Origin: Anaerolineae bacterium | GTDB lineage: Bacteria; Chloroflexota; Anaerolineae; Aggregatilineales; J027 | DNA length: 64,000 nucleotides | Assembly: GCA_008933735.1 (NCBI GenBank) | Contig: WBUL01000013.1 | Span: forward strand, 1-64,000 | Reading direction: 5' to 3' | The notes under the pieces: generated by a model | Told to the model about the DNA's origin: nothing | Database searches by the model: none | Seen by the model: the letters and a program-made list of their open reading frames with translations, nothing else | Part shown: positions 1 through 64,000 of the stretch, piece after piece | Numbering within the stretch: position 1 is the first letter of the stretch | How the letters are laid out: the number at the start of each line of letters is the position of its first letter | Position numbers and translations under genes: made by a program

Positions 1-1962
1 CTGCTCCGGCTGTTGAGGCGTGGGCGTGGGGGTTTGCTGCAATTCCTGGGGCTGTGGTGTATTGGACGGAAGCGGTGTTGGGGTATTTGTGGGCAGTGGA
101 GTCGCCGTGACCTGCGGCGGTTCGGGGGTGCTGTCGCCTTCGCGTTCTAATGGCTGTTCATCCGCCGTCGGCTCAAATTCCACCCAACCGTGACCGGGAA
201 AGTAGACTTCTACCCAGGTATGGGCATCGCGCTCACGCACAAGATACGTATTTTTCGCCGGATCGTACTCACCTTGCGAGAATCCTGCGGCCATACGTGC
301 CGGAATGCCTTCAGTACGCAGCATCAAAATCATGGCTGAGGCGTAATAATTGCAGTAGCCTTCGCGCAGGTCAAATACTGCCCAGTCTACCGGATCAACG
401 CCCGGTGGCGGGGCTGGAATAGCCTCATTATAGGCGATATTCTGGCGCAGCCAGCGTTCGATGGCTTTGGCTTTGTCGTAAGGTGTCACTGCACCGGAAC
501 CCGCGACAATATCCCTGGTCAATTGAGCGAGGCGAGGGGTGACCTGTTCCACGCCCTGTAAATATTTCTGCGTTACCCACGCCGGATAGTCTGTCCCTGC
601 TCCACGAAGGGCATCGGCACTGGCGACGCTGACTGACGAAACCATGATATAGGTTTCGTTTTCGCGCACCGGGTTAATCGTCTTGGCGATGGCTGCGTCC
701 ACTTCCAGGCCCTGGTTCACACAGTCAAAACTGCCAGGGGCGGTTACGCAGTCTAATTCCACACGGACAGGTAAACCAAATTCAATGGGCTGCGGGGCAG
801 CGTAAATCAGATTGTTGGCGGTTAACAGAATGCGAAAAGTCTGTTCAACGCTGCGGCGGCTGTTGGGGAGCGTATCCCCGATATTCAGGCGCAGCCCGTC
901 ATCTTCTTTGGTTGCGCGGACTGAACGGTTATGATCCCACCCGCCCATGCTGTACGTATCAAAAACAGTAGAGCGCCAGTAATAGCGCACACCCGTAGGG
1001 GCGGTCACTTCAAAAACAGGAGCTTCACCAAGTTGAATTGCGCCGCCCAATTCCAGCCGATCCCCACCATAATATTCAGGGCTGGAAACCCCTTGACTTT
1101 CCAGCCTAGAAAACAACCGATTCCAGATTTCGGTGAAGCGCGAAATGCTGTCCAGAAAGGCTTTGGAGCGCTCTAAATTGTCCTGGTCATTGCCGTTGGG
1201 CAAGATAAAACCAACGGTCACAAACAGAATGGCTAAGATTGCCCCGATACGCAAAAAATACTTGCGGATATTGCGCGAATATTTAACTCGGTTGCGATAC
1301 CACTCGTATTCACGGGCATCCACATGGGAACGCACGACCAGCAGCATCGCCAGAAACACATAGGCGATGAGATAAAATTCCAGGTGGGCTTTGCCGTCAT
1401 AGGAATAGTTGTTGATCACCAGCACCAGCCCTGGCGGAATCACGGCCCGCCATACACGGTCAAGACGGAACACATGCCAGGTGGAATTATGCCCCAGAAA
1501 CCATAAAACGATCCCCAGGAAAAAGACAAATACCATGTTGTCTGTTCCAGCACCGCCTGTATTGATCGTATTGATCCAGTCGGAGTTCCTCTGAACAAAA
1601 TCGGAGGTGCGTGAAATTGGCCCGCCGCCGTTTGCCAGAAAGAGAATCATGGTTCCTGAAGTCAGGAACAGGCCATAAATCGAGCTGAGGAGTATCGAAG
1701 CCAGTTCCGATAAGCGGCTCCAGGCCAGAATATAGCCAAAACTGACCGAGGCTGAAACCACAATTAACAGTGTTAGCATCCCGTCCGCCCAATCCGCTGT
1801 AAACAGCGCCAGCACAGGCAGCACCAGCAGCGACCAGACAATGACCAGCGCCGTGAAATCGCCGCGTGTCACCATTTGTCGCAGATTATTACGCCAGCGT
1901 TTGACCATACGTTGAAAGGGATTCGTCGGAGGAGCGGGTTTTCGTCTGGGCGCTTTTGCCAT
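1..1962 (-). CDS. Membrane transglutaminase-like protein (TgpA type), 3' end cut by window edge
   Basis: The minus-strand reading frame is open from an ATG at 1962 to the window edge. An AGAGGAA Shine-Dalgarno lies about 6 nt upstream of the ATG. The first 200 or so residues hold about six hydrophobic helices. An extracytoplasmic region follows and then a transglutaminase core: a Cys in the context GYCNYYASAM and a His in DAHTWVEVYFPGHGW, two of the papain-like triad positions. The visible end is a Thr/Pro-rich linker, and TgpA-type proteins often have one more helix after such a linker. The family is a membrane-anchored thiol hydrolase or cross-linker facing outside the cytoplasm, often encoded with MoxR ATPase and DUF58 genes, which would lie beyond position 1 if present. 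The substrate is unknown. The family call is firm and the function is not. Confidence 0.85.
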   Translation of the reverse strand, partial: MAKAPRRKPAPPTNPFQRMVKRWRNNLRQMVTRGDFTALVIVWSLLVLPVLALFTADWADGMLTLLIVVSASVSFGYILAWSRLSELASILLSSIYGLFLTSGTMILFLANGGGPISRTSDFVQRNSDWINTINTGGAGTDNMVFVFFLGIVLWFLGHNSTWHVFRLDRVWRAVIPPGLVLVINNYSYDGKAHLEFYLIAYVFLAMLLVVRSHVDAREYEWYRNRVKYSRNIRKYFLRIGAILAILFVTVGFILPNGNDQDNLERSKAFLDSISRFTEIWNRLFSRLESQGVSSPEYYGGDRLELGGAIQLGEAPVFEVTAPTGVRYYWRSTVFDTYSMGGWDHNRSVRATKEDDGLRLNIGDTLPNSRRSVEQTFRILLTANNLIYAAPQPIEFGLPVRVELDCVTAPGSFDCVNQGLEVDAAIAKTINPVRENETYIMVSSVSVASADALRGAGTDYPAWVTQKYLQGVEQVTPRLAQLTRDIVAGSGAVTPYDKAKAIERWLRQNIAYNEAIPAPPPGVDPVDWAVFDLREGYCNYYASAMILMLRTEGIPARMAAGFSQGEYDPAKNTYLVRERDAHTWVEVYFPGHGWVEFEPTADEQPLEREGDSTPEPPQVTATPLPTNTPTPLPSNTPQPQELQQTPTPTPQQPEQ

Positions 1963-2161
1963 CAACTATTCCTCTATTCCGTTTGCATTTTAAGGGTGAT
2001 TGGCGTTTGTGGCTACCGTCGTTCTGCCTACGGTCGAATTATTTGCGGCGTAAGGAAATTGTTAGAATACCATTAGTTGTTTGTTATAAAGCCGTAGCAC
2101 CCTCGTCAAGTCATCCATGTCAAAAAATTGTAAGTTAATTGTATTGACTGGAGTGCCTACG

Positions 2162-3229
2162 ATGCGGAAACTAGAATTATTGATAATCCTGCTGATTGTT
2201 CTGCTGGCGGGCTGCAACCTGGATGATGAGATTGATAGTACCAGCACCCCCGTTAAGGAACCTACCCTGTCGGACACTGCTGTGCAAAATACCAGTAAAC
2301 TGGTCGCTGCCAGTGCCCCTGTTCAGAACTGCATCCATCCAGCGGGGTGGGCTGCTTATCAGGTGCAGGTGAATGAGAACCTTTTTACCCTTGGCACGCG
2401 CTATGGCGTGAGTGTGGAAGAACTGATGGCGGGCAACTGCCTGACCGATGTGACGATGGTAACCACAGGTTCGTTTGTGTATGTCCCATCTACCCAACTG
2501 ATTGCCCCGCCGCAGACCATTTTACCTCTCGGTATCAGTGCGTTCATTGTTGATCCGGTGATTGCGCCGGCAGGCAGCATGGTGACCCTGGTCTGGCAGG
2601 GGCAGGGTGCGGTGATGAATGTGCGGGCTGGCTGGCTTTATAATGGGCAGTTCATTGAGGAAGCAAATCATTTGCCTGTTGCCGGCAGCATTCAACTTCC
2701 TGTTTTTAATGACGGGCGCGACTCGATGATTTTTATGGTGCGGGTCAGCGATGGTGTGCAGGAAGTTGCCGCGCAGTCTGTGGTCAGCGTGAAGTGTGCT
2801 GAAGGCTGGTTTTTTGCACCTGAGCCAAAAGAATGCCCTACTGCACCGCTGGTGACGACTTTCCGTGAGCAGCGCTTTGAACGCGGCACGATGGTTTATG
2901 TACCGGTACTGGGAATCATTTACGTGATGATCAGTGGGATGGAAGCCATCCGGGTGCAGGATGAATATATTCCTGGAATGCCATTGTTTGATGGGTTGTA
3001 CCGCGCCCCCGATGGATTCTACCAGGCAAACGGCCCGATTTATTACATCTGGCGTAAAGATGGCATCCGTGAGGCGCTGGGTTATCCGATTGAGCCGGAA
3101 ATCGACTACTTAGGGATGTTACAGCGTACCGTTACTTCGGGTGGCGAAACAGTGTATTTTTCTTCCAGCAACGGGTATGTCTATCAGATGAGTAAGGGCG
3201 CGGCCTGGGGCGTGGTTATTCCCCAGTAG
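2162..3229 (+). CDS. LysM-domain lipoprotein
   Basis: This is a 355-residue lipoprotein. The ATG at 2162 is preferred over one at 2117 because it directly starts a signal peptide ending in the lipobox LLAGC, and a GGAG lies upstream. After a Ser/Thr-rich linker there is one LysM-like domain (about residues 55-105; YQVQVNENLFTLGTRYGVSV core), the module that binds N-acetylglucosamine in peptidoglycan. The C-terminal 100 residues (motifs RAPDGFYQANGPIYYIW and REALGYPIEP) look like a small repeat or beta domain of unknown role. It is convergent with the LCP gene and their 3' ends overlap by 14 nt. A role in cell-wall attachment is inferred from LysM only. Confidence 0.8.
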   Translation: MRKLELLIILLIVLLAGCNLDDEIDSTSTPVKEPTLSDTAVQNTSKLVAASAPVQNCIHPAGWAAYQVQVNENLFTLGTRYGVSVEELMAGNCLTDVTMVTTGSFVYVPSTQLIAPPQTILPLGISAFIVDPVIAPAGSMVTLVWQGQGAVMNVRAGWLYNGQFIEEANHLPVAGSIQLPVFNDGRDSMIFMVRVSDGVQEVAAQSVVSVKCAEGWFFAPEPKECPTAPLVTTFREQRFERGTMVYVPVLGIIYVMISGMEAIRVQDEYIPGMPLFDGLYRAPDGFYQANGPIYYIWRKDGIREALGYPIEPEIDYLGMLQRTVTSGGETVYFSSSNGYVYQMSKGAAWGVVIPQ

Positions 3230-4778
3230 GCAGCGCTAAATCCGTCCCGATAATCACCACCACATCCCCATCAGGGCTGCTGCCCTGACCCTGCTCCACA
3301 CGTGGTTTTTTACCGTTATTAAACGTTGCCAGAATTTGTGCGATGTACGCCGCCGAATTGAGGTGGTCGCCGTAATAAATCACATATGTCTCGGTTACGC
3401 TTGGCGAGGTATAGTTGCCGATGTTAGTGACATCCAGACGGTAGGTTTCAATGTGTGTTTCCAGCGCGGCGGCGCGACCCTGAATCGATGTGCCATTCAG
3501 CACCGCCAGAATCGGTGCTTCCTGCTGGACATCCTGCGGCACGTTTGCCGGGTCGAGTGTAAATTCGGGCAGGATGATAGGTGCGTCGGCTGTTTCGGTT
3601 TCATCCGGGCAATTGGCGCGGAATAAGTCCGACACCAGCGAAATAATATCCGTTCCAATGGGGATAAGAATGTCGCTGCCGTCTGGTCCAGTTCCGGTTA
3701 ACACTTCACCTGTTCCAATGGTTCCCTTACAGATTTTTTCTACGTCCTGGGCGGCCCTGGCGAGAGCGATCATTTCATCCAGTGTCAAATCAGTTTTGAT
3801 ATTGTTACTGACGGATTCCCAGAGCGTGAATGCATCACCCAGCAGAGCAGTGACCCCGCCAAGGCTGAGGGTTTTGTCCCGCACGGCCAGAATCACTTCT
3901 TGCTGGCGTTTGGCGCGGTCAAAGTCGCCGCCAGAGGTGGCACGGGTGCGCGAGTATTGCAGCAGGCGTTCCGCGGGCATTTCCTGACACCCCGCCTCAA
4001 TATAGATCGGCTGGTAGCCGTAGCTCCCGTCCGGATATTTGGGGTCGTCAATGGCTTCTGGCGGGCAGACTTCAATCGGGCCAATGACATCCACCAGGGT
4101 GATAAACGAATCAAAATTAATCAACACGTAGTGGTCAATGGGCACGCCGATGACTTTTTCAACGGCCTTCATTGCGAGTGCCGGGCCACCGCCTGGATAG
4201 GCGATGTCGGGATTATCCCCGATGAAATTGGCCGTGTTGATGCGGCTTTCCCCGAATCCACCAGGGATGGATACCCATAGATCACGCGGGATGGAAAGCA
4301 TCGCACCTGTTTTGGCAATCGGGTCAAGACTCAGCACAATCATGGTATCCGTGCGGAACTGACCTTCTTCGCCTTCGCGCTGGTCAATGCCCATCAATAG
4401 AATAGTGACGCGGCGTGGGTCAATTTCAATTTCCTCGACGGCTGCGATTTCTGTTGGCTGTGTGGAAGCAGGTGTTACTTCTGCGGTCGCTTCAACGGCT
4501 TGGGGTGTCTGTCCAGCGGATTCAGTAGGAACAGGTGTCGGCAGCACGGCGGTCGGCTGATTGATGTTTTCCGTCGAATCAACTGCTGGTTCTTCGGCGT
4601 CCTCAATCCCCACCACAAGACGAATGACCTGTTCCATATCAGTCTCATTGAGCGGCGTAATCTGATTCAGTTCACGCACCCGCTGGCGCGACTGCTGGTA
4701 AGAAAAATAGGCCCCGCCAATGGTGATCGGAATCAGCAGGAGTATCCAGAGCAGGAGCAAAAGATCACGGATTTTCAT
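3216..4778 (-). CDS. LytR-CpsA-Psr (LCP) family glycopolymer transferase
   Basis: This 520-residue protein has one N-terminal membrane helix (residues 5-27), a Glu/Thr-rich linker, the LCP catalytic domain (about 125-330) and a C-terminal LytR_C domain (about 420-515). Family hallmarks are visible: ILLMGIDQREG, RTDTMIVLSLDP, LSIPRDLWV, ESRINTANF and the arginine-rich TRATSGGDFDRAKRQQ segment that binds the lipid pyrophosphate. LCP enzymes move glycopolymers from undecaprenyl-pyrophosphate onto peptidoglycan or protein outside the membrane. That fits the polysaccharide locus at 48-62 kb. The start overlaps the end of the Lgt-like gene by 14 nt. A TATAAT hexamer sits 8 nt before the ATG with no Shine-Dalgarno, so the gene may have its own leaderless transcript. 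Confidence 0.92.
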   Translation of the reverse strand: MKIRDLLLLLWILLLIPITIGGAYFSYQQSRQRVRELNQITPLNETDMEQVIRLVVGIEDAEEPAVDSTENINQPTAVLPTPVPTESAGQTPQAVEATAEVTPASTQPTEIAAVEEIEIDPRRVTILLMGIDQREGEEGQFRTDTMIVLSLDPIAKTGAMLSIPRDLWVSIPGGFGESRINTANFIGDNPDIAYPGGGPALAMKAVEKVIGVPIDHYVLINFDSFITLVDVIGPIEVCPPEAIDDPKYPDGSYGYQPIYIEAGCQEMPAERLLQYSRTRATSGGDFDRAKRQQEVILAVRDKTLSLGGVTALLGDAFTLWESVSNNIKTDLTLDEMIALARAAQDVEKICKGTIGTGEVLTGTGPDGSDILIPIGTDIISLVSDLFRANCPDETETADAPIILPEFTLDPANVPQDVQQEAPILAVLNGTSIQGRAAALETHIETYRLDVTNIGNYTSPSVTETYVIYYGDHLNSAAYIAQILATFNNGKKPRVEQGQGSSPDGDVVVIIGTDLALPTGE

Positions 4779-5550
4779 GAGGCGGCATTATAGCGGATTT
4801 TGGGGCAACGTGTGCTATACGACTGGCTGACGGAGGGCGTAGGAGAAATCCCAGACTCGTCAGAATCAATGCCAGCGCGGAGATTTTATCCAGATTGAAG
4901 TGATCATTTTGTAAGGCAGACAGAAAAGCCAATGCCATACCGGAAAGTCCCAGCGACAGCCATATCCTTTTCCCAGCCAGATGGTTTTGCAGGGTCAGAA
5001 TGCCTATGACAATCAGGATAATCAGAAAAAGACCGATTGCCAGCATTTGCAGTTCATAGCGGGGTAAAACATTTCGCTGGATGTCCGGCAAATAGCTGAC
5101 CATCCAGACCGGATAATCGTGTATATCCGCGACCTGTGGGCCCAGCAAACAACCCACTTTGCGGCATGACCAGCTTACTGCCATCATGACTACCGGCACT
5201 GCCAGCGCCGCACCATCCGTAAACGGCGCAAGGGGAACATTCCATCTGCGGCAGAGAGCGGCCAGGGCGAAGCCTGCCCCCAAAACTGCGCCCTGCCATG
5301 CCAATGCCCCGTACCATAATCGGAATGCATAGAGGGGCGCATCCTGAAAGTCGCCAAAATGCAAAATCACGTAACCTGCCCGCGCACCGATGATCCCCGC
5401 CAGGATTGTCAGCAGATAAACGTCAAGCCAGCGAAGCCAGTTTTCATGGGGCAAGGCCGTCCAGAGGATGAACCACCCACCGACCAGAAGCCCCGCGCCG
5501 ATTCCAAGCGCGAAGATATATTCAATTCGGTGGATTTCAGGCAAGTTCAT
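4765..5550 (-). CDS. Lgt-family (prolipoprotein diacylglyceryl transferase-like) membrane protein
   Basis: The product is 262 residues with about seven hydrophobic helices. The ATG at 5550 lies inside the end of tlpA (14-nt overlap), suggesting translational coupling. An upstream start would add a polar segment encoded over tlpA. Lgt-like segments are IIGARAGYVILHFGDF and GALAWQGAVLGAG followed by a GCLLG motif. In true Lgt the second segment carries a key His and the third reads R-x-GN. Here the His is Gln (Q86) and the third segment reads CRKVGC. It is therefore a divergent paralogue that may not lipidate prolipoproteins. Its neighbour is a TlpA-like redoxin, so a role in envelope thiol chemistry is possible, but this is inference. 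Confidence 0.65.
   Translation of the reverse strand: MNLPEIHRIEYIFALGIGAGLLVGGWFILWTALPHENWLRWLDVYLLTILAGIIGARAGYVILHFGDFQDAPLYAFRLWYGALAWQGAVLGAGFALAALCRRWNVPLAPFTDGAALAVPVVMMAVSWSCRKVGCLLGPQVADIHDYPVWMVSYLPDIQRNVLPRYELQMLAIGLFLIILIVIGILTLQNHLAGKRIWLSLGLSGMALAFLSALQNDHFNLDKISALALILTSLGFLLRPPSASRIAHVAPKSAIMPPHENP
4787..4792 (-). promoter_or_regulatory. Candidate -10 box of the LCP gene (leaderless type)
   Basis: On the minus strand a perfect TATAAT ends 8 nt before the ATG at 4778, inside the 3' end of the Lgt-like gene. No convincing -35 is seen at 16-18 nt, and there is no Shine-Dalgarno. The expected transcription start would lie within a few bases of the ATG. Confidence 0.4.
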
Positions 5551-6139
5551 CGAGGTAATATGTGAGGTCGTCCAGGGTGACTTCCCCAATTTGCCTGAAG
5601 CGGACAATGCCATCTTGATCGAGTATATAAGTCGTGGGCAGATTGACCACACCCATAAAGCCTTTTAAACGGCTTTGCTCATCCAGCCCGAACTTCAAAT
5701 CTGTGAGCCCGTACTCGTCGATAAACGCCTGAATCGCGTCAAGGGTTTGCCCATCATTAGGGTCGGTGATGGAAAGTACCACTACCTCAGGATGATCTTC
5801 GGCGAAGGTTTGCAAAGCTGGCATTTCGCGCACGCAGGGCGGGCACCACGTCGCCCAGAAATTAACAATGACCACCTGACCCTGAAAATCTGCCAGGCGG
5901 AAGCTGTTCCCAGCTAAATCTCTTAGGGGCGCATCCGGCGCCGGAGAATCCAGCACAGGCAGAAATGTTACGGTTGGGCGCAAAAATGCAGCGGGGGTAG
6001 GGTAGTGGAGCGTTGCTTCGGGTGTCGAATGTCCCGTACTCGCGTTATTGTTAATAATAATCAGGATCATACCCAACACCCCCGCCAAAGGGAACATGAG
6101 CAGCAGAATAAGCCCATAAGCGCGTTTTTTCTGATCCAT
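5537..6139 (-). CDS. TlpA-type membrane-anchored thioredoxin-fold protein
   Basis: The product has 200 residues. An N-terminal membrane helix (residues 9-29) is followed by a linker and a redoxin domain. The redox motif WCPPC lies in FWATWCPPCVREM, and the cis-proline region is VVNLPTTYILD. TlpA/ResA-like proteins reduce disulfides outside the membrane, for example in cytochrome c maturation. No cytochrome genes are nearby, so the partner is unknown. The start codon overlaps the stop of the upstream propeller gene by one base (TAATG), and the stop overlaps the Lgt-like start, so the three genes are probably translated in step. Confidence 0.9.
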   Translation of the reverse strand: MDQKKRAYGLILLLMFPLAGVLGMILIIINNNASTGHSTPEATLHYPTPAAFLRPTVTFLPVLDSPAPDAPLRDLAGNSFRLADFQGQVVIVNFWATWCPPCVREMPALQTFAEDHPEVVVLSITDPNDGQTLDAIQAFIDEYGLTDLKFGLDEQSRLKGFMGVVNLPTTYILDQDGIVRFRQIGEVTLDDLTYYLDELA

Positions 6140-7524
6140 TACGGCAGGAATCCAGGTAAAAAGGCATCGTCGGTCACTTTGACCGATTCCTTTGTGGTCA
6201 TGTTGTAGTACCAGATTTCGGGTTTTGAGCCGGAGACCTCATGGTTAAAGCGCTGATACACTAACAAATTGCCGTCCGGGCTCCACTCTAAACCGCCGTG
6301 CGTATAGGACTCTTCATACACCAGTGGCTCAACTTCGTTCGTTTCGGTATTCAACAGGTAGATTTGAGCACCAAAGGTATAGCGGTCATCAAGGTAGCGG
6401 CGTGCCAGCGCGATATGCACTCCGTCCGGGTTCCAGAAACCCTGGATGTCTTCAATGGGAGCGCTTGGATCGCCTGTGATGCGGTAGCGGCGGCCTTCGC
6501 TCAATGCGCCGGAAACTTCTAACCCTTCTAACTGCGTATAAAATGTGTCGCCCATTGCCCCACGCACAAGAATCGGGTAAATCAGTTTTGTGCCATCAGC
6601 CGAAAAACTGCCTACGATACCCTGCATACTGTCGATGATCGCCGACTCGCCGGACACAAAATCATAGACCATGATGCCAGGGGGATTGGTAGAAAAAAGG
6701 GCAATGCGATTGCCGGATGGGGAAAAGGTTGGGGAATGTCCGACAATTTGTGAATCCTGAAACAGCGTTGTGGATTGAACGCTGTTAATATCAACGACCC
6801 AGATTCGTCGTGCTCCCACCACCCCTAACGAGCTGTTGTAATCTTCGCGTTCATAAGCAATACGTGTTCCATCGGGATGCCACGAGGGAGCCGCGCAAAA
6901 CGCATTCGCACAGTTGGTAAGCTGCCGCGTGCTGCCTGTTTTGACATCGTAGAGCCAGATGTCTGCCGAGCCATCCTGATTGTAAATCGAGTAGGCAATC
7001 AGCTTTCCGTCGGGGCTGATCGCGTAATCAGCGACACCAAATTCGGTGTCGGTTAGCTGTTGAACTTCGCCTGTGTTCAAATTGTAAGACATCAAATTAC
7101 GCTGTGGGGAGGTTGACGGAGAGAGATAGAGTACCTTAGGCAAATTCACGCGAAAGGAAAACTCAAGATCATCTTTCAGCTCAGCATTCCCATTATTCGA
7201 CTCCGCGCCCTGCTTCAACCGCACCCGGTAGGTTGTGCCGCCCGCAAGGGGTTGGTCAGGCTCAAAAACGACTTCTCTGGTACTGCTCCAGCGAAATTTC
7301 CCGCTGACTTCCGGCTCAATAGAGAAATTTTTCTCTACGCTGTCCCGCTTCATTTCGTCGTAAAAACGAATGGAAATGGTGCTGCTGCCAGCCACCGCCG
7401 TCCGAGGTGCATAACTTTCTACCTGCACCCCAACGTTGTTGCCAAGCAAAACCACAAAGACGATAGTGGCGATCACCAGTCCCATTGTGCCAAGCGCTGC
7501 GTAATCCAGGCGATCCAGTTGCAA
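6139..7524 (-). CDS. Membrane-anchored TolB-like (PD40) beta-propeller protein with Big_5-like domain
   Basis: This is 461 residues starting at a TTG (7524) with AAGGA six nt upstream. One N-terminal helix is followed by an Ig-like Big_5 domain (about 35-125; motif SYAPRTAVAGSSTISIRFYD). Several PD40-type blades follow, recognisable by repeated YAISPDGKLIAYS-, WHPDGTRIAYE-, FSPSGNRIALF- and WSPDGNLLVYQ-like motifs. Such proteins are usually extracytoplasmic scaffolds. It lies 15 nt after the YcgQ-like gene and overlaps tlpA, so it is probably in the same operon. No enzymatic function is suggested. Confidence 0.8.
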   Translation of the reverse strand: MQLDRLDYAALGTMGLVIATIVFVVLLGNNVGVQVESYAPRTAVAGSSTISIRFYDEMKRDSVEKNFSIEPEVSGKFRWSSTREVVFEPDQPLAGGTTYRVRLKQGAESNNGNAELKDDLEFSFRVNLPKVLYLSPSTSPQRNLMSYNLNTGEVQQLTDTEFGVADYAISPDGKLIAYSIYNQDGSADIWLYDVKTGSTRQLTNCANAFCAAPSWHPDGTRIAYEREDYNSSLGVVGARRIWVVDINSVQSTTLFQDSQIVGHSPTFSPSGNRIALFSTNPPGIMVYDFVSGESAIIDSMQGIVGSFSADGTKLIYPILVRGAMGDTFYTQLEGLEVSGALSEGRRYRITGDPSAPIEDIQGFWNPDGVHIALARRYLDDRYTFGAQIYLLNTETNEVEPLVYEESYTHGGLEWSPDGNLLVYQRFNHEVSGSKPEIWYYNMTTKESVKVTDDAFLPGFLP

Positions 7525-7539
7525 GGGAAGTCCTTAATT

Positions 7540-8367
7540 TTAGAAATACAGATAGGGCTGTTCGGGTTGTGAGGTCACTTCCACCGAATCCGCCAGGATA
7601 ACGGGCGTATCTATACCGTCAATACTGCGAATTTCAATATGCCCTTTGACCTGAATCCATGTGTCCTGGGAAAATTCCTGTCCGGTAGGGAAATCAACCA
7701 CCAGCCCGAAGGGACGTGCGTCAGCGACACAGCAGCTCATTGTGAATCGCACCACCATAAAATCATCGGTGCCGCGCAGTTGAGCATCTTTGTACACAAA
7801 CCCAATGACATCGACTGCCTGTCCTTCAAATTCTCTCAGGTCGCTGCTCTGGCTGAAGGCTTTAATCCAGTCCAGAATATTGCGCTGTTCCGACGGAATG
7901 TCGATGCTGCTCTGAGATGTACCAAAATTGATCGTGGAAACATTGGTCGATAAGTCGCCGGAAATGGCGTCCGCGCTCAGGGGTTTTGATGGTACTCCCA
8001 GGCCAAAGATCAAAGGAATGGTGGCAATTCCCAGAAAAATCCATGAGGATAGACTGCCAGCGCTGGCGTGTTCATGGTCGTGTTCGTGAGAATGATCGTG
8101 ATGATGTTCTTCAGGTCTGGTGCGGAGCAGGTCAGCCGCGTTGATAATACCCATTGACAGGAAAATTGCCGCACCTACCCAGGTCAGCCACCCGAAGTTA
8201 TCCACGTTAATATAGTTGCCAAGCTGCCCGCCTGGCAGGGCAAGGTCAATGAAGTACAGTCCCATGATAATGAGGATGCCGGTCTGTACCCAGCCCTGCA
8301 CCAACTGCCAGTTGATGCCTGCTTCATGTTCATGATCGCAGTGTTCATCGTGAATGTGGTCGGTCAT
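7540..8367 (-). CDS. YcgQ/TIGR03943-like membrane protein with His-rich segments
   Basis: The product is 275 residues with about four hydrophobic helices in the N-terminal half. Two histidine-rich segments, residues 2-15 (HIHDEHCDHEHE) and around 90-105, look like metal-binding sites. The C-terminal half has the YcgQ/DUF1980-like motif FVRFTMSCCVADARP-type (here VVRFTMSCCVADARPFGL). The family is typically paired with a YcgR/YraQ-type permease, as here with a 3-nt gap. In Bacillus such pairs belong to zinc-responsive regulons, so a zinc or other metal role is plausible but not shown by this sequence. AAGG precedes the ATG by about 9 nt. Confidence 0.8.
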   Translation of the reverse strand: MTDHIHDEHCDHEHEAGINWQLVQGWVQTGILIIMGLYFIDLALPGGQLGNYINVDNFGWLTWVGAAIFLSMGIINAADLLRTRPEEHHHDHSHEHDHEHASAGSLSSWIFLGIATIPLIFGLGVPSKPLSADAISGDLSTNVSTINFGTSQSSIDIPSEQRNILDWIKAFSQSSDLREFEGQAVDVIGFVYKDAQLRGTDDFMVVRFTMSCCVADARPFGLVVDFPTGQEFSQDTWIQVKGHIEIRSIDGIDTPVILADSVEVTSQPEQPYLYF

Positions 8368-8370
8368 CGC

Positions 8371-9291
8371 TTACAACCTTATGTTCAAATTGATCGCAAT
8401 AGACAGCAGGGCGGTCAGGAGAAAGGGTAGCGCAATCAGGTAAAACACCACACGCCGTTTGAATACGCCGAGAAACATCATGGTAGATTTGATGTCCACC
8501 ATCGGCCCAAACACCAAAAAGCTCAGGATCGAACCTGTTGTGAAGGTATTCGCAAAAGCTAATGCCAGGAAGGCATCAACCGTACTGCATACACTCAATA
8601 TGAAGGCGGACGCCTGCATGACAAACACCGAGTTCACAGGATTGCTTGCCAGTGTTTCGATTTCTTTATCCAGGGCTAATGTACCCATCGCCGCTGCCAG
8701 CAGACTACCAAAAATCAAATAGCGTCCCATCTCAAAAAATTCTTCGTGTGCCAGCAGCAGTGCTTTTTTGATCCCCGGCAGGAGTTCCATACGTTCGGAT
8801 TCGGCAGGCATCACAGCTTCCGAACCACCTGTAATCGGTACAAAAATCGCCTGTGGGCGCAGAATGCGCTGGGGACGATTTTGAACTGTAAAAATCAGTC
8901 CCACGCCAATAGCTACCAGCGCGGTCATAATGTAACGACCGTACAATACTGGCCCGGCACCAAAAGCGGCATAGGTACTGGCGACTACCACTGGATTCAT
9001 AACTGGGGCAGCGAGCAAAAAAGCGATCCCCGTTGAGAGTGGCAGGCCTTTTTTGTACAGGCGGCGGGTAACGGGTACAACGCCGCATTCACACACCGGG
9101 AACATGAATCCGAGCATTCCGCCCATGATGGTGGCAAGAACAGGGTTGTGGGGGACCATGCGGGCAATATCGTCTTTGTTGACGAATGCTTCAATCAAGC
9201 CAGAGGCGAGTGTACCCAGGAGCAGGAACGGTGTAGCTTCAATAAAAATCCCCAGAAATCGGGTGGCAAAAATCGTTAGATCAAATTCCAT
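8371..9291 (-). CDS. YcgR/YraQ-like permease (DUF318 type)
   Basis: The product is 306 residues with about eight hydrophobic helices. Family motifs include FPVCECGVVPVTRRL and AAPVMNPVVV near the N-terminus and LSVCSTVDAFLALAF in the second half. The Cys pair and the Asn/Pro re-entrant motifs are typical of this predicted permease family. A GTG 60 nt upstream keeps the frame open, but a promoter (-35 at 9343-9348, -10 at 9320-9325) lies between that GTG and the ATG at 9291. The shorter start is therefore the one that can be transcribed from it. This would be the first gene of a five-gene operon running down to the Lgt-like gene. The substrate is unknown. Confidence 0.85.
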   Translation of the reverse strand: MEFDLTIFATRFLGIFIEATPFLLLGTLASGLIEAFVNKDDIARMVPHNPVLATIMGGMLGFMFPVCECGVVPVTRRLYKKGLPLSTGIAFLLAAPVMNPVVVASTYAAFGAGPVLYGRYIMTALVAIGVGLIFTVQNRPQRILRPQAIFVPITGGSEAVMPAESERMELLPGIKKALLLAHEEFFEMGRYLIFGSLLAAAMGTLALDKEIETLASNPVNSVFVMQASAFILSVCSTVDAFLALAFANTFTTGSILSFLVFGPMVDIKSTMMFLGVFKRRVVFYLIALPFLLTALLSIAINLNIRL

Positions 9292-9319
9292 ACGTTCTAT
9301 TGTATCCTTGCCTATCCAA

Positions 9320-9348
9320 TTAATAACCCACTCTTTCTGCACGGTCAA
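9320..9348 (-). promoter_or_regulatory. Promoter of the permease operon
   Basis: On the minus strand, TTGACC (9348-9343) is followed by a 17-nt spacer and TATTAA (9325-9320). This predicts a start near 9313 and a leader of about 20 nt before the ATG at 9291. It is arranged back to back with the nurA promoter, with only 8 nt between the two -35 boxes. Confidence 0.65.
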
Positions 9349-9356
9349 CACACGAG

Positions 9357-9386
9357 TTGACGGGAATAGAACACTCGTGCTACACT
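9357..9386 (+). promoter_or_regulatory. Promoter of nurA
   Basis: TTGACG (9357-9362), an 18-nt spacer and TACACT (9381-9386) form a sigma-70 type promoter. The predicted start is near 9393, followed by GAGGCGG (about 9402) and the nurA ATG at 9411. The arrangement also rejects an in-frame ATG-type start at 9357, which would lie on the -35 box. Confidence 0.65.
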
Positions 9387-9410
9387 CGCACTGAAATAAC
9401 CGAGGCGGCG

Positions 9411-10670
9411 ATGTCTCTCGAATTTGACAAACTTATCGAACAGATACAGCGTATGGGGCGTTTTTCGGCATATCGCACGCAGGACATCAGCGAGCGCGGC
9501 CAGTATGCGCTGGAGATGCTGGATCAGGCCAATGACCTGGAGGAAGTGCAGCGGAAGATCGAGCTGGTGCGCCTGCGTGATGCAGGGTATCGCGGGGCCG
9601 CCCCATTTGAGGAGGACGTGAACAGCCGTTTTAATCGCCCAGAGGTGCCGCAGTGGGCAACGGTCATTGCTGTAGATGGGTCGCAGGTCTACCCGGATAT
9701 GCATGGTGCTTCCCTGTACTACCTGACGAATATCGCTGCCTTTGTTTATTATCACGGCAGCCAGGAACTGCCGGAGCAGCTTTGCCGCCCCTATCTTTTT
9801 TATGCGGATTCTGACCTGCGTGAAGAAAACGGCATTGGGTCTGTGATCAAAAATACGGTGGTGAATGCGCGGCGTACCGTACAGGAAATTACCGCGTTGG
9901 TGGAATATGCCCATCTGCACCGTCATTATAAAGCGCCTTTGATTGGGCTGATGGACGGCCCACTGCTGTGGATGATAGGGACAGACATTACCGACTCTGT
10001 AAAGTTAGAAGCGGATTATCGTGGGGCGCTGGTCGCTTTCCATGATGTCCATGTAAACATGCGTGATGTACATCACCATAACGCCAGCATTGTTGGCTAT
10101 GTTGATCGCCATGACAGCCGTTTTGTGATTCGCCTGCTGCATCTTCTGATGCTGGATGACCATCAGGTAAAACGCTCGATTGTCGAAACGGATGGGCCTT
10201 TTGAGGGTCTGACCGATGACTGGCTGTTTTCCAGAGTATTAAAGCCTGGTCAGCGCTCGGCGGTGATGATTCAGCAGAGTCCGCGCAACAAAAGCTATCG
10301 TCTGGATACGGGCCTAAACTACGAAATCGCCTTTTTTTACCTGAACGTGGGGTCATTTAGTCGTCCCCATGTCGTCCGCGTAGAAGTCCCCATGTGGGTC
10401 GCCAAATCGCCGGAGGCTGTCAATGAGGTTCATGGACTGCTGTTAGCGCAGTGTGATCTGACAGGTGGTTATCCCTATGCTCTGACTCGCGCTGATGAAC
10501 TGGCTGTTGTCAGCGGGCAGGAAAAATACCAGCTAAATACCCTGATTAACATTGAGCTGCTAAAAAACCAGCAGCGTGTGGAAATATCGCCTAAACAGAT
10601 TGGCAAAGGGCAGGCGCGGGCGGGTCGCCGCCAGCACCATTCTCAGCTTCGCAGTGGAATGAAGGAATAG
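9411..10670 (+). CDS. nurA: NurA-domain nuclease
   Basis: The product is 419 residues. NurA is a 5'-3' exonuclease and endonuclease that in archaea works with the HerA translocase and Mre11-Rad50 to resect DNA ends. Motifs that fit are VIAVDGSQVYPDMHG (first acidic metal ligand), LIGLMDGPLLW (second) and the C-terminal QCDLTGGYPYALTRADELAVV. A NurA-like RNase H fold with an extended middle domain is likely. It is followed after 2 nt by a HAS-barrel protein, and a sbcD-sbcC pair lies 1.5 kb downstream. The HerA ATPase itself is not in this window. The NurA call is good; activity is inferred. Confidence 0.8.
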   Translation: MSLEFDKLIEQIQRMGRFSAYRTQDISERGQYALEMLDQANDLEEVQRKIELVRLRDAGYRGAAPFEEDVNSRFNRPEVPQWATVIAVDGSQVYPDMHGASLYYLTNIAAFVYYHGSQELPEQLCRPYLFYADSDLREENGIGSVIKNTVVNARRTVQEITALVEYAHLHRHYKAPLIGLMDGPLLWMIGTDITDSVKLEADYRGALVAFHDVHVNMRDVHHHNASIVGYVDRHDSRFVIRLLHLLMLDDHQVKRSIVETDGPFEGLTDDWLFSRVLKPGQRSAVMIQQSPRNKSYRLDTGLNYEIAFFYLNVGSFSRPHVVRVEVPMWVAKSPEAVNEVHGLLLAQCDLTGGYPYALTRADELAVVSGQEKYQLNTLINIELLKNQQRVEISPKQIGKGQARAGRRQHHSQLRSGMKE

Positions 10671-10672
10671 AC

Positions 10673-11281
10673 ATGGCTTACGAAATTGGACGTGTTTTAC
10701 GTGCCAGTACGGATGGTTTTACCTGTGGTACGCGCAGCCCGGAGATTGGACGCCCTGCTTTTGGGGCCTTTGTGCAAACCACAACCAGCGCTGTGGATTA
10801 TGAACTTACCGTGATTGGGGTCATTACTGAGATTCGGATTGATGATGATCCGCTGATCCGGCAGTTGGTTATGGCGGGTGGCATGGAGGAATCGATTTTA
10901 CGTGACCAGCGTGAAAACCGGATGGTGCCTGTTGAAATCGAAGTTCTGAGTGTGGGTTATATATATACAACCAAGCACGGGTCACAAATATTATACAGCC
11001 TGCCGCCGCGTCCTCCATTGAGCCTGGATCCGGTCGCGCTGTGCGGCGCGGATGAGATCATGTATTTCACGACCGGCCTGGATTTTGTGCGGCTGATTGT
11101 GAATGCTGGCGCCGTTCCAATGGCGGATCTGCTGGCGGCCTCTGTCCGGGAAGCAGCGCTGGCGCGTCCACAGGAACAGCAGCATGAATTTCTGGTGAAA
11201 GCCGGGCGTCGTCTTGCCGAACTGCTCAGCGGCGATCTGGCGATGCTCAAGCATGTGCTGAATATGATCAGTCCACGTTAG
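10673..11281 (+). CDS. Stand-alone HAS-barrel (HerA N-terminal-like) protein
   Basis: This is 202 residues. The N-terminal 110 residues are a predicted beta-barrel beginning EIGRVLRASTDGFTCGTRSP and continuing GAFVQTTTSAVDYELTVIGVITEIRIDDD. This matches the HAS barrel that forms the N-terminus of HerA and ATP-synthase subunits and mediates NurA-HerA contact. No Walker motifs follow. The C-terminal half is helical (ASVREAALARPQEQQHEFL). Its start is 2 nt after nurA, so co-expression is near certain. It may act as an adaptor or load NurA onto a separately encoded ATPase. The stop codon overlaps the convergent M28 peptidase stop. Confidence 0.65.
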   Translation: MAYEIGRVLRASTDGFTCGTRSPEIGRPAFGAFVQTTTSAVDYELTVIGVITEIRIDDDPLIRQLVMAGGMEESILRDQRENRMVPVEIEVLSVGYIYTTKHGSQILYSLPPRPPLSLDPVALCGADEIMYFTTGLDFVRLIVNAGAVPMADLLAASVREAALARPQEQQHEFLVKAGRRLAELLSGDLAMLKHVLNMISPR

Positions 11282-12696
11282 GGCTGTGTATTCTGGGTCA
11301 CAATGGGTTGGATGAGGAGTTCGGGTGCAAACCGCCCGATGCGTCCCTCTCCATCGACACAGGCGACAGTCACCGACTCGAAATTCTTAAATCCTCCCCA
11401 GGCCAGCGAGGTTGTGGCCTGAACGGTGTAAAATTCGTCATAAGTCAGCGACCCGAATCCGCGCAGCGCCACCACATAGCTCAGACAAACCGGGCTGTGT
11501 GACCATTCCAGAACCATGCTGCCGGGGTCGGTGGTACTGGGGCGAAGGGGACGCAAGGAAGGCGGATTAGGGCCATCCGCCAGCATTTCCAGCGCCGCCA
11601 GCGCGACCTGCGTCGTGCGGCGCAGATAGTTGATGTCGATTTGTTCAATGGTATCGCGGGTAGTATGAGCAATTGTAGGGTCGTCTGCCGCTTCAATCAA
11701 CCGCACTGCCGGATAGCCTTCTTCGCTGAAGCTCATGTGGTCGCCCCATCGTCCGGCACGGTCCAGGCGGTCTTCAATAATGACCGACATTCCCGGCACG
11801 TAGCGCGAAACCGCCACATCGATCATGCGGGCGATCATACGCGACGGGGACGATTCATTGGGGCCGGCGGAAAAAAGGCGCATCGTATTATCATAACGTT
11901 CTCCGCGCCGTCCAGTTGGGTTGCCAATGATGTCCATGTTCAGTACCGCCACTACTGGGATATTCTGTGCCTGGATGAAATCCTGCACAAAAGCCTGGCT
12001 GCCCTGGCGTCCGGTTTCTTCCGCCGCAAACAGAACAAAGACAATCGTAGCACGGCGCGGTTTTTGCACCATGATGCGTGCCAGTTCCAGAAGCGCCGCC
12101 ACACCCGATGCGTTGTCATTTGCTCCTGGCTGGTAAGAATCGCCGACGAACCAGTTTTGCAGGGCGGTATCATAATGGGTGGTCACCAGTACGACGCCTG
12201 CTGCGGCATCCGTCCCCGTGACTGCCATGATGACATTCGACGGAAAAACTTGCTGGTCAGCCCATTCCATCGGGAACGTATGGGAATAAACATCGATTCG
12301 GATGTCCGGGTTGGGACTGGTGGCTGCAATGGCTTTCAATTGTTCCAGCAGCCAGTTTTCCGCCGCCTTAATGCCGCGATTTGGGGCCTGACTGCTCAAT
12401 ACATGCCGGGTTTCAAAGCCAACCAGGGTTTTGATATTCTCAATCATTGTTTCGGAATTAACCATTTCGATGCTGTTGAGCGGTGTAATGGTTTCTGATC
12501 CCGGCTGGACAATGCCAACAGGCGCTTCGACCTCAAATGGCTGTGCCTGCACAGTCGGGGGAGCCATCGCCGATTCGGGAGTGATGGTGGACATCGGCGT
12601 GCTCGGTGCGAGTGTTGGTGGGGCTTCGGTGGTCAGCGAACAGGCGAGCGAAATGACAACCAATAAACCAATGAAGAAGAGAAAATTCGCTTTCAT
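11278..12696 (-). CDS. Lipoprotein M28-family zinc aminopeptidase
   Basis: The product is 472 residues. It has a signal peptide with a lipobox-like SLAC near residue 19, a Thr/Pro-rich linker and an M28 peptidase domain. All five expected metal ligands are visible: His and Asp in TTHYD and GANDNASG, Glu in FAAEETG, Asp in VLNMDIIG and His in IAHTTRDT. M28 enzymes remove N-terminal amino acids with two zinc ions. Here it acts outside the cytoplasmic membrane. A C-terminal domain of about 90 residues looks fibronectin-like. It lies between the two halves of the DNA-repair island on the opposite strand. A TAAAAT box lies 8 nt before the ATG with no Shine-Dalgarno. Confidence 0.88.
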   Translation of the reverse strand: MKANFLFFIGLLVVISLACSLTTEAPPTLAPSTPMSTITPESAMAPPTVQAQPFEVEAPVGIVQPGSETITPLNSIEMVNSETMIENIKTLVGFETRHVLSSQAPNRGIKAAENWLLEQLKAIAATSPNPDIRIDVYSHTFPMEWADQQVFPSNVIMAVTGTDAAAGVVLVTTHYDTALQNWFVGDSYQPGANDNASGVAALLELARIMVQKPRRATIVFVLFAAEETGRQGSQAFVQDFIQAQNIPVVAVLNMDIIGNPTGRRGERYDNTMRLFSAGPNESSPSRMIARMIDVAVSRYVPGMSVIIEDRLDRAGRWGDHMSFSEEGYPAVRLIEAADDPTIAHTTRDTIEQIDINYLRRTTQVALAALEMLADGPNPPSLRPLRPSTTDPGSMVLEWSHSPVCLSYVVALRGFGSLTYDEFYTVQATTSLAWGGFKNFESVTVACVDGEGRIGRFAPELLIQPIVTQNTQP

Positions 12697-12704
12697 ATGT
12701 TGGA

Positions 12705-12710
12705 ATTTTA
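12705..12710 (-). promoter_or_regulatory. Candidate -10 box of the M28 peptidase gene (leaderless type)
   Basis: TAAAAT on the minus strand ends 8 nt before the ATG at 12696. The -35 region is weak. An in-frame GTG at 12714 overlaps this hexamer region, so the ATG is the better start. Confidence 0.35.
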
Positions 12711-12817
12711 TCACAGGGAAAAGGCAGACTGCCCTATGCTTACCGTCCGGTTCAATGAATAATAGCTTACACTAATTGGACGATAGTTGAAAATACTGCG
12801 ATTTTCAGGATGCTCCT

Positions 12818-14056
12818 ATGATTAAGCTGCTGCACTTTGCTGATGTGCATATTGGTATGGAAAATTACGGCAAAACCAACCCATCCACAGGATTGTCCTC
12901 GCGGGTGATGGATTTTTTGCGGCGCATGGATGAAATGGTGGATTATGCCCGAAAAAACGACGTAGATCTGACCATTTTCGCGGGAGATGCGTTTAAGTCG
13001 CGCAATCCGAATCCTACCTTTCAGCGCGAATTTGCTTTCCGTGTACAGGATTTAGCAGCGGTGTGTCCCGTAGTGCTCCTGGTCGGCAATCACGATCTGC
13101 CGACGAATATTCGGCGTGCTTCCAGCATCGAAATCTACAACACACTGCGAGTGCCGAATGTGTATGTTGGTATGGAATATGAAGTGCTGTCTCTGGAAAC
13201 AAAGTCTGGCCTGGTGCAGGTGGCGACAGCGCCGTATCCGGTTCGCGCCCAACTTCTGGAAGGCGAAGATGATACACATGGCATGGGAATTTCCGAACTG
13301 GATGAGCTCATGCAGGATGTTTTGCATCAGCATCTTGCGAAGCTGGCGGATCAGGTTGCCCAATCCGAGGAACCACGAGTATTAACCGGACATTTCACAA
13401 TTGACGGGGCGGTCACGGGCAGCGAACGGCAGATTATGCTGGGGCGAGATGTAGCGGCACTGCTTTCCTCAGTAGCAAGCCCTATCTGGGATTATGTGGC
13501 GATGGGGCATGTGCACAAATTTCAGGATTTGACGGCGGGTGACAGATTTAAGCCGCCCGTCGTCTACAGTGGCAGCCTGGAGCGGATTGACTTTGGCGAA
13601 GAGGGCGACCCGAAGGGTTTTGTCTGGGTCAATCTTGAGCGCGGCAGTACAAGCTATCAGTTTGTTCCGGTAAAATCGCGGCCCTTTGTAACCCTGCGCT
13701 GTGATGTACGAACCTCGCTTCACCCAACCCAGGATGTATTAAAGCACATCAAAAATCATCATCTGGATGAAGCGGTTGTCCGCTTGATTATTACCTGTGA
13801 TCCAGAAACCGAATCGATGCTCCAAACACGAGAAATTGAGGATGCGCTGCGGCACAGCGGCACCAATTTTATCGCAGCGATTCATAAAAATGTGGAGCGT
13901 CCGGCGCGGCTGCGGCTGGGAACCAATCCGGAAGGGTTAACTCCCCATGAACTGCTCCTTCGCTATTTTGACAGCCGTTCGATTGAACCGGAACGCCTGG
14001 ACACCCTTCTGGAAGCCGCCGATGCCATTTTTCGCGCTGTGGATGAACGCCTATGA
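12818..14056 (+). CDS. sbcD: SbcD / Mre11-type nuclease subunit
   Basis: This is 412 residues, the usual length for SbcD. Phosphoesterase motifs appear in order: HFADVHIG (residues 6-13), FAGDAF (54-59), VGNHD (89-93), LTGHFTIDG and MGHVH. They bind the two manganese ions of the nuclease site. With SbcC it forms the complex that opens and trims hairpins and blocked DNA ends. The C-terminal region should contact the SbcC coiled coil. The stop overlaps the next start by 4 nt (ATGA), so it is co-translated with a small lipoprotein and then sbcC. Confidence 0.93.
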   Translation: MIKLLHFADVHIGMENYGKTNPSTGLSSRVMDFLRRMDEMVDYARKNDVDLTIFAGDAFKSRNPNPTFQREFAFRVQDLAAVCPVVLLVGNHDLPTNIRRASSIEIYNTLRVPNVYVGMEYEVLSLETKSGLVQVATAPYPVRAQLLEGEDDTHGMGISELDELMQDVLHQHLAKLADQVAQSEEPRVLTGHFTIDGAVTGSERQIMLGRDVAALLSSVASPIWDYVAMGHVHKFQDLTAGDRFKPPVVYSGSLERIDFGEEGDPKGFVWVNLERGSTSYQFVPVKSRPFVTLRCDVRTSLHPTQDVLKHIKNHHLDEAVVRLIITCDPETESMLQTREIEDALRHSGTNFIAAIHKNVERPARLRLGTNPEGLTPHELLLRYFDSRSIEPERLDTLLEAADAIFRAVDERL

Positions 14057-14676
14057 GAAAGGCGCTTTTCCTGCTTATCCTGTTTTTTCTGGCAGCGTGC
14101 CGGGGAGGCATTGACCCACCTAAAAACATTCCTTCGGGATACACTGTGGCTCAGGGGGATCGAGTAGCCCTGGCACTGCCGCCGGGCTGGACAGCAGTTC
14201 CTGTATCACCGGAAGACTTTGTCCAATTGGGCAAAGACCTTGAACAAACAAATCCCATTCTGGCAGCCCGCATGGATGAAATGTCCGAAGCGATTAAAGA
14301 CGATACTTTGCGCTTCTGGGCCAATCATGATACACAGCCCGTAACCGTCAATATTGCGGCGGAGAGCGTCCCTGTATTTGACACGCTGGAAAATCACGCC
14401 CAGGCCAACCGCACTGGGCTGGAAAAAGCGGGTTTTCAAATTCTGGACACGGGCACTGTTAAAATAAACGGCAAAAAAGCCGCTTATACACGGGCACAGT
14501 ATATGCTGGCGGTGGACGCGAACAGCGGTCGCATGACTTGGGTAGTGATTCAATATACGATGATTGACAGCGGTACGGCGTACAGCATCAGTTTTGGCAC
14601 GCCGGATTATTTGCTGGGCGAATTTCTTCCCGTTTTTGAAGATATAGTGAATACATTTCATACGGTGGATGATTAA
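14053..14676 (+). CDS. Small lipoprotein between sbcD and sbcC (PsbP/LpqN-like fold suspected)
   Basis: This is 207 residues. A signal peptide ends in the lipobox FLAAC (residues 16-20). The mature part begins with GYTVAQGDRVALALPPGWTA and ends with GTPDYLLGEFLPVFEDIVNT, a pattern seen in PsbP/LpqN-type proteins. That fold match is by eye only. It overlaps sbcD by 4 nt and sbcC by 1 nt, so it is an integral operon member although its product should sit on the outer face of the membrane while SbcCD is cytoplasmic. No function can be assigned. Confidence 0.7.
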   Translation: MRKALFLLILFFLAACRGGIDPPKNIPSGYTVAQGDRVALALPPGWTAVPVSPEDFVQLGKDLEQTNPILAARMDEMSEAIKDDTLRFWANHDTQPVTVNIAAESVPVFDTLENHAQANRTGLEKAGFQILDTGTVKINGKKAAYTRAQYMLAVDANSGRMTWVVIQYTMIDSGTAYSISFGTPDYLLGEFLPVFEDIVNTFHTVDD

Positions 14677-17258
14677 TGCTGCCTCTACGTCTTGAAATCA
14701 AAAATTTCCTTGCTTATCAATCCCCTGATCCTTTGATCCTGGAAGACCTGCATCTGGCGTGCCTGACCGGAGAAAATGGCGCGGGCAAAAGCTCGCTTCT
14801 GGATGCAATGACCTGGGCACTGTGGGGACGTGCCAGAACCCGCTCCGATGATGAGTTAATTCATCTGGGGCAGGAAGAAATGATGGTAACGCTGGATTTT
14901 ATGCAGGATGGTCAGCGCTTTCGGGTGACACGGCGGCGTAAACTGGGGCGGATGCGTCAGGATGGACGGCGCAGTCCAGGGCAAAGCGAGCTTTTCCTGT
15001 TTGGGTATGATGACGAACGTAAAGCTTTTGCTGCGATCAACGAACCGTCTATACGCGAAACCCAGATGCGAATCAGCCAGCTTTTGCGCCTTGACCACGA
15101 GATTTTTGTGAATTCGGCATTTTTGCAGCAGGGACAGGCCGGCGCTTTCACGACCAAGACCCCAACCCAGCGCAAAGAGATCCTGAGTGAAATCTTGGGC
15201 CTGAATCGCTGGGTTTACTATGAGGAAAAAGCCAAAGATGAACTCCGGAATATCCAAAGCGAAATCAATCTGCTGACCATGCGGATTAACGAGTTTGAGG
15301 AGGACATTGCCAAAGAACCTACCCTGCGGCATGACCTCAACTATGCCCGCCAGCAGCAGGTGGAAGTGCAGACCGAAGTTGAGCGTGCCGAAGCCAGCCT
15401 TGCGGAAGTTCAGGGGGCGGATCTGGAATATCGTCATGCAGAAGAACTTCTGGCAGCGGCCAGGTATAACATTCGGGAACGCGAGAAAGACCGTATTACA
15501 CTGTTCGAAGAAATCGAGCGTCATCAGCAGCGGTTAGCCGCCTACCAACAGGTTGTCGCCAGCGCCGACTCGATCCGGCAGGGATATGCCCAACTGGAGG
15601 AGGCACGGTCAGCGGATCTGGCGTTGGGGGACAAACTGCGTGAGTTAAATACCCTTAACCAGCATATTTCCAGTTTAGAGCGCCAACTCAGTGAGGCGCG
15701 GCAAGAGATCGAACTGGAACAGCGCGAACTGCTTACCAGCATCGACAATGATCGCCAGATTGTCATCATCGGGGAACAGGCCAAAGCCGATTTGGAAGAA
15801 GTGGATCGGCTGATTATGCTGTTGGAAGCACTGGAAACTGAACGTGATTCTTGCCGCGAGAACATCAATGGGCTGAACGAGGAATTAACAGAACTCCGCA
15901 CGACGAACAAGACCCTCAAGGCAGAAATGGAAGATATTAAAGCGCGGCAGGAATTGATAAATTCCGCCGCTGAACCGCGCTGTCCTGTTTGCCTTCAGCC
16001 GTTGGATGAAGCCCATAAGCAGGAACTTCATGACAAATTTCAGGCGGAAGGGACTCAGCGAGGCGATGCCTTCCGGGCAAATGCGATACGAATGGACGAA
16101 ATTCGCGCCGAAATTCAGTCCTTAGAGGCACAAGCTGCCGACGCAGAAAAAGAGCTTAAATCCCTGCCAACCTTCCGCACCAGGAGGGGCGGTTTGGAAC
16201 AGCAAATCGTGGATGCGGTTGAAGCGGAACAGCGCATCCAGACTTATCAGATCAAACTGGATGAACTGGACAGCATTTTAGTCAAAGAGCGTTTTGGAGA
16301 GGCCCTTCGCAATCAGTTACAGGATGCCTACGCGGAAAGGGATAATCTCGGCTATGACTCTGGGACGCATGATGCAGTGCGTGAAAACCTGAACCTTTAT
16401 CTGGTTTATCAGGATAAGGCCAAAGAACTGGAGTTCGCGCAGCAGGCAATTCCTCAGGTAGAGGAAAATCTCCAAAATACACAAAAGCGGCTGGAACGGT
16501 GTGAAAAGAGCATTCAGGAGTACATGCAGCAGGCTGCGAGGCATGAAACGGAGCTGGAACACCTGAAGATCAAAGTTGCGGAAATGCGCCGCCGCCAGGA
16601 AGAACTCAGCCGCCAGCGCACCCTGCTCCGCAACGCTGAAGAAAAAGTGAGCAGTGTTGAGCAGCAGCTTCATTCAATTGCTCAGATGCGTGAGCGCCGC
16701 GCCAAAATGATTGACCGCAAAGCTGAGTTGCAGGAAAAAGAAGGGGTTTACGAACAGCTAAAAATTGCTTTTGGCAGCAAGGGTGTCCCCGCCATGATTA
16801 TTGAAGCCGCGATTCCTGAGTTAGAAGATGCGGCAAATCGTCTGCTCAGCCGCATGACGAACAATCGGATGCATCTGCGATTTGATACCCAGCGCGAAAA
16901 GAAGACCGGTGGTGTGATGGAAACGCTGGATATTCTTATCAGCGATGAACTTGGCACACGCGATTATAGCCTCTACAGCGGCGGGGAAGCATTTCGGGTT
17001 GACTTTGCGATTCGCATCGCATTGAGTCAGATGTTAGCTCGGCGGGCAGGGGCGCAGTTACGCACGTTGTTCATTGACGAGGGCTTTGGCACCCAGGACG
17101 CCGTTGGTCGTGAACGGTTGGTTGAAGCCATCAACTCTATCCAGGACGATTTTGACCTGATCCTTGTGATTACTCATATTGATGAGCTCCGAGATGCCTT
17201 CCCCGCGCTGATTGAAGTCACCAAAACCCCTAAGGGCAGCTTTGCGACGGTGAGGTAA
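14676..17258 (+). CDS. sbcC: SbcC / Rad50-type SMC ATPase
   Basis: This is 860 residues. The N-terminal Walker A is GENGAGKSS (residues 32-40). Two long coiled coils flank a zinc hook, CPVC at residues 436-439. The C-terminal half has the ABC signature YSGGEAFR and Walker B TLFIDEGFGTQD (around 799). The layout is classic Rad50/SbcC: the hook joins two molecules and the ATPase heads gate the SbcD nuclease. It starts on the last base of the lipoprotein stop codon. Length is within the bacterial range though shorter than E. coli SbcC. Confidence 0.95.
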   Translation: MLPLRLEIKNFLAYQSPDPLILEDLHLACLTGENGAGKSSLLDAMTWALWGRARTRSDDELIHLGQEEMMVTLDFMQDGQRFRVTRRRKLGRMRQDGRRSPGQSELFLFGYDDERKAFAAINEPSIRETQMRISQLLRLDHEIFVNSAFLQQGQAGAFTTKTPTQRKEILSEILGLNRWVYYEEKAKDELRNIQSEINLLTMRINEFEEDIAKEPTLRHDLNYARQQQVEVQTEVERAEASLAEVQGADLEYRHAEELLAAARYNIREREKDRITLFEEIERHQQRLAAYQQVVASADSIRQGYAQLEEARSADLALGDKLRELNTLNQHISSLERQLSEARQEIELEQRELLTSIDNDRQIVIIGEQAKADLEEVDRLIMLLEALETERDSCRENINGLNEELTELRTTNKTLKAEMEDIKARQELINSAAEPRCPVCLQPLDEAHKQELHDKFQAEGTQRGDAFRANAIRMDEIRAEIQSLEAQAADAEKELKSLPTFRTRRGGLEQQIVDAVEAEQRIQTYQIKLDELDSILVKERFGEALRNQLQDAYAERDNLGYDSGTHDAVRENLNLYLVYQDKAKELEFAQQAIPQVEENLQNTQKRLERCEKSIQEYMQQAARHETELEHLKIKVAEMRRRQEELSRQRTLLRNAEEKVSSVEQQLHSIAQMRERRAKMIDRKAELQEKEGVYEQLKIAFGSKGVPAMIIEAAIPELEDAANRLLSRMTNNRMHLRFDTQREKKTGGVMETLDILISDELGTRDYSLYSGGEAFRVDFAIRIALSQMLARRAGAQLRTLFIDEGFGTQDAVGRERLVEAINSIQDDFDLILVITHIDELRDAFPALIEVTKTPKGSFATVR

Positions 17259-17272
17259 TGTGCTGCTACAAT
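17242..17272 (+). promoter_or_regulatory. Possible promoter of the TIR gene
   Basis: TTGCGA (17242-17247), a 19-nt spacer and TACAAT (17267-17272) lie at the end of sbcC. The -10 is good and the -35 is partial. This would give the TIR gene its own transcript with a leader of about 80 nt. Confidence 0.3.
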
Positions 17273-17359
17273 GGATGACTTAATGCGCCTCAGCGCAGTA
17301 GCACAGCCACAGGTGGATTGATGATGAGTACTCTCTTACCCGCTTCTCACAGGACTCCG

Positions 17360-20300
17360 ATGAAGAAGCACATCTTTATTTCCTACGCCAGCGCTGATCG
17401 TGCCCCTGTTGAGCGTCTGCATGAGCGGCTGAAAGCCGAAGCCCTGCCTATGTGGATTGATAACTTGGATGTGAGCGAAGGTTTGAAAGCTGGGCAACCC
17501 TGGCGTGAAGGATTGGCGGAGGCACTCCAAACCGCGTTGGCTGTCGTCTGGGTAGCGTCACCTGCCAGCATGGCCAGCCCCTGGGTACGGGCTGAGCTCC
17601 AACGGACACTAGAACTGGGCAAACCTCTCATTCCTCTGGTGCTGGATGCGGACTTTGAGCAGCATCCCGGTTGGCAGGAAACTCGTGCATGGCAAACGCA
17701 AGATGGCTACCTTCTGGGTGACTTACAGCGTATTGTCCCCGCCGTACTCGGTGAAGACCTCGCCTATCGCAAGTTGGTGAGCCAGCTCTACCAACAAACA
17801 CAGTCAGCACGTATCAGCGGATTCTTCCCTTCCAGCCAGTTGGATGTGCCAATCAGTGGGCGTGAGGTTGATCTGAGGGCGGTAGAAATGCTCTTAAGGG
17901 AGGAGCGGCGTTTAGTTGTGCTGATGGCGTTGGGTGGCACGGGCAAAACACGTCTGGCGGCGGAGATTGCAGCGCGGCAGCGCACCTTCCAAGATGGTGT
18001 GGTCTGGCACAGGATAGAATCTCACAGCCGTGAAATCGACCTGAGCTATCTCATCCGCGATCATTTGCGCCTGCCTGTGGAGACCAACCACGACGAGGTA
18101 TGGGAAATCCTGGGGCGCTGCCAGGTTTTGATTGTACTGGACAATGCCGAGTCCTGTACCGATATTCCCAACTATGCCCGCCGCCTGGAGCATTACGGGT
18201 TAGCCGGCGGTACGCGCGTGCTGATGACCAGCCGTGTACAGTGGCGTGAAACACGCAAAATCAACCATATCTATGAATTGCCTGCGCCTGATCTGAAAGC
18301 GGCAACGCAGATTGCACATAACATGGCACGCCAGCAGGGCTATGCCGATAAACTGATAGGGCAAGAACAGCCATTAGCGGAAGCCGCTCGCTGCCATCCC
18401 CGTCTGATCCAATACGCGATGGGGTGGCTGCACGACTATGAACCCACGCGAGTGCTGACGATGCTCCGCACCCTCAAAGGCGGCGAGGATGTGGAAGAGG
18501 CACTGGAAGATATTCTGCACCAGACCTTGCGCCAGATCGAAGCAAGCGTGGGCGGCGAAAAAGCAATCACTGACTTGAAGCGGCTTTTGGTATGTCGGGG
18601 CGGATTCACCAGCGAAGCGGCAGAAGCCATTTTGAGTGATCTGGCCAGCCTGAGCCTGCTGCGCCGCTGGAATCTGTTACATAGGGACGGTGAGCGTTAC
18701 CAAATTGATGCGCTGGTGGAGGCTGTACTCGCACCCGACGAGACCGTCCACCCTGCACACTACGAATACTACAAAGCCCTAGCTGAGATGTATGATGCCA
18801 AGCAGGATTACGCGGGGTTGGATGCAGAGCGTGATAATCTTGAGGTGGCTTTTCAATGGGCGATGAACGCCCAAGATTGCGCCAAGGCATATTTACTTTA
18901 TGAAACATGTGATGACTACGTAGAAAACCGGGGGCGGTTTGACGACATGCAGGCCTGGATTGAGGCGATTGATGCCGGATGTCGTGGGCGCGTGAACCCT
19001 GCCCAACAAGCGTATTTGGATACCAGTTTAGGTAATATGCTAGTGCGTTTACGGAAAGGGGACAGACTGGCTAATCTTAAGCGTGCCATTGCCTATTATG
19101 AAGCAGCGCTGGTCTATCGTACTCCCACAACAACACCGATAGATTATGCTGAAACTCAGCGCAGTTTAGGCACAACTTACTGGCAATTAGCGGAAGTAGA
19201 AGCACGTGCAGCCAATCTAAACCGTGCCATCGCCTGTTTTGAAGAAACCTTGACTTATCACACCCCTGTTACTGCCCCGATGGCTTATGCTATGGCGCAG
19301 AATAATCTGGGTACAGCTTATATAGATTTGGCGGAGGTGGAAGAACAGGTCGTCAACCTCAAGCGTGCCATTGCCTGTTTTGAGATCGCATCAGAATATT
19401 ATACTCCTACTACCGCTCCACTGAGTTATGCCATGACACAAAGCAATTTAGGATTGGCCTATGAGGTGTTAGCGGGGCTGGAAGAGCGAGAGACCAATCT
19501 CAGACGTGCTATCGCTTATCTTGAACGTGCATCAGAATATTATACCCCCGTTACCGCACCGCTGGGTTATGCCATGGTACAGAATAATCTGGGCAATACC
19601 TACTGGAATTTGGCAAAAATTGAAGAGCGTGCAGCCAATCTAAAGCGTGCCATTACCTGCTATGAGGAGGCACTTGTCTATCATAACCCCACTACTGCCC
19701 CGCTAGAATACGCCATGACTCAAGCCAATTTAGGTAGCACTTACCAGGATCTGGCAGAAGTGGAAGAACATAAAGCTAACTTTAAGCGAGCTATCGCCTG
19801 CTACCAGGAAGCGCTGATTTATGGTACATCCACCACCAGTCCACTAGGCTATGGTGCAGTACAGAACAACCTGGGGCAAACCTATGCTAAGTTGGCGAAA
19901 CTGGAAGAACGAACCGTCAATCTAAAGCGTGCCATAGCGTGCTATGAAGAAGCACTGGTTTATCGTACCTCTAGCAATGCTCCACTGGATTATGCAGCGA
20001 CACAAAACAATCTGGGATTAGCATACTGGTATTTGGCAGATGTGGAAGAACGAGGTGCCAACCTCAATCAGGCTGTCACCTGCTATGAAGAAGCACTCAT
20101 CTATTGTACCCCGACCACTGCTCCACTGGATTATGCCAGAACGCAGCATAACCTGGGGTTAGTCTATAGAGACTTGAAGGAAAAAGAAAAAAGCAAAACG
20201 TCCTTTCAGGAAGCTGAGAAATATTATCGTCTGATGGGAGAGGTAGAAAAAGCTGAGGGAGCACTGGCACAGATCAATTGGTTTGTTTGGTGGAAGATTT

Positions 20301-20503
20301 TAATTTCTATACCAGTTTCGGTGATAAGGTCGGTGTGGAAAGAATTTCTCCTCCTCCTCAGCCTGTTTCTGGCTTGTGCAGGGGCGAGTTTGTTCAGTGT
20401 TATGTGGTTATGGTCGCATATAGGTTGGGCAGCGGGGGTTATCGTCGCCGTAGTGCTCATTTGGTTGTGGTGGCGGCTGCTCAAATGGTTTAACTGGGAT
20501 TAG
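17360..20503 (+). CDS. TIR - NB-ARC - TPR protein with C-terminal membrane helices
   Basis: The product is 1047 residues from the ATG at 17360, which has AGGA upstream and begins the first TIR strand (HIFISYASADR). A start 42 nt earlier is possible. Domains: TIR (about 2-140), with the candidate NADase glutamate in SPWVRAELQ (residue 79); an NB-ARC type STAND ATPase (about 165-480), with P-loop GGTGKT (192-197), Walker B LIVLDNAE and sensor MTSR; a winged-helix region; then eight 47-residue TPR units and a ninth partial unit. Two hydrophobic helices lie in the last 55 residues. Bacterial TIR-STAND proteins are anti-phage sensors that destroy NAD+ after target recognition by the repeats. The membrane tail suggests a membrane-located sensor or effector. 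The phage target is unknown. Confidence 0.88.
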   Translation: MKKHIFISYASADRAPVERLHERLKAEALPMWIDNLDVSEGLKAGQPWREGLAEALQTALAVVWVASPASMASPWVRAELQRTLELGKPLIPLVLDADFEQHPGWQETRAWQTQDGYLLGDLQRIVPAVLGEDLAYRKLVSQLYQQTQSARISGFFPSSQLDVPISGREVDLRAVEMLLREERRLVVLMALGGTGKTRLAAEIAARQRTFQDGVVWHRIESHSREIDLSYLIRDHLRLPVETNHDEVWEILGRCQVLIVLDNAESCTDIPNYARRLEHYGLAGGTRVLMTSRVQWRETRKINHIYELPAPDLKAATQIAHNMARQQGYADKLIGQEQPLAEAARCHPRLIQYAMGWLHDYEPTRVLTMLRTLKGGEDVEEALEDILHQTLRQIEASVGGEKAITDLKRLLVCRGGFTSEAAEAILSDLASLSLLRRWNLLHRDGERYQIDALVEAVLAPDETVHPAHYEYYKALAEMYDAKQDYAGLDAERDNLEVAFQWAMNAQDCAKAYLLYETCDDYVENRGRFDDMQAWIEAIDAGCRGRVNPAQQAYLDTSLGNMLVRLRKGDRLANLKRAIAYYEAALVYRTPTTTPIDYAETQRSLGTTYWQLAEVEARAANLNRAIACFEETLTYHTPVTAPMAYAMAQNNLGTAYIDLAEVEEQVVNLKRAIACFEIASEYYTPTTAPLSYAMTQSNLGLAYEVLAGLEERETNLRRAIAYLERASEYYTPVTAPLGYAMVQNNLGNTYWNLAKIEERAANLKRAITCYEEALVYHNPTTAPLEYAMTQANLGSTYQDLAEVEEHKANFKRAIACYQEALIYGTSTTSPLGYGAVQNNLGQTYAKLAKLEERTVNLKRAIACYEEALVYRTSSNAPLDYAATQNNLGLAYWYLADVEERGANLNQAVTCYEEALIYCTPTTAPLDYARTQHNLGLVYRDLKEKEKSKTSFQEAEKYYRLMGEVEKAEGALAQINWFVWWKILISIPVSVIRSVWKEFLLLLSLFLACAGASLFSVMWLWSHIGWAAGVIVAVVLIWLWWRLLKWFNWD
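19073..20200 (+). repeat. Eight tandem 141-bp repeats encoding TPR units
   Basis: Units start at 19073, 19214, 19355, 19496, 19637, 19778, 19919 and 20060, each exactly 141 bp (47 codons) and in frame. The protein consensus per unit runs NLKRAIACYEEALVY, then a TPTTAPLDYA turn, then TQNNLGTAYWDLAEVEER. The constant length points to tandem duplication, and copy number could vary between strains. The units appear AT-richer than the TIR and ATPase parts. Confidence 0.9.
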
Positions 20504-20674
20504 GAATGAGCCACAATGAGCCATATCATCCAACATCACACTGAGGTAGGCAGCAAATCCCAGACAAAAGGCTGCTGCTCGTGATTTCTTGGTAGGGTAT
20601 TGACGTTGTTGGCGAAATCAGGCGTCAGGAAAGCGGGTATGCCGTCTAGCCAGTTAATCTATCGCTAAAAAGGC
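20504..20674. other. Intergenic stretch with no recognised element
   Basis: The 171 nt between the TIR stop and the leuS-leader promoter hold no ORF of note and no clear T-run terminator. It is the first part of a 399-nt gene-free region whose remainder is the promoter and T-box leader described below. Confidence 0.5.
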
Positions 20675-20704
20675 TTGACAAGGCATTTTTGTATCGAATA
20701 CAAT
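20675..20704 (+). promoter_or_regulatory. Promoter of the T-box leader / tRNA-Ala / leuS unit
   Basis: TTGACA (20675-20680) matches the -35 consensus exactly. It is followed by an 18-nt spacer and TACAAT (20699-20704). The predicted start is near 20711, just before T-box stem I. No comparable promoter is visible immediately before the tRNA, so the tRNA, leader and leuS should be one transcription unit. Confidence 0.8.
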
Positions 20705-20902
20705 CCCACCGACAACTGCACATTCAAAGGCGATGAACGGGAGTAGTAAACGCACTACTCAGCGAACCGGGGAGGGTGCAAGCCCGGTGAAGTGTCAAGT
20801 AGGCACCAATGCGTTGAACTCGCCCGGAAGCCGCACAGGGGAAATCCAGTAGTCTGTGCCGAGTAACGCCCGTTAAGCGTCGAATCAAGTGGGTAGTCTC
20901 AT

Positions 20903-20975
20903 GGGCCCATAGCTCAGCTGGGAGAGCGCTTCAATGGCATTGAAGAGGTCAAGAGTTCGAATCTCTTTGGGTCCA
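20903..20975 (+). tRNA. tRNA-Ala(GGC), nested inside the leuS T-box leader
   Basis: This is a 73-nt cloverleaf. The acceptor stem pairs GGGCCCA with TGGGTCC, including G3-U70, the alanine identity pair. The D-arm is GCTC/GAGC, the anticodon arm CTTCA-ATGGCAT-TGAAG with anticodon GGC, the variable loop 5 nt, and the T-arm AAGAG-TTCGAAT-CTCTT. The discriminator is A. CCA is not encoded. It sits after the conserved AAGTGGG segment of the T-box leader and 16 nt before the T-box sequence. RNase P and RNase Z processing would cut the leader into a sensor half and an antiterminator half. Confidence 0.95.
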
Positions 20976-21022
20976 CTTTCTTAGTGCTACCAATGAGGGT
21001 GGTAACGCGGAGTCTCTTTCCG

Positions 21023-21081
21023 TCCCTGTCGTGTACGTGACCGTATGCGAAAAGGTGATGAAAGGGATTTTTTGTTTTTTT
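21023..21081 (+). terminator. Conditional terminator of the T-box
   Basis: TCCCT (21023-21027) pairs with AGGGA (21063-21067). An inner helix TGTACG/CGTATG (with two G-U pairs) fits inside. A T-run interrupted by one G follows (21068-21081). It is the alternative to the antiterminator and would also serve as the 3' terminator of the tRNA-Ala transcript. Confidence 0.75.
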
Positions 21082-21140
21082 CGCATTTTGTATAGACTAT
21101 ATATAGGTGTCCTCGTTAGTAGCTGATTGAGAAAGCAGTC

Positions 21141-21293
21141 ATGACCAAAACAGCAGAGAAAAAGCAGCGTTCGATTCTCGATAGTCTCCTTGATCTCTTG
21201 GAGACACTCGGCAAACTTCTTAAGCCGAACGATGCTGCCCGTGCACCCATTCCGGCTCGCACGAATCAAAAAGGTCGCTACAAACAAAGGTAA
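21141..21293 (+). CDS. 50-residue Leu-rich small ORF between T-box and leuS
   Basis: An ATG at 21141 opens 50 codons ending at TAA 21291-21293, 14 nt before leuS. Residues 12-28 form an amphipathic, leucine-rich segment (ILDSLLDLLETLGKLLK), and the tail is basic. Its eight Leu codons are four CTC, three CTT and one TTG, with no CTG, although neighbouring genes favour CTG. CTC and CTT are read by tRNA-Leu(GAG), the same tRNA the T-box specifier would sense. A weak GAGAAAG precedes the start. It may be a leader peptide that adds translational control of leuS, or an ordinary small protein. I do not recognise a family. Confidence 0.5.
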   Translation: MTKTAEKKQRSILDSLLDLLETLGKLLKPNDAARAPIPARTNQKGRYKQR

Positions 21294-21307
21294 CCTGAGG
21301 AGAACAT

Positions 21308-24100
21308 ATGACCGTCAAGCCTGCTGAGTATAATCCAAAACAAATTGAAAGTTACTGGTCAGAAAAGTGGGAAAGAGACGGTCTCTATCGCTCCCGCGTT
21401 GATTGGTCAAAACCCAAGCATTATGCGCTGACCATGCTGCCCTACCCCAGTGGGGATTTGCATATTGGTCACTGGTTCGCCATGACCCCCTCCGATGCTC
21501 GTGCCCGTTATATGCGGATGAAAGGTTATAACGTTCTGTTCCCGATGGGATTTGATGCGTTTGGCCTGCCCGCCGAAAATGCCGCTGTTCAGCGTAATGT
21601 TCACCCCTGGAAATGGACATATTCCAACATTGAACGGATGCGGAAGCAGTTACGCAGTATGGGCGCCATGTTCGACTGGGAGCGGGAAGTTGTAAGCTGT
21701 GACCCCAGCTATTACAAATGGACGGAATGGTTTTTCAAAGTCTTTTTTGATAACGGTCTGGCCTATCGTGGCGAAGCGATGGTTAACTGGTCGCCGACTC
21801 TGCAAACGGTGCTGGCAAATGAACAGGTCATTGACGGCAAAGATGAGCGCACCGGACAGCCCGTCATTCAAAAACTGATGACCCAGTGGTTTTTTAATAT
21901 CACACGTTATGCGGACGAACTGCTGGACTACAGCTCACTGGATTGGCCTGAAACGGTCATCAACATGCAGAAAAACTGGATTGGCCGCAGTGAAGGTGCA
22001 CAGGTCACGTTTAAAACTGAACACGGGGATGCCATAGAAATTTTTACGACGCGGCCAGATACGTTATGGGGCGCAACCTTCATGGTATTGGCACCGGAAC
22101 ACCCGCTGGTAGAGAAGGTCACCAGCGAAGGGCAAAAAGCGGCGGTTGAGACCTATAAAGCCCAGGTTGCCCGTCTGACCGAAATTGACCGCACCGCCGA
22201 AGACCGCGAGAAAACCGGCATGTTCACAGGCGGCTACGCGATCAATCCAGTCAACAATGAGCGCATTCCGATCTGGATTGCGGATTACGTGTTGATCACC
22301 TATGGAAGCGGCGCGATTATGGCGGTTCCTGCTCATGATCAGCGCGACTTTGAATTTGCCCGCAAGTTTAACCTGCCGATTCGTGTGGTCATTCAGCCTG
22401 AAGGGGAAACCCTGAATCCTGATACGATGCCCGAAGCACACTCGCACGAGGGGATCATGGTCAACAGTGGCCCGTTTAACGGAACACCAGCCACTAATGA
22501 CAAAGGGCGGAAGAATCCTGCTATCAACGCTGTCATTGATTGGCTGGAGGTACAGGGTATCGGTAAGGAAGCCGTAAATTATCGTCTGCGTGACTGGCTG
22601 ATCAGCCGCCAGCGCTACTGGGGAGCGCCGATCCCCATTGTATATGGTGAAGATGGCACAGTTGAATCGGTACCAGAAGAGGATTTACCTGTCCTGCTGC
22701 CCGAAGATGTGGAGTTTATGCCGACGGGCCAGAGTCCGTTGATGTTCCATCAGGGTTTTTTGAACACAAAGACCCGTGATGGCAAACCTGCTCGCCGGGA
22801 AACTGACACCATGGACACCTTTATGTGCTCCTCATGGTATCAGTTGCGTTACCTGAGCCCGAATTACGACCATGCACCGTTTGATCCTGAAGAAGCGGCG
22901 TATTGGCTGCCAGTAGATGTATATACCGGTGGGGTAGAACACGCGACCATGCACCTGCTGTATACACGCGAGTTTACCAAAGCGCTGCGTGACTTTGGTG
23001 TGTATGATGCCACTGCCGAGGCGATGCGGCGGCATGGCCGTAATCCTGAGGGGCAGTTTGATGAACCCATGCTGGTGCTGCGAAATCAGGGACAAATCCT
23101 GGGAGAAGCACGTCCGGGGCATTTTGTGATGGCGTCCGGGCATTTTGAAGGCGAAAAGCTGTTTGCCAACAAAGTGAAGGTGGTTGACCGCAACGCGCCT
23201 GTTCCTGCTAATTTTGACGGTGTAGCGGGAGAAATTATCCGCCGGACGGAACGCATTCTAACCGTCGATGTGAGTACGACCGTCGATGAAAAACTGGTGA
23301 CGGTAGAAGTGCTGGACGGTGCCGAAATCGATATTCCGGAAATTGAAGGTCAGAATAACGTCAATCAGTTGAAACACCGCCTGGATATTCAGCGCATGTC
23401 CAAGAGTAAGGGCAACGTCGTCAACCCCGATGAGCTGGTAGCGAAATATGGGGCGGATACGGTACGTGCCTATCTGATGTTTGCGTTCAAATTTGAAAAG
23501 GGCGGCCCCTGGGACAGTCAGGGTATTCAGGGGGTGATACGCTGGATTAATGACGTGTGGGAAATTGTGACGACAGGTGCGCCGGAAGGCAGCCGCCCTG
23601 ACGAAAAAGCGAACCGTGACCTGCTGCGGAAAACTCACCAGACTATTGCCCGTGTGACCGATGGACTGGAAAAGTTCAGCTTTAATACGGCTGTGGCTGC
23701 ATTGATGGAATTGAAAAATCTGATGCAGGCCTCGGTGCGTGCCCAGAGTATCAGCCCGGAAGTCTGGCACGAGTCCGTCAAAAATATGCTGCTGCTGATG
23801 GCTCCCTTTACGCCGTTTCTGGCAGAAGCGCTGTGGGAACATATTGGCGAACCGTACAGTGTGCATACGCAGGCTTGGCCTGTCTATAACGCTGAAATCG
23901 CTGCTGAGGACGAAGTCACCCTGGTGGTACAGATTAACGGCAAGGTTCGTGATCGGATTCAGGTTCCTGCCAGCATTACCGAGGAGGAGGCCAAAGCAAC
24001 CGCGCTGGCTTCGGAGCGAGTGCGCGAATTCTTGAATGGTGGTCAGCCCAAAAAGGTAATCTACATCGCTAAAGGGAACATGGTGAGTATCGTCATTTAG
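21308..24100 (+). CDS. leuS: Leucyl-tRNA synthetase
   Basis: This is 930 residues, longer than the roughly 860 of E. coli LeuRS. The class I signatures are YPSGDLHIGHW (HIGH at 52-55) and RMSKSKGN (MSKSK at 697-701). The CP1 editing domain lies between them, with the threonine-rich segment TTRPDTLWGATF. An extended region of about 100 residues before MSKSK (LVLRNQGQILGEARPGHF onward) corresponds to an enlarged leucine-specific insertion and explains the extra length. The enzyme charges tRNA-Leu with leucine. GAGGAG lies 6 nt before the ATG. Transcription is controlled by the upstream T-box. Confidence 0.97.
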   Translation: MTVKPAEYNPKQIESYWSEKWERDGLYRSRVDWSKPKHYALTMLPYPSGDLHIGHWFAMTPSDARARYMRMKGYNVLFPMGFDAFGLPAENAAVQRNVHPWKWTYSNIERMRKQLRSMGAMFDWEREVVSCDPSYYKWTEWFFKVFFDNGLAYRGEAMVNWSPTLQTVLANEQVIDGKDERTGQPVIQKLMTQWFFNITRYADELLDYSSLDWPETVINMQKNWIGRSEGAQVTFKTEHGDAIEIFTTRPDTLWGATFMVLAPEHPLVEKVTSEGQKAAVETYKAQVARLTEIDRTAEDREKTGMFTGGYAINPVNNERIPIWIADYVLITYGSGAIMAVPAHDQRDFEFARKFNLPIRVVIQPEGETLNPDTMPEAHSHEGIMVNSGPFNGTPATNDKGRKNPAINAVIDWLEVQGIGKEAVNYRLRDWLISRQRYWGAPIPIVYGEDGTVESVPEEDLPVLLPEDVEFMPTGQSPLMFHQGFLNTKTRDGKPARRETDTMDTFMCSSWYQLRYLSPNYDHAPFDPEEAAYWLPVDVYTGGVEHATMHLLYTREFTKALRDFGVYDATAEAMRRHGRNPEGQFDEPMLVLRNQGQILGEARPGHFVMASGHFEGEKLFANKVKVVDRNAPVPANFDGVAGEIIRRTERILTVDVSTTVDEKLVTVEVLDGAEIDIPEIEGQNNVNQLKHRLDIQRMSKSKGNVVNPDELVAKYGADTVRAYLMFAFKFEKGGPWDSQGIQGVIRWINDVWEIVTTGAPEGSRPDEKANRDLLRKTHQTIARVTDGLEKFSFNTAVAALMELKNLMQASVRAQSISPEVWHESVKNMLLLMAPFTPFLAEALWEHIGEPYSVHTQAWPVYNAEIAAEDEVTLVVQINGKVRDRIQVPASITEEEAKATALASERVREFLNGGQPKKVIYIAKGNMVSIVI

Positions 24101-24122
24101 CGCTGTTTTTGCACTCGTAATG

Positions 24123-24158
24123 ATCGCCGCTGGCATAGTTCTGGCGGCGATTTTGTTT
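24123..24158 (+). terminator. Rho-independent terminator of leuS
   Basis: A perfect 8-bp stem, ATCGCCGC (24123-24130) with GCGGCGAT (24144-24151), is followed by TTTGTTT. It lies 22 nt after the leuS stop. Confidence 0.85.
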
Positions 24159-24218
24159 CCGGGATGTGTTGCAATACAATCTGAGTATCTTGGACGGAGT
24201 GCTTGGAGTGCAACAGCT

Positions 24219-25409
24219 ATGGTCACCACACGATCTATGGAAGGTATTAGCCTGGAACTGAGCGAAGAGCAAAAGATGATTCGGGATGCGGCCCGGAATT
24301 TTGCTCAGAAAGAAATTGTTCCAATCGCAGCGGAATATGATGAGTCGGGTGAATTTCCACTGGACACCATCAAAAAGATGGGGGCAATGGGTTTCATGGG
24401 TATAGAAGTGCCGGAGGAGTACGGTGGTGCAGGCATGGATACCATCGCTTATGTGCTGGCGATGGAAGAGATTGCCAAAGCGGATGTCTCCCACAGCACC
24501 ATCATGAGTGTCAACAACTCCCTGTACTGTCATGGCATCATGACCTTTGGCACAGAGGAACAAAAGAAAAAGTGGATTGTACCTGTCGCCAGTGGGGAAA
24601 AAATTGGCGCGTACAGCCTGACAGAACCCATGAGCGGTTCCGACGCAGGAACGATGAAAAGCCGTGCTGTACTAAACGACGCTGGCACCCACTATGTGAT
24701 CAATGGGCGCAAAAGCTGGGTAACTTCCGGCCCGGTTGCGGATTATATTGTCTTGTTCACCATGACCGAACCGGAAAAAAAACACAAAGGGATCACTGCC
24801 TTTCTGATTGATACCAGCCTGCCCGGATTCGTTCGCGGTAAAAAGGAACCTAAACTTGGCATCCGAGCCAGTGCAACCAGCGAAATCGTTTTCGAAAGTT
24901 ACGAATGCCCGGTAGAAAATGTCCTGGGTCAGCCGGGGGAAGGATTCAAAATTTCAATGGTGGCGCTGGACGCAGGGCGGATCGGGATTGCATCGCAGGC
25001 GCTGGGTGTAGCGGAAGCCGCTTACGAAGCCAGTGTCCAGTATGCCCGCGAACGTCATGCCTTTGGGCAGCCGATCGGGTCATTCCAGATGATTCAGCAG
25101 AAAATCGCAGATATGAAAACGCGAATCGAGGCATCTCGCCTGCTGATTTACAATGCGGCCTTGGCAAAAATGCGGAGTAAATATACAGGAGAGCGCTACT
25201 CGACCGAAGCGAGTATGGCAAAACTGTTTGCCAGTGAAACCGCCATGTTTGTGACCCATGCAGCCGTACAAATTCACGGCGGGATGGGCTACAGCAAGGA
25301 ACTGCCCATCGAACGGTATTTTCGTGATGCCAAAATCACTGAAATTTATGAAGGCACAAGCGAAATTCAGCGGATGGTGATTGCACGCAACGAACTGGGG
25401 CTGCGCTAA
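24219..25409 (+). CDS. Acyl-CoA dehydrogenase
   Basis: The product is 396 residues, typical of short-chain acyl-CoA dehydrogenases. The ATG at 24219 has GGAG about 10 nt upstream. An in-frame ATG at 24120 would start inside the leuS terminator and is rejected. Motifs are EYGGAGMD and YSLTEPMSGSDAG (FAD and substrate site), QIHGGMGYSKE, and IYEGTSEIQRMVIAR at the C-terminus, whose Glu is the usual catalytic base in this group. It oxidises an acyl-CoA to the enoyl-CoA and passes electrons to ETF. No other beta-oxidation gene is adjacent, so the chain length used is unknown. Confidence 0.93.
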   Translation: MVTTRSMEGISLELSEEQKMIRDAARNFAQKEIVPIAAEYDESGEFPLDTIKKMGAMGFMGIEVPEEYGGAGMDTIAYVLAMEEIAKADVSHSTIMSVNNSLYCHGIMTFGTEEQKKKWIVPVASGEKIGAYSLTEPMSGSDAGTMKSRAVLNDAGTHYVINGRKSWVTSGPVADYIVLFTMTEPEKKHKGITAFLIDTSLPGFVRGKKEPKLGIRASATSEIVFESYECPVENVLGQPGEGFKISMVALDAGRIGIASQALGVAEAAYEASVQYARERHAFGQPIGSFQMIQQKIADMKTRIEASRLLIYNAALAKMRSKYTGERYSTEASMAKLFASETAMFVTHAAVQIHGGMGYSKELPIERYFRDAKITEIYEGTSEIQRMVIARNELGLR

Positions 25410-25436
25410 TCTGCTGGAGAAACAATCTGGCGGTTT

Positions 25437-26333
25437 TTATGCGGGAAAGGCCGCCAGGACTTTGTAAAAAGCCTCAACATCAGCATTTTCCGGCAACCCT
25501 GCCACCTGCCCATCCCCCAATTCAATAATCATCCACTCGCCGTTTCTGCGTTTGGCGATGTCCATTGTCAAAAAGCGGCTTTGCACTTCTTTCGCCACTT
25601 TCTGGAACTGCTCAACTGGTGGGGCGGCGCTTGTATAGGTGCCTTCTTCCCAGTAGGGCGCCTGGCAAACCGGTTCACCATCCAGCCAGAAAATTCGATA
25701 CTCCAGCGTGAGGGGCATCTTGCTTTTTGAATGGGTGCCGATAGATTCAAATTCGACAAATTCCCGGAAGACAATGCCCTCGTTCAAGTCCTCGCCCTGA
25801 AGCTCAATAAAACGACGAATGACCTTCTCGGCACTTTCACGGTCTCCAGCGCTTGGGATGAAAAATGCCTCATGCCAGTAATGTTTTTGCGATTTGACAA
25901 AATCCTTGATGATGATCGGCAGTGAGTCAAACTGCCTGAGAATTTCGTGCACGGCGAGAATCGGAATCTCGGCTCCGGTCTTGAGCCAGGTGGTTAATGG
26001 GGTGTGGTACTCAATAATCGAGTAGGATTCGGGCAGGTAATGGCAGTGTTTATACTGGTCGGGGGTGTTAATCAACCGCCAGCCTTTTGCCAGCAGCATG
26101 TTATACAGTCGGGTATATTGTTCTGGTTTGAGCATCCACCCCCGATACACAACCGTTTCTTCTGTATCGAGCTGTGGCAGCCCCGCCAGGGCCGCGCTGT
26201 TCTCCTGCAAAAGTGCCTCAAAGCTGAACAATTCATAGCTCAATCCGGCTTTCTGGGCGGCTTCTGCCTCTTTGAGATATGCTGCGTTTGGTCGCTTCAC
26301 ATCGAACGGGTCGTTACAGAAGAGGATTTTCAT
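25437..26333 (-). CDS. ATP-grasp domain protein
   Basis: The product is 298 residues from the ATG at 26333 (a GTG 12 nt upstream is also possible). It begins KILFCNDPFDVKRPNAAYLKEAEAA and contains PIIIKDFVKSQKHYWHEA, the phosphate-binding region, and FREFVEFESIG plus WMIIELGDGQVAGLPE, the metal-binding end of an ATP-grasp fold. These enzymes join a carboxylate to an amine or thiol using ATP. Its relatives are uncharacterised DUF4343-like proteins, so no substrate is offered. It is convergent with the acyl-CoA dehydrogenase and 27 nt downstream of the HAD gene, which suggests co-transcription. Confidence 0.7.
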   Translation of the reverse strand: MKILFCNDPFDVKRPNAAYLKEAEAAQKAGLSYELFSFEALLQENSAALAGLPQLDTEETVVYRGWMLKPEQYTRLYNMLLAKGWRLINTPDQYKHCHYLPESYSIIEYHTPLTTWLKTGAEIPILAVHEILRQFDSLPIIIKDFVKSQKHYWHEAFFIPSAGDRESAEKVIRRFIELQGEDLNEGIVFREFVEFESIGTHSKSKMPLTLEYRIFWLDGEPVCQAPYWEEGTYTSAAPPVEQFQKVAKEVQSRFLTMDIAKRRNGEWMIIELGDGQVAGLPENADVEAFYKVLAAFPA

Positions 26334-26360
26334 AGCGATTTTCACAGATTCGTTTAGATT

Positions 26361-27156
26361 CTATGATGTTGAGATTGTTTCTTTCGCGCAAGGCTGCGAA
26401 AGTTCTAATTTTTTAACCACATCAGGCAGTTCTGCCAGGCTTACGACCACTGCGTCAGGGAGAATCGTCAGGTGTTCTGGCAGGTGTTTGATGTTCTCGC
26501 GCATGGAAGGAAGATAAGCCGGACGCTCAAATGGATCAATCGCCTGAAGTTGTTCCAGCGGAAGCCGCAGAACGGTTTTTGCGCCGAAAAGGTGGGGATA
26601 CAGGCAGTCATGATCATAGCGATCTCCGATGTGAATCCGCAGCGCATCCGAGTCTTGAAATTTCGCATAAAACTCCCGCTGGTTTTTGAGGGCTCCTGTG
26701 CGGTCAGGAGTCAAAAATTCATCAAACAGGTCATACAGACCAAGCGCTTTTAACACTGGGAACTGGTATTTGCTCAGACCCATCGTTGATACGAACAATG
26801 TACGATGGGTTTCAGCGGATAATTCCTTGAGGACTTCTGGGGCGTTGTCCAGCGCGGAAATATGCGGTGGGAAGGCATACGCAATGACCAATTTTTCAGC
26901 ATTGCTTTCCAGCGTGACCCCATAACGGTTGGCAACCGTTTGGAAAATATCTTCCCAGTCCATGGTCATCGGGACGTTTTCGAGGGGGTGATCCAACCGT
27001 CTATCATGCTCGGCTAGAATGGCCGCGTAAAAGGAGTCGTTACAACCGGTTTTTTGTTGAAGTTCCGCGACGACAGCCGGGAAAATCACCTCGCTAAAAG
27101 CGTTGACTAACAAAGTGCCATCAACATCAAAAAAAAAGAAGTGTTTCGCGTGTCAT
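26361..27156 (-). CDS. HAD-family hydrolase with apparent frameshift at a T9 run
   Basis: The in-frame body (26361-27113) encodes about 250 residues with HAD motif II (LFVSTMGLSKY) and motif IV (IHIGDRYDHDC). The essential motif I, FFDVDGTLL, is encoded just upstream, but its frame has a stop and no start. The natural start ATG (27156) reads MTRETLLFF and then shifts at a run of nine T (27137-27129 on the minus strand). Eight T would join start, motif I and body into one frame of about 264 residues. This may be an indel error in a homopolymer, transcript slippage or a real mutation. HAD enzymes are mostly phosphatases; the substrate is unknown. Confidence 0.7.
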
Positions 27157-27211
27157 TTCTTCTTGGCTCGATTATCATAGAGAGTACGATTAGGATGGAA
27201 CAGGCTGCCCG

Positions 27212-27985
27212 ATGCGTCAATTGGCAATCCTTCTTTTTTTGATATGCATTTTTCTTCCCGTTTACGCGCAGGATGATGAAAACGCTCCTGCCCTGCCAAC
27301 ACCACTGCCACGAGTTTATACACAGGAAGAAATCAATAACCTTATGGATTTGATACAGGAGAACTATGGTATTGGATTTGCATATCCGGCGGAATGGATT
27401 GCCAGCGACGCTAACGAGGTGATCTGGTTTGCCGATGGGCTGCATGAAATTCTTCATGCCCTGGATACAGCCGCTTATTATCTTTATATTTATGGCAGTG
27501 CAACGGATGAGGTTACCCCTGCGGAATTTTTCCGCCAGCATTTTGACCGCGCCCGGATTATCCTTGACCGTGCGACCTACATTGATGGCGGATTCTGGGG
27601 CAATACGCTGCCCATGTATGAAAACAGCCAGGTTGTGGGTTATATGATTCAATTGACTTTCCAGGGCATGGGCGGGCCGTTTGTGATTGTTCATGAGTTA
27701 GGGCATGTGCTGGACAGCCTGCTGTCGGATGTACCGCACACCCAATTTGTAGAGGAATTGGGTGGGGAATGGACAACTCAGAACTGGATTCCGGGGGTGG
27801 GGTATTCAGGAAATGAACGCTTTTTCCCACGTGGACTGGGCGGCCCGAATGAGGATTTCGCTGATACTTTTGCCAATATGCTGCTCGGCTACCTCTCTGA
27901 AGAGAATATTCCGGCACGCTTTGACTTTATGCAAAGATACCTGCCCACATGGTTAGAAAGCATCCGGGAGATGCCTGTTTCGTGA
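27212..27985 (+). CDS. Secreted HExxH metallopeptidase (ATLF-like)
   Basis: This is 257 residues. A signal peptide (residues 1-20, ending VYAQ) is followed by a Pro-rich stretch and a compact domain with HELGH at 161-165 and a candidate third zinc ligand, E214, in GPNEDFADTFANML. The 49-residue spacing and the NEDFADTF context resemble anthrax lethal factor-like (M34/ATLF) peptidases. It acts outside the cell or in the envelope. A weak promoter (TTGGCT, 16 nt, TACGAT) can be read just upstream, divergent from the HAD gene. Substrates are unknown. Confidence 0.7.
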   Translation: MRQLAILLFLICIFLPVYAQDDENAPALPTPLPRVYTQEEINNLMDLIQENYGIGFAYPAEWIASDANEVIWFADGLHEILHALDTAAYYLYIYGSATDEVTPAEFFRQHFDRARIILDRATYIDGGFWGNTLPMYENSQVVGYMIQLTFQGMGGPFVIVHELGHVLDSLLSDVPHTQFVEELGGEWTTQNWIPGVGYSGNERFFPRGLGGPNEDFADTFANMLLGYLSEENIPARFDFMQRYLPTWLESIREMPVS

Positions 27986-28021
27986 TACAGTAATAAAAAA
28001 GGGAAATAGTGATTCATAAAA

Positions 28022-29011
28022 ATGATTAAGAAAGTAATTCCTGAGCTGCATGGGTGGGCGCTCGACGAGAGTGGCAATCCTACTCCAGTGGGGATGGCAC
28101 TGAAAAAATCCAAGGGCTACCGGTGCCCTGTTTGCCGGGGCGATATGCGTGTGCGAACAAAAAATAGCAAGCACTACTTTTATCATGAAAGTGTGGATGA
28201 CTGCACTCCTGAGCAGGTTGCCGACGCGCTGGGGGGAAAGTGGTTATTGACCCTGCTGAATGAGATGCTGATCCGGCAGGAAACCTGCCCCGTCACCTGG
28301 GAGATTGAAGACCACAGATTTACGGCGGATGTGCTGTTAGGCGTTACCACCATCATCGAGAATTCCCGAACGCATTATGGCACTCCGGATATTGCCTTGC
28401 TTAATGAAGAAGGAAAACTCCGGGCGGTGCTGTTCTGGCGCACGCTTGAGGATGAACTCATTCGTAAATTTGGCTATCACGGCATTCCATCACTGGTGGT
28501 GCAATCCGAAACATTTTACAGCGGTCTTATCAATAACCACTTTGTATTCAAAACCCTGGACGTTCTGGGGGGGTGGTGGCTGGATAGGTTTTCGGATGCG
28601 CTGGTTCTCGAACCGGATACTGTGCGTGATTTGTTCCGCCAGATGGTGTCCGAGCCTCCATTTCACTTCTGTGGTTCGCTTGAACCCCTGGACGAGACTT
28701 CCTGTGTGCTTTCCTACAAAGCGCAGCACGTCTGGATGCCCTATCCTGTGTTTGAACTCGTCATCGGTGGGACACGAAATACCATAGGGGACATTACGAT
28801 CATCAAGCAGACATGGCACCAGAAAGATCACAGCGAGATAGATATTTTCCATGTGACAAGACGCAAGCGGGATGGTTCAAAAGAGTGCGCGGTCGGGGTG
28901 CGGCGGAGTTTTCCACAGGTGTTCCAGGCGCAGCGCAGCACAATTTCGATGCAGGCGGTCAAAGCACACAAATCTGCCCAGGAAATTGCCTGCGAGCTAG
29001 CCATGCAATAA
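28022..29011 (+). CDS. CoiA-like protein with N-terminal Cys-His zinc finger
   Basis: This is 329 residues. Near the N-terminus is CPVCRGDMRVR followed by HYFYHESVDDC, a Cys2-His type segment like the start of CoiA competence proteins. The next 100 residues could be a nuclease-like fold (ADVLLG, then GTPDIALLNEEGKLRAVLFW). CoiA proteins are linked to DNA uptake and contain a restriction-endonuclease-like domain. The resemblance here is by motif only, and the C-terminal half is unrecognised. It is 36 nt downstream of the metallopeptidase gene on the same strand. Confidence 0.45.
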   Translation: MIKKVIPELHGWALDESGNPTPVGMALKKSKGYRCPVCRGDMRVRTKNSKHYFYHESVDDCTPEQVADALGGKWLLTLLNEMLIRQETCPVTWEIEDHRFTADVLLGVTTIIENSRTHYGTPDIALLNEEGKLRAVLFWRTLEDELIRKFGYHGIPSLVVQSETFYSGLINNHFVFKTLDVLGGWWLDRFSDALVLEPDTVRDLFRQMVSEPPFHFCGSLEPLDETSCVLSYKAQHVWMPYPVFELVIGGTRNTIGDITIIKQTWHQKDHSEIDIFHVTRRKRDGSKECAVGVRRSFPQVFQAQRSTISMQAVKAHKSAQEIACELAMQ

Positions 29012-29035
29012 AAAAGCCGACAAAAAAGTCGGCTT
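29007..29035 (-). terminator. Terminator of tRNA-Lys
   Basis: AAGCCGAC pairs with GTCGGCTT (29014-29021 and 29028-29035) with a 6-nt loop. On the minus strand the stem is followed by TTTTTTATTG. It also overlaps the end of the CoiA-like gene and could act weakly in that direction. Confidence 0.8.
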
Positions 29036-29048
29036 AGTATTAAAAAAG

Positions 29049-29120
<72 letters not shown>

Positions 29121-29133
29121 ATTGACCTCAAAT

Positions 29134-29161
29134 AGTGTAGCAAATTGATTGCGGCTGTCAA
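29134..29161 (-). promoter_or_regulatory. Promoter of tRNA-Lys
   Basis: TTGACA (29161-29156), a 16-nt spacer and TACACT (29139-29134) on the minus strand predict a start near 29127, seven nt before the mature 5' end. Confidence 0.8.
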
Positions 29162-29200
29162 TGCAAAAATCTTGTATTGGCTAGCGAGTCTGGCCCGCTC

Positions 29201-29818
29201 TCAATCTCCCTGTTTCTGAAAAATAACCGGATTCATCAGGTCATTGTTGTCCAGTACAAGATTGGCCTTTTCGCGGGGCTGGCAGGTTTCCAGGTAAATT
29301 TTCTGCCCTGGTAAATAGCGTAGCTCGTAATGTTTTGTCACTTCCTCAACGGAGCCGAATAGAACCTGATCCCGTTCCCGCGCCCGTTTTAAGGATGTTT
29401 CAAAACTGATCTCGACAAAAATTTTCATATCCCACTGGTCAATCAGTTCTGGACGCAGCAGTTTGTAATGGAGATACTGAACGATTCTCCATGCGATCGT
29501 CAAAAAGGGCGGTTTGGAAGGGGCGATTTTCTTTAAGGGGAATCAGCAACCGGGATTTAAGCACCTCGTAATCAAACGAATCGTAAAAATAGCCCTCCGG
29601 AGACAGTTTGCCACGCTGGTGGCGGATGTCCGGCGGGTTGTGAAATGAGTCTACTGAAGCACGGATAAGGAACGTCCCCGTTCCCGAAGGCGAGCCGCAA
29701 GCCTATCGGCCAGCGTCGTTTTACCTGCCGCGTCAATGCCATCAATCGCCACACAAGTCGGATAGGGATGGTCAATACAAATGATGGTTTCGGCAATTTT
29801 CTCTAAAAGATCAGTCAT
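29201..29818 (-). pseudogene. Decayed uridine kinase-like P-loop kinase
   Basis: Three frames together make one kinase. Frame 1 from ATG 29818 has the P-loop AIDGIDAAGKTTLADRL and stops at 29651. Frame 2 continues IRASVDSFHNPPDIRHQRG and SPEGYFYDSFDYEVLKSRLL to TALFD. Frame 3 (29503-29201) ends with LLRPELIDQWDMKIFVEIS and the RARERD lid region. The first break is fixed by one extra base near 29671, where a CC could have been CCC. At the second break (about 29470-29510) the usual FDG segment is missing, so bases appear to be deleted. The intact enzyme would phosphorylate uridine or a related nucleoside. Two independent lesions argue for a pseudogene. Confidence 0.75.
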
Positions 29819-30017
29819 TTCTTGGGCGTTTGAAAAAGGCCTCCCCTTCCTCCGGGTCAAACGCCACCAACTCCCACCCCAGTTCTCCATATTTGTTGAA
29901 TAATTCATGCAGCGCGGTGTTTTTCCATTCTTTCTGATACTGCCCATTCAATGCAAAAACCCGCTTGCTCTGTTCATCGTAGTGCCAGGAAATTTGCAGG
30001 TATTCCCATTTTTGCAT
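29811..30017 (-). CDS. Small DUF4177-like protein
   Basis: This is 68 residues. It starts MQKWEYLQISWHYD and ends with YGELGWELVAFDPEEGEAFFKR, the WEY ... LGxxGWELV pattern of DUF4177-like proteins. The family has no known function. Its stop overlaps the kinase pseudogene start by 8 nt. AAGGAC lies about 10 nt upstream; an in-frame TTG 6 nt earlier is the alternative start. Confidence 0.65.
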   Translation of the reverse strand: MQKWEYLQISWHYDEQSKRVFALNGQYQKEWKNTALHELFNKYGELGWELVAFDPEEGEAFFKRPRND

Positions 30018-30156
30018 GTTCAATTTGTCCTTTTTTCAAGAAATTAATCTTTTGCTCATGAGTTCCTTACGGAATTTTCAGCGCGGCCCCATGTGCGGTT
30101 AAGGAAAGTACCATATCTTAGGAACATCAGCAACGAAATGGAGGAGATTGAACATC

Positions 30157-30327
30157 ATGTTAAGTTGGGCACTGTTTTTCCTGGTGATCGCGTTGGTGGC
30201 AGGTGTGTTAGGTTTTGGTGTTATCGCAGGAACGGCTGCCGGTATTGCGAAGCTGCTGTTCTTCCTGTTCCTGATCCTATTTGTAGTGGCGCTTATCACA
30301 GGTCGCAGTCCGGTGGAGCTGACGTAG
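30157..30327 (+). CDS. DUF1328 (YtjA-like) small membrane protein
   Basis: The product is 56 residues with two hydrophobic helices. It opens [20 protein letters not shown], followed by [11 protein letters not shown] and ending ITGRSPVEL. This is the characteristic DUF1328/YtjA pattern: a very small two-helix inner-membrane protein of unknown function. GGAGGAG lies about 10 nt before the ATG. It is a single-gene unit with a strong terminator 22 nt after its stop, convergent with recF. Confidence 0.85.
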
Positions 30328-30348
30328 ACCAGAGGTGGTTAACATACC

Positions 30349-30377
30349 AGGCAGGGCATCCCCTGCCTTTTTGTTTT
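30349..30377 (+). terminator. Rho-independent terminator of the DUF1328 gene
   Basis: AGGCAGGG (30349-30356) pairs with CCCTGCCT (30361-30368) around a CATC loop and is followed by TTTTGTTTT. It meets the recF stop codon. Confidence 0.9.
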
Positions 30378-31581
30378 AAGCCCCGGTAATCTGCCCCGCT
30401 TTGACATGCCATAGGGTGGCTTTATTGCGAAAGGAAGCCGTGAAAATAGTGGGTTCTGTGGTGGTCAGCAGGGCCTGCGGCGCTTTTTGCACCTGTTCCA
30501 GCAAATAAGCACGGCGTAGTTCATCCAGTTCGCTGATCACTTCGTCCAGCAATAGGACAGGCCACTCACTGATTTTTTCACGCATCCAGTTGAGTTCCGC
30601 CAATTTGATTGCCATGACCGCAGTGCGGGCCTGCCCTCGTGACCCATACAGACTCAGGTCACGTCCGTTCACAAAAAAACGCAGCTCATCCCGCTGTGGC
30701 CCACTGAGAGTCATCCCTCGCTTGATTTCTTCCTCGCGGGCAGCCAGCAGCGCTTCCAGGTACTGTGGGGTGATCTGATCAGCGGTAATCTGGCGGTGCA
30801 AATCCAGACCTGGAATCCCGAATGAGAGCTGACCATTGCCCTCAGCGGTGGGTTCGAAGCTTGGCACGTAGGCTAATTTCAGCTCCTCCCGTCCGCCCGT
30901 CAGGTCAGAATAGATTTTGGCGGCTTCATTTTCAATTTCACGCAAAAAACGCTGCCGCCCTGCGATAATGATGCCCGCCGATTGGGTAAGCTGAGCATCC
31001 CAGTATTCCAATTCGCCAACCCGATTTTTGTTTTCGCCGATCTGTCGCAGCAGCGCGTTGCGACTGGTCAGGACTTTTTCAAACTGGGCAACTGCTTCTG
31101 CATAATCGTTATTAACCTGTGACAGGGTAGCATTCATGTAAGCACGGCGGCTGGAGGGCGATCCTTCAACCAGCGACAAATCCTGCGGCAAAAACATGAC
31201 CACCGCTATCAAGCCCAAAACGTCGCTGCGCCGCTTGGTGACACCGTTCAAACGGATTTCTTTTTTAAAGCGTTCGTTCAGTGTGTTCGGGTTTTCCCTT
31301 AGCAGTGTAATTTCCAGCCGGTTCAGGGTGTGATTTGCAGAGAGAATCTCTAAACCAACCTGGGCAAAGGGCATGGGTTCGCCTTCCGTGCGCCAGTTAA
31401 TCAACTGCTTATCTGAAGTTGCATAGGGAGAAGTAGAAGTAGCGGCGTAATAAATCGCTTCCAGCAGACTGGTTTTGCCCTGGGCATTCTGCCCATGAAT
31501 CAACACGGCACCCGTAGGAATCGTCATTTCAAGACGGGTGTAGTTGCGGAAGTTTTTTAACGAGAGGTGTTCGATTTGCAT
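30376..31581 (-). CDS. recF: RecF recombination mediator
   Basis: The product is 401 residues. Walker A is HGQNAQGKTSLLEAI (around 29-43), the signature region is YGSRGQARTAVMAIKLAEL, and Walker B is WPVLLLDEVISELD. RecF is an SMC-like ATPase that helps load RecA at gapped DNA. Unlike many bacteria it is not next to dnaA or dnaN here but 3 nt downstream of holA, so both are probably co-transcribed. It is somewhat longer than the usual 360 residues. Confidence 0.95.
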   Translation of the reverse strand: MQIEHLSLKNFRNYTRLEMTIPTGAVLIHGQNAQGKTSLLEAIYYAATSTSPYATSDKQLINWRTEGEPMPFAQVGLEILSANHTLNRLEITLLRENPNTLNERFKKEIRLNGVTKRRSDVLGLIAVVMFLPQDLSLVEGSPSSRRAYMNATLSQVNNDYAEAVAQFEKVLTSRNALLRQIGENKNRVGELEYWDAQLTQSAGIIIAGRQRFLREIENEAAKIYSDLTGGREELKLAYVPSFEPTAEGNGQLSFGIPGLDLHRQITADQITPQYLEALLAAREEEIKRGMTLSGPQRDELRFFVNGRDLSLYGSRGQARTAVMAIKLAELNWMREKISEWPVLLLDEVISELDELRRAYLLEQVQKAPQALLTTTEPTIFTASFRNKATLWHVKAGQITGA

Positions 31582-31584
31582 ACG

Positions 31585-32565
31585 TTATTTTGTGACGCCA
31601 GCGATGAATACCTCCAGCGCCATCTGGTCACTCATTTTGCCCGTTTTGATTTGAAAATCATAGTCTACTAATTTGCGGTAAATGTCTTCCAGCAGTTCCA
31701 GGGCAGCGAACTGGCGTGCCTGCCCACCCAGTTTTTTGGCAACGAAGTCGTGCACCCCAATGACTTTTGCCATCCCATCGGTACTGCCGTATTCGTCAAT
31801 ATACTCCCGTGCCAGAATCAAGAGTCGAAATTGGCGGTTAATCATGCCGAACAGGGAAAGGGGCTCGCTGCCTTCGTTCAAAAGCTGTCGAGCGATAGTG
31901 AGAGCCGTTTTGCCGTCCTGCCGTCCAATAGCATCCACCATCTCGAAAATGTTGGCTTCCGCTATGTAGGGTGTCAGAGTAGCAACATCAATCTCGTTAA
32001 TGGGACGCTCGTAATTCACGTAAGCTACAATTTTGGCGATTTCACTATCTGCCGCCCGTAAATCCTTATCTACAACCGAGGCCAGCGCCGCCGCCGCGTT
32101 AGGTTCGATGTCGGCTCCAAATTCGTTTTTTGTATGTGCCATAATCCACTGGGTGAGGTTAGCAGGAGCAACAAAGGTTTTCTCGTAACCATTGGGATTT
32201 TCTTGGGCCAGCTTGAGCACGGGATTATTTTTGGAGAGCGTTGTGTTTTCATGGAAGACCAGCCGTGCGAATTCAGGGAGCGCGATCAGGCTTTCACAGA
32301 GCTTTTCAAGCTCCTCTTTGCCGGATTTTCCCTTGTCCAATCGGGCAAGCAGTCCTTCGACAATCACCAGGCGTTTATCGGCGAGGAAGGGGATCACGCT
32401 GACTGCGTTAATGACCGCCATTGGGGAAACGTCGGCACCACTAAGGATCGTCGTATTGAGTTCGTTGGGGTCGTTCATAGCGCGACGCATGGCCACAAGC
32501 TGCCCCTTGCGACTGTATTCATCTTCCCCGTGAAGGATGTAGAACGTGGGTGTGGGTTTAGCCAA
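31585..32565 (-). CDS. holA: DNA polymerase III delta subunit
   Basis: This is 326 residues. It starts TPTFYILHGEDEYSRKGQL, the degenerate P-loop-like N-terminus of HolA, and contains LADKRLVIVEGLL and IFEMVDAIGRQDGKTAL. The latter marks the delta-subunit fold and collar domain. HolA is the clamp-opening subunit of the clamp loader. It overlaps the preceding DUF6391-like gene by 8 nt. Confidence 0.92.
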   Translation of the reverse strand: MAKPTPTFYILHGEDEYSRKGQLVAMRRAMNDPNELNTTILSGADVSPMAVINAVSVIPFLADKRLVIVEGLLARLDKGKSGKEELEKLCESLIALPEFARLVFHENTTLSKNNPVLKLAQENPNGYEKTFVAPANLTQWIMAHTKNEFGADIEPNAAAALASVVDKDLRAADSEIAKIVAYVNYERPINEIDVATLTPYIAEANIFEMVDAIGRQDGKTALTIARQLLNEGSEPLSLFGMINRQFRLLILAREYIDEYGSTDGMAKVIGVHDFVAKKLGGQARQFAALELLEDIYRKLVDYDFQIKTGKMSDQMALEVFIAGVTK

Positions 32566-33112
32566 AGCGTGTGTTTACCCGATGAATGGTCATGGTTTTT
32601 CCGGTCAGGGGCATCCGGGTTTCATGGCGGGTAATTTCTGTTAGTTCGAGGTCGCCAGGTTCGCCCAGGGTGGTAATGTGTTCCTGCAAGGCAAGACCCA
32701 TTGGCTGCGATACGATCAATGCCCCAATGGTCAGGAGCATCACCAGGGGCAGACGATTCAAGATATCATTGCCATTATTTTTGGTGCCGCTTAAGCCGAT
32801 GATGGCCGCTAAACTGGTCATCAGGCTGGTTGTGACCAGGCCCGTACCGCAGTTGGGATGGACAGCCCACTTATGTTCCCCGGATTTCATGCGTCGCAGG
32901 GCTTCTTCGGCGGCTTCGCGGACTTTTTCAGTATCTGCTTCCCCGTAGAGATAAAACCCGCTGCTGTCAGCGCGGCCTGCGATGCTCAAATTCTTAATGC
33001 GGCGGCTGAGCATATGAATCGTCGCATGTTCCAGACCATGATTGCGGCGGACACGGCGAACAAAGGGCAGGTTTAGAACCGGACTGGAGAATTTTGCTAA
33101 ACTTTCAATCAT
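32558..33112 (-). CDS. DUF6391-like membrane protein
   Basis: This is 184 residues. The N-terminus has RRVRRNHGLEHATIHMLSRR, then SSGFYLYGEADTEKV and HPNCGTG, a pattern I associate with DUF6391. Two hydrophobic helices follow (about 90-110 and 120-145). The conserved His-Glu-His and Cys residues suggest metal binding but no function is known. AGAAGG lies 8 nt before the ATG. It is the first gene of the holA-recF run. Confidence 0.65.
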   Translation of the reverse strand: MIESLAKFSSPVLNLPFVRRVRRNHGLEHATIHMLSRRIKNLSIAGRADSSGFYLYGEADTEKVREAAEEALRRMKSGEHKWAVHPNCGTGLVTTSLMTSLAAIIGLSGTKNNGNDILNRLPLVMLLTIGALIVSQPMGLALQEHITTLGEPGDLELTEITRHETRMPLTGKTMTIHRVNTRFG

Positions 33113-33213
33113 GTGGGAAACCTTCTACCTATGGGCAGCCTGTGTTCAGTGTAATCCGTTCAACAGGACTCGGCAATAGCCACCGGGCATTTTCTAATCG
33201 GATTTCTATACGC

Positions 33214-33891
33214 TCATCTTGTTAGTAGCGACCAGATCAGATCCGTATCCGCCAGATTTTCAACTACGTGTGTTGGATGATATCCGGCCAGAGCATCTGC
33301 TGAGTAGCGCCCCGTCGCAACTGCCAGCACATTGGCCCCGCACGCCTTTGCACAGGCAATATCTTCCGGGGTATCGCCGATCATCCAGACCTGTTCGGGA
33401 GGATAGCCGAAGGTTTGCTTGGCGCGTCGGAGCGCAATCGGGGCCAGGTCGCTGCGGTGAACTGCCTCTGAACCGAATACACCAAAATGAAACGCCGTCG
33501 GTTCGTATCCGGCAGCGCGAAGTTTAATACCAGCCGAGGTTGGCATGTTGGCTGTAATCAGCCCGACGGCCATCTGGGAATTGTCCAGACAGCGTTGCAG
33601 CAATGTCTGTGCCCCGGCACAGGGACGTGTCTCGAAATTGTCGATGATCGCTTCCAGGTGATGTGCCAGAACGCCGTCATAGCGTTTCAACTGTGTCTGG
33701 ATGACTTCTGGCACAATGAGACCTTCCAGCGTTTCCAGCAGCATTTGCCAGTCGGTTTTGCCGCCAAACTGAAAGCGGTCAAGGGTGCCAACTGTACCAA
33801 AAACTTCCTGCATTGCGAGGCGGGTCGCGGCAGCACCCGCCCCCTTTGAAAGCAAAAGTGTCCCGTCTATATCAAACAGGATGAGTTTCAT
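33214..33891 (-). CDS. HAD-family phosphatase (phosphoglycolate phosphatase-like)
   Basis: The product is 225 residues. Motif I is LILFDIDGTLLLSKGAG, motif II GLITANMPTSAG, motif III around LRRAKQTFG and motif IV VWMIGDTPEDIACAKA. A helical cap lies between motifs I and II (about 20-90). This layout is typical of Gph-like phosphatases; the actual substrate cannot be read. The ATG at 33891 overlaps the tdh stop by 4 nt (ATGA) and is preferred over an upstream codon inside tdh. Confidence 0.88.
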   Translation of the reverse strand: MKLILFDIDGTLLLSKGAGAAATRLAMQEVFGTVGTLDRFQFGGKTDWQMLLETLEGLIVPEVIQTQLKRYDGVLAHHLEAIIDNFETRPCAGAQTLLQRCLDNSQMAVGLITANMPTSAGIKLRAAGYEPTAFHFGVFGSEAVHRSDLAPIALRRAKQTFGYPPEQVWMIGDTPEDIACAKACGANVLAVATGRYSADALAGYHPTHVVENLADTDLIWSLLTR

Positions 33892-34916
33892 ATCACCCAA
33901 TGACCGTAATGTTTCCGTAACGTTGGTATCAGATATTCTTCAAACGAGCGCCGTTGATCATAATCTGGCTGCCAACTCCAATCCTGACGTGCCCGGCTGT
34001 CGTCCATCTCCGCCGGCCAGCTATCCACAATGCCCTGCCGTTTGTCATCGACATTATAGGTAATGGAGGTAGTGGGAAAGGCTGTTTTGACAATCTGCCC
34101 CACCGCTTCCGCCGATACGCTGAAACTGGTCACGTTGTAGATGAGTCGTGACAGATTTTCGCGGGGGGTTTCGGACAGCATCAATAAGGATTTGATGGCG
34201 TCGGGCATAACCATAAAGGGAATGATCGCATCCGGTCTGACGAACGATGCATAGGGTTTGCCCTGGGCGGCTGCGTGCAGCATTTCCGGTACAAAATCGC
34301 TGGTGCCGCCGCTCGGAATTGTGTGGGCACTGATCAATCCCGGAAAACGTAAACAGCGAAAATCAACCCCGTAGGGTTCGGGGGTCGCGGCAAGCTGGCG
34401 ATAGTGCGCGGCATAATAACGCCCTAGATGCTCGCAGTACAGCTTATTGCATCCGTACATGGTGATCGGCATGTTATACAGATCTTCGGTGACCGGTGGG
34501 ATTGCCGCTTTTGTTTTTAGATCGGGCACGCCGAACACCGCGATTGAACTGGGGAAAATGAACTTCACCGCGTTGCCCTGCCAGCGCGACTGTTCTATAG
34601 CGAGGTGCAGCAGATTGATTGTGCCCTGGACGTTGACCTTATGGGCGGCTTCCGGTGTGAATTCAGCGCGGGTCGAAAGCAGGGCCGCCAGATGATAGAT
34701 CGCGCTGATCTCATACTCACTCATCAGGTATTCAAGCAGCCGATTATCCAGGATGTCACCCACGATGGCGCGTTTGACCATCGGCTGTAAGGAGGAATCT
34801 AATTCTTTGATGTCCAGGGCAAGAATACCGCTGCGATTAGCGTTCGCAATGTGCGTGATCAAACCATGACCTACTTCACCGTTGGCTCCGGTGATGAGAA
34901 TAACCTTTTTACGCAT
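33888..34916 (-). CDS. SDR-type L-threonine 3-dehydrogenase
   Basis: The product is 342 residues. The NAD-binding motif is ITGANGEVGHGL (residues 8-19). The Ser of FIFPSSIAVFG and the YxxxK of TMYGCNKLYCEHLGRYY form the SDR active site. The PVTEDLYNMPITMYG and CLRFPGLIS segments fit the extended-SDR threonine dehydrogenases rather than the zinc type. It would oxidise L-threonine to 2-amino-3-ketobutyrate. The kbl gene 15 nt upstream in the operon encodes the next enzyme, which supports the call. A UDP-sugar epimerase is the alternative from fold alone. Confidence 0.8.
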   Translation of the reverse strand: MRKKVILITGANGEVGHGLITHIANANRSGILALDIKELDSSLQPMVKRAIVGDILDNRLLEYLMSEYEISAIYHLAALLSTRAEFTPEAAHKVNVQGTINLLHLAIEQSRWQGNAVKFIFPSSIAVFGVPDLKTKAAIPPVTEDLYNMPITMYGCNKLYCEHLGRYYAAHYRQLAATPEPYGVDFRCLRFPGLISAHTIPSGGTSDFVPEMLHAAAQGKPYASFVRPDAIIPFMVMPDAIKSLLMLSETPRENLSRLIYNVTSFSVSAEAVGQIVKTAFPTTSITYNVDDKRQGIVDSWPAEMDDSRARQDWSWQPDYDQRRSFEEYLIPTLRKHYGHWVI

Positions 34917-34931
34917 GTCCAGATTCCCCTT

Positions 34932-36122
34932 TTACAGCACGCCGAGTTCCCGGCCTACGGTCTGAAGCGTTTCGAGGGCCTGTTCCAGGTCATTCTGGCT
35001 ATGGGCCGCTGTATTCATCAGGCGAATACGTGCTTTACCCTTCGCTACCGTCGGGTAGACAATCGCCATCGCAAACATGCTGCGCTCGAAAAGCGTGCGG
35101 CTGAATTTCTGTGCCAGCGCTTCCTCGCCAAGCATCAGGGGGATAATGGGGGTATCACTGTGACCAATGTCAAAGCCAAGCTTGGACATTTCCTGCTTCA
35201 TGAAACGGGTATTCGCCCAAAGACGATCAACCAGCTCGGTGGAATTTTCCAGCATGTCCACTGCCTCCAGGCAGGCTGCCGTATCAGGAACGGTCATGGC
35301 ACTGGAAAACAGGAAGGGGCGTCCGCGCTGACGCAGCCAGTCGATAATGACTTTTTTGCCCGCCACAATGCCGCCGACCACACCAAACGCCTTGCTCATC
35401 GTTCCCACTTCAATATCAACCTGCCCATGCAGACCAAAGTGGTCAACAATACCGCGCCCCCCTTTGCCGAGCACGCCTTCGCCGTGAGCATCATCAATCA
35501 TCAGCAGAATACGGTGTTGGTTGGCGATTTCGACCAGTTCCGGCAGAAGGGCAATATCACCATCCATGCTGAAAACACCATCACTGACAATTAAACGCCG
35601 CCCATATTCGGTTGTATTTGCAATCTGGCGGCGCAGGTCATCCATGTTGTTGTGTTCGTAGGCCACAATCTGAGCGCGGCTCAGGCGGCAGCCATCAATG
35701 ATGCTGGCATGATTCAACTGGTCAGAAAAAATGACATCGCCTTTGCTGACCAGCGCTGGGATCGTTGCCAGATTAGCGGTGAAGCCGCTTTGCAGGGTAA
35801 TAACCGCTTCTGCTCCCTTAAATTTTGCCAGCCGTTCCTCAAGCTGGTTGTGCAGTGTCATGGTGCCTGCAATCGAACGGACTGCGCCTGGCCCAATGCC
35901 ATAAGTGTCGATGGCCTTTTTTGCTGCTTCGCGCAGACGCGGATGATTCGCCAGCCCAAGATAGTTGTTGGCGCAGAAATTCAGGACATTTTTGCCATCC
36001 ACCACAATGCGGCCATCCATCGGGCTGCCAATCGTGCGAATGGTGTTATAAAGCCCCTGCACCTTGAGGGAATCAATTTCCTGTTCCAGCCATTCCGTTT
36101 TGGAAGTTGTCGTGTAATCCAT
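34932..36122 (-). CDS. kbl: Glycine C-acetyltransferase (2-amino-3-ketobutyrate CoA ligase)
   Basis: This is 396 residues from the ATG at 36122, which has AGAGG 6 nt upstream. An in-frame start 42 nt earlier lacks support. Motifs are FCANNYLGLANHP, SGFTANLATI, DDAHGEGVLGKGGRG and VGTMSKAFGVVGG, the last with the PLP lysine. The enzyme splits 2-amino-3-ketobutyrate with CoA into glycine and acetyl-CoA. Together with the adjacent SDR dehydrogenase it forms the two-step threonine-to-glycine pathway. Confidence 0.92.
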   Translation of the reverse strand: MDYTTTSKTEWLEQEIDSLKVQGLYNTIRTIGSPMDGRIVVDGKNVLNFCANNYLGLANHPRLREAAKKAIDTYGIGPGAVRSIAGTMTLHNQLEERLAKFKGAEAVITLQSGFTANLATIPALVSKGDVIFSDQLNHASIIDGCRLSRAQIVAYEHNNMDDLRRQIANTTEYGRRLIVSDGVFSMDGDIALLPELVEIANQHRILLMIDDAHGEGVLGKGGRGIVDHFGLHGQVDIEVGTMSKAFGVVGGIVAGKKVIIDWLRQRGRPFLFSSAMTVPDTAACLEAVDMLENSTELVDRLWANTRFMKQEMSKLGFDIGHSDTPIIPLMLGEEALAQKFSRTLFERSMFAMAIVYPTVAKGKARIRLMNTAAHSQNDLEQALETLQTVGRELGVL

Positions 36123-36173
36123 CAAAGCCTCTTTTTTGGACTTGAGTTTATAAACTGCCCTCATTATACCCTG

Positions 36174-37109
36174 TTAATGGAGCAGGCTTTGAAGTGTGGT
36201 GTAATCCAGATTTCCGCCGCCAATAATCACAACGGTTGTTTTCTCATCCGAAGGAATCTGGCCCGAACGCAGCGCAGCAACCCCGACCGCCGCCGCTCCC
36301 TCGATAACCCAATTGTGCGTCTCCAGCATCCAGCGAATGTTTTCCCCCAGCAGGTTTTCCTCCACCAGCAGCACCTGATCCACGTACTGTCGGCACATTT
36401 CGAGCGTCATCGAACCAGGTTCAATCTCACCCTCCAACCCTTCCGCGATAGTTTCGGCGGCACGAAACTGCGTGTTATACAGATAGTTGTACATTGCAGG
36501 GGTAGCAGTCGATTGAACGCCAATGACTTCACAGTCGGGATTCATCAGCTTGCACACCAGCGCGATCCCCGCAATCAATCCACCGCCGCTGACAGGAACA
36601 ATCACGCGGTCAACACGGGGAAGCTGTTCAAAGAATTCCATTGCAATCGTTCCCTGTCCGGCGATGACCTCCCGATGATTATAAGGGGAAATGTAAGTCC
36701 TGCCTGTGATATGCTGCTGCTCCAGGGCAAAAATTTCCGCCGCCGTGTAACCTTCCCCATGCAAAATGACATTTGCGCCATACCGTTCGGTTCCCTGAAC
36801 TTTGCGCTGGGGAGTGTGCTTTGGCATGACCACCGTTGCCGGGGTGTGAGTGAGTTGGGCTGCGTAGGCAACCCCTTGAGCATGATTGCCCGCCGATGCG
36901 GTGATAATGCCCCTGGCACGTTCCGCCTCAGACAGATTCAAAATCGCGTTCAGGGCTCCGCGTATTTTAAATGAGCGTGTGAAGTTCAGATTTTCCAGTT
37001 TAAAAAAGGTGTTTTCGCCTAAACCATCAGCTTTCTCAATTGGAGTGGGATAAAAATGCTGGTGAATACGTTTTTCAGCCTTAATAACATCAGCAAGCGT
37101 TGTTGTCAT
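36174..37109 (-). CDS. Threonine/serine dehydratase
   Basis: This is 311 residues, a catabolic-length threonine dehydratase without a C-terminal ACT domain. The PLP lysine lies in RSFKIRGA (K48), ASAGNHAQGVA binds the substrate and VSGGGLIAG binds the PLP phosphate. It deaminates threonine (or serine) to 2-oxobutyrate (or pyruvate). A serine racemase-like role is the main alternative. The ATG at 37109 overlaps the nucleotidyltransferase stop by 4 nt. It lies upstream of kbl, so two threonine-degrading routes sit side by side. Confidence 0.88.
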   Translation of the reverse strand: MTTTLADVIKAEKRIHQHFYPTPIEKADGLGENTFFKLENLNFTRSFKIRGALNAILNLSEAERARGIITASAGNHAQGVAYAAQLTHTPATVVMPKHTPQRKVQGTERYGANVILHGEGYTAAEIFALEQQHITGRTYISPYNHREVIAGQGTIAMEFFEQLPRVDRVIVPVSGGGLIAGIALVCKLMNPDCEVIGVQSTATPAMYNYLYNTQFRAAETIAEGLEGEIEPGSMTLEMCRQYVDQVLLVEENLLGENIRWMLETHNWVIEGAAAVGVAALRSGQIPSDEKTTVVIIGGGNLDYTTLQSLLH

Positions 37110-37930
37110 GAACAAAGTTCCTCGGTTGTCTTGACCAGTTGTTCCAGTTTGCGGAGGCTGGCTTTTAACTCATCGGTGCTGTTGCCGGGATGTGCCAGTA
37201 CACGGGTCACGATGGGTTCAAAATCATGAGGGCGCAGCGGGAGTGTCATGGCAGCTTTGACCGCACCTTTTTCGTTCATCCAGTAGCGCTCATTCAGGGC
37301 GAAGATCACCTGCAAAAGGCAGGCCGCGCACCGGAAAAAACCGCCAACGACATGAAACACATCCCCTCGCTCGACGGATTTTCGGCTGGTTTCCAGTGCG
37401 AAGTCAGCTTCCCATAAGTTACCGATCAAGGCTTTTTTGAGCTCGACCGGGTACGGGGTTGTCATCAGCTTGAGGTGTGCCAACGCGCCATGTGGGTCAA
37501 ACAGCGGCTTGCAGTAGAACACTTCGCCCATATAGATGTGATTGTGAAACCCATGTGGATGGCCGGGTTGGTAATGAACGGTCGGGCGACCGGCACGGCA
37601 TTCGTAAATTTCGTGGCTGACGCGCTCAATGCTGCGGTAAATCCAATCCACCCGCTGTCCTTGAATTGTCAGCCATGCGCCCCCGTTAATCCAGGGCCCC
37701 CATGCCCCCAGATCTGTGACTGCCTCCCCTGAATGGCTGTCATCCAGTGTTTTAGCCAATTCGCGCAGGTCAGCAGGTGAAAATGGGCTGTTTGAACGAT
37801 AATAAATGCCTATATCGAGATCAGAGTCTGCATGAGCTTCACCGCGTGCCCATGACCCGCCCAGCACAACGGCTGCAATCCCCTTGACTTTACCGAGTTC
37901 ACTGGCGATTTGCTGTGCAAAATCGATCAT
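37106..37930 (-). CDS. Nucleotidyltransferase-domain protein
   Basis: The product is 274 residues. The N-terminus has the polymerase-beta type motif GGSWARGEAHADSDLDIGIYY: a GS helix and two Asp ligands. The rest has an HPHGFHNHIYMGEVF segment and a helical C-terminal region. Such enzymes add nucleotides to small molecules, proteins or tRNA. Its relatives are mostly of unknown substrate; antibiotic adenylation is possible but not supported. It overlaps rlmN and the dehydratase by 4 nt each. Confidence 0.75.
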   Translation of the reverse strand: MIDFAQQIASELGKVKGIAAVVLGGSWARGEAHADSDLDIGIYYRSNSPFSPADLRELAKTLDDSHSGEAVTDLGAWGPWINGGAWLTIQGQRVDWIYRSIERVSHEIYECRAGRPTVHYQPGHPHGFHNHIYMGEVFYCKPLFDPHGALAHLKLMTTPYPVELKKALIGNLWEADFALETSRKSVERGDVFHVVGGFFRCAACLLQVIFALNERYWMNEKGAVKAAMTLPLRPHDFEPIVTRVLAHPGNSTDELKASLRKLEQLVKTTEELCS

Positions 37931-38979
37931 TGTTGCCGTTTCAGCACTTCAGATTTTAACTGTCCGCAGCCTGCCTGAATATCAATGCCGCGCCGCACGC
38001 GAATGGTACAGGATACCCCAAATTCAGCCAGCGTATCAACGAATTTTTGCACCTGTGCCGGGTCTGAAGGCCTGCCAGTGTAGCCATCTGTGGGATTGAG
38101 AGGAATGGCATTCACATGGCATTTTAAGCCCTTCAACAGCCTTCCTAATGCCCTGGCCTGTTCCACTGTGTCGGTTCTGCCTGCGATTAACGCCCACTCA
38201 AAGGTGATACGGCGTCCTGTCTTTTCGACGTAATAGCGGCAGGCGTTTATCAGCTCTTCCAGAGGCCAGCGTTTGTTGATGGGCAGCAGGGGTGTACGCT
38301 TGTCATCGGTGGCAGCGTGCAAACTCACTGCCAATCCCACTTGCAAACCCTCATCGGCGAATTTTTTCATGGCCGGAACCAACCCGACGGTGCTGATTGT
38401 GATATGGCGCTGCCCGATACCTAATCCTTGGTATGAGGTCAACAGGTCAATAGCCTGTCGTGTGGCGTCATAATTGTGAAGCGGCTCGCCCATGCCCATC
38501 ATGACGATGTTGCTCAGGCGTTTCCCTTCAGCCTGCAAGTTTCGTGCCAAAAACAGTGCCTGTTCCACGATTTCTCCGGCAGTCAAGTGCCGCGCAAAGC
38601 CCATCTGCCCTGTCGCGCAAAAGACACAGCCCATCGCGCAGCCAGCCTGGGTGCTGATGCAGGCTGTCTGCCGCCCGTCCCCGTAGCCCATCAGAACTGT
38701 CTCAATCAACTGCCCATCCGTCAGGCGAAACAGGTATTTGGCGGTGTACCCGTCGGAGGAGTGTTTTTCCGCCGCCAGAACCAGTGTCCCCATATAAGTT
38801 TCTGTGTTGAGCTTTTCGCGCAGATTTTTGGGTAGATTGGTCATCTCATCCGGGTGGCTGACCTTGTGCTGGTACAGCCATTCCCAGATCTGGCTGGCGC
38901 GGTATGCCGGTTCGCCCCAGCTTTCAACCAGATTCTTAAGCTCATTCCGGGTTATGTTGTAGAGGTTTATTTTTTCCAT
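37927..38979 (-). CDS. rlmN: 23S rRNA (adenine-2503-C2)-methyltransferase
   Basis: This is 350 residues. The radical-SAM cluster motif is CAMGCVFC (C114, C118, C121). The Cys in IQAGCGQL near the C-terminus is the methyl carrier. RlmN methylates A2503 of 23S rRNA and A37 of some tRNAs. It overlaps the preceding secreted-protein gene by 13 nt and the following nucleotidyltransferase gene by 4 nt. Confidence 0.95.
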   Translation of the reverse strand: MEKINLYNITRNELKNLVESWGEPAYRASQIWEWLYQHKVSHPDEMTNLPKNLREKLNTETYMGTLVLAAEKHSSDGYTAKYLFRLTDGQLIETVLMGYGDGRQTACISTQAGCAMGCVFCATGQMGFARHLTAGEIVEQALFLARNLQAEGKRLSNIVMMGMGEPLHNYDATRQAIDLLTSYQGLGIGQRHITISTVGLVPAMKKFADEGLQVGLAVSLHAATDDKRTPLLPINKRWPLEELINACRYYVEKTGRRITFEWALIAGRTDTVEQARALGRLLKGLKCHVNAIPLNPTDGYTGRPSDPAQVQKFVDTLAEFGVSCTIRVRRGIDIQAGCGQLKSEVLKRQQ

Positions 38980-40490
38980 CTGCTTCTCGCTGCAATCACC
39001 AGCGCTGGAAGAATAATCGCGGCTGAACCACAGGGCAGGCCGCCTCCGCTGTCATCGTCAACAGGGACGGGAGGTGTAGCCGTGGGAATAACGGTGGGCA
39101 AACTGCCAGGAGGGAGAGGTGTATTGCTGGCAGTCGGCGCGGTCGTTGGGGAAGTCGTCGGGGCGACAAATACGGTTGGGCGGTCACGTCCTGTCAGGGA
39201 TGTTGAAGTAGGGGTCAGGGTAAAAGTTGAGGTGTTGGTTGGTGTGCGGGATGGGGGAATTAGGGTAATTGTAGCAGTTGGTGTGACGGTTGGCGTGGTT
39301 TGCAGATAGGGATTCCAAGTGGCCGCACGTTCTGCCTGGCGGGATTGCAGCCAGATGCGCCAGGAGCGGTACATATCCTCCAGAGTTGTCCCTGTGATTT
39401 CCTCAAAAGCCGCGTCGAAACTTTCCGCCCGATCCAGGGAGAGCGCCAGTTTGAACGGTGTTTCTGCGCCATAAGTATCCGCCAGATACAGCAGCAGAAG
39501 GTAGCTTTGCGCTTTCCAGATGTCCTGCTGTTCGGGGGTAGCGCCCGACCTCAGAGGAGTCTGTAGCTGCGGCAGGCCAATTAATGCGCCGCGTGTATCT
39601 GCCTGCTGCGCCACCACCAGTTCTCGCAGCCCTGGGTAGGGGCGATACAGAAGTGCTAGCCCTTCCTCAAACCAGGCTGGAACGGTCACCGTCCAGTAGC
39701 TTCCGTAGAATTCCGTCACGATTTCGTGCATTAGCTGGGCTTCCAACGTATCAAATGCAGCGTCGGCCCGCTGAATAAAACGCAAATCGATCTGCTGTAA
39801 TAACGCTTGAACCGATTCACGGGAGCAGGAGTAGGTATCACTTCCTCGTGTAATGGAGATTTCCTGTCCGGTTTCCTCATCCAATTTGGTGTCACAAAAT
39901 CTATAGTCGCTGTCAAAGATGATAAATTGAAAAGTTTCATCTAATCCGGTTTGTGACTGGAGCAGCGTATATACCGTCAGCAGATTGCCACGCAGAATAT
40001 CAATGCCAAGTGAAGGGTTGTACCAGTAAAAAGTGATAGGTGAATCGCCTGCCTGCTGCCACTCGCCAATGGTGTTTGGCGGCACAGGCAAATATTCCTG
40101 GGCAATCGTGTACGTTTTGCCATTGGTGGTAATAAGTTCCCAGCGATAACTCAGAGGTTCAAAGAGGCGTGGCACGTTTGCGGCGTTAAGCGCCTGGTCA
40201 ATCTGTACTTCAACAAAATCTAACCCTTCGCCAATGAGATTTTCATCCAGATTGACGGAAATTGTTCGTTCAAAACCATTTGCCTGGTATAAGGAGAGCG
40301 CCGCCGATTCAAAACTCTGGCGGTTGATGGCAAATGTGGCACGGAAGCGAATCGCAGCAGGCAGAAGCATATCAACTCCAGTGTTTGTAATGAGTGACCC
40401 GTTCGGTGTCGGCGTCATGTCCTGGGCGTGCACAATTCCAGAAAGCAAAACCCAACTCAACAGCACGAATAAAAGACCGCGCTTGATCAT
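38967..40490 (-). CDS. Secreted MA-clan-like protein with Thr/Pro linker and C-terminal anchor
   Basis: This is 507 residues. A signal peptide ending VHAQ is followed by a beta-rich region, then a domain with LMHEIVTEFYG and, 20 residues later, VPAWFEEGLALLY. This is the pattern of MA-like zinc peptidases, but the second His of HExxH is missing (HEIVT). It may therefore be inactive or use another ligand. Residues 395-475 are a Thr/Pro-rich linker. The C-terminus reads DDDSGGGLPCGSA, then a hydrophobic stretch, then ARSRWKK, a three-part sorting-type signal with a Cys. It is likely displayed at the surface. Function is unknown. Confidence 0.7.
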   Translation of the reverse strand: MIKRGLLFVLLSWVLLSGIVHAQDMTPTPNGSLITNTGVDMLLPAAIRFRATFAINRQSFESAALSLYQANGFERTISVNLDENLIGEGLDFVEVQIDQALNAANVPRLFEPLSYRWELITTNGKTYTIAQEYLPVPPNTIGEWQQAGDSPITFYWYNPSLGIDILRGNLLTVYTLLQSQTGLDETFQFIIFDSDYRFCDTKLDEETGQEISITRGSDTYSCSRESVQALLQQIDLRFIQRADAAFDTLEAQLMHEIVTEFYGSYWTVTVPAWFEEGLALLYRPYPGLRELVVAQQADTRGALIGLPQLQTPLRSGATPEQQDIWKAQSYLLLLYLADTYGAETPFKLALSLDRAESFDAAFEEITGTTLEDMYRSWRIWLQSRQAERAATWNPYLQTTPTVTPTATITLIPPSRTPTNTSTFTLTPTSTSLTGRDRPTVFVAPTTSPTTAPTASNTPLPPGSLPTVIPTATPPVPVDDDSGGGLPCGSAAIILPALVIAARSRWKK

Positions 40491-40548
40491 GCCCTGTCCT
40501 TAAAAACTGCTAACGTGTTTTATTCTAGCAGAAACAGGATAATTCAGA

Positions 40549-40570
40549 GGGGCGAATCAAAGTTCGCCCC
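40549..40570 (-). terminator. Hairpin after sucD
   Basis: GGGGCGAA pairs with TTCGCCCC (8 bp, 6-nt loop) 9 nt past the sucD stop on the minus strand. The following bases (CTCTGAATTATCC) hold no strong T-run, so it could be a weak terminator or a 3'-end stabiliser. Confidence 0.55.
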
Positions 40571-40579
40571 ATGAGTTGG

Positions 40580-41434
40580 TTATAAGAGGTCTGGGATTTC
40601 TTCGGGGTTGCTGGCGACTTTGACACCGACAGAATTGAATTTTTCAATTTTTTCCGCTGCTGTGCCCACGCCGCCTTCGATAATGGCACCCGCGTGACCC
40701 ATTGTTTTGCCTTCCGGTGCCCTTTGGCCTGCAATAAATGCGACCACAGGCTTGGTCATATGTTCTTTGATGAAATCCGCCGCCTTTTGTTCGTCCGTGC
40801 CGCCGATTTCGCCGATCAGCACGACTTTTTCGGTATCTGCGTCTTCCTCAAACATTTGCAGCACATCAATAAAACTCATGCCGTTCACAGGGTCTCCGCC
40901 GATGCCAACACAGGTGGTTTGTCCGATACCGCGTTCGGTCAGGGCGAAAACGGCTTCGTAGGTCAGGGTGCCGCTTCTGGAGACTACCCCTACCGGGCCC
41001 GGTTTGGCAATAAATCCGGGCATGATGCCAACTTTGCTCTGTCCGGGTGTGAGCAGACCGGGGCAGTTTGCACCCAGCAGTTTGCTGGTGCTCTGGTCAA
41101 GCACGGCGCGGACTTTCATCATTTGCTGGACGGGAATTCCCTCGGTAATGGCGACGATAAACTCAATCCCTGCGTCGATGGCTTCCAACATGGAGTCGGC
41201 TGCAAATCTTGGGGGGACAAAGATGACCGCGCAGTTCGCACCGGTCGCTTCCTTGGCAGCAATGACCGTATCAAATACAGGTTTGCCTTCTACCCACTCT
41301 CCACCTTTGCCAGGGGTTACACCGCCAACAACGTTGGTGCCGTACTCTATCATTTGCCTGGTATGGAAAAGCCCTTGTTTGCCCGTGATTCCTGTGACAA
41401 GGACTTTGGTATTTCGGTCAATTAAGATCGCCAT
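40580..41434 (-). CDS. sucD: Succinyl-CoA synthetase alpha subunit
   Basis: The product is 284 residues. It has [15 protein letters not shown] (CoA site), [14 protein letters not shown] and the phosphorylated histidine in [14 protein letters not shown]. With SucC it converts succinyl-CoA to succinate with nucleotide triphosphate formation in the citric acid cycle. It follows sucC with a 1-nt gap. Confidence 0.96.
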
Positions 41435-41435
41435 G

Positions 41436-42602
41436 TTATGCTCCCTTCACCGCCGCAACCGCTTTCTGGGCTGCTTCTGAGAATGACCGTGCGCTCTGAA
41501 CGTTCGGGAGATTGGCGTCATTGATGATTTTCAACCCTTCATCCTGATTTGTTCCCGTCAGACGAATAATCATTGGCAGATCAGTTGGTACTTCGGCCAG
41601 CGCTTGTAATATCCCCTTGGCGACTTCATCGCAGCGGGTAATGCCGCCAAAAATATTAATCATGATGGATTTTACCGCCGGGTCAGAAAGGATGATTCGC
41701 AAAGCTGCCGCGACCTTATCCTCGCCCGCGCCACCGCTGACATCTAAAAAGTTCGCCGGAAGAATGCCATCGGCTTCCCCAAATTGCGCCACCATGTCCA
41801 TTGTAGCCATGGCTAACCCGGCGCCGTTGACCATACAGCCAATCTGACCGCCGAGTTTGACGTAGTTCAGGCCTTCTTCACGAGCTTTGATTTCTTCTTC
41901 TGGTTCGCCGCTGGCATCACGGAGTTCTGCCAGATCCGGATGGCTCATCAGAGCATTATTATCAATGGACATTTTGCCATCAAGCGCCATCAGCATCGGG
42001 CCACTTTCTGTTCCCACAATCGCCAGGGGATTAATTTCACACAGAGTCGCATCCGTTTCCACATAGCAGCGATACAGATTATGGGCAATTTTGCTGAACT
42101 GCCCCCAGTATTCGCGGGCCAGTCCCATCCCGGACGCCATTTTCACGACCTGATATTCGCGCAGCCCCAGTAGAGGATCAACATGAACGCGGATGATTTT
42201 CTCCGGCGTTTCCCGGTTCACCTGTTCAATATCCATCCCGCCTTCCGAGCTCGCCATAAAAAGGGGTTTCCGCGCCGCTCGGTCATTGGTGACAGCGAAA
42301 TACAGTTCTTTTTTGATGTCTGCGCCAGGATCGACCAATACGATCTGAACCTTGTGTTTCTTAATATCCATCCCCAAGATTTTTTCAGCGGCGGCTCTGG
42401 CCTCTTCTGGCGATTTCACAACCTTGACGCCGCCCGCTTTTCCACGCCCACCTGTATGCACCTGGGCCTTAACGACCACGACACTGCCCAGTTCCTTTGC
42501 AATGGCCGCCGCCTCATCCGGGGTTCGGGCGACCTTGCCTTTGGGCGCTGGCACGCCAAATTTGGCAAACAACTGCTTTGCCTGATACTCGTGTAGATCC
42601 AC
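41436..42602 (-). CDS. sucC: Succinyl-CoA synthetase beta subunit
   Basis: The product is 388 residues starting at GTG 42602, with GGAGGA 9 nt upstream. It begins with [15 protein letters not shown] and has the ATP-grasp features [16 protein letters not shown] and EINPLAI, and [15 protein letters not shown] near the C-terminus. It binds the nucleotide and, with SucD, forms the enzyme. Its promoter faces that of the UDG gene. Confidence 0.96.
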
Positions 42603-42640
42603 GAAACGATTCCTCCAAAATCACTGTACTTTAAAGGCAG

Positions 42641-42669
42641 AGTATAACGCGGTTGACTCTTAAAGTCAG
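42641..42669 (-). promoter_or_regulatory. Promoter of sucCD
   Basis: CTGACT (42669-42664), a 17-nt spacer and TATACT (42646-42641) on the minus strand predict a start about 32 nt before the sucC GTG. Confidence 0.6.
42654..42668. promoter_or_regulatory. Operator-like palindrome between sucC and UDG promoters
   Basis: TGACT, five bases, AGTCA form a 15-bp palindrome. It overlaps the sucC -35 and lies 12 nt upstream of the UDG -10 (TATAAT, 42681-42686). No matching copy was noticed elsewhere in the window. Confidence 0.35.
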
Positions 42670-42680
42670 GGATTAAAGCC

Positions 42681-42686
42681 TATAAT
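42681..42686 (+). promoter_or_regulatory. -10 box of the UDG gene
   Basis: A perfect TATAAT lies 26 nt before the GTG start. The only good -35 (TTGACT, 42653-42658) is 22 nt away, longer than usual, so an activator may be needed or another -35 is used. Confidence 0.45.
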
Positions 42687-42712
42687 GAGAGGCAGAAAGG
42701 GGAGAAAAAGCT

Positions 42713-43342
42713 GTGACCAATTTGACTCTGCCGGGATTTGGCCCCGAACCTCCGAAAGATATGGACTCACTGAAAAAACAGGCGATGACCTGTACAAAAT
42801 GCCGCCTCTCCGAAACCCGCACACGGGTCACCTGGAGTATGGGAGATTTGCACAGCCCGTTAATGCTGGTGGGGCAGGGGCCAAGTGTAACGGATGACAC
42901 TACGGGGCTGCCCTATTCTGGCCCGGCAGGGGAAGTGTTGGATGCAGTGCTGGCGGCGGCTGGTCTTAGCCGTGCGATGATATACCTCACCAACTGCCAT
43001 AAATGCGTAGCACGGCAGAAAAATGATCCTGCCAACGTCCGCAGCGCAACCAAAGCGGAGTTAAGCGCATGTAAGGAATGGCTGGATGGGGAATTTCAAC
43101 TCGTCAAGCCTAAGGTACTCGTCTGCCTTGGCGCTGCTGCCGCTGTCTGGCTGCTGGAGAGGGCTTTCGATTTTGAGAAGCAGCGCGGCGAATGGGTTCA
43201 GGGTCCATTCAATACACGGGCGATGGCAACATATCAACCCACCTACAGCACCCGAATCCGCGAACATGATCCCGAAAAGGCCGATCAGATTCACCGAGCG
43301 TTGATTGAGGATCTGAAAAAAGCTGCCGCTGCGCTGGGATAA
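42713..43342 (+). CDS. Family-4-like uracil-DNA glycosylase with altered motifs
   Basis: This is 209 residues from a GTG with GGGGAG 8 nt upstream. The four cluster cysteines of family 4 are present (C27, C30, C98, C120). The fold follows LMLVGQGPSVTDDTTGLPYSGPAG. In family 4 the first motif is usually GEGPG or GEAPG and the second contains His-Pro. Here they read GQGPS (54-58) and YQPTY (Q175). Both changes fall at the active site, so activity on uracil may be reduced, lost or redirected. It is a single-gene unit. Confidence 0.75.
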   Translation: MTNLTLPGFGPEPPKDMDSLKKQAMTCTKCRLSETRTRVTWSMGDLHSPLMLVGQGPSVTDDTTGLPYSGPAGEVLDAVLAAAGLSRAMIYLTNCHKCVARQKNDPANVRSATKAELSACKEWLDGEFQLVKPKVLVCLGAAAAVWLLERAFDFEKQRGEWVQGPFNTRAMATYQPTYSTRIREHDPEKADQIHRALIEDLKKAAAALG

Positions 43343-43355
43343 CTGCTCAGAATCC

Positions 43356-43393
43356 ACCAGAAGGGTCTGTGAGATTGCTCACAGACCCCTGGT
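43356..43393. terminator. Long hairpin between convergent UDG and hppA genes
   Basis: ACCAG, two bases, then GGGTCTGTGAG, loop ATTG, CTCACAGACCC and CTGGT: 11 perfect base pairs plus 5 more. It lies between two convergent genes. Neither side has a clear T-run, so it is probably a shared, less efficient terminator or an mRNA 3'-end stabiliser. Confidence 0.6.
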
Positions 43394-43412
43394 AGGTTAG
43401 CGACCCCTTCCC

Positions 43413-45884
43413 TTAATCGCCTGGGGCAGCCTGGAACGCGACGGTTCCGCTTTCTTCGGCTGTCAAGTCCACCTGACGGTCAGACTGGCTGACCGCCCAG
43501 ACGATGACAATAATACCGACTGCAATGACAATTACCGTAAGCGGCGGGAAGCCCGTATACTCAACCACAATGGGAGCCATAATCAGCGCCACCAGATTCA
43601 TCACTTTAATCATCGGGTTCAGCGCAGGGCCTGCGGTGTCCTTAAACGGATCACCTACGGTGTCGCCAACGACACTCGCCTTATGGTTGTCTGATCTTTT
43701 GCCACCGAAGTTGCCGTCTTCAATATACTTTTTGGCGTTATCCCACGCACCACCTGCGTTTGCCATGTAGACGGCCTGCAATACGCCGCTGGCGATGACC
43801 CCTGCCAGGAAACCGCCCAGCGCCTGTTCCTTGAGCAGCAGACCAACCACGATGGGAGACAGCACCGCAACAACCCCTAGAGGAATCAATTCTGCCTGGG
43901 CGGAACGGGTGCTGATTGCAACCGCATGGGTGTAGTCAGGTTTGCGTTTGCGTTCCCAGATTTCGGGGATACGAAGCTGGCGGCGCACTTCGGCCATAAT
44001 CTCTGCGGCGGAGCGATTCACGGCTTTAATCAGCAAACCGCTGAACAACAGGGGCAGCATGGCACCAACCAGCAGCCCGACAAACACCTTGGGATCGGAC
44101 AGGTTGATGATCATTTCAAAGTCAGGTTCAATGCGCTTAATATCGGTGAAAAAGGCACCGTACAAAGACAGCGCGGCAATAACGGCAGAGCCGATGGCAA
44201 CCCCTTTAGTGATGGCTTTGGTCGTGTTTCCGGTGGCGTCCAAATCGGCCATAATTTCACGGGCTTTGCCTTCCAGACCAGCCACTTCACCGATCCCATT
44301 GGCATTGTCAGCAATAGGGCCAAACGAGTCCATGCTGACATTGTTCCCCGTCAGCGAAAGCATACCTACGCCAATCAGGGATACGCCAAACAGCGTATAA
44401 ATGAAGGTCGCTTCATCACTGTTGAAATTGTTTTCCTGAAGTGCACGCTGGCTAATGTCAACCGTTTCCATGCCGTAAAGGAACAGCGCCGCCACCACAA
44501 CCCACATAGCGAGGAACAGGCCGCTCATGATCTGTTTTCGGCTGTAGTAGTAACCGAAGACGGCCACGGCCCCGACTGCTCCGACAACCAGCATAATATC
44601 GGCGAGGTTTTGTGAGAGTTCGGTTGAATAAATCAGGATAGAACCACCCAACCCCATCAGAATCAGGATAACAGACCAGATGCTGGACAGATACCCTAAA
44701 CTGATTCCTTCGAGGATCACCAGTGCGGGACCAAATCGTGTTGCACTGGCGACATGCTGGACACGCTTGCTTTTGGCACTGGTTGCATAAGCGGTCAAGG
44801 GGTTGAACATGACGGCCAGCCCGACTCCCACCGCAATCAACACGCCGACGCGCAGGTCTTCGCCGTAGAAGTACGACAGAATCAGTGCTGAGACAATGGT
44901 GATCACACTGGAGAGTTCATAGCTCTTGTACATGGCAGCTTCGGCGTTGCCCTGGGTTTCTTCGCCCTTCCAAAGTGAAACCGCGTATGTTCCGATGATT
45001 GTACTGACGACACCAATACCACGCACCACCAGAGGCAGAATGATGTAATGAAGATTGCCCGTCAGTTTTGCCAGCGTCAACCCTAGAATCAGGCTGGACA
45101 CAATGGTCACTTCGTAGCTTTCAAATATGTCAGCGGCCATTCCTGCACAGTCACCTACGTTATCGCCGACGAGGTCAGCGATCACTGCGGCATTACGCGG
45201 GTCATCTTCTTCCATACCGGCTTCGACTTTACCGACGAGGTCAGCGCCAACGTCGGCTGCTTTGGTATAAATCCCACCGCCTACACGCATAAACAGCGCC
45301 AGCAGGGTGCCCCCAAAACCGAAACCAAGCAGGACATCCGGTGCAGCTTTCCCGAAGATGATGAAAATAATTGTCCCCCCAAGCAAGCCCAGACCGTCGG
45401 TCAGCATCCCGGTGATGGTTCCCGAACGGTAAGCGACCTTCAGGGCTTCGTCGTAGCTGTTTTCGGAGGCAGCAGCCACGCGGACGTTGCCTTCTACTGC
45501 CATGTTCATGCCGATAAACCCAACGGTTGCCGAAAAGCCCGCTCCCATTAAGAACGCGAGGGCACGCGCAAATGCGACAACGGTCTTGGCGTTATCCTCG
45601 AAAATCTCTTTGGCTTCTTCAGTGGGCTCGACCACGTATACGCTCAGGAACATGGCGACTGTGAGGAAGAAAATCAGAATACCGATGGTACGAAGCTGTG
45701 TTCGCAGGTAGGCGTTAGCGCCATCTTTAATGTCCTGCCATACCTGCTGCATGGCTTCGCTGCCTTTGGAATAAGCCAGAATCTGCCGTGCCAGCATGTA
45801 GGCATAGGCCAGGGCAAGCAGAGCGACCCCCATAACCGATAGCACCATGACCCATTCAAGGGTGGTTGCATCCATTTGTTGCAT
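43413..45884 (-). CDS. hppA: Membrane-bound H+-translocating pyrophosphatase (K+-independent type)
   Basis: This is 823 residues with about 16 hydrophobic helices. The start ATG 45884 has GAGGAG about 6 nt upstream. Catalytic segments include ADVGADLVGKVEAGMEEDDPRNAAVIADLVGDN in pieces and DNHKASVVGDTVGDPFKDT near the end. In GNTTKAITKG the residue after GNTT is Lys, the mark of K+-independent, proton-pumping enzymes, where K+-dependent ones have Ala. It uses pyrophosphate from biosynthesis to build a proton gradient. The C-terminal tail is longer than usual. The leader holds overlapping inverted repeats. Confidence 0.95.
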   Translation of the reverse strand: MQQMDATTLEWVMVLSVMGVALLALAYAYMLARQILAYSKGSEAMQQVWQDIKDGANAYLRTQLRTIGILIFFLTVAMFLSVYVVEPTEEAKEIFEDNAKTVVAFARALAFLMGAGFSATVGFIGMNMAVEGNVRVAAASENSYDEALKVAYRSGTITGMLTDGLGLLGGTIIFIIFGKAAPDVLLGFGFGGTLLALFMRVGGGIYTKAADVGADLVGKVEAGMEEDDPRNAAVIADLVGDNVGDCAGMAADIFESYEVTIVSSLILGLTLAKLTGNLHYIILPLVVRGIGVVSTIIGTYAVSLWKGEETQGNAEAAMYKSYELSSVITIVSALILSYFYGEDLRVGVLIAVGVGLAVMFNPLTAYATSAKSKRVQHVASATRFGPALVILEGISLGYLSSIWSVILILMGLGGSILIYSTELSQNLADIMLVVGAVGAVAVFGYYYSRKQIMSGLFLAMWVVVAALFLYGMETVDISQRALQENNFNSDEATFIYTLFGVSLIGVGMLSLTGNNVSMDSFGPIADNANGIGEVAGLEGKAREIMADLDATGNTTKAITKGVAIGSAVIAALSLYGAFFTDIKRIEPDFEMIINLSDPKVFVGLLVGAMLPLLFSGLLIKAVNRSAAEIMAEVRRQLRIPEIWERKRKPDYTHAVAISTRSAQAELIPLGVVAVLSPIVVGLLLKEQALGGFLAGVIASGVLQAVYMANAGGAWDNAKKYIEDGNFGGKRSDNHKASVVGDTVGDPFKDTAGPALNPMIKVMNLVALIMAPIVVEYTGFPPLTVIVIAVGIIVIVWAVSQSDRQVDLTAEESGTVAFQAAPGD

Positions 45885-46201
45885 AAAGTATCTCCTCAAG
45901 GAACTATTTGCATATCGCAGGCAATATTTTCCGAACCCCTATATCACCTTAATAGGGTTTAACAGGTGATGTTCGATGACTGGCTACAAGGAAAACTACG
46001 CCTGCATTTGTAACAAGGCGATATCATTCATGATGACTTTATTTTTACTGATGGTGGCTTTTCCCTTCATTTGCTTAAGCGTTCAATAACAGCCTTTATT
46101 GGAGGCCAAAAACGACAATACCATTGTACCGCAAGTTGGCGGAGACGGGTGGTGTGAAATGGATACATGTTACAATCTAAAGCGAAAAAGGTATCTTTTA
46201 G
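45885..46201. other. Intergenic region between hppA and the deacetylase gene
   Basis: These 317 nt separate divergent genes. They hold interleaved inverted repeats at 45937-45970 (next entry), a TACAAT -10 candidate for the plus-strand gene at 46171-46176 without a clear -35, and a 37-codon ORF judged not convincing. No RNA gene is recognised. Confidence 0.5.
45937..45970. promoter_or_regulatory. Interleaved inverted repeats in the hppA leader
   Basis: CCCTAT (45937-45942) can pair with ATAGGG (45952-45957), and ATCACCT (45943-45949) with AGGTGAT (45964-45970). The arms are interleaved, so forming one hairpin blocks the other. They lie 53-86 nt upstream of the hppA ATG. Confidence 0.35.
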
Positions 46202-47236
46202 ATGACCACTGCTTTTTTTACCGATGAACAGTTTTCGGTTCACACCCTGCAAGGCCATCCGGAACATGCGGGACGCTTGGAGGCGGTTATTCGGCTGTAC
46301 AGAGAAAAGGGTATCTGGAAACAAGTGTATCGGGTAGCCGCGTCCCCTGCGACCGATGAACAGCTATTGCGGGTGCACACAGCGCATCATCTCGATGTCT
46401 TAAAATCAGTCAGCCGTCTTGATCATCCTGCCATGCTGGAAATGGATACCTATGTTGTACCTGCCTCCTATGAACTGGCAAGACTGGCAGCGGGCGGGGT
46501 CATTGCCGTTGTAGATGCCGTCCTGCGTGGCGAGGCAGACAACGGGATTGCCGCTGTACGCCCGCCGGGGCATCATGCAACTCCAGCCCGAGCGATGGGT
46601 TTCTGTCTTTTGAGCAACGTCGCCATAGCGGCACGTCATGCGCGGGCAGCCCATCATCTGGAACGGGTGGCGATTGTCGATTTTGATGTGCATCACGGCA
46701 ACGGTACACAGGACGCGCTCTACAACGACCCAAATATTTTATTCATGTCTTCCCATCAGTCCCCGCTATATCCGGGAACCGGTGCGATACATGAAATTGG
46801 CAGCGGGGCAGGCAAGGGTTTTACCGCCAACGCACCGCTGGCACCTGGGGTAGGAGATGAAGGCATTCAAGAACTTTACGAAAAGTTTTTATGGCCGTTA
46901 ATGCGGCGTTTCCAACCGCAGTTGATTCTGGTTTCTGCTGGATTTGACGCTCACTGGCGTGACCCGCTTGCCAACCTGATGTTTACCCTCACAGGCTTTG
47001 ATCATGTCACCCGCGAACTCCTTCACATGGCACAGGAATTCTGCGATGGGAAAATAGTATTTGTCATGGAGGGGGGCTACGATTTAGAGGTGTTGAGTCA
47101 TGGCTGGCTGAACATCGCCCACGCGCTTTTAGGCAGCAGCGAAGTCAGTGACCCGGTAGGTGCCTATCGGCAAAGTCGTGGGCTGCCGCCAGGTCTATTA
47201 CAAAGGTTACTGGAGATTCACGAGTTAGCCATTTGA
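46202..47236 (+). CDS. Histone deacetylase family protein (acetoin utilisation/APAH-like)
   Basis: The product is 344 residues. Active-site motifs are all present: RPPGHHATPARAMGFC (proton-relay histidines), DFDVHHGNGTQ and SAGFDAHWRDPL (zinc ligands) and EGGYDLEVLSHG (catalytic Tyr). These zinc enzymes remove acetyl groups from lysines, polyamines or small molecules. No acetoin gene is nearby, so the substrate is open. Its stop overlaps the convergent dtd gene by 12 nt. Confidence 0.92.
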   Translation: MTTAFFTDEQFSVHTLQGHPEHAGRLEAVIRLYREKGIWKQVYRVAASPATDEQLLRVHTAHHLDVLKSVSRLDHPAMLEMDTYVVPASYELARLAAGGVIAVVDAVLRGEADNGIAAVRPPGHHATPARAMGFCLLSNVAIAARHARAAHHLERVAIVDFDVHHGNGTQDALYNDPNILFMSSHQSPLYPGTGAIHEIGSGAGKGFTANAPLAPGVGDEGIQELYEKFLWPLMRRFQPQLILVSAGFDAHWRDPLANLMFTLTGFDHVTRELLHMAQEFCDGKIVFVMEGGYDLEVLSHGWLNIAHALLGSSEVSDPVGAYRQSRGLPPGLLQRLLEIHELAI

Positions 47237-47689
47237 GCCTTTGAGTTCATCGGTATCTAAAATAATCGTTACCGGGCCGTCATTGAGGATTTCAACCAGC
47301 ATCATCGCGCCAAAAACACCCTGTTCAACCTGTTCGATGCCATATTCGCGCAGTTTGGCAGCGTAAAAATCAACCAGCAGAGAAGCCTGTTCCGGGCGTG
47401 CCGCATCAATGAAACTTGGACGCCGCCCCTTTCTGGCATCGGCATACAGCGTAAATTGAGAAATGACCAGCACACCCCCACCCACCTCCTGAATCGAGCG
47501 ATTCATTTTGCCTGCGTCATCTTCAAAAACACGCAGGTGGGCGGTTTTTCGCGCTAGTAAGTCAGCTTCGGCTTCGGTGTCGGTATGTGTCACACCTACC
47601 AGGGCCACGTAGCCCTGTTCGATTGCGCCTACCACCTGACCATCTATGGTCACCGAACCCCGTGAGACACGCTGTAAAACGACTTTCAA
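47225..47689 (-). CDS. dtd: D-aminoacyl-tRNA deacylase
   Basis: The product is 154 residues. It begins MKVVLQRVSRGSVTI and has SQFTLYADARKGRRPSF (the SQFTL motif) and NDGPVTIIL (the Gly-cisPro motif), the two parts of the DTD active site. It removes D-amino acids (and glycine from tRNA-Ala) from mischarged tRNA. It lies 15 nt downstream of the secreted-protein gene and could be the tail of the polysaccharide operon. Confidence 0.96.
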   Translation of the reverse strand: MKVVLQRVSRGSVTIDGQVVGAIEQGYVALVGVTHTDTEAEADLLARKTAHLRVFEDDAGKMNRSIQEVGGGVLVISQFTLYADARKGRRPSFIDAARPEQASLLVDFYAAKLREYGIEQVEQGVFGAMMLVEILNDGPVTIILDTDELKGSNG

Positions 47690-47704
47690 AACAGCCCCTT
47701 CCCG

Positions 47705-48799
47705 TTATGGATAAACCGTACCAAGCCACGTTTTTTCTGAAACCTGGGATAACTGGCGGGTGGACAGGTCAAATTTGTAAGTGCCGCCGCTGTATACATT
47801 ATCCAGCAGCAGCGCTGAACCGCTGTCAATCACAGCCAGCACCCGCCAGCGCTGGCTGGATGGTCCGATGAGAACTTCCTGAGCACCATCAAAAAAACGC
47901 ACTATCATTAACACGAACTGCGCTTCCGCCGATTCGTCATCCAGGTTTTCAGCCTGGGTATAAAAAGCATAGGGCAGCCCTTCTGGAATAAAAATATCCC
48001 CGGCCTGTTGGTATCGCTGCCCCACCGAGGCGATTTCCTGACGGGTGCTGGTGAACAAATCCCACAGGTTCACTTTGAATCCCGCCGGTGTTTGTTCCAG
48101 CCGCACGTAATACTGCCCTCTGCCACCCACACCTGCCCCACAGTCACACAGGGGTTCATCTGGCAAGCGTTGGAAAACCTGCTGGTCGGCGATGTAAACG
48201 TGTATATCTGAGTAGTCGTCAAAGTAATCGGTCAGGCTGGGCGGAAAGGTCGGGAATGCGCCATCGTAGAAGAAAAAATTGCGATCATTGGAAAGTGCCA
48301 GGGGCATCAAACGACGCTGCGGGGTAATTGTGTTGTCAATCTCAGGCGGAAGCGGTGTAATACTACTGCCGTTAATGTCTGCGATATATGCATTGGACAG
48401 CCAGTTTGTTCCCGCAATGAAGACTTCTACCCAGGCAATGCTCTGGTGGTCAGGGGACAGCACCCAGTTAACTGCCTGTAGTCCTTCTGGATGCTGCGGA
48501 ATAAATGGGTGTGGGATGATCTGCCCGCCGGGCATGGCAAGCTGCACCCGACCATCAACCGGATTTTTAAGAATGACCCCATTTGGAGTCAGGGTTAGTT
48601 CCTCCAAGACCAACAGATTCGGACGAAATCCCTGAATTACCACCGGGGCACTGAGGCCGGAAATCGCATCTGTGAAATAAATGCTGGCGGTCTGCACTGT
48701 GCGGTCATGTTCGACAAAGACCTCAGTGGGAGTGGGCGGTTGGGCATGGGAAAATGAAAAAAACAGCAGACTTAAGTACCCCAGCAGCCCGTATTTCAT
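47705..48799 (-). CDS. Secreted beta-propeller-like protein
   Basis: This is 364 residues with a signal peptide ending SHAQ. The rest is beta-rich. Segments such as WVLSPDHQSIAWVEVFI, LALSNDRNFFFYDG and WDLFTSTRQEIASVG resemble degenerate PD40/WD-type blades. There are no catalytic motifs. The start overlaps the sirtuin stop by 4 nt (ATGA), so it is part of the same operon. The family is unknown. Confidence 0.6.
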   Translation of the reverse strand: MKYGLLGYLSLLFFSFSHAQPPTPTEVFVEHDRTVQTASIYFTDAISGLSAPVVIQGFRPNLLVLEELTLTPNGVILKNPVDGRVQLAMPGGQIIPHPFIPQHPEGLQAVNWVLSPDHQSIAWVEVFIAGTNWLSNAYIADINGSSITPLPPEIDNTITPQRRLMPLALSNDRNFFFYDGAFPTFPPSLTDYFDDYSDIHVYIADQQVFQRLPDEPLCDCGAGVGGRGQYYVRLEQTPAGFKVNLWDLFTSTRQEIASVGQRYQQAGDIFIPEGLPYAFYTQAENLDDESAEAQFVLMIVRFFDGAQEVLIGPSSQRWRVLAVIDSGSALLLDNVYSGGTYKFDLSTRQLSQVSEKTWLGTVYP

Positions 48800-49566
48800 T
48801 CTGCCCCTAATTCCTCACGTACTGCTTCAACCAGTTGCGGCAGGATATCGCCGGATTTTCCCTGTAGAAAAACGCTCATTCTTGGGGTTAAATCCGTTGG
48901 ATTAGAATTGATCTCAATCACAAAGGCGCCCTGGTACAGCGCTTCTATCGGCAACCGAGCTGCCGGATAGACCACATTCGACGTACCTACCAGAAGCATC
49001 ACATCGCAGGTACGGGCTAGCTCAAAGGCGCGTCTTAAATTCGCTTCCGGCAGCGCTTCCCCAAACCAGACGACATCCGGGCGAACCTTGCCTTTGCCGC
49101 AGTACGGACAGGTTGGCGGTGCATCTTCCGGCTTCCATGTTAGCCGGGAAACTTCTACGGAAGTTGGTTCGCCCTGGCAGTTATTCGCGCATTTGTAGGC
49201 AAACAGACTCCCGTGCAGGGTGATGATATTTTTGTTCCCGGCCTGCTGGTGATGATGATCAACGTTTTGTGTAATGAGGGTGACTTCCGGCAGCAGCTTT
49301 TCCAGCGCGGCAATGGCATAGTGCCCTGGATTGGGACGGGTTTTTTCCACCAGTTCACGGCGATACCAGTACCAATCCCAGACGAGTTTGGGATTGGCAC
49401 GAAACGCCTGCGGCGTCGCCAGCATCTGGGGGTCATATTTCGCCCAAAGCCCATCCAGCGCATCTCGGAAGGTCGGTACCCCAGACTCGGCACTGACGCC
49501 TGCCCCGGTAGAAATGACCAGATGTTTGGCCCGCGTGATCTTCTTCGCAGCCCGCTGGATGTCCAT
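48796..49566 (-). CDS. Sir2-family NAD-dependent deacylase
   Basis: The product is 256 residues. It has STGAGVSAESGVPTFRD (NAD site), ITQNVDHHHQQAG, the catalytic His in ITLHGSLFAYKC, a four-Cys zinc site (CANNC, CPYCG) and VGTSNVVYPAARLP. Sirtuins remove acyl groups from lysine using NAD+. The ATG follows the wbpA stop directly (TAAATG), placing it in an operon for a nucleotide sugar pathway, an unusual setting. It may act on an acetylated protein or, less likely, on a sugar. Confidence 0.92.
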   Translation of the reverse strand: MDIQRAAKKITRAKHLVISTGAGVSAESGVPTFRDALDGLWAKYDPQMLATPQAFRANPKLVWDWYWYRRELVEKTRPNPGHYAIAALEKLLPEVTLITQNVDHHHQQAGNKNIITLHGSLFAYKCANNCQGEPTSVEVSRLTWKPEDAPPTCPYCGKGKVRPDVVWFGEALPEANLRRAFELARTCDVMLLVGTSNVVYPAARLPIEALYQGAFVIEINSNPTDLTPRMSVFLQGKSGDILPQLVEAVREELGAE

Positions 49567-50847
49567 TTACCGTCCTACCCACAGGAGTTGGATGTTAGCC
49601 GGACGTTCCGTCAGGATTGCCCGACCATCAAGAACTGCCTCGCAGCCTGGAATGGCTGCCCAATCCAGTTTTTGATACTGCTCGTGCCCTGCTTGCAGAA
49701 TGACCGCTTTGATCTTTGGCAGAGCGTTTAATGAAACCGGATTAAGCTTATAGTGGGCGATCTCTTCATCCGTATAAAGCGGATCATTGACAAGCGCACA
49801 TGCCCCGACTTTTGCCAGCGCTTCGACCAGTTTAAAGGTCGAAGAAAACGCCGACTCTTTGACATTCCCGCGATAGGCCAAGCCCAGGATCAACACATTC
49901 TCGCCCTTCAAACTGCCCACGGCCGCCTCCAATTTTTTCACCGCGTATTCCGCCATCTCGTCATTAATCTGACGTGATAGGCGCGGCAGGCGCATTTCAG
50001 TTTGTGGAGCGTGGTTAGCGAGGAAGTAGGGATACACCGGAATGCAGTGCCCGCCTACCCCCACCCCTGGTTGATGAATATGTGAGAAGGGCTGCGTATT
50101 GGCAGCGGCGATGACCGGATACACATCCACACCCACACTGTCCGCATAGCGGGCCAATTCGTTCGCAAAAGCGATATTGATGTCTCGGTAGGTTGTTTCC
50201 GCCAATTTGACCAGTTCGGCGGCTTCAGCGCTTGCCATAGCCCGCACTTCCGGTGCATCCAGCACCGCCCGGTAAAAATCACAGGCCATTTGGGTCGCTT
50301 TTTCAGTCAATCCCCCGACGATCTTGGGGTAATTGGCGAGGTCAGCAAAAATTCTTCCAGAAAAGACACGTTCCGGTGAAAACGCGACTTCAAAATCAAT
50401 TCCCGCCTTTAAGCCGGATTCCTGTTCCAGAATAGGTGTCAGCACATTTCGGGTTGTGCCAACAGGCAGCGTTGTTTCGTACAAAACCAAGGTTCCAGGC
50501 TGCAAGCCCCTGGCGGCATCGCGTGTGGCAGCTTTCATGGTGCCGAGGTCGATTTCATGCGGCGGATTTTTCCCGACCAGTACGGGAACCACAATGAGCA
50601 CCACATTGGATTTTTTTGCAGCTTCAGCGGTATTCGTGCTCGCGCTGATGAGGTTTTTGGCGTGGGCTTCTGCGATGCGTTCCTGCAAACCGGGTTCTTC
50701 ATCAAAGTGGGCACGGCCTGTATTAATGGCGTCAGCCACTTCGGGTAGAATATCCGCGCCATAGACACGCACACCTTTGCTGGCGAACTGCGCTGCGAGA
50801 GGTAGTCCGATCTTCCCCAGCCCAACCACACACACCTGATAGGTCAT
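49567..50847 (-). CDS. UDP-N-acetyl-hexosamine 6-dehydrogenase (WbpA/WecC type)
   Basis: The product is 426 residues. VGLGKIGLPLAAQFASKG is the NAD-binding start, LVLYETTLPVGTTRNV the middle and GVGVGGHCIPVYPYFLA contains the catalytic Cys. It oxidises C6 of a UDP-HexNAc twice to give the uronic acid. With the three preceding genes (overlap 4 nt) it would start the route to UDP-2,3-diacetamido-2,3-dideoxy-uronic acid. The WecC (ManNAc) activity is the alternative if the neighbours were absent. Confidence 0.9.
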   Translation of the reverse strand: MTYQVCVVGLGKIGLPLAAQFASKGVRVYGADILPEVADAINTGRAHFDEEPGLQERIAEAHAKNLISASTNTAEAAKKSNVVLIVVPVLVGKNPPHEIDLGTMKAATRDAARGLQPGTLVLYETTLPVGTTRNVLTPILEQESGLKAGIDFEVAFSPERVFSGRIFADLANYPKIVGGLTEKATQMACDFYRAVLDAPEVRAMASAEAAELVKLAETTYRDINIAFANELARYADSVGVDVYPVIAAANTQPFSHIHQPGVGVGGHCIPVYPYFLANHAPQTEMRLPRLSRQINDEMAEYAVKKLEAAVGSLKGENVLILGLAYRGNVKESAFSSTFKLVEALAKVGACALVNDPLYTDEEIAHYKLNPVSLNALPKIKAVILQAGHEQYQKLDWAAIPGCEAVLDGRAILTERPANIQLLWVGR

Positions 50848-51863
50848 AGCGCTTTTTCTACCTCAAACACAATCGGGGCTTCTTTTTTCCCGGCATCCAC
50901 AAGTGCCTGTGCCAGTTGCAGTGCCCGCAGGCCGTCGCGCCCGGTGACGCGCGGCTCACCGTTATTTTTGACTGCGTTGATGAAGTCCAGAATTTCAGCA
51001 CGAAGCGGTTCGGTGCGGTTGATTTTAACACCTGTGATGTTGCCTTCACCCACCCCGGTTAACACGCTGAGCTGATCCCATGTGCCGGGTGCATCGTCAT
51101 TCTCGTAGAAATATAACTCCTGGGTGAGATAGTTCGCACGGAACATTCCCAGTGCCCCCACGACGGAAAATTCACGGATTTTGGTCGGGGTCATCCAGTT
51201 AATATCCAGGACGCCGACCACACCATTGGCAAATCGAATCATGCCATTGACCATATCTTCTCGGTCTGTGTTGATGCCAAAAATCGTTTCTGCGGTTACG
51301 CGAACCACAGGCTCATGCACAATCGAACACATCACATCCAAATCATGGGTGGCTAAATCCAATACGACCCCAACATCTCGGATGCGGGCTGGAAATGGCC
51401 CCACGCGGTGAGCGTTCATCTGGAAGATTTTGCCCAATGCCCCATCCTGCACGCGCTTGCTGAGTTCAGTAATGGCGGGGTTGTGGCGTTCAACGTGCCC
51501 AACTGCCAGCACGACACCTGCCCTTTCTGCTAGATCAATCATTTCATGGGCTTCTTCAGCAGTAGAGGCAATTGGTTTTTCGACCAGAACGTGAATCCCG
51601 CGTTCAATCGCGAGTCTGGCGATCTCCAGATGAGTCTCTGTGGGAACAGCGACGGATACAACATCTGGTTTTTCCCTGTCCAGCATGGCTTCAATGTCAC
51701 TATAAGCGGGAACATGGCGCATATTTCCGACCTGTTTTGCAGTTTCCGCATGGGTATCCACAACCGCAACCAGTTCGATGTCGTTGTTGATTTCACTGTA
51801 AACGCGGGCGTGGTTGCGTCCAATTGACCCCACGCCAATTACAGCAGCTTTTAACATGCTCAA
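50844..51863 (-). CDS. Gfo/Idh/MocA oxidoreductase (WbpB-like)
   Basis: The product is 339 residues. The Rossmann motif is VIGVGSIGRNHARVY, and EKPIASTAEEAHEM contains the active-site Lys of the family. In the WbpABDE pathway this enzyme makes the 3-keto sugar that the aminotransferase then uses. Flanking genes encode exactly those partners, with 4-nt overlaps on both sides. The assignment to WbpB rests on context. Confidence 0.85.
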   Translation of the reverse strand: MSMLKAAVIGVGSIGRNHARVYSEINNDIELVAVVDTHAETAKQVGNMRHVPAYSDIEAMLDREKPDVVSVAVPTETHLEIARLAIERGIHVLVEKPIASTAEEAHEMIDLAERAGVVLAVGHVERHNPAITELSKRVQDGALGKIFQMNAHRVGPFPARIRDVGVVLDLATHDLDVMCSIVHEPVVRVTAETIFGINTDREDMVNGMIRFANGVVGVLDINWMTPTKIREFSVVGALGMFRANYLTQELYFYENDDAPGTWDQLSVLTGVGEGNITGVKINRTEPLRAEILDFINAVKNNGEPRVTGRDGLRALQLAQALVDAGKKEAPIVFEVEKAL

Positions 51864-52942
51864 ATAACCTCGTTAATCACTTGTGCCACGCGCTCGCGCT
51901 CTGCCTCGGTCAGCAGAGGATGAATCGGCAGACTCATGACTTCGCGGGTGGCTTTTTCCGTTTGTGGTAAATCAATGTTTTCATATCCGCCCATCTTCTC
52001 GAAAATTGGCTGGCGGTGAATGGGCAGAGGATAGTAGACACGCACACCAACGCCTTTGGCCTGAATTTGCTTCATGACCTCGTCCCGGTCTACACCGTCG
52101 GGCATCCGAATCGTGTACTGGTGATAGACATGGGTAGCATTGTCGCGCACCAGGGGTTTGATGACGTTTTTCAGAGTCTCGTTGTAGTAAGAGGCATTGT
52201 TATTGCGGATGGCCGTCCACTTCGGCAGGTTATCCAGTTGAATCAGACCCATGGCTGCCATAAGATCGGTCATGCGGAAATTAAAACCGACCATTTCATG
52301 GAGATACTGCTGGCTCATGCCATGATTGCGGATCATACGGGCGCGTTCTGCGACCTCATCATCCTGGGTGGTTAACATGCCACCTTCACAGGTAGTCATA
52401 TTTTTGGTGGGGTAAAAGCTAAAACCACTCGTGCCCCATGTCCCGACGAAGCGCCCCTCCAGCTTTGCACCATGAGATTGAGCCGCATCTTCCAGCAGGA
52501 TCAGGCCATGTTTTTTCGCCAGCGCTTCAAAAGCGGGCATATCCGCCGCCTGTCCGTAGAGGTGAACCGGCATGATGGCTTTGGTTTTTTCGGTAATGAC
52601 GGATTCGGCGGAGGCGGGGTCAAGATTGAAAGTTTCAGGATCAATATCGGCGAAAACGGGTTTGGCCCCAGTGAACAAAATCGAGGATGCTGTTGCAAAG
52701 AAACTGAATGAAGGAATAATCACTTCATCCCCTGCGCCAATGCCGTTTGCCAGCATCGCCATTTGCAGGGCCGTTGTGCCGTTGGTAGAAGCAATCGCGT
52801 GTTTGACGCCATGATATTCAGCAAACCGCCGCTCGAATTCCTGGACTTTGGGCCCCTGAGCGATCATACCGCTGCGGATGACTTCGCTGATCGCAGCAAT
52901 TTCACGTTCCCCAACATTGGGTTTAGAAATAGGAATATTCAT
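51860..52942 (-). CDS. DegT/DnrJ/EryC1/StrS aminotransferase (WbpE-like)
   Basis: The product is 360 residues. STNGTTALQMAMLA and ILLEDAAQSHGAKLEG are family motifs. The PLP lysine lies in SFYPTKNMTTCEGGML. It transfers an amino group to the 3-keto sugar nucleotide to give the 3-amino sugar. It overlaps the acetyltransferase and the oxidoreductase genes by 4 nt each. Confidence 0.92.
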   Translation of the reverse strand: MNIPISKPNVGEREIAAISEVIRSGMIAQGPKVQEFERRFAEYHGVKHAIASTNGTTALQMAMLANGIGAGDEVIIPSFSFFATASSILFTGAKPVFADIDPETFNLDPASAESVITEKTKAIMPVHLYGQAADMPAFEALAKKHGLILLEDAAQSHGAKLEGRFVGTWGTSGFSFYPTKNMTTCEGGMLTTQDDEVAERARMIRNHGMSQQYLHEMVGFNFRMTDLMAAMGLIQLDNLPKWTAIRNNNASYYNETLKNVIKPLVRDNATHVYHQYTIRMPDGVDRDEVMKQIQAKGVGVRVYYPLPIHRQPIFEKMGGYENIDLPQTEKATREVMSLPIHPLLTEAERERVAQVINEVI

Positions 52943-53514
52943 GCCTTTAACCTGATTTCCCGGTTACAAGATTGACAAATCGCGCTGGCTGGCGGGTTAG
53001 CGACATTAACGTGTAAACGCTGTCCACACGCGCAAACGTAATCCAGCAGTCGTGCCGGATTGCCCGCTGCCAGCCCATAATTCGGTACATCTTTGGTGAC
53101 GACCGCGCCAGAACCAATCATCGCCCATTCGCCAATGGTCACCCCGCAGACGATCACCGCGTTCGCGCCAATTGCAGCCCCTTTTTTGACCAGTGTATAG
53201 CTGATGGTCCAGTCCGCCGCGCCCTTGAGTTCCATTTCCGGTGTCACAGCACGCGGCACTTTGTCATTGGTAAAAACGGCGTGCGGGCCGACAAATACGC
53301 CATCTTCAATGGTGACGCCTTCATAGACCGACACATAGTTTTGGATTTTGACACGGCTGCCGATTTTGACGTGCTGGTCAATGTAGACACCTCGCCCGAT
53401 GATGCACTCTGTCCCGATCACTGCGCCAGGGCGTACCTGCACCAGGTGCCAGATGCGTGTCCCTTCCCCAATCTGCACATCACCTTCAACCACTGCGGAG
53501 TCATGAATTCTCAT
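52939..53514 (-). CDS. Left-handed beta-helix N-acetyltransferase (WbpD-like)
   Basis: The product is 191 residues. Hexapeptide repeats run from VVEGDVQIGEGTRIW through GVTIGEWAMIGSGAVVT. The last 40 residues carry two CxxC-type pairs (YVCACGQRLHV and AICQSCNREI), a small zinc ribbon after the acetyltransferase fold. It would acetylate the 3-amino group to finish the diacetamido sugar. The start overlaps the GT39-like gene stop by 4 nt. Confidence 0.9.
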   Translation of the reverse strand: MRIHDSAVVEGDVQIGEGTRIWHLVQVRPGAVIGTECIIGRGVYIDQHVKIGSRVKIQNYVSVYEGVTIEDGVFVGPHAVFTNDKVPRAVTPEMELKGAADWTISYTLVKKGAAIGANAVIVCGVTIGEWAMIGSGAVVTKDVPNYGLAAGNPARLLDYVCACGQRLHVNVANPPASAICQSCNREIRLKA

Positions 53515-55508
53515 TCTTTACCTTCTACTGAGATTCGGAAAAGTTCAAAAATGCCATCTACCCCGTCGGTCACGGGCAGTCGTTCGCCTGTCTGCGCGTC
53601 ATACAACCCGACCCGCAGCACATACTCACCCGGCGGCAAGTCATCTGGCAGAGGCAGTTCAAACTGGTCAAACACCCACTCGAATTGACGCCATTGTGAG
53701 GTCGGGTAGGTGGCTTCGCGTCCGGCGGGGCGATCAATCTGCGCGACCAGTTCCCCGGTCTCCAGACTAAACAGATGGTTAAATACGATGTAATCTCCAC
53801 CCGGTGCCCGCAGCGCCTTCCAGAAAAACTTGTACTTGAGTGTTTCTCCTGGCTGAACGACCTGGTTTTCCAGATCATAGCCGTGCAGGAGAAAAGTATG
53901 ACCATAGTTGGCATCTGTGATGACCTGGGGGCGAAACGCCAACATGATGATGCGGTCAGGGCCAGAATATGCATCACCCTCAAACCGTGCTAAAACTTCT
54001 ACCCCCGCATCGAATAAATCCTGCAACTCGTGACCTGCGTAATAGCCGCCATATTCGATGGACGTTCTGTCTGCCACCAGATAATAAAATCCCTGATTCT
54101 CCCAATCCTTGGGGGAACGGTCATTGAGGCGGTATACCCGTTCAGCAAGGAAGTGCTTGGGATTATCATAACCGTTGGCTTCCCAGAATTCGTAGGGGAT
54201 ATTTTCAACCGCTATGCTGCTGCCCTCCTGCACGTTTTCATTGAACCATCGGACGGTCTCAAGCCGTGTGTCTGGTTTAGTGAATTCGATGTTCTGCGTC
54301 CAGGATTCGACGGCCAGAGGGAACATGAGAATGGCTGCGACAACTGCCCCCGCCACTTTTGAATACTGAGCCAGGCCGTGAATACCCACTGACCAGAAAA
54401 CCAACAGCAGCACCATGGCTCCCATCAGTTGACGGCCTTCAGTAACCCGGAACAGGCTGAAAGACAACAGCGTCAGAAAACTGCATATGCCTAGTGCCAG
54501 CAAACTGAGATGATCAAATTCAGGGCTGTGTCGTAGTGCTGCATAACCTATCCCCAGCAGGACAATCGGAATAGCAATGCCGGGAAAAAACAGGGAAAAA
54601 ATCTCAAAATTGCGTTCCAGACGGGTCGGCACAGTCAGCGGAAACTGATTGACAACCGCACGAAATTCAGGTGAATCCGGAGAGACCCCGTTTTGTTGCA
54701 GTACCCGAACCTCGCCTTCCAGATGGGCAGTGTGATTTAAATAATCGTAGTACAAATCCGCGCTGGAAACGCTGCGAATCGCAAGGTAAACCAGCGGCAG
54801 CCCCAGAATCGTGCTTGGTAGAATCACCCGCGTGACCAGATAGCGCGGTGAAACCCGCAGCAGGAAAGCCAGCAGCATCATGGCAGGCAGCATCAAAACT
54901 GTGGCGTAATTATATTTACTCAACGCCGCCAGAATGCCGGCCACCGTTGCAAAGACCAGCTGCCGATAGGAAAAACGGCGGTAGGCTTCAATCGAAAGCC
55001 AGGCGGAGGCAGTAAAAAACATCAGCCCCGCACCATCTGCCACGCCGCGCTGCCCGAACATGACAGTGGCAGGCCAGATGGCGAACATCAGCGCGGATAG
55101 CAGTCCCACAGCCGCGTGATTCGTGGCACGGCGACCCAGGTGGTAAATAAACGTGATGGTCAGCAGGGCATATAATAAGCTGAAGATGCGTCCGAACAGG
55201 ACTTGCAGCCACAGGGGAGCATCTCCAAAAAACAGTTTTAGAACACCATGTGTCAGCGCGATTTCCCACGAGCGAAGGGGCGGATAGTTGGTCATATCAC
55301 TGACCCCCAGTACGTAGGATTGGATACCGCCGGTTTCATAGACAGAAATGCCGTTGTTGATGAGTCGGGTTTCATCCCCATGAAAGAACCAGGGCAGTGT
55401 CCAGATGAGACCGTGTATCCGAATCAACGCCCCAATGAGGAGAACCACAACGAGAAGGTACTGCGGGGTTCGCCAGGTTTTTTTAAGGGAAGGTGCCAAC
55501 CTGTTCAT
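53511..55508 (-). CDS. GT39/ArnT-like multi-spanning glycosyltransferase with beta-sandwich tail
   Basis: The product is 665 residues from the ATG at 55508. It has an FFHGDETRLINNGISVYETGG segment after the first helix; the His-Gly-Asp-Glu acidic pair is typical of GT-C enzymes. About ten helices follow, then a soluble C-terminal domain from about 430. The tail ends with LPPGEYVLRVGLYDAQTGERLPV. These enzymes use a lipid-linked sugar on the outer face. It is the first gene of the wbpD-E-B-A operon. A related tail is found in the 59.8 kb gene. Confidence 0.8.
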   Translation of the reverse strand: MNRLAPSLKKTWRTPQYLLVVVLLIGALIRIHGLIWTLPWFFHGDETRLINNGISVYETGGIQSYVLGVSDMTNYPPLRSWEIALTHGVLKLFFGDAPLWLQVLFGRIFSLLYALLTITFIYHLGRRATNHAAVGLLSALMFAIWPATVMFGQRGVADGAGLMFFTASAWLSIEAYRRFSYRQLVFATVAGILAALSKYNYATVLMLPAMMLLAFLLRVSPRYLVTRVILPSTILGLPLVYLAIRSVSSADLYYDYLNHTAHLEGEVRVLQQNGVSPDSPEFRAVVNQFPLTVPTRLERNFEIFSLFFPGIAIPIVLLGIGYAALRHSPEFDHLSLLALGICSFLTLLSFSLFRVTEGRQLMGAMVLLLVFWSVGIHGLAQYSKVAGAVVAAILMFPLAVESWTQNIEFTKPDTRLETVRWFNENVQEGSSIAVENIPYEFWEANGYDNPKHFLAERVYRLNDRSPKDWENQGFYYLVADRTSIEYGGYYAGHELQDLFDAGVEVLARFEGDAYSGPDRIIMLAFRPQVITDANYGHTFLLHGYDLENQVVQPGETLKYKFFWKALRAPGGDYIVFNHLFSLETGELVAQIDRPAGREATYPTSQWRQFEWVFDQFELPLPDDLPPGEYVLRVGLYDAQTGERLPVTDGVDGIFELFRISVEGKE

Positions 55509-55541
55509 CGCCCCAGCATTGTAGCCCAATCTATTAACAGC

Positions 55542-56693
55542 CTACAATACACTTTCCTCACGCTTGCCTAACGCCAAATATAACTTGATAAGGCGGTCAG
55601 CCAGTGTTTGGATGTCATATTCCTGAAATATGCGTGTTCGGGCGGATGCCATATCCGGTGGATTTGCCAGCGTATCCAGCCATGCCTGGGCTAGCTTTTC
55701 CGGATCATTCGGCGGGACAAGCTGGGCCGCGAAATTTTCCTTGAATAAATCCCGCACGCCGCCAACGTCTGTCGAAACAACGGGGATACCTGCCGCTATG
55801 GCTTCGATCAAAGAAACAGGTGTGCCTTCGTTGTCAGAAGTGATCGTTACCAGGCTTACGTTGCTGTACACCGGAGTCATGTCCTGAATCCAGCCTGTGA
55901 TCGTGATCACTTTCTGAAAGTCCCATGCGCGAATTTGCTGCTCAATGTCCTGCCGCAGTTCGCCGTCCCCGATGATAAGAAATCGCACGTCAGGGCGCTG
56001 ATCATGCACGAGCTTTGCTGCCTGTAAGAACAGCAGGTGATTCTTAATGGGCACCAACCGCCCCACCACCGCGATCAAAGGTGCATCTGCGGGCAGATTC
56101 CACTGCTGCCGGAAATGACCTTCTTCCAACCGCGTGAATGACTGCAAATCCAAGCCCAAAGGAATGACTTCAATCTTGTTTTTCGGCGCAATAGAGTACA
56201 CTTCACTGAGTTCGGTGCGGAGCGCTTCGCTAAGCGTAATAATCCTGGATGATATGAGGGCAGAAAGGCGTTCCATCCACAGGAATAGTCGGGTTTTAAG
56301 CGGGCCAAAATATCCGTGAAACACATGCCCATGAAAGGTGTGCACTCGTACCGGGATTCGTGCCAGAAACGCCGCCCAGCGTCCAACAAAGCCGGCTTTG
56401 GCAGTATGGGTGTGCACGATATCGGGCCTGTGCTGGCGCATCAGGCGGTAAAGCTGCCAGATGGTTTTCAGATCGTGGATAGGGGAAAGCTCGCGTTCCA
56501 GAGCGGGTAAAATAACTGAACGAACACCTAAATTTTCTGCCAGATAGTGCATATCACCTTCGTGTTCGCTGACCCGACCATGTACCAGAATGACTTCGAT
56601 AGAGTCGTTTTTTTGGAGCGTACTAACCGTTTGCAGCACGTTCAGCGCCACGCCCCCAATGTTCAGCCGTGCTACAATCATCATCACTTTCAT
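55542..56693 (-). CDS. GT4-family glycosyltransferase
   Basis: The product is 383 residues. ARLNIGGVALNVLQ is the acceptor-side glycine loop. AVVGRLVPIKNHLLFLQAA and TSDNEGTPVSLIEAIAAGIPVV are the donor-side motifs of GT4, with EGTPVSLIEA holding the EX7E motif. It is a cytoplasmic retaining transferase likely to build the polysaccharide repeat. Its start overlaps the stop of the preceding GT4 gene by 4 nt. Confidence 0.9.
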   Translation of the reverse strand: MKVMMIVARLNIGGVALNVLQTVSTLQKNDSIEVILVHGRVSEHEGDMHYLAENLGVRSVILPALERELSPIHDLKTIWQLYRLMRQHRPDIVHTHTAKAGFVGRWAAFLARIPVRVHTFHGHVFHGYFGPLKTRLFLWMERLSALISSRIITLSEALRTELSEVYSIAPKNKIEVIPLGLDLQSFTRLEEGHFRQQWNLPADAPLIAVVGRLVPIKNHLLFLQAAKLVHDQRPDVRFLIIGDGELRQDIEQQIRAWDFQKVITITGWIQDMTPVYSNVSLVTITSDNEGTPVSLIEAIAAGIPVVSTDVGGVRDLFKENFAAQLVPPNDPEKLAQAWLDTLANPPDMASARTRIFQEYDIQTLADRLIKLYLALGKREESVL

Positions 56694-57772
56694 GACTGCA
56701 TGACCTCAGCATATAAAGTCACGGTCTGTTCAATCATTCGTTGGGGGGTGAATGTGGTTGTTAATCGTTCCCGTCCGGCTTCGCCCATTTTTTTTGCTAA
56801 TTCAGGGTTGTCCAGCAGATTTTTGATAGCGCTGGCTATCGAATCCGGGTCACGGGGCGGGACGAGAATACCTGTTTTGCCATCCTCAACCACCTCAGGC
56901 ACCGCCGATACACGGCTGGCAACAATAGGCACACTTTGGGCCATCGCCTCCAGAAAAACCAGCCCGAATCCTTCCCACAACGACGGGGCGAGGAAGATAT
57001 CAAACCGCGCCATGAGCTCCTTTGCATCTTTCCGCCAGCCGAGAAATTGCACACGATCAGAAATCCCCAAGTTTTTCGCTTGCAGTTCTAAAGTGCTGCG
57101 TAAAGCCCCATCCCCCACAATCATATAATGCAAATTGGGATATTCGGGTGTGAGTTTTGCGACAGCATCCAGCGCGTAAGCGATTCCTTTTTGCGGCACA
57201 AGCCGGCATACCGAACCAATGAGCTTCACCCCTGTTTCTTCTTTCTGAATGGGAAGTGGGGTGAATCCGTAATAAATCGTTTGAATTTGCTCCGGATGCG
57301 CTCCCTCAACCTCGATCAAAAACCGGCGTATTGTATCGGATATGGCAATCCCCTTGTCTGTGAGGCGCCACAGAATCCAACTGCGAAGTCTGAAAATCGG
57401 ATGACGACGGAACGGGTCGTCATTATGGCTGGAATTAATGACATGAGGTACGCCCGCCAATTTTGCGGCAGGGATGGCATAGGTTTCTGCCTGTACCAGA
57501 TGGGTATGCACAATGTCCGGTTTTTGCTGGCGCAGATAGCGCACCAGCTTAAGGAAAAATCCGGGCGCGAAATTCCCTGGCATGACCCAGCGTTCTATTG
57601 GAATGCTGCGTCGTTGTGCCTCTTTCACGATATCATCAGCCTGGTTGTCGGCAGAAACCCACAACAGCATACGCGCATCAATCCCCTGTTCGCGCAGCCC
57701 CGCCAGGAGAATCATCAGATGATTTTCCGCTCCGGCTAAACCGAGACCTTTGAGAATGTGTAATACCTGCAT
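56690..57772 (-). CDS. GT4-family glycosyltransferase
   Basis: The product is 360 residues. It begins MQVLHILKGLGLAGAENHLM and has GSVCRLVPQKGIAYALDA, FLAPSLWEGFGLVFLEAM (EX7E) and VVEDGKTGILVPPRDPDSI. It is related to the next GT4 gene and probably adds another residue to the same glycan. A longer frame reading back to 57814 is rejected because a TACAAT box lies 10 nt before the ATG at 57772 and no Shine-Dalgarno exists. Confidence 0.9.
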   Translation of the reverse strand: MQVLHILKGLGLAGAENHLMILLAGLREQGIDARMLLWVSADNQADDIVKEAQRRSIPIERWVMPGNFAPGFFLKLVRYLRQQKPDIVHTHLVQAETYAIPAAKLAGVPHVINSSHNDDPFRRHPIFRLRSWILWRLTDKGIAISDTIRRFLIEVEGAHPEQIQTIYYGFTPLPIQKEETGVKLIGSVCRLVPQKGIAYALDAVAKLTPEYPNLHYMIVGDGALRSTLELQAKNLGISDRVQFLGWRKDAKELMARFDIFLAPSLWEGFGLVFLEAMAQSVPIVASRVSAVPEVVEDGKTGILVPPRDPDSIASAIKNLLDNPELAKKMGEAGRERLTTTFTPQRMIEQTVTLYAEVMQS

Positions 57773-57782
57773 AACGGCGCGA

Positions 57783-57811
57783 ATTGTAGCACAGGTCATG
57801 GAAGCATTGAA
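57783..57811 (-). promoter_or_regulatory. Candidate promoter of the GT4 gene pair
   Basis: TTCAAT, a 17-nt spacer and TACAAT on the minus strand. The -10 ends 10 nt before the ATG at 57772, so any leader would be only a few bases long. Confidence 0.4.
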
Positions 57812-57870
57812 CAATCGCCCTATGGGGTCTGCTGCTCTTAAGGTAAGCTAGACGTTTTGAGGAGGTCAGC

Positions 57871-59844
57871 ATGTGCGGAATTGCCGGTATTGTAGACTTC
57901 AAGTATCAACGAGCGGCGCAGCATATCGGAAAAATGGCGGATACCCTCTCTCATCGTGGGCCGGACGATGAGGGATTCTCGCTGTTTCAGATTTCGACGG
58001 GGGAATTTCGCGCGGCATGTGGCAAGGATACTCCCTCAGAACTTGCCTATATGCCTGCCATCAGTGCCTTAAAAGATTATCCCTGTGATGCAGCGCTGGC
58101 TCACCGCCGTCTCTCGATTTTGGATCTGTCTCCTGCTGGTCATGGCCCGCTCACCACTACCGACGAGCAAATCTGGATTACTTACAACGGTGAAGTTTAT
58201 AACTACATCGAGCTTCGCGTTGAATTGGAAAAATTTGGTCATACCTTCCAGTCGGGAACGGATACTGAAGTTATTGTCGCCGCGTACCGCCAGTGGGGAA
58301 CGGATTGTATTCCCCGGTTTAACGGTATGTTTTCCTTCGGTTTGTGGGACAGGCAGCAAAATCGGCTGTTCTGTGTTCGTGACCGGTTTGGCATCAAGCC
58401 GTTCTATTACTTTTTTAGAGATGGTTACTTTGCATTTGCCTCGGAAATCAAGGCGCTGGTGACGAATCCTGAAATTCCCTGCTGTGCTAAACCAGAAAAA
58501 ATCTACAACTACCTGGTTAACGGCGCAATCGTTTCCGATGAGGATACGTTTTTTGAGGGTATTCACCAGCTCCCCGGCAGCCATGCTCTGACCTTAAACG
58601 CGGAGGGTGAATTAACAATCTGGCGCTACTATGACTTTGAATATCAGACCCACTTCACAGGGAATAATTATCAGGAACAAGTTGAAGCCTTCCGCGATCT
58701 GCTGACCGATTCGATTCGGCTGCGTCTTCGGAGCGATGTCGCCATTGGCACGTCTTTAAGCGGTGGATTGGATTCGTCGAGTGTGGTCATGCTGGCGAAT
58801 AAGCTGCTGCAAGAGGAGCAGGGCATTCGGCGGGACGTGATTGGCGACCAGCAGCGTGTTTTTTGTGCTGTGTATGCGGGCGAAAAGTTCGACGAAAAAC
58901 AGTATATGGATACAGTGATCGCCCAGACAGGTGCTCAGAGCAATTTTACCCGCCCGGACGCACAAAAGTTGTGGGAACATCTGGAGCGGCTTATCTGGCA
59001 TCAGGACGAGCCATTTAGTTCAACTGCGATTTTCGCCCAATATTGCGTGATGGAGCTCACCCGCCAGAACGGTGTCACGGTGCTGTTGGATGGGCAGGGC
59101 GGGGATGAAGTGTTGGGGGGCTATCACTTCTACTATGGTTACTATCTTGCTAATGCGCTCCGGGCAGGGCGGCCTGACCGTTTTGTAAAAGAATTACGCG
59201 GGGCAAGGGACGTGGCAAATGCGAAATGGCTGCCCACCCTGGCGATTACTGGCTATAACCTTGCTCCTGCGCTGCTGCAAAACATGGGTTGGAAGCTGGC
59301 AGGTGCAAAAATGCAGTCCAACAAGCCGATTTCCCCGGAATTCATCGCGCCGGATTTCCGTTATAACGGCGTGTCGCAGATCAAACACAATGCCTATCCT
59401 ACGCTGGCGCAAAAACTTTATGATGATGTATGGAGTACCAATCTGCCTGCTCTGCTGCGTTATGAAGACCGCAATTCAATGGCTTTTTCAATCGAGGCGC
59501 GGGTGCCGTTCCTTGATTACCGGCTGGTGGAATTTGCCTTTTCGACCAGCGCCGATGCCCACATCCGTAATGGCTGGACGAAGGTACTGCTGCGAGACGC
59601 GATGAAAGGGATATTGCCGGAAAAAATCCGGCTGCGGCGTGATAAAGAAGGCTATACCACACCGCAGTCGCGCTGGCTGCAAGAATTGACCCCACAGATT
59701 AATACGCTCTTCAGTCAGGATGTGCGCTCGAAAAATTACCTGTCCGCCGAAGCCATCAGGAAATTACAGTCTCCTGATGCCTATCAAATCAGCGGGCTGT
59801 GGCGGCTGGTGAATCTGGAGGTATGGCTGCGTGCCTTCCACTAA
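57871..59844 (+). CDS. asnB: Glutamine-hydrolysing asparagine synthase family protein
   Basis: This is 657 residues. After the initiator Met, Cys2 is the glutaminase nucleophile (MCGIAGIVDF), followed by LSHRGPDDEG and LAHRRLSILDL. The synthetase half has the PP-loop SLSGGLDSSSV. It makes asparagine from aspartate, or amidates sugar carboxylates as in some O-antigen clusters. The uronic acid pathway nearby makes the second option worth noting. GAGGAGG lies about 7 nt before the ATG. It overlaps the next gene by 14 nt. Confidence 0.9.
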   Translation: MCGIAGIVDFKYQRAAQHIGKMADTLSHRGPDDEGFSLFQISTGEFRAACGKDTPSELAYMPAISALKDYPCDAALAHRRLSILDLSPAGHGPLTTTDEQIWITYNGEVYNYIELRVELEKFGHTFQSGTDTEVIVAAYRQWGTDCIPRFNGMFSFGLWDRQQNRLFCVRDRFGIKPFYYFFRDGYFAFASEIKALVTNPEIPCCAKPEKIYNYLVNGAIVSDEDTFFEGIHQLPGSHALTLNAEGELTIWRYYDFEYQTHFTGNNYQEQVEAFRDLLTDSIRLRLRSDVAIGTSLSGGLDSSSVVMLANKLLQEEQGIRRDVIGDQQRVFCAVYAGEKFDEKQYMDTVIAQTGAQSNFTRPDAQKLWEHLERLIWHQDEPFSSTAIFAQYCVMELTRQNGVTVLLDGQGGDEVLGGYHFYYGYYLANALRAGRPDRFVKELRGARDVANAKWLPTLAITGYNLAPALLQNMGWKLAGAKMQSNKPISPEFIAPDFRYNGVSQIKHNAYPTLAQKLYDDVWSTNLPALLRYEDRNSMAFSIEARVPFLDYRLVEFAFSTSADAHIRNGWTKVLLRDAMKGILPEKIRLRRDKEGYTTPQSRWLQELTPQINTLFSQDVRSKNYLSAEAIRKLQSPDAYQISGLWRLVNLEVWLRAFH

Positions 59845-61801
59845 GTGGATCTATCCGATCTGTGTGTTTTTTGCCATCCTGTTGTATCTGTTGACGCAGA
59901 ATCACGAATATCCGCACCCGGACAGCAGTTATCTGAATGCGCGTTATGCCCGCCACCTCGTTGAGGGGAAGGGATTCGTTTTTAACCCGGACGAAAAAAT
60001 CCTGCTGACCTGGTCGCCGTTGATTGTGCTGGCTCATGCGGCGGTTTCTCTCCCCGCTGGCGAAGTCAATAGCCCGCCTGTACTCCTGTGGCTGGTCATG
60101 ATGGGTATTGGGGCGGCGGCGTTGGCGAGAAATTTCTCCCATGCGGGTTTACCCTTTGAATGGGGCATCGGCGCTGCGCTGGCCTGGGCAGTTTTTCTGG
60201 CTGCGGATGTGTCCTTTGGCGGTGTGGCCGGGTGGTTGGCCGCTTTTTCACTGGTGGCTGTTGATCTGGCTTGGTCGCAAAAATGGCGACTTGCAGGCAT
60301 TATGGCCGGGCTTATGATTTTGATCTCGCCTGTCGCCCTTATTTTTGTCATCCTCCTCGGAATTCAGGCGGTTCGTGAAAAAGCTGTTTACTGGCGCTGG
60401 ACAGTGTGGCCTGCCCTGGTCTGGTACGGCTTTGCAGCGTGGTATTTCGATGACTTACACGGTTTGACCCTTGCTCCGCTTGCTGAATCGCAGATTTCCA
60501 GTGAGGTTATTCTGGTTTTCGGGGCGGTGGTACTTTTCTGGGCCTATCGTTCCCTCAAAAGGTCGCCCCCTCTACTAATTCTGATTATTGTGTGGGGCGT
60601 CGGATACAGCCTTTTTTCCGCTGAGATGGCTTTGCTCACTTTGACGCTGGTGATTGTTATCCTATTTACGCTGCAACATGAAACCAAAATCTTAAAAATG
60701 GCATCCGGCTTAACAGCGGTGGTGCTGCTTGCACTTCTGATTACTCAATCTGAACCTCGCGGAAGCGTGGCTGACACAGAAACAGTTGGCAGCAGCGTCG
60801 GTTACTGGGGCAGTGACAAGGAAGCCTTCCATATCAAAGGGGTGGCTTATCAAATGGAGGGCAGACGTAATCCACAGTTATATGTGCTTGATACGTTTGA
60901 GGATGTGCTGCTTGCGACCGCCCCTGATTTTCTGCTGCCGTCCGATGAAAATGTCGTGTTTCCTACGAGTGTGCCTGTTCAACTGCTTAATTACTCGAAC
61001 GAAGACGGAATCTGGCGGCGCGGCACCGATTGTTTTCCCTGGCAGGAAGCACAGGAAGTTAATCTTGATTTTGGGCCGGATCTGCGCCTTAAAAATATCG
61101 GATCGGATCGGGGACACATTGCACCGGGCGGAGTTTTGCGCCTGCGATTGGATTGGGAACTGAAAAATCAGTATACGCCAGTGTATGATGTGCTGATGAT
61201 CTTCCAGGTGCTGGATGATGGCGAAGCCGTATTAAGCGGAATTGAGCAGACTTTTCCCCCCGAACGCTGGGAAAATTTGCAGACAACGACCTATCATGTC
61301 GTTCCTGTCAGCGAGGACGCGCCGCCAGGGTTGTATGATATTTTGCTGATTGTGGGATACAACGGTGGAACTCTGGCAAGACACGTCCTGGTGACTGTTA
61401 AAATCCCGGCCCCAACAGACCGCGAATTTACCGCCCCGCCGCTGGCGTATTTTAATGATCTGGCCGAACTCATGCAGGCCACAATAACCCAGGAGGGGGA
61501 AAACCTGCTGGTGAATCTGGTATGGCGTGCACAGGATACATTCACAGCGGATTATACCGTCTTTGTTCATTTGACCCCCGCAGATGACGTACAACCCGTT
61601 GCACAGGGAGACGCGCCGCCAGAATATGGCACGCTGCTTTGGGAAAAAGGTGAAATTATTGAAGATGCTCACACGATTCCGCTGGCAAATGTGCCGCCGG
61701 GTCAATATGTGGTGAGGGTTGGCTTTTTCCATCCTGAACAGGGCCGGATTCCGCTTGTTGATGGTCGTGATGCTTTTGTGGTTGGTGAATTTGAAAAGTA
61801 A
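59831..61801 (+). CDS. Multi-spanning GT39-like membrane protein with C-terminal beta-sandwich domains
   Basis: This is 656 residues from a GTG inside the end of asnB. About nine helices follow a short N-terminus with HPDSSYLNARYARHLVEGKGFVF, like mannosyltransferase-type membrane enzymes, though the Asp-Glu pair of GT39 is replaced by PDSS. The last 250 residues are soluble, with two beta-sandwich modules ending APPGLYDILLIVGYNGG and VPPGQYVVRVGFFHPEQGR. The latter matches the tail of the 53.5 kb gene. It is probably a glycan-linked envelope enzyme; activity is uncertain. Confidence 0.6.
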   Translation: MPSTKWIYPICVFFAILLYLLTQNHEYPHPDSSYLNARYARHLVEGKGFVFNPDEKILLTWSPLIVLAHAAVSLPAGEVNSPPVLLWLVMMGIGAAALARNFSHAGLPFEWGIGAALAWAVFLAADVSFGGVAGWLAAFSLVAVDLAWSQKWRLAGIMAGLMILISPVALIFVILLGIQAVREKAVYWRWTVWPALVWYGFAAWYFDDLHGLTLAPLAESQISSEVILVFGAVVLFWAYRSLKRSPPLLILIIVWGVGYSLFSAEMALLTLTLVIVILFTLQHETKILKMASGLTAVVLLALLITQSEPRGSVADTETVGSSVGYWGSDKEAFHIKGVAYQMEGRRNPQLYVLDTFEDVLLATAPDFLLPSDENVVFPTSVPVQLLNYSNEDGIWRRGTDCFPWQEAQEVNLDFGPDLRLKNIGSDRGHIAPGGVLRLRLDWELKNQYTPVYDVLMIFQVLDDGEAVLSGIEQTFPPERWENLQTTTYHVVPVSEDAPPGLYDILLIVGYNGGTLARHVLVTVKIPAPTDREFTAPPLAYFNDLAELMQATITQEGENLLVNLVWRAQDTFTADYTVFVHLTPADDVQPVAQGDAPPEYGTLLWEKGEIIEDAHTIPLANVPPGQYVVRVGFFHPEQGRIPLVDGRDAFVVGEFEK

Positions 61802-61846
61802 GTTTTGTTTTTCTGAACCATTCTGGATGCTGTGAAAGGACAGGTT

Positions 61847-62533
61847 ATGAAGCGCTGGGTACTGCTGCTGGTTTTTGTGCTGGCGGCCTGTGGTGAAGAG
61901 GCCGTGCGGAACGAAAATGACATCCAGGTGGGTGATCCTCTGTACACCATCGATTTTGAGGATGAAACGGCCTTTGAAACGGGTAATTTTTCTGATCGTG
62001 AAAGCAACCGTCCGTTTGATGCTGATTTAAAGATCGAGGGCGGAGTTTACCATATTCAGTATACCACCAGTGGTTCAGCTTATATTTGGGGGCAGGGTGG
62101 CGAAGCTGCCCAGGATGTTGATATTGAGGTTGATGCCCGCTTCATCAGCGGTGGCAGCGAGGATTTTTACGGGGTGATGTGCCGCGTGGATGATAGTGGA
62201 GCAGGTTATGCGTTTCTCGTCGGCCGAGACGGCTACGGGGCCATTGCCCGCGCTGATGGGCGCAGCCTGTCATTTTTGGTGGAATGGCGCGAGCACGAAG
62301 CGATTAAGAAGCATGAAGCCACAAATAAAATCCGTGCCGTCTGCGTTGGTGACTACTTTGCGCTGTACGTCAACGAGAAATTTGTGGCTGATGTTGAAGA
62401 TGATGATGAGGCCAGCTACCTTGAATCCGGTCAGGTGGGTTTTATTGCAGGGGTGCTGACCGAATCGCGGGAAGAATCTCAGGTCAATGTCGATTTTGAC
62501 AACCTCATTGTCCGTGAGGCCAGTGTCAAATAG
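61847..62533 (+). CDS. LamG/DUF1080-like lipoprotein
   Basis: The product is 228 residues. The signal peptide ends in the lipobox VLAAC. The mature protein is a predicted jelly-roll: YTIDFEDETAFETGNFS at the start, DFYGVMCRVDDSGAGYAFLVG in the middle and VNVDFDNLIVREAS at the end, as in DUF1080/LamG-type domains that bind or process glycans. AAGGA lies 8 nt before the ATG. Its function is not known. Confidence 0.7.
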   Translation: MKRWVLLLVFVLAACGEEAVRNENDIQVGDPLYTIDFEDETAFETGNFSDRESNRPFDADLKIEGGVYHIQYTTSGSAYIWGQGGEAAQDVDIEVDARFISGGSEDFYGVMCRVDDSGAGYAFLVGRDGYGAIARADGRSLSFLVEWREHEAIKKHEATNKIRAVCVGDYFALYVNEKFVADVEDDDEASYLESGQVGFIAGVLTESREESQVNVDFDNLIVREASVK

Positions 62534-62600
62534 CTTAAAGATTCTCTCTTTTGTATCAATTTCCCCTACAATGGGAACAGACGGACAAGGGAGATAAACG

Positions 62601-64000
62601 TTGAATAAAAAAGTTGTTTTGCGTCTCGTGCTTCTGCTCCTTTTCATTGCTTCGATAACCACTGTCATGGCGCAGCAGGAACTGCCGGATGCTGATGGAG
62701 ATGGTATTCCTGATGAATTTGATGGCTGTCCGAGTGAAACCGGGTTGCCGGAAAATTATGGCTGCCCAGCAGGAGTAGCACCGCCGGATACTGATGGCGA
62801 TACACTTCCAGACGTAGGCGAAAGCTGCCCGGAAATTCCCGGTGATCCGATGCTGGGTGGCTGCCCGGACACGGATGGAGATCAGCAGCCTGACCCCTAT
62901 GATTCCTGCCCGCAAGAAGTTGGCTTTTCCCAGAATTTTGGCTGTCCCCAGGGTGTACAGTCAGATCGGGATGGGGATGGTGTTCCTGACCGCACGGACG
63001 TGTGTATTGACATCGCTGGAGACGCTGCCCTGGCAGGCTGTACCCAGGATCAGGTGACCGATTTTGATGGAGATGGGGTTGCGGATATTATTGATGCCTG
63101 CTATGACACGGTGGGCGATGCTGGCAACAATGGCTGTCCTGCTGGCACTACCCCTGACAGTGACTTTGACGGCGTTTCTGACTTTGACGATGCTTGCCCG
63201 CGTCAAACGGGGTCGCCAGATAACAACGGGTGTATTTTCGATGCCGACCAGGACTTTTTAGAAGATCAGTATGATGCCTGCCCTGACCAACCTGGTGACG
63301 GGTTGAATAATGGATGCCCCGCTGGTGTGGCCCCACCGGATGCTGATGGGGATAGTATTCCGGATTTGAACGACCGCTGCCCAAACGATGCGGGCGCGCC
63401 GGGTTTTGACTGCCCGGATAGTGATGGCGATTTTGTAACCGATCTGGACGACCTCTGCCCGAATGAACAGGGGTTAATCGAATTGCAAGGCTGTGTGGCT
63501 GTAACTGAGCTGACGCTGGCGGCCAACCGTGCGCCTCTTTCACCTGCCAACGCTGCCGGTGTGGCCAGGTTAGGGCAGTTAGTCAGTGGGGTGTCTCAGG
63601 TTGCTGTAGCTTCCAATGGGACATTGGCAGTTCAAACCTACACAACAGGGCTGCTGCTGTATGACTTGAACGCGGCCACGCTGACTCCGCAAATGCTGGA
63701 ATCGATGGGCAGCCGCATGGCAATCAGCGGAAACGGGGTGATTTTGATTGATACGCCTTATGATATTACCAATGGTGTACCCGCTATTCAGGTGTGGGAT
63801 GTCGCCAGCCGGACAGGCTTGCACTACATTCTCCTGAATGATGAGCCCATCCTGGCTCAGGTTGCTATCAGCCCTGACGGCAGCCGTTTTGCGACCAGTC
63901 ACAGCGCAATCACGCTGTACGGGCCAGGTGCGCCGGACAGTTCCAACGCGGTTCGAATCTGGGAAACCTCCGGCGGAACGGATACTGCTTCGCTGAATCA
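62601..64000 (+). CDS. Secreted calcium-repeat and beta-propeller protein, cut by window edge
   Basis: The frame opens at TTG 62601 with AAGGGAG 7 nt upstream and stays open to 64000. A signal peptide ends VMAQQ. About ten thrombospondin type 3-like repeats follow (motifs DADGDGIPDEFDGCP, DSDFDGVSDFDDACP), each with Asp ligands for calcium and Cys residues. From about residue 300 a WD/PD40-like propeller begins (VAVASNGTLAVQTYTTGLL, VAISPDGSRFATS). It is likely a calcium-stabilised surface adhesin or scaffold. The 3' end lies outside the window. Confidence 0.8.
   Translation, partial: MNKKVVLRLVLLLLFIASITTVMAQQELPDADGDGIPDEFDGCPSETGLPENYGCPAGVAPPDTDGDTLPDVGESCPEIPGDPMLGGCPDTDGDQQPDPYDSCPQEVGFSQNFGCPQGVQSDRDGDGVPDRTDVCIDIAGDAALAGCTQDQVTDFDGDGVADIIDACYDTVGDAGNNGCPAGTTPDSDFDGVSDFDDACPRQTGSPDNNGCIFDADQDFLEDQYDACPDQPGDGLNNGCPAGVAPPDADGDSIPDLNDRCPNDAGAPGFDCPDSDGDFVTDLDDLCPNEQGLIELQGCVAVTELTLAANRAPLSPANAAGVARLGQLVSGVSQVAVASNGTLAVQTYTTGLLLYDLNAATLTPQMLESMGSRMAISGNGVILIDTPYDITNGVPAIQVWDVASRTGLHYILLNDEPILAQVAISPDGSRFATSHSAITLYGPGAPDSSNAVRIWETSGGTDTASLN

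What the first reader, a model, noticed from the sequence alone, without database searches (positions are those of the whole stretch)
20711..21081. A complete tRNA-Ala(GGC) gene nested inside the leuS T-box riboswitch
The sensor (stem I with Leu CTC specifier, stem III) ends with the conserved AAGTGGG near 20896, and the T-box sequence starts at 20992. Between them is a perfect tRNA-Ala with G3-U70. One strong promoter reads all of it and the T-box terminator follows. If the tRNA is excised, the leader is cut between sensor and antiterminator. The tRNA would be made whether or not leuS is transcribed, because it lies before the conditional terminator. The AAGAG strand of its T-arm can also pair with CTCTT at 21013-21017, between the T-box bulge and TCCCT, giving a possible third conformation. 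I know of no described T-box with a functional tRNA embedded in it.
Basis: partly seen in the sequence, partly recalled or inferred. Interest (0 to 1): 0.92.

Follow-up and report, generated by a model that had tools for sequence, protein, structure and literature searches.

The report
tRNA gene nested inside leuS riboswitch
In this bacterium, and in many members of two bacterial phyla, the gene for an alanine transfer RNA (usually the only copy of that kind in the genome) sits inside the RNA switch that turns on leucyl-tRNA synthetase when leucine runs low, so one transcript must act as a sensor and also be cut up to yield a tRNA.

Summary
One Rfam T-box match (RF00230, 20724-21030, CTC leucine specifier) spans a complete tRNA-Ala(GGC), 20903-20975. 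The tRNA lies in the loop of T-box stem III, between the conserved flanks AAGTG and AA; leuS follows at 21308.

I checked 130 distinct loci, the window included: 68 Chloroflexota and 62 Bacillota. All carry tRNA-Ala(GGC) with G3-U70. leuS follows in 121; five others precede an AMP-binding enzyme gene. Two more cases lie among 246 Actinomycetota. The two stem III arms fit each other across the tRNA far better than arms swapped between loci. In 13 of 16 genomes tested the nested gene is the only tRNA-Ala(GGC) found, so it is probably functional and cut out of the leader.

Best reading: a dual-output transcription unit. The tRNA is made whether or not leuS is read; the T-box decides only about leuS. 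I found no description in the papers I could search. The proposed third conformation (T-arm with CTCTT) is not specifically supported. Excision, its timing and any effect on leuS are inferred, not shown.

The parts
20675..20704 (+). promoter-like site TTGACA-18-TACAAT for the whole leader
   Evidence: consensus scan, 11 of 12 matches, the only site found in 20550-21350; 0.9 expected by chance, so position upstream of the leader is what makes it likely
20724..21030 (+). T-box riboswitch (RF00230), interrupted by the tRNA
   Evidence: cmscan 74.8 bits, E 2.5e-16, model 1-219; same in relatives
20819..20821 (+). specifier codon CTC (Leu)
   Evidence: read from the Rfam alignment, GAA-CTC-GCC; the genome holds tRNA-Leu(GAG) with A73
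20887..20891 (+). AAGTG, the RRRxG motif on the 5' side of stem III
   Evidence: sequence; motif as described in PMC7583486
20892..20897 (+). stem III 5' arm GGTAGT
   Evidence: pairs with 20986-20991
20903..20975 (+). tRNA-Ala, anticodon GGC, G3-U70, A73, CCA not encoded
   Evidence: ARAGORN, RF00005 63.9 bits; only tRNA-Ala(GGC) found in the genome
20986..20991 (+). stem III 3' arm GCTACC
20996..21027 (+). T-box sequence and antiterminator AGGGTGGTAACGCGG...CCGTCCCT with bulge TGGTAAC (21000-21006)
   Evidence: Rfam alignment; bulge UGGU fits A73-CCA of tRNA-Leu
21011..21081 (+). competing terminator stem (about 21011-21069) and T-run
   Evidence: minimum-energy fold of 21010-21075, -28.6 kcal/mol
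21308..24100 (+). leuS, leucyl-tRNA synthetase, 930 aa
   Evidence: Pfam tRNA-synt_1_2 (Leu editing domain), tRNA-synt_1, Anticodon_1

Best explanation
A dual-output transcription unit. One promoter makes a leader in which RNA polymerase first writes the leucine sensor (stem I with CTC, stem II), then one arm of stem III, then a complete tRNA-Ala(GGC), then the other arm of stem III and the antiterminator/terminator. Uncharged tRNA-Leu(GAG), bound to the sensor and to the UGGU bulge, favours the antiterminator and leuS is read; charged tRNA-Leu lets the terminator form. tRNA-Ala precedes the decision point, so every initiated transcript yields it, and RNase P plus 3' processing release it. A tRNA can live in the stem III loop because its two ends lie side by side, so the helix and its flanking purines stay in register. 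Shown: anatomy, conservation, stem III pairing across the insert, a fitting tRNA-Leu, sole-copy status in most genomes tested. Inferred: transcription from the one promoter, excision, T-box activity, and that the cut mostly follows the termination decision or is bridged by stem III and the bound tRNA-Leu.
For: One T-box match spans the tRNA in the window and in every nested relative scanned (16, 20, 10). 130 of 130 distinct loci carry tRNA-Ala(GGC) with G3-U70 although the search pattern accepts any tRNA; leuS downstream in 121. Stem III arms: cis duplex -10.5 against swapped -7.3, SD 0.26; pair run 5.1 against 2.2, SD 0.12. Sole tRNA-Ala(GGC) match in 13 of 16 genomes. tRNA-Leu(GAG) with A73 in the own genome. 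No second promoter-like site found. In relatives the same tRNA gene lies outside, just upstream of an intact leuS T-box, the same logic without nesting. Cuts between stem I and the T-box are known for S. aureus leuS, valS and serS leaders (PMC4608709).
Against: No transcript data at all. The window's T-box scores below Rfam's cut-off and its bulge reads TGGTAAC, not TGGTACC. Some relatives have very short stem III (about 4 pairs, e.g. L008, L015), where excision would leave little to hold the halves together, and in about a quarter of loci the anchored pairing is interrupted or short. If tRNA output were all that mattered, placement upstream of the T-box would do, so nesting may have a purpose that this model does not explain.
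Confidence: 0.77

Rival explanations
1. Processing-gated or timed switch: the nested tRNA changes how leuS is regulated. Either RNase P/3' cutting before the decision splits the T-box and biases the outcome, or the 75 extra bases and folding of the tRNA delay the antiterminator and give tRNA-Leu more time to dock.
For: The cut falls inside the discriminator, and stem III is reported to be indispensable for binding the tRNA 3' end (PMC7583486). Nesting persists in distant lineages although an outside arrangement exists.
Against: No data on timing. Relatives with the tRNA outside keep a leuS T-box with a short stem III, so the tRNA is not required for the switch.
Confidence: 0.15
2. The T-box half is decayed and the locus is now just a tRNA gene with switch remnants in front of leuS.
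For: Window score below cut-off. One relative (L263) keeps promoter, stem III, tRNA and T-box motif while stem I is not recognisable.
Against: Specifier, stem II, stem III flanks, T-box and terminator are kept across distant lineages, with up to 125 bits in Bacillota and stem III arms that match in cis.
Confidence: 0.05
3. The tRNA-like element is structural (a stem III cap), not a tRNA used in translation.
For: Other T-boxes of the group have long non-tRNA inserts at the same place (L049, L064, L065).
Against: GGC anticodon and G3-U70 in 130 of 130; usually the only tRNA-Ala(GGC) found.
Confidence: 0.02
4. Assembly join or chance neighbourhood.
For: The window is from an unfinished genome of 38 contigs, 81.5% complete.
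Against: 129 further loci, many on large or single contigs, with one spanning T-box match wherever scanned; pattern hits 84 of 398 Bacillota against 3 control hits.
Confidence: 0.005

Closest known systems
T-box riboswitch (Rfam RF00230), transcriptional, leucine type of leuS
   Same: Stem I with CTC specifier, stem II, stem III with RRRxG...AA flanks, T-box bulge, antiterminator and terminator, leuS downstream
   Different: A complete tRNA-Ala gene fills the stem III loop; none of the T-box papers read describes this
tRNA gene directly upstream of a T-box (Anaerolineales tRNA-Ala(CGC)-tRNA-Ala(GGC)-T-box-leuS; tRNA-Thr(CGT) before a T-box in the own genome)
   Same: Same tRNA-Ala(GGC), same leuS T-box, presumably one transcript
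   Different: There the T-box is intact and the tRNA lies outside it
Endonucleolytic cutting of T-box leaders (RNase Y on S. aureus leuS, valS, serS)
   Same: Leader cut in the region between stem I and the T-box (PMC4608709)
   Different: There the cut starts decay of the leader; here it would be tRNA maturation by RNase P and 3' nucleases

Membership tests
T-box riboswitch (RF00230) | Match to the family model over its whole length | tested here: met
   Positions 1-219, E 2.5e-16; 74.8 bits is below the curated 93, while relatives with the same insert exceed it
T-box riboswitch (RF00230) | Specifier codon matching the regulated gene, with a cognate tRNA in the genome | tested here: met
   CTC (Leu) before leuS; tRNA-Leu(GAG) found
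T-box riboswitch (RF00230) | Stem III with RRRxG and AA flanks | tested here: met
   AAGTG-GGTAGT...GCTACC-AA; arms fit in cis across loci
T-box riboswitch (RF00230) | T-box bulge complementary to the tRNA 3' end (UGGN to NCCA) | tested here: met
   UGGU in the leader, A73 in tRNA-Leu(GAG); remainder of the bulge is AAC where the consensus has ACC
T-box riboswitch (RF00230) | Mutually exclusive antiterminator and terminator | tested here: inconclusive
   Both can be drawn and the terminator is the predicted minimum-energy fold; switching was not measured
T-box riboswitch (RF00230) | Response to uncharged tRNA | not testable with these tools
   needs a termination assay or reporter
Functional tRNA-Ala gene | Cloverleaf, GGC anticodon, G3-U70 | tested here: met
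   130 of 130 loci
Functional tRNA-Ala gene | Needed by the genome (sole copy) | tested here: met
   13 of 16 genomes have no other match to a tRNA-Ala(GGC) pattern
Functional tRNA-Ala gene | Excised and matured | not testable with these tools
   needs RNA end mapping or a Northern blot

The most novel reading that the evidence does not exclude
tRNA maturation and the riboswitch decision are mechanistically coupled: cutting out the nested tRNA splits the T-box inside its discriminator, so leuS output depends on both uncharged tRNA-Leu and tRNA processing, or the tRNA serves as a co-transcriptional timer. The nested unit would be an ancient one kept across phyla for that coupling.
Probability: 0.15. 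Interest if true: 0.95.

Novelty: new variant of a known kind. Interest (0 to 1): 0.86.

Why it matters
It shows that a riboswitch can host a whole gene in one of its functional helices, and that a genome's only tRNA-Ala(GGC) can be a by-product of a leucine-sensing leader. It makes testable whether a T-box still works when split within stem III, how RNase P timing relates to a co-transcriptional decision, and why this one pair (tRNA-Ala(GGC) with the leuS T-box) has been kept in Chloroflexota and Bacillota. It also warns annotators: at the default cut-off Rfam reported only the tRNA in this window and missed the switch around it.

Tried and rejected
A first, too loose pattern matched nearly every genome and was discarded. 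BLAST against plasmids found only ordinary tRNA genes. The third conformation was tested and is no better in cis than after swapping. A decayed tRNA inside stem III of the Anaerolineales T-boxes was looked for: L049, L064 and L065 have long inserts there, but they fold as simple long hairpins, not tRNAs. A script count of encoded CCA ends was flawed and is not used; by eye some loci encode CCA (L190, L253-L262) and others, the window included, do not, so a cis pairing of an encoded ACCA end with the UGGU bulge is not a conserved feature. Eight literature searches in different wordings found no description.

Full report
What is there. The window belongs to a Chloroflexota genome (G000, 38 contigs, 81.5% complete; the phylum follows from the named LeuS neighbours). 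Between a promoter-like TTGACA-18-TACAAT (20675-20704) and leuS (21308-24100) lies a leader in which Rfam's T-box model matches 20724-21030 from its first to its last position, with an 88-nt insert (74.8 bits, E 2.5e-16, below the curated cut-off of 93). The insert holds a complete tRNA-Ala(GGC), 20903-20975. At the default cut-off Rfam reports only the tRNA.

Where it sits. A 2020 review (PMC7583486) describes stem III as part of the T-box discriminator, flanked by a conserved 5'-RRRxG-stem III-AA-3'. The window reads AAGTG (20887-20891), GGTAGT (20892-20897), five bases, tRNA, ten bases, GCTACC (20986-20991), AA, then AGGGTGG from 20996. The tRNA therefore occupies the stem III loop. Folding 20890-20996 alone gives stem III with a cloverleaf inside it. 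The specifier is CTC (20819-20821). The own genome has a tRNA-Leu(GAG) whose A73 suits the UGGU bulge.

It is conserved. A search of 60 relatives showed the composite in all nine genomes of the own family and in other families of the order. Rfam's T-box model spans the tRNA in all 16 nested relatives scanned and all 20. A pattern joining a generic tRNA 3' half to the T-box motif within 32 bases hit 37 of 400 Chloroflexota with one hit for the reversed control, 33 of 154 genomes of the own order with none, 84 of 398 genomes of a Bacillota phylum with three control hits and a few visibly false matches, and 5 of 246 Actinomycetota, of which two are real. I checked 130 distinct loci, the window included: 62, 10, 58; 68 are Chloroflexota and 62 Bacillota. 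Every one is tRNA-Ala(GGC) with G3-U70, although the pattern would accept any tRNA. leuS was found downstream in 121. Five of the rest precede an AMP-binding enzyme (L284-L288 by sequence; one scanned, PF00501, 349 bits); the other four lack leuS within the stretch held. Ten Bacillota loci score 95-125 bits, above the cut-off, with the tRNA inside.

Stem III is maintained across the tRNA. In the 62 loci the two flanks of the tRNA pair with mean duplex energy -10.5 kcal/mol in cis, against -7.3 (SD 0.26) when 3' flanks are swapped between loci. Anchored on the RRRxG and AA motifs in 129 loci, the uninterrupted run of pairs averages 5.1 in cis against 2.2 (SD 0.12) swapped, and different pair types occur at the same position in different lineages. 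Shared ancestry inflates such numbers somewhat. In about a quarter of loci the anchored run is short, mostly because of a mismatch near the base (Ktedonobacteria-like loci) or a minimal stem.

The tRNA is real and probably needed. In 13 of 16 genomes tested, several on single contigs, the nested gene is the only match to a tRNA-Ala(GGC) pattern that looks like a tRNA; three Ktedonobacteria-like genomes have a second copy (family f37 groups with a named Ktedonobacteraceae LeuS). A divergent tRNA-Ala gene could escape the pattern. In the own genome 36 tRNAs were found, with alanine anticodons GGC (nested) and CGC only; the assembly is incomplete.

Evolution. In Anaerolineales relatives tRNA-Ala(CGC) and tRNA-Ala(GGC) lie mostly 200-370 nt before the T-box motif and the whole T-box follows them. 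Some Ktedonobacteria-like genomes have CGC before the T-box and GGC inside it. On a LeuS tree (193 rows, N-terminal part, quick method) nested loci occur on both sides of the main Chloroflexota/Bacillota division and on early branches of each, while the outside arrangement sits within Chloroflexota. The simplest reading is that nesting is old and the Anaerolineales arrangement derived, but transfer of the leuS cassette cannot be excluded. Named Clostridia in the set (Tepidanaerobacter, Moorella) lack it.

How it most likely works. Transcription order makes tRNA-Ala before the termination decision, so each initiation can yield a tRNA and the T-box controls only leuS. A tRNA's ends are adjacent, so placing one in a hairpin loop leaves the helix intact. 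The same site carries short hairpins or long non-tRNA inserts in relatives. Cutting in this region is known for T-box leaders: S. aureus RNase Y cuts the leuS, valS and serS T-boxes between stem I and the T-box (PMC4608709). Excision, timing and regulation remain inferred.

Novelty. The T-box reviews, the TBDB paper and an early genomic survey that I could read do not mention it, and eight searches of 5.39 million open papers found nothing. Subscription journals are not covered, and the above-cut-off Bacillota cases may sit unnoticed in T-box databases. By membership it is a T-box; its architecture, a gene nested in a functional helix of the switch, is a new variant as far as I can tell.

Noticed in passing
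window 21141-21293 (+): A 50-aa open frame, leucine-rich (SILDSLLDLLETLGKLL), between the T-box terminator and leuS; similar frames lie in the same place in relatives (L017, L018, L026, L077, E 1e-3 to 3e-5), also where the tRNA is outside the T-box. No Pfam match.
   Followed up: partly
window 17318-20503 (+): Large protein with an N-terminal TIR_2 domain and C-terminal tetratricopeptide repeats just upstream of the leader, of the kind seen in signalling or defence proteins.
   Followed up: no
G000:C5:38807-39111 (loci L002, L151): In the own genome a tRNA-Thr(CGT) ends about 14 bases before another T-box (117.9 bits): a tRNA next to, not inside, a T-box.
   Followed up: no
L284, L285, L286, L287, L288: Bacillota loci with the same nested tRNA-Ala and CTC T-box, but followed by an AMP-binding enzyme gene instead of leuS.
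   Followed up: partly
L263 (G934): Promoter, stem III, tRNA-Ala and T-box are kept while stem I is not recognisable: possibly a natural deletion of the sensor that spares the tRNA.
   Followed up: no
L049, L064, L065: leuS T-boxes with long non-tRNA hairpin inserts in stem III, showing that this loop tolerates large insertions.
   Followed up: partly
window 21308-24100; L005, L013, L015, L017 against L007-L011: Two different LeuS types within the window's own family, both behind the nested leader; the window's type groups with Acidimicrobiia LeuS, which suggests gene replacement or transfer.
   Followed up: no
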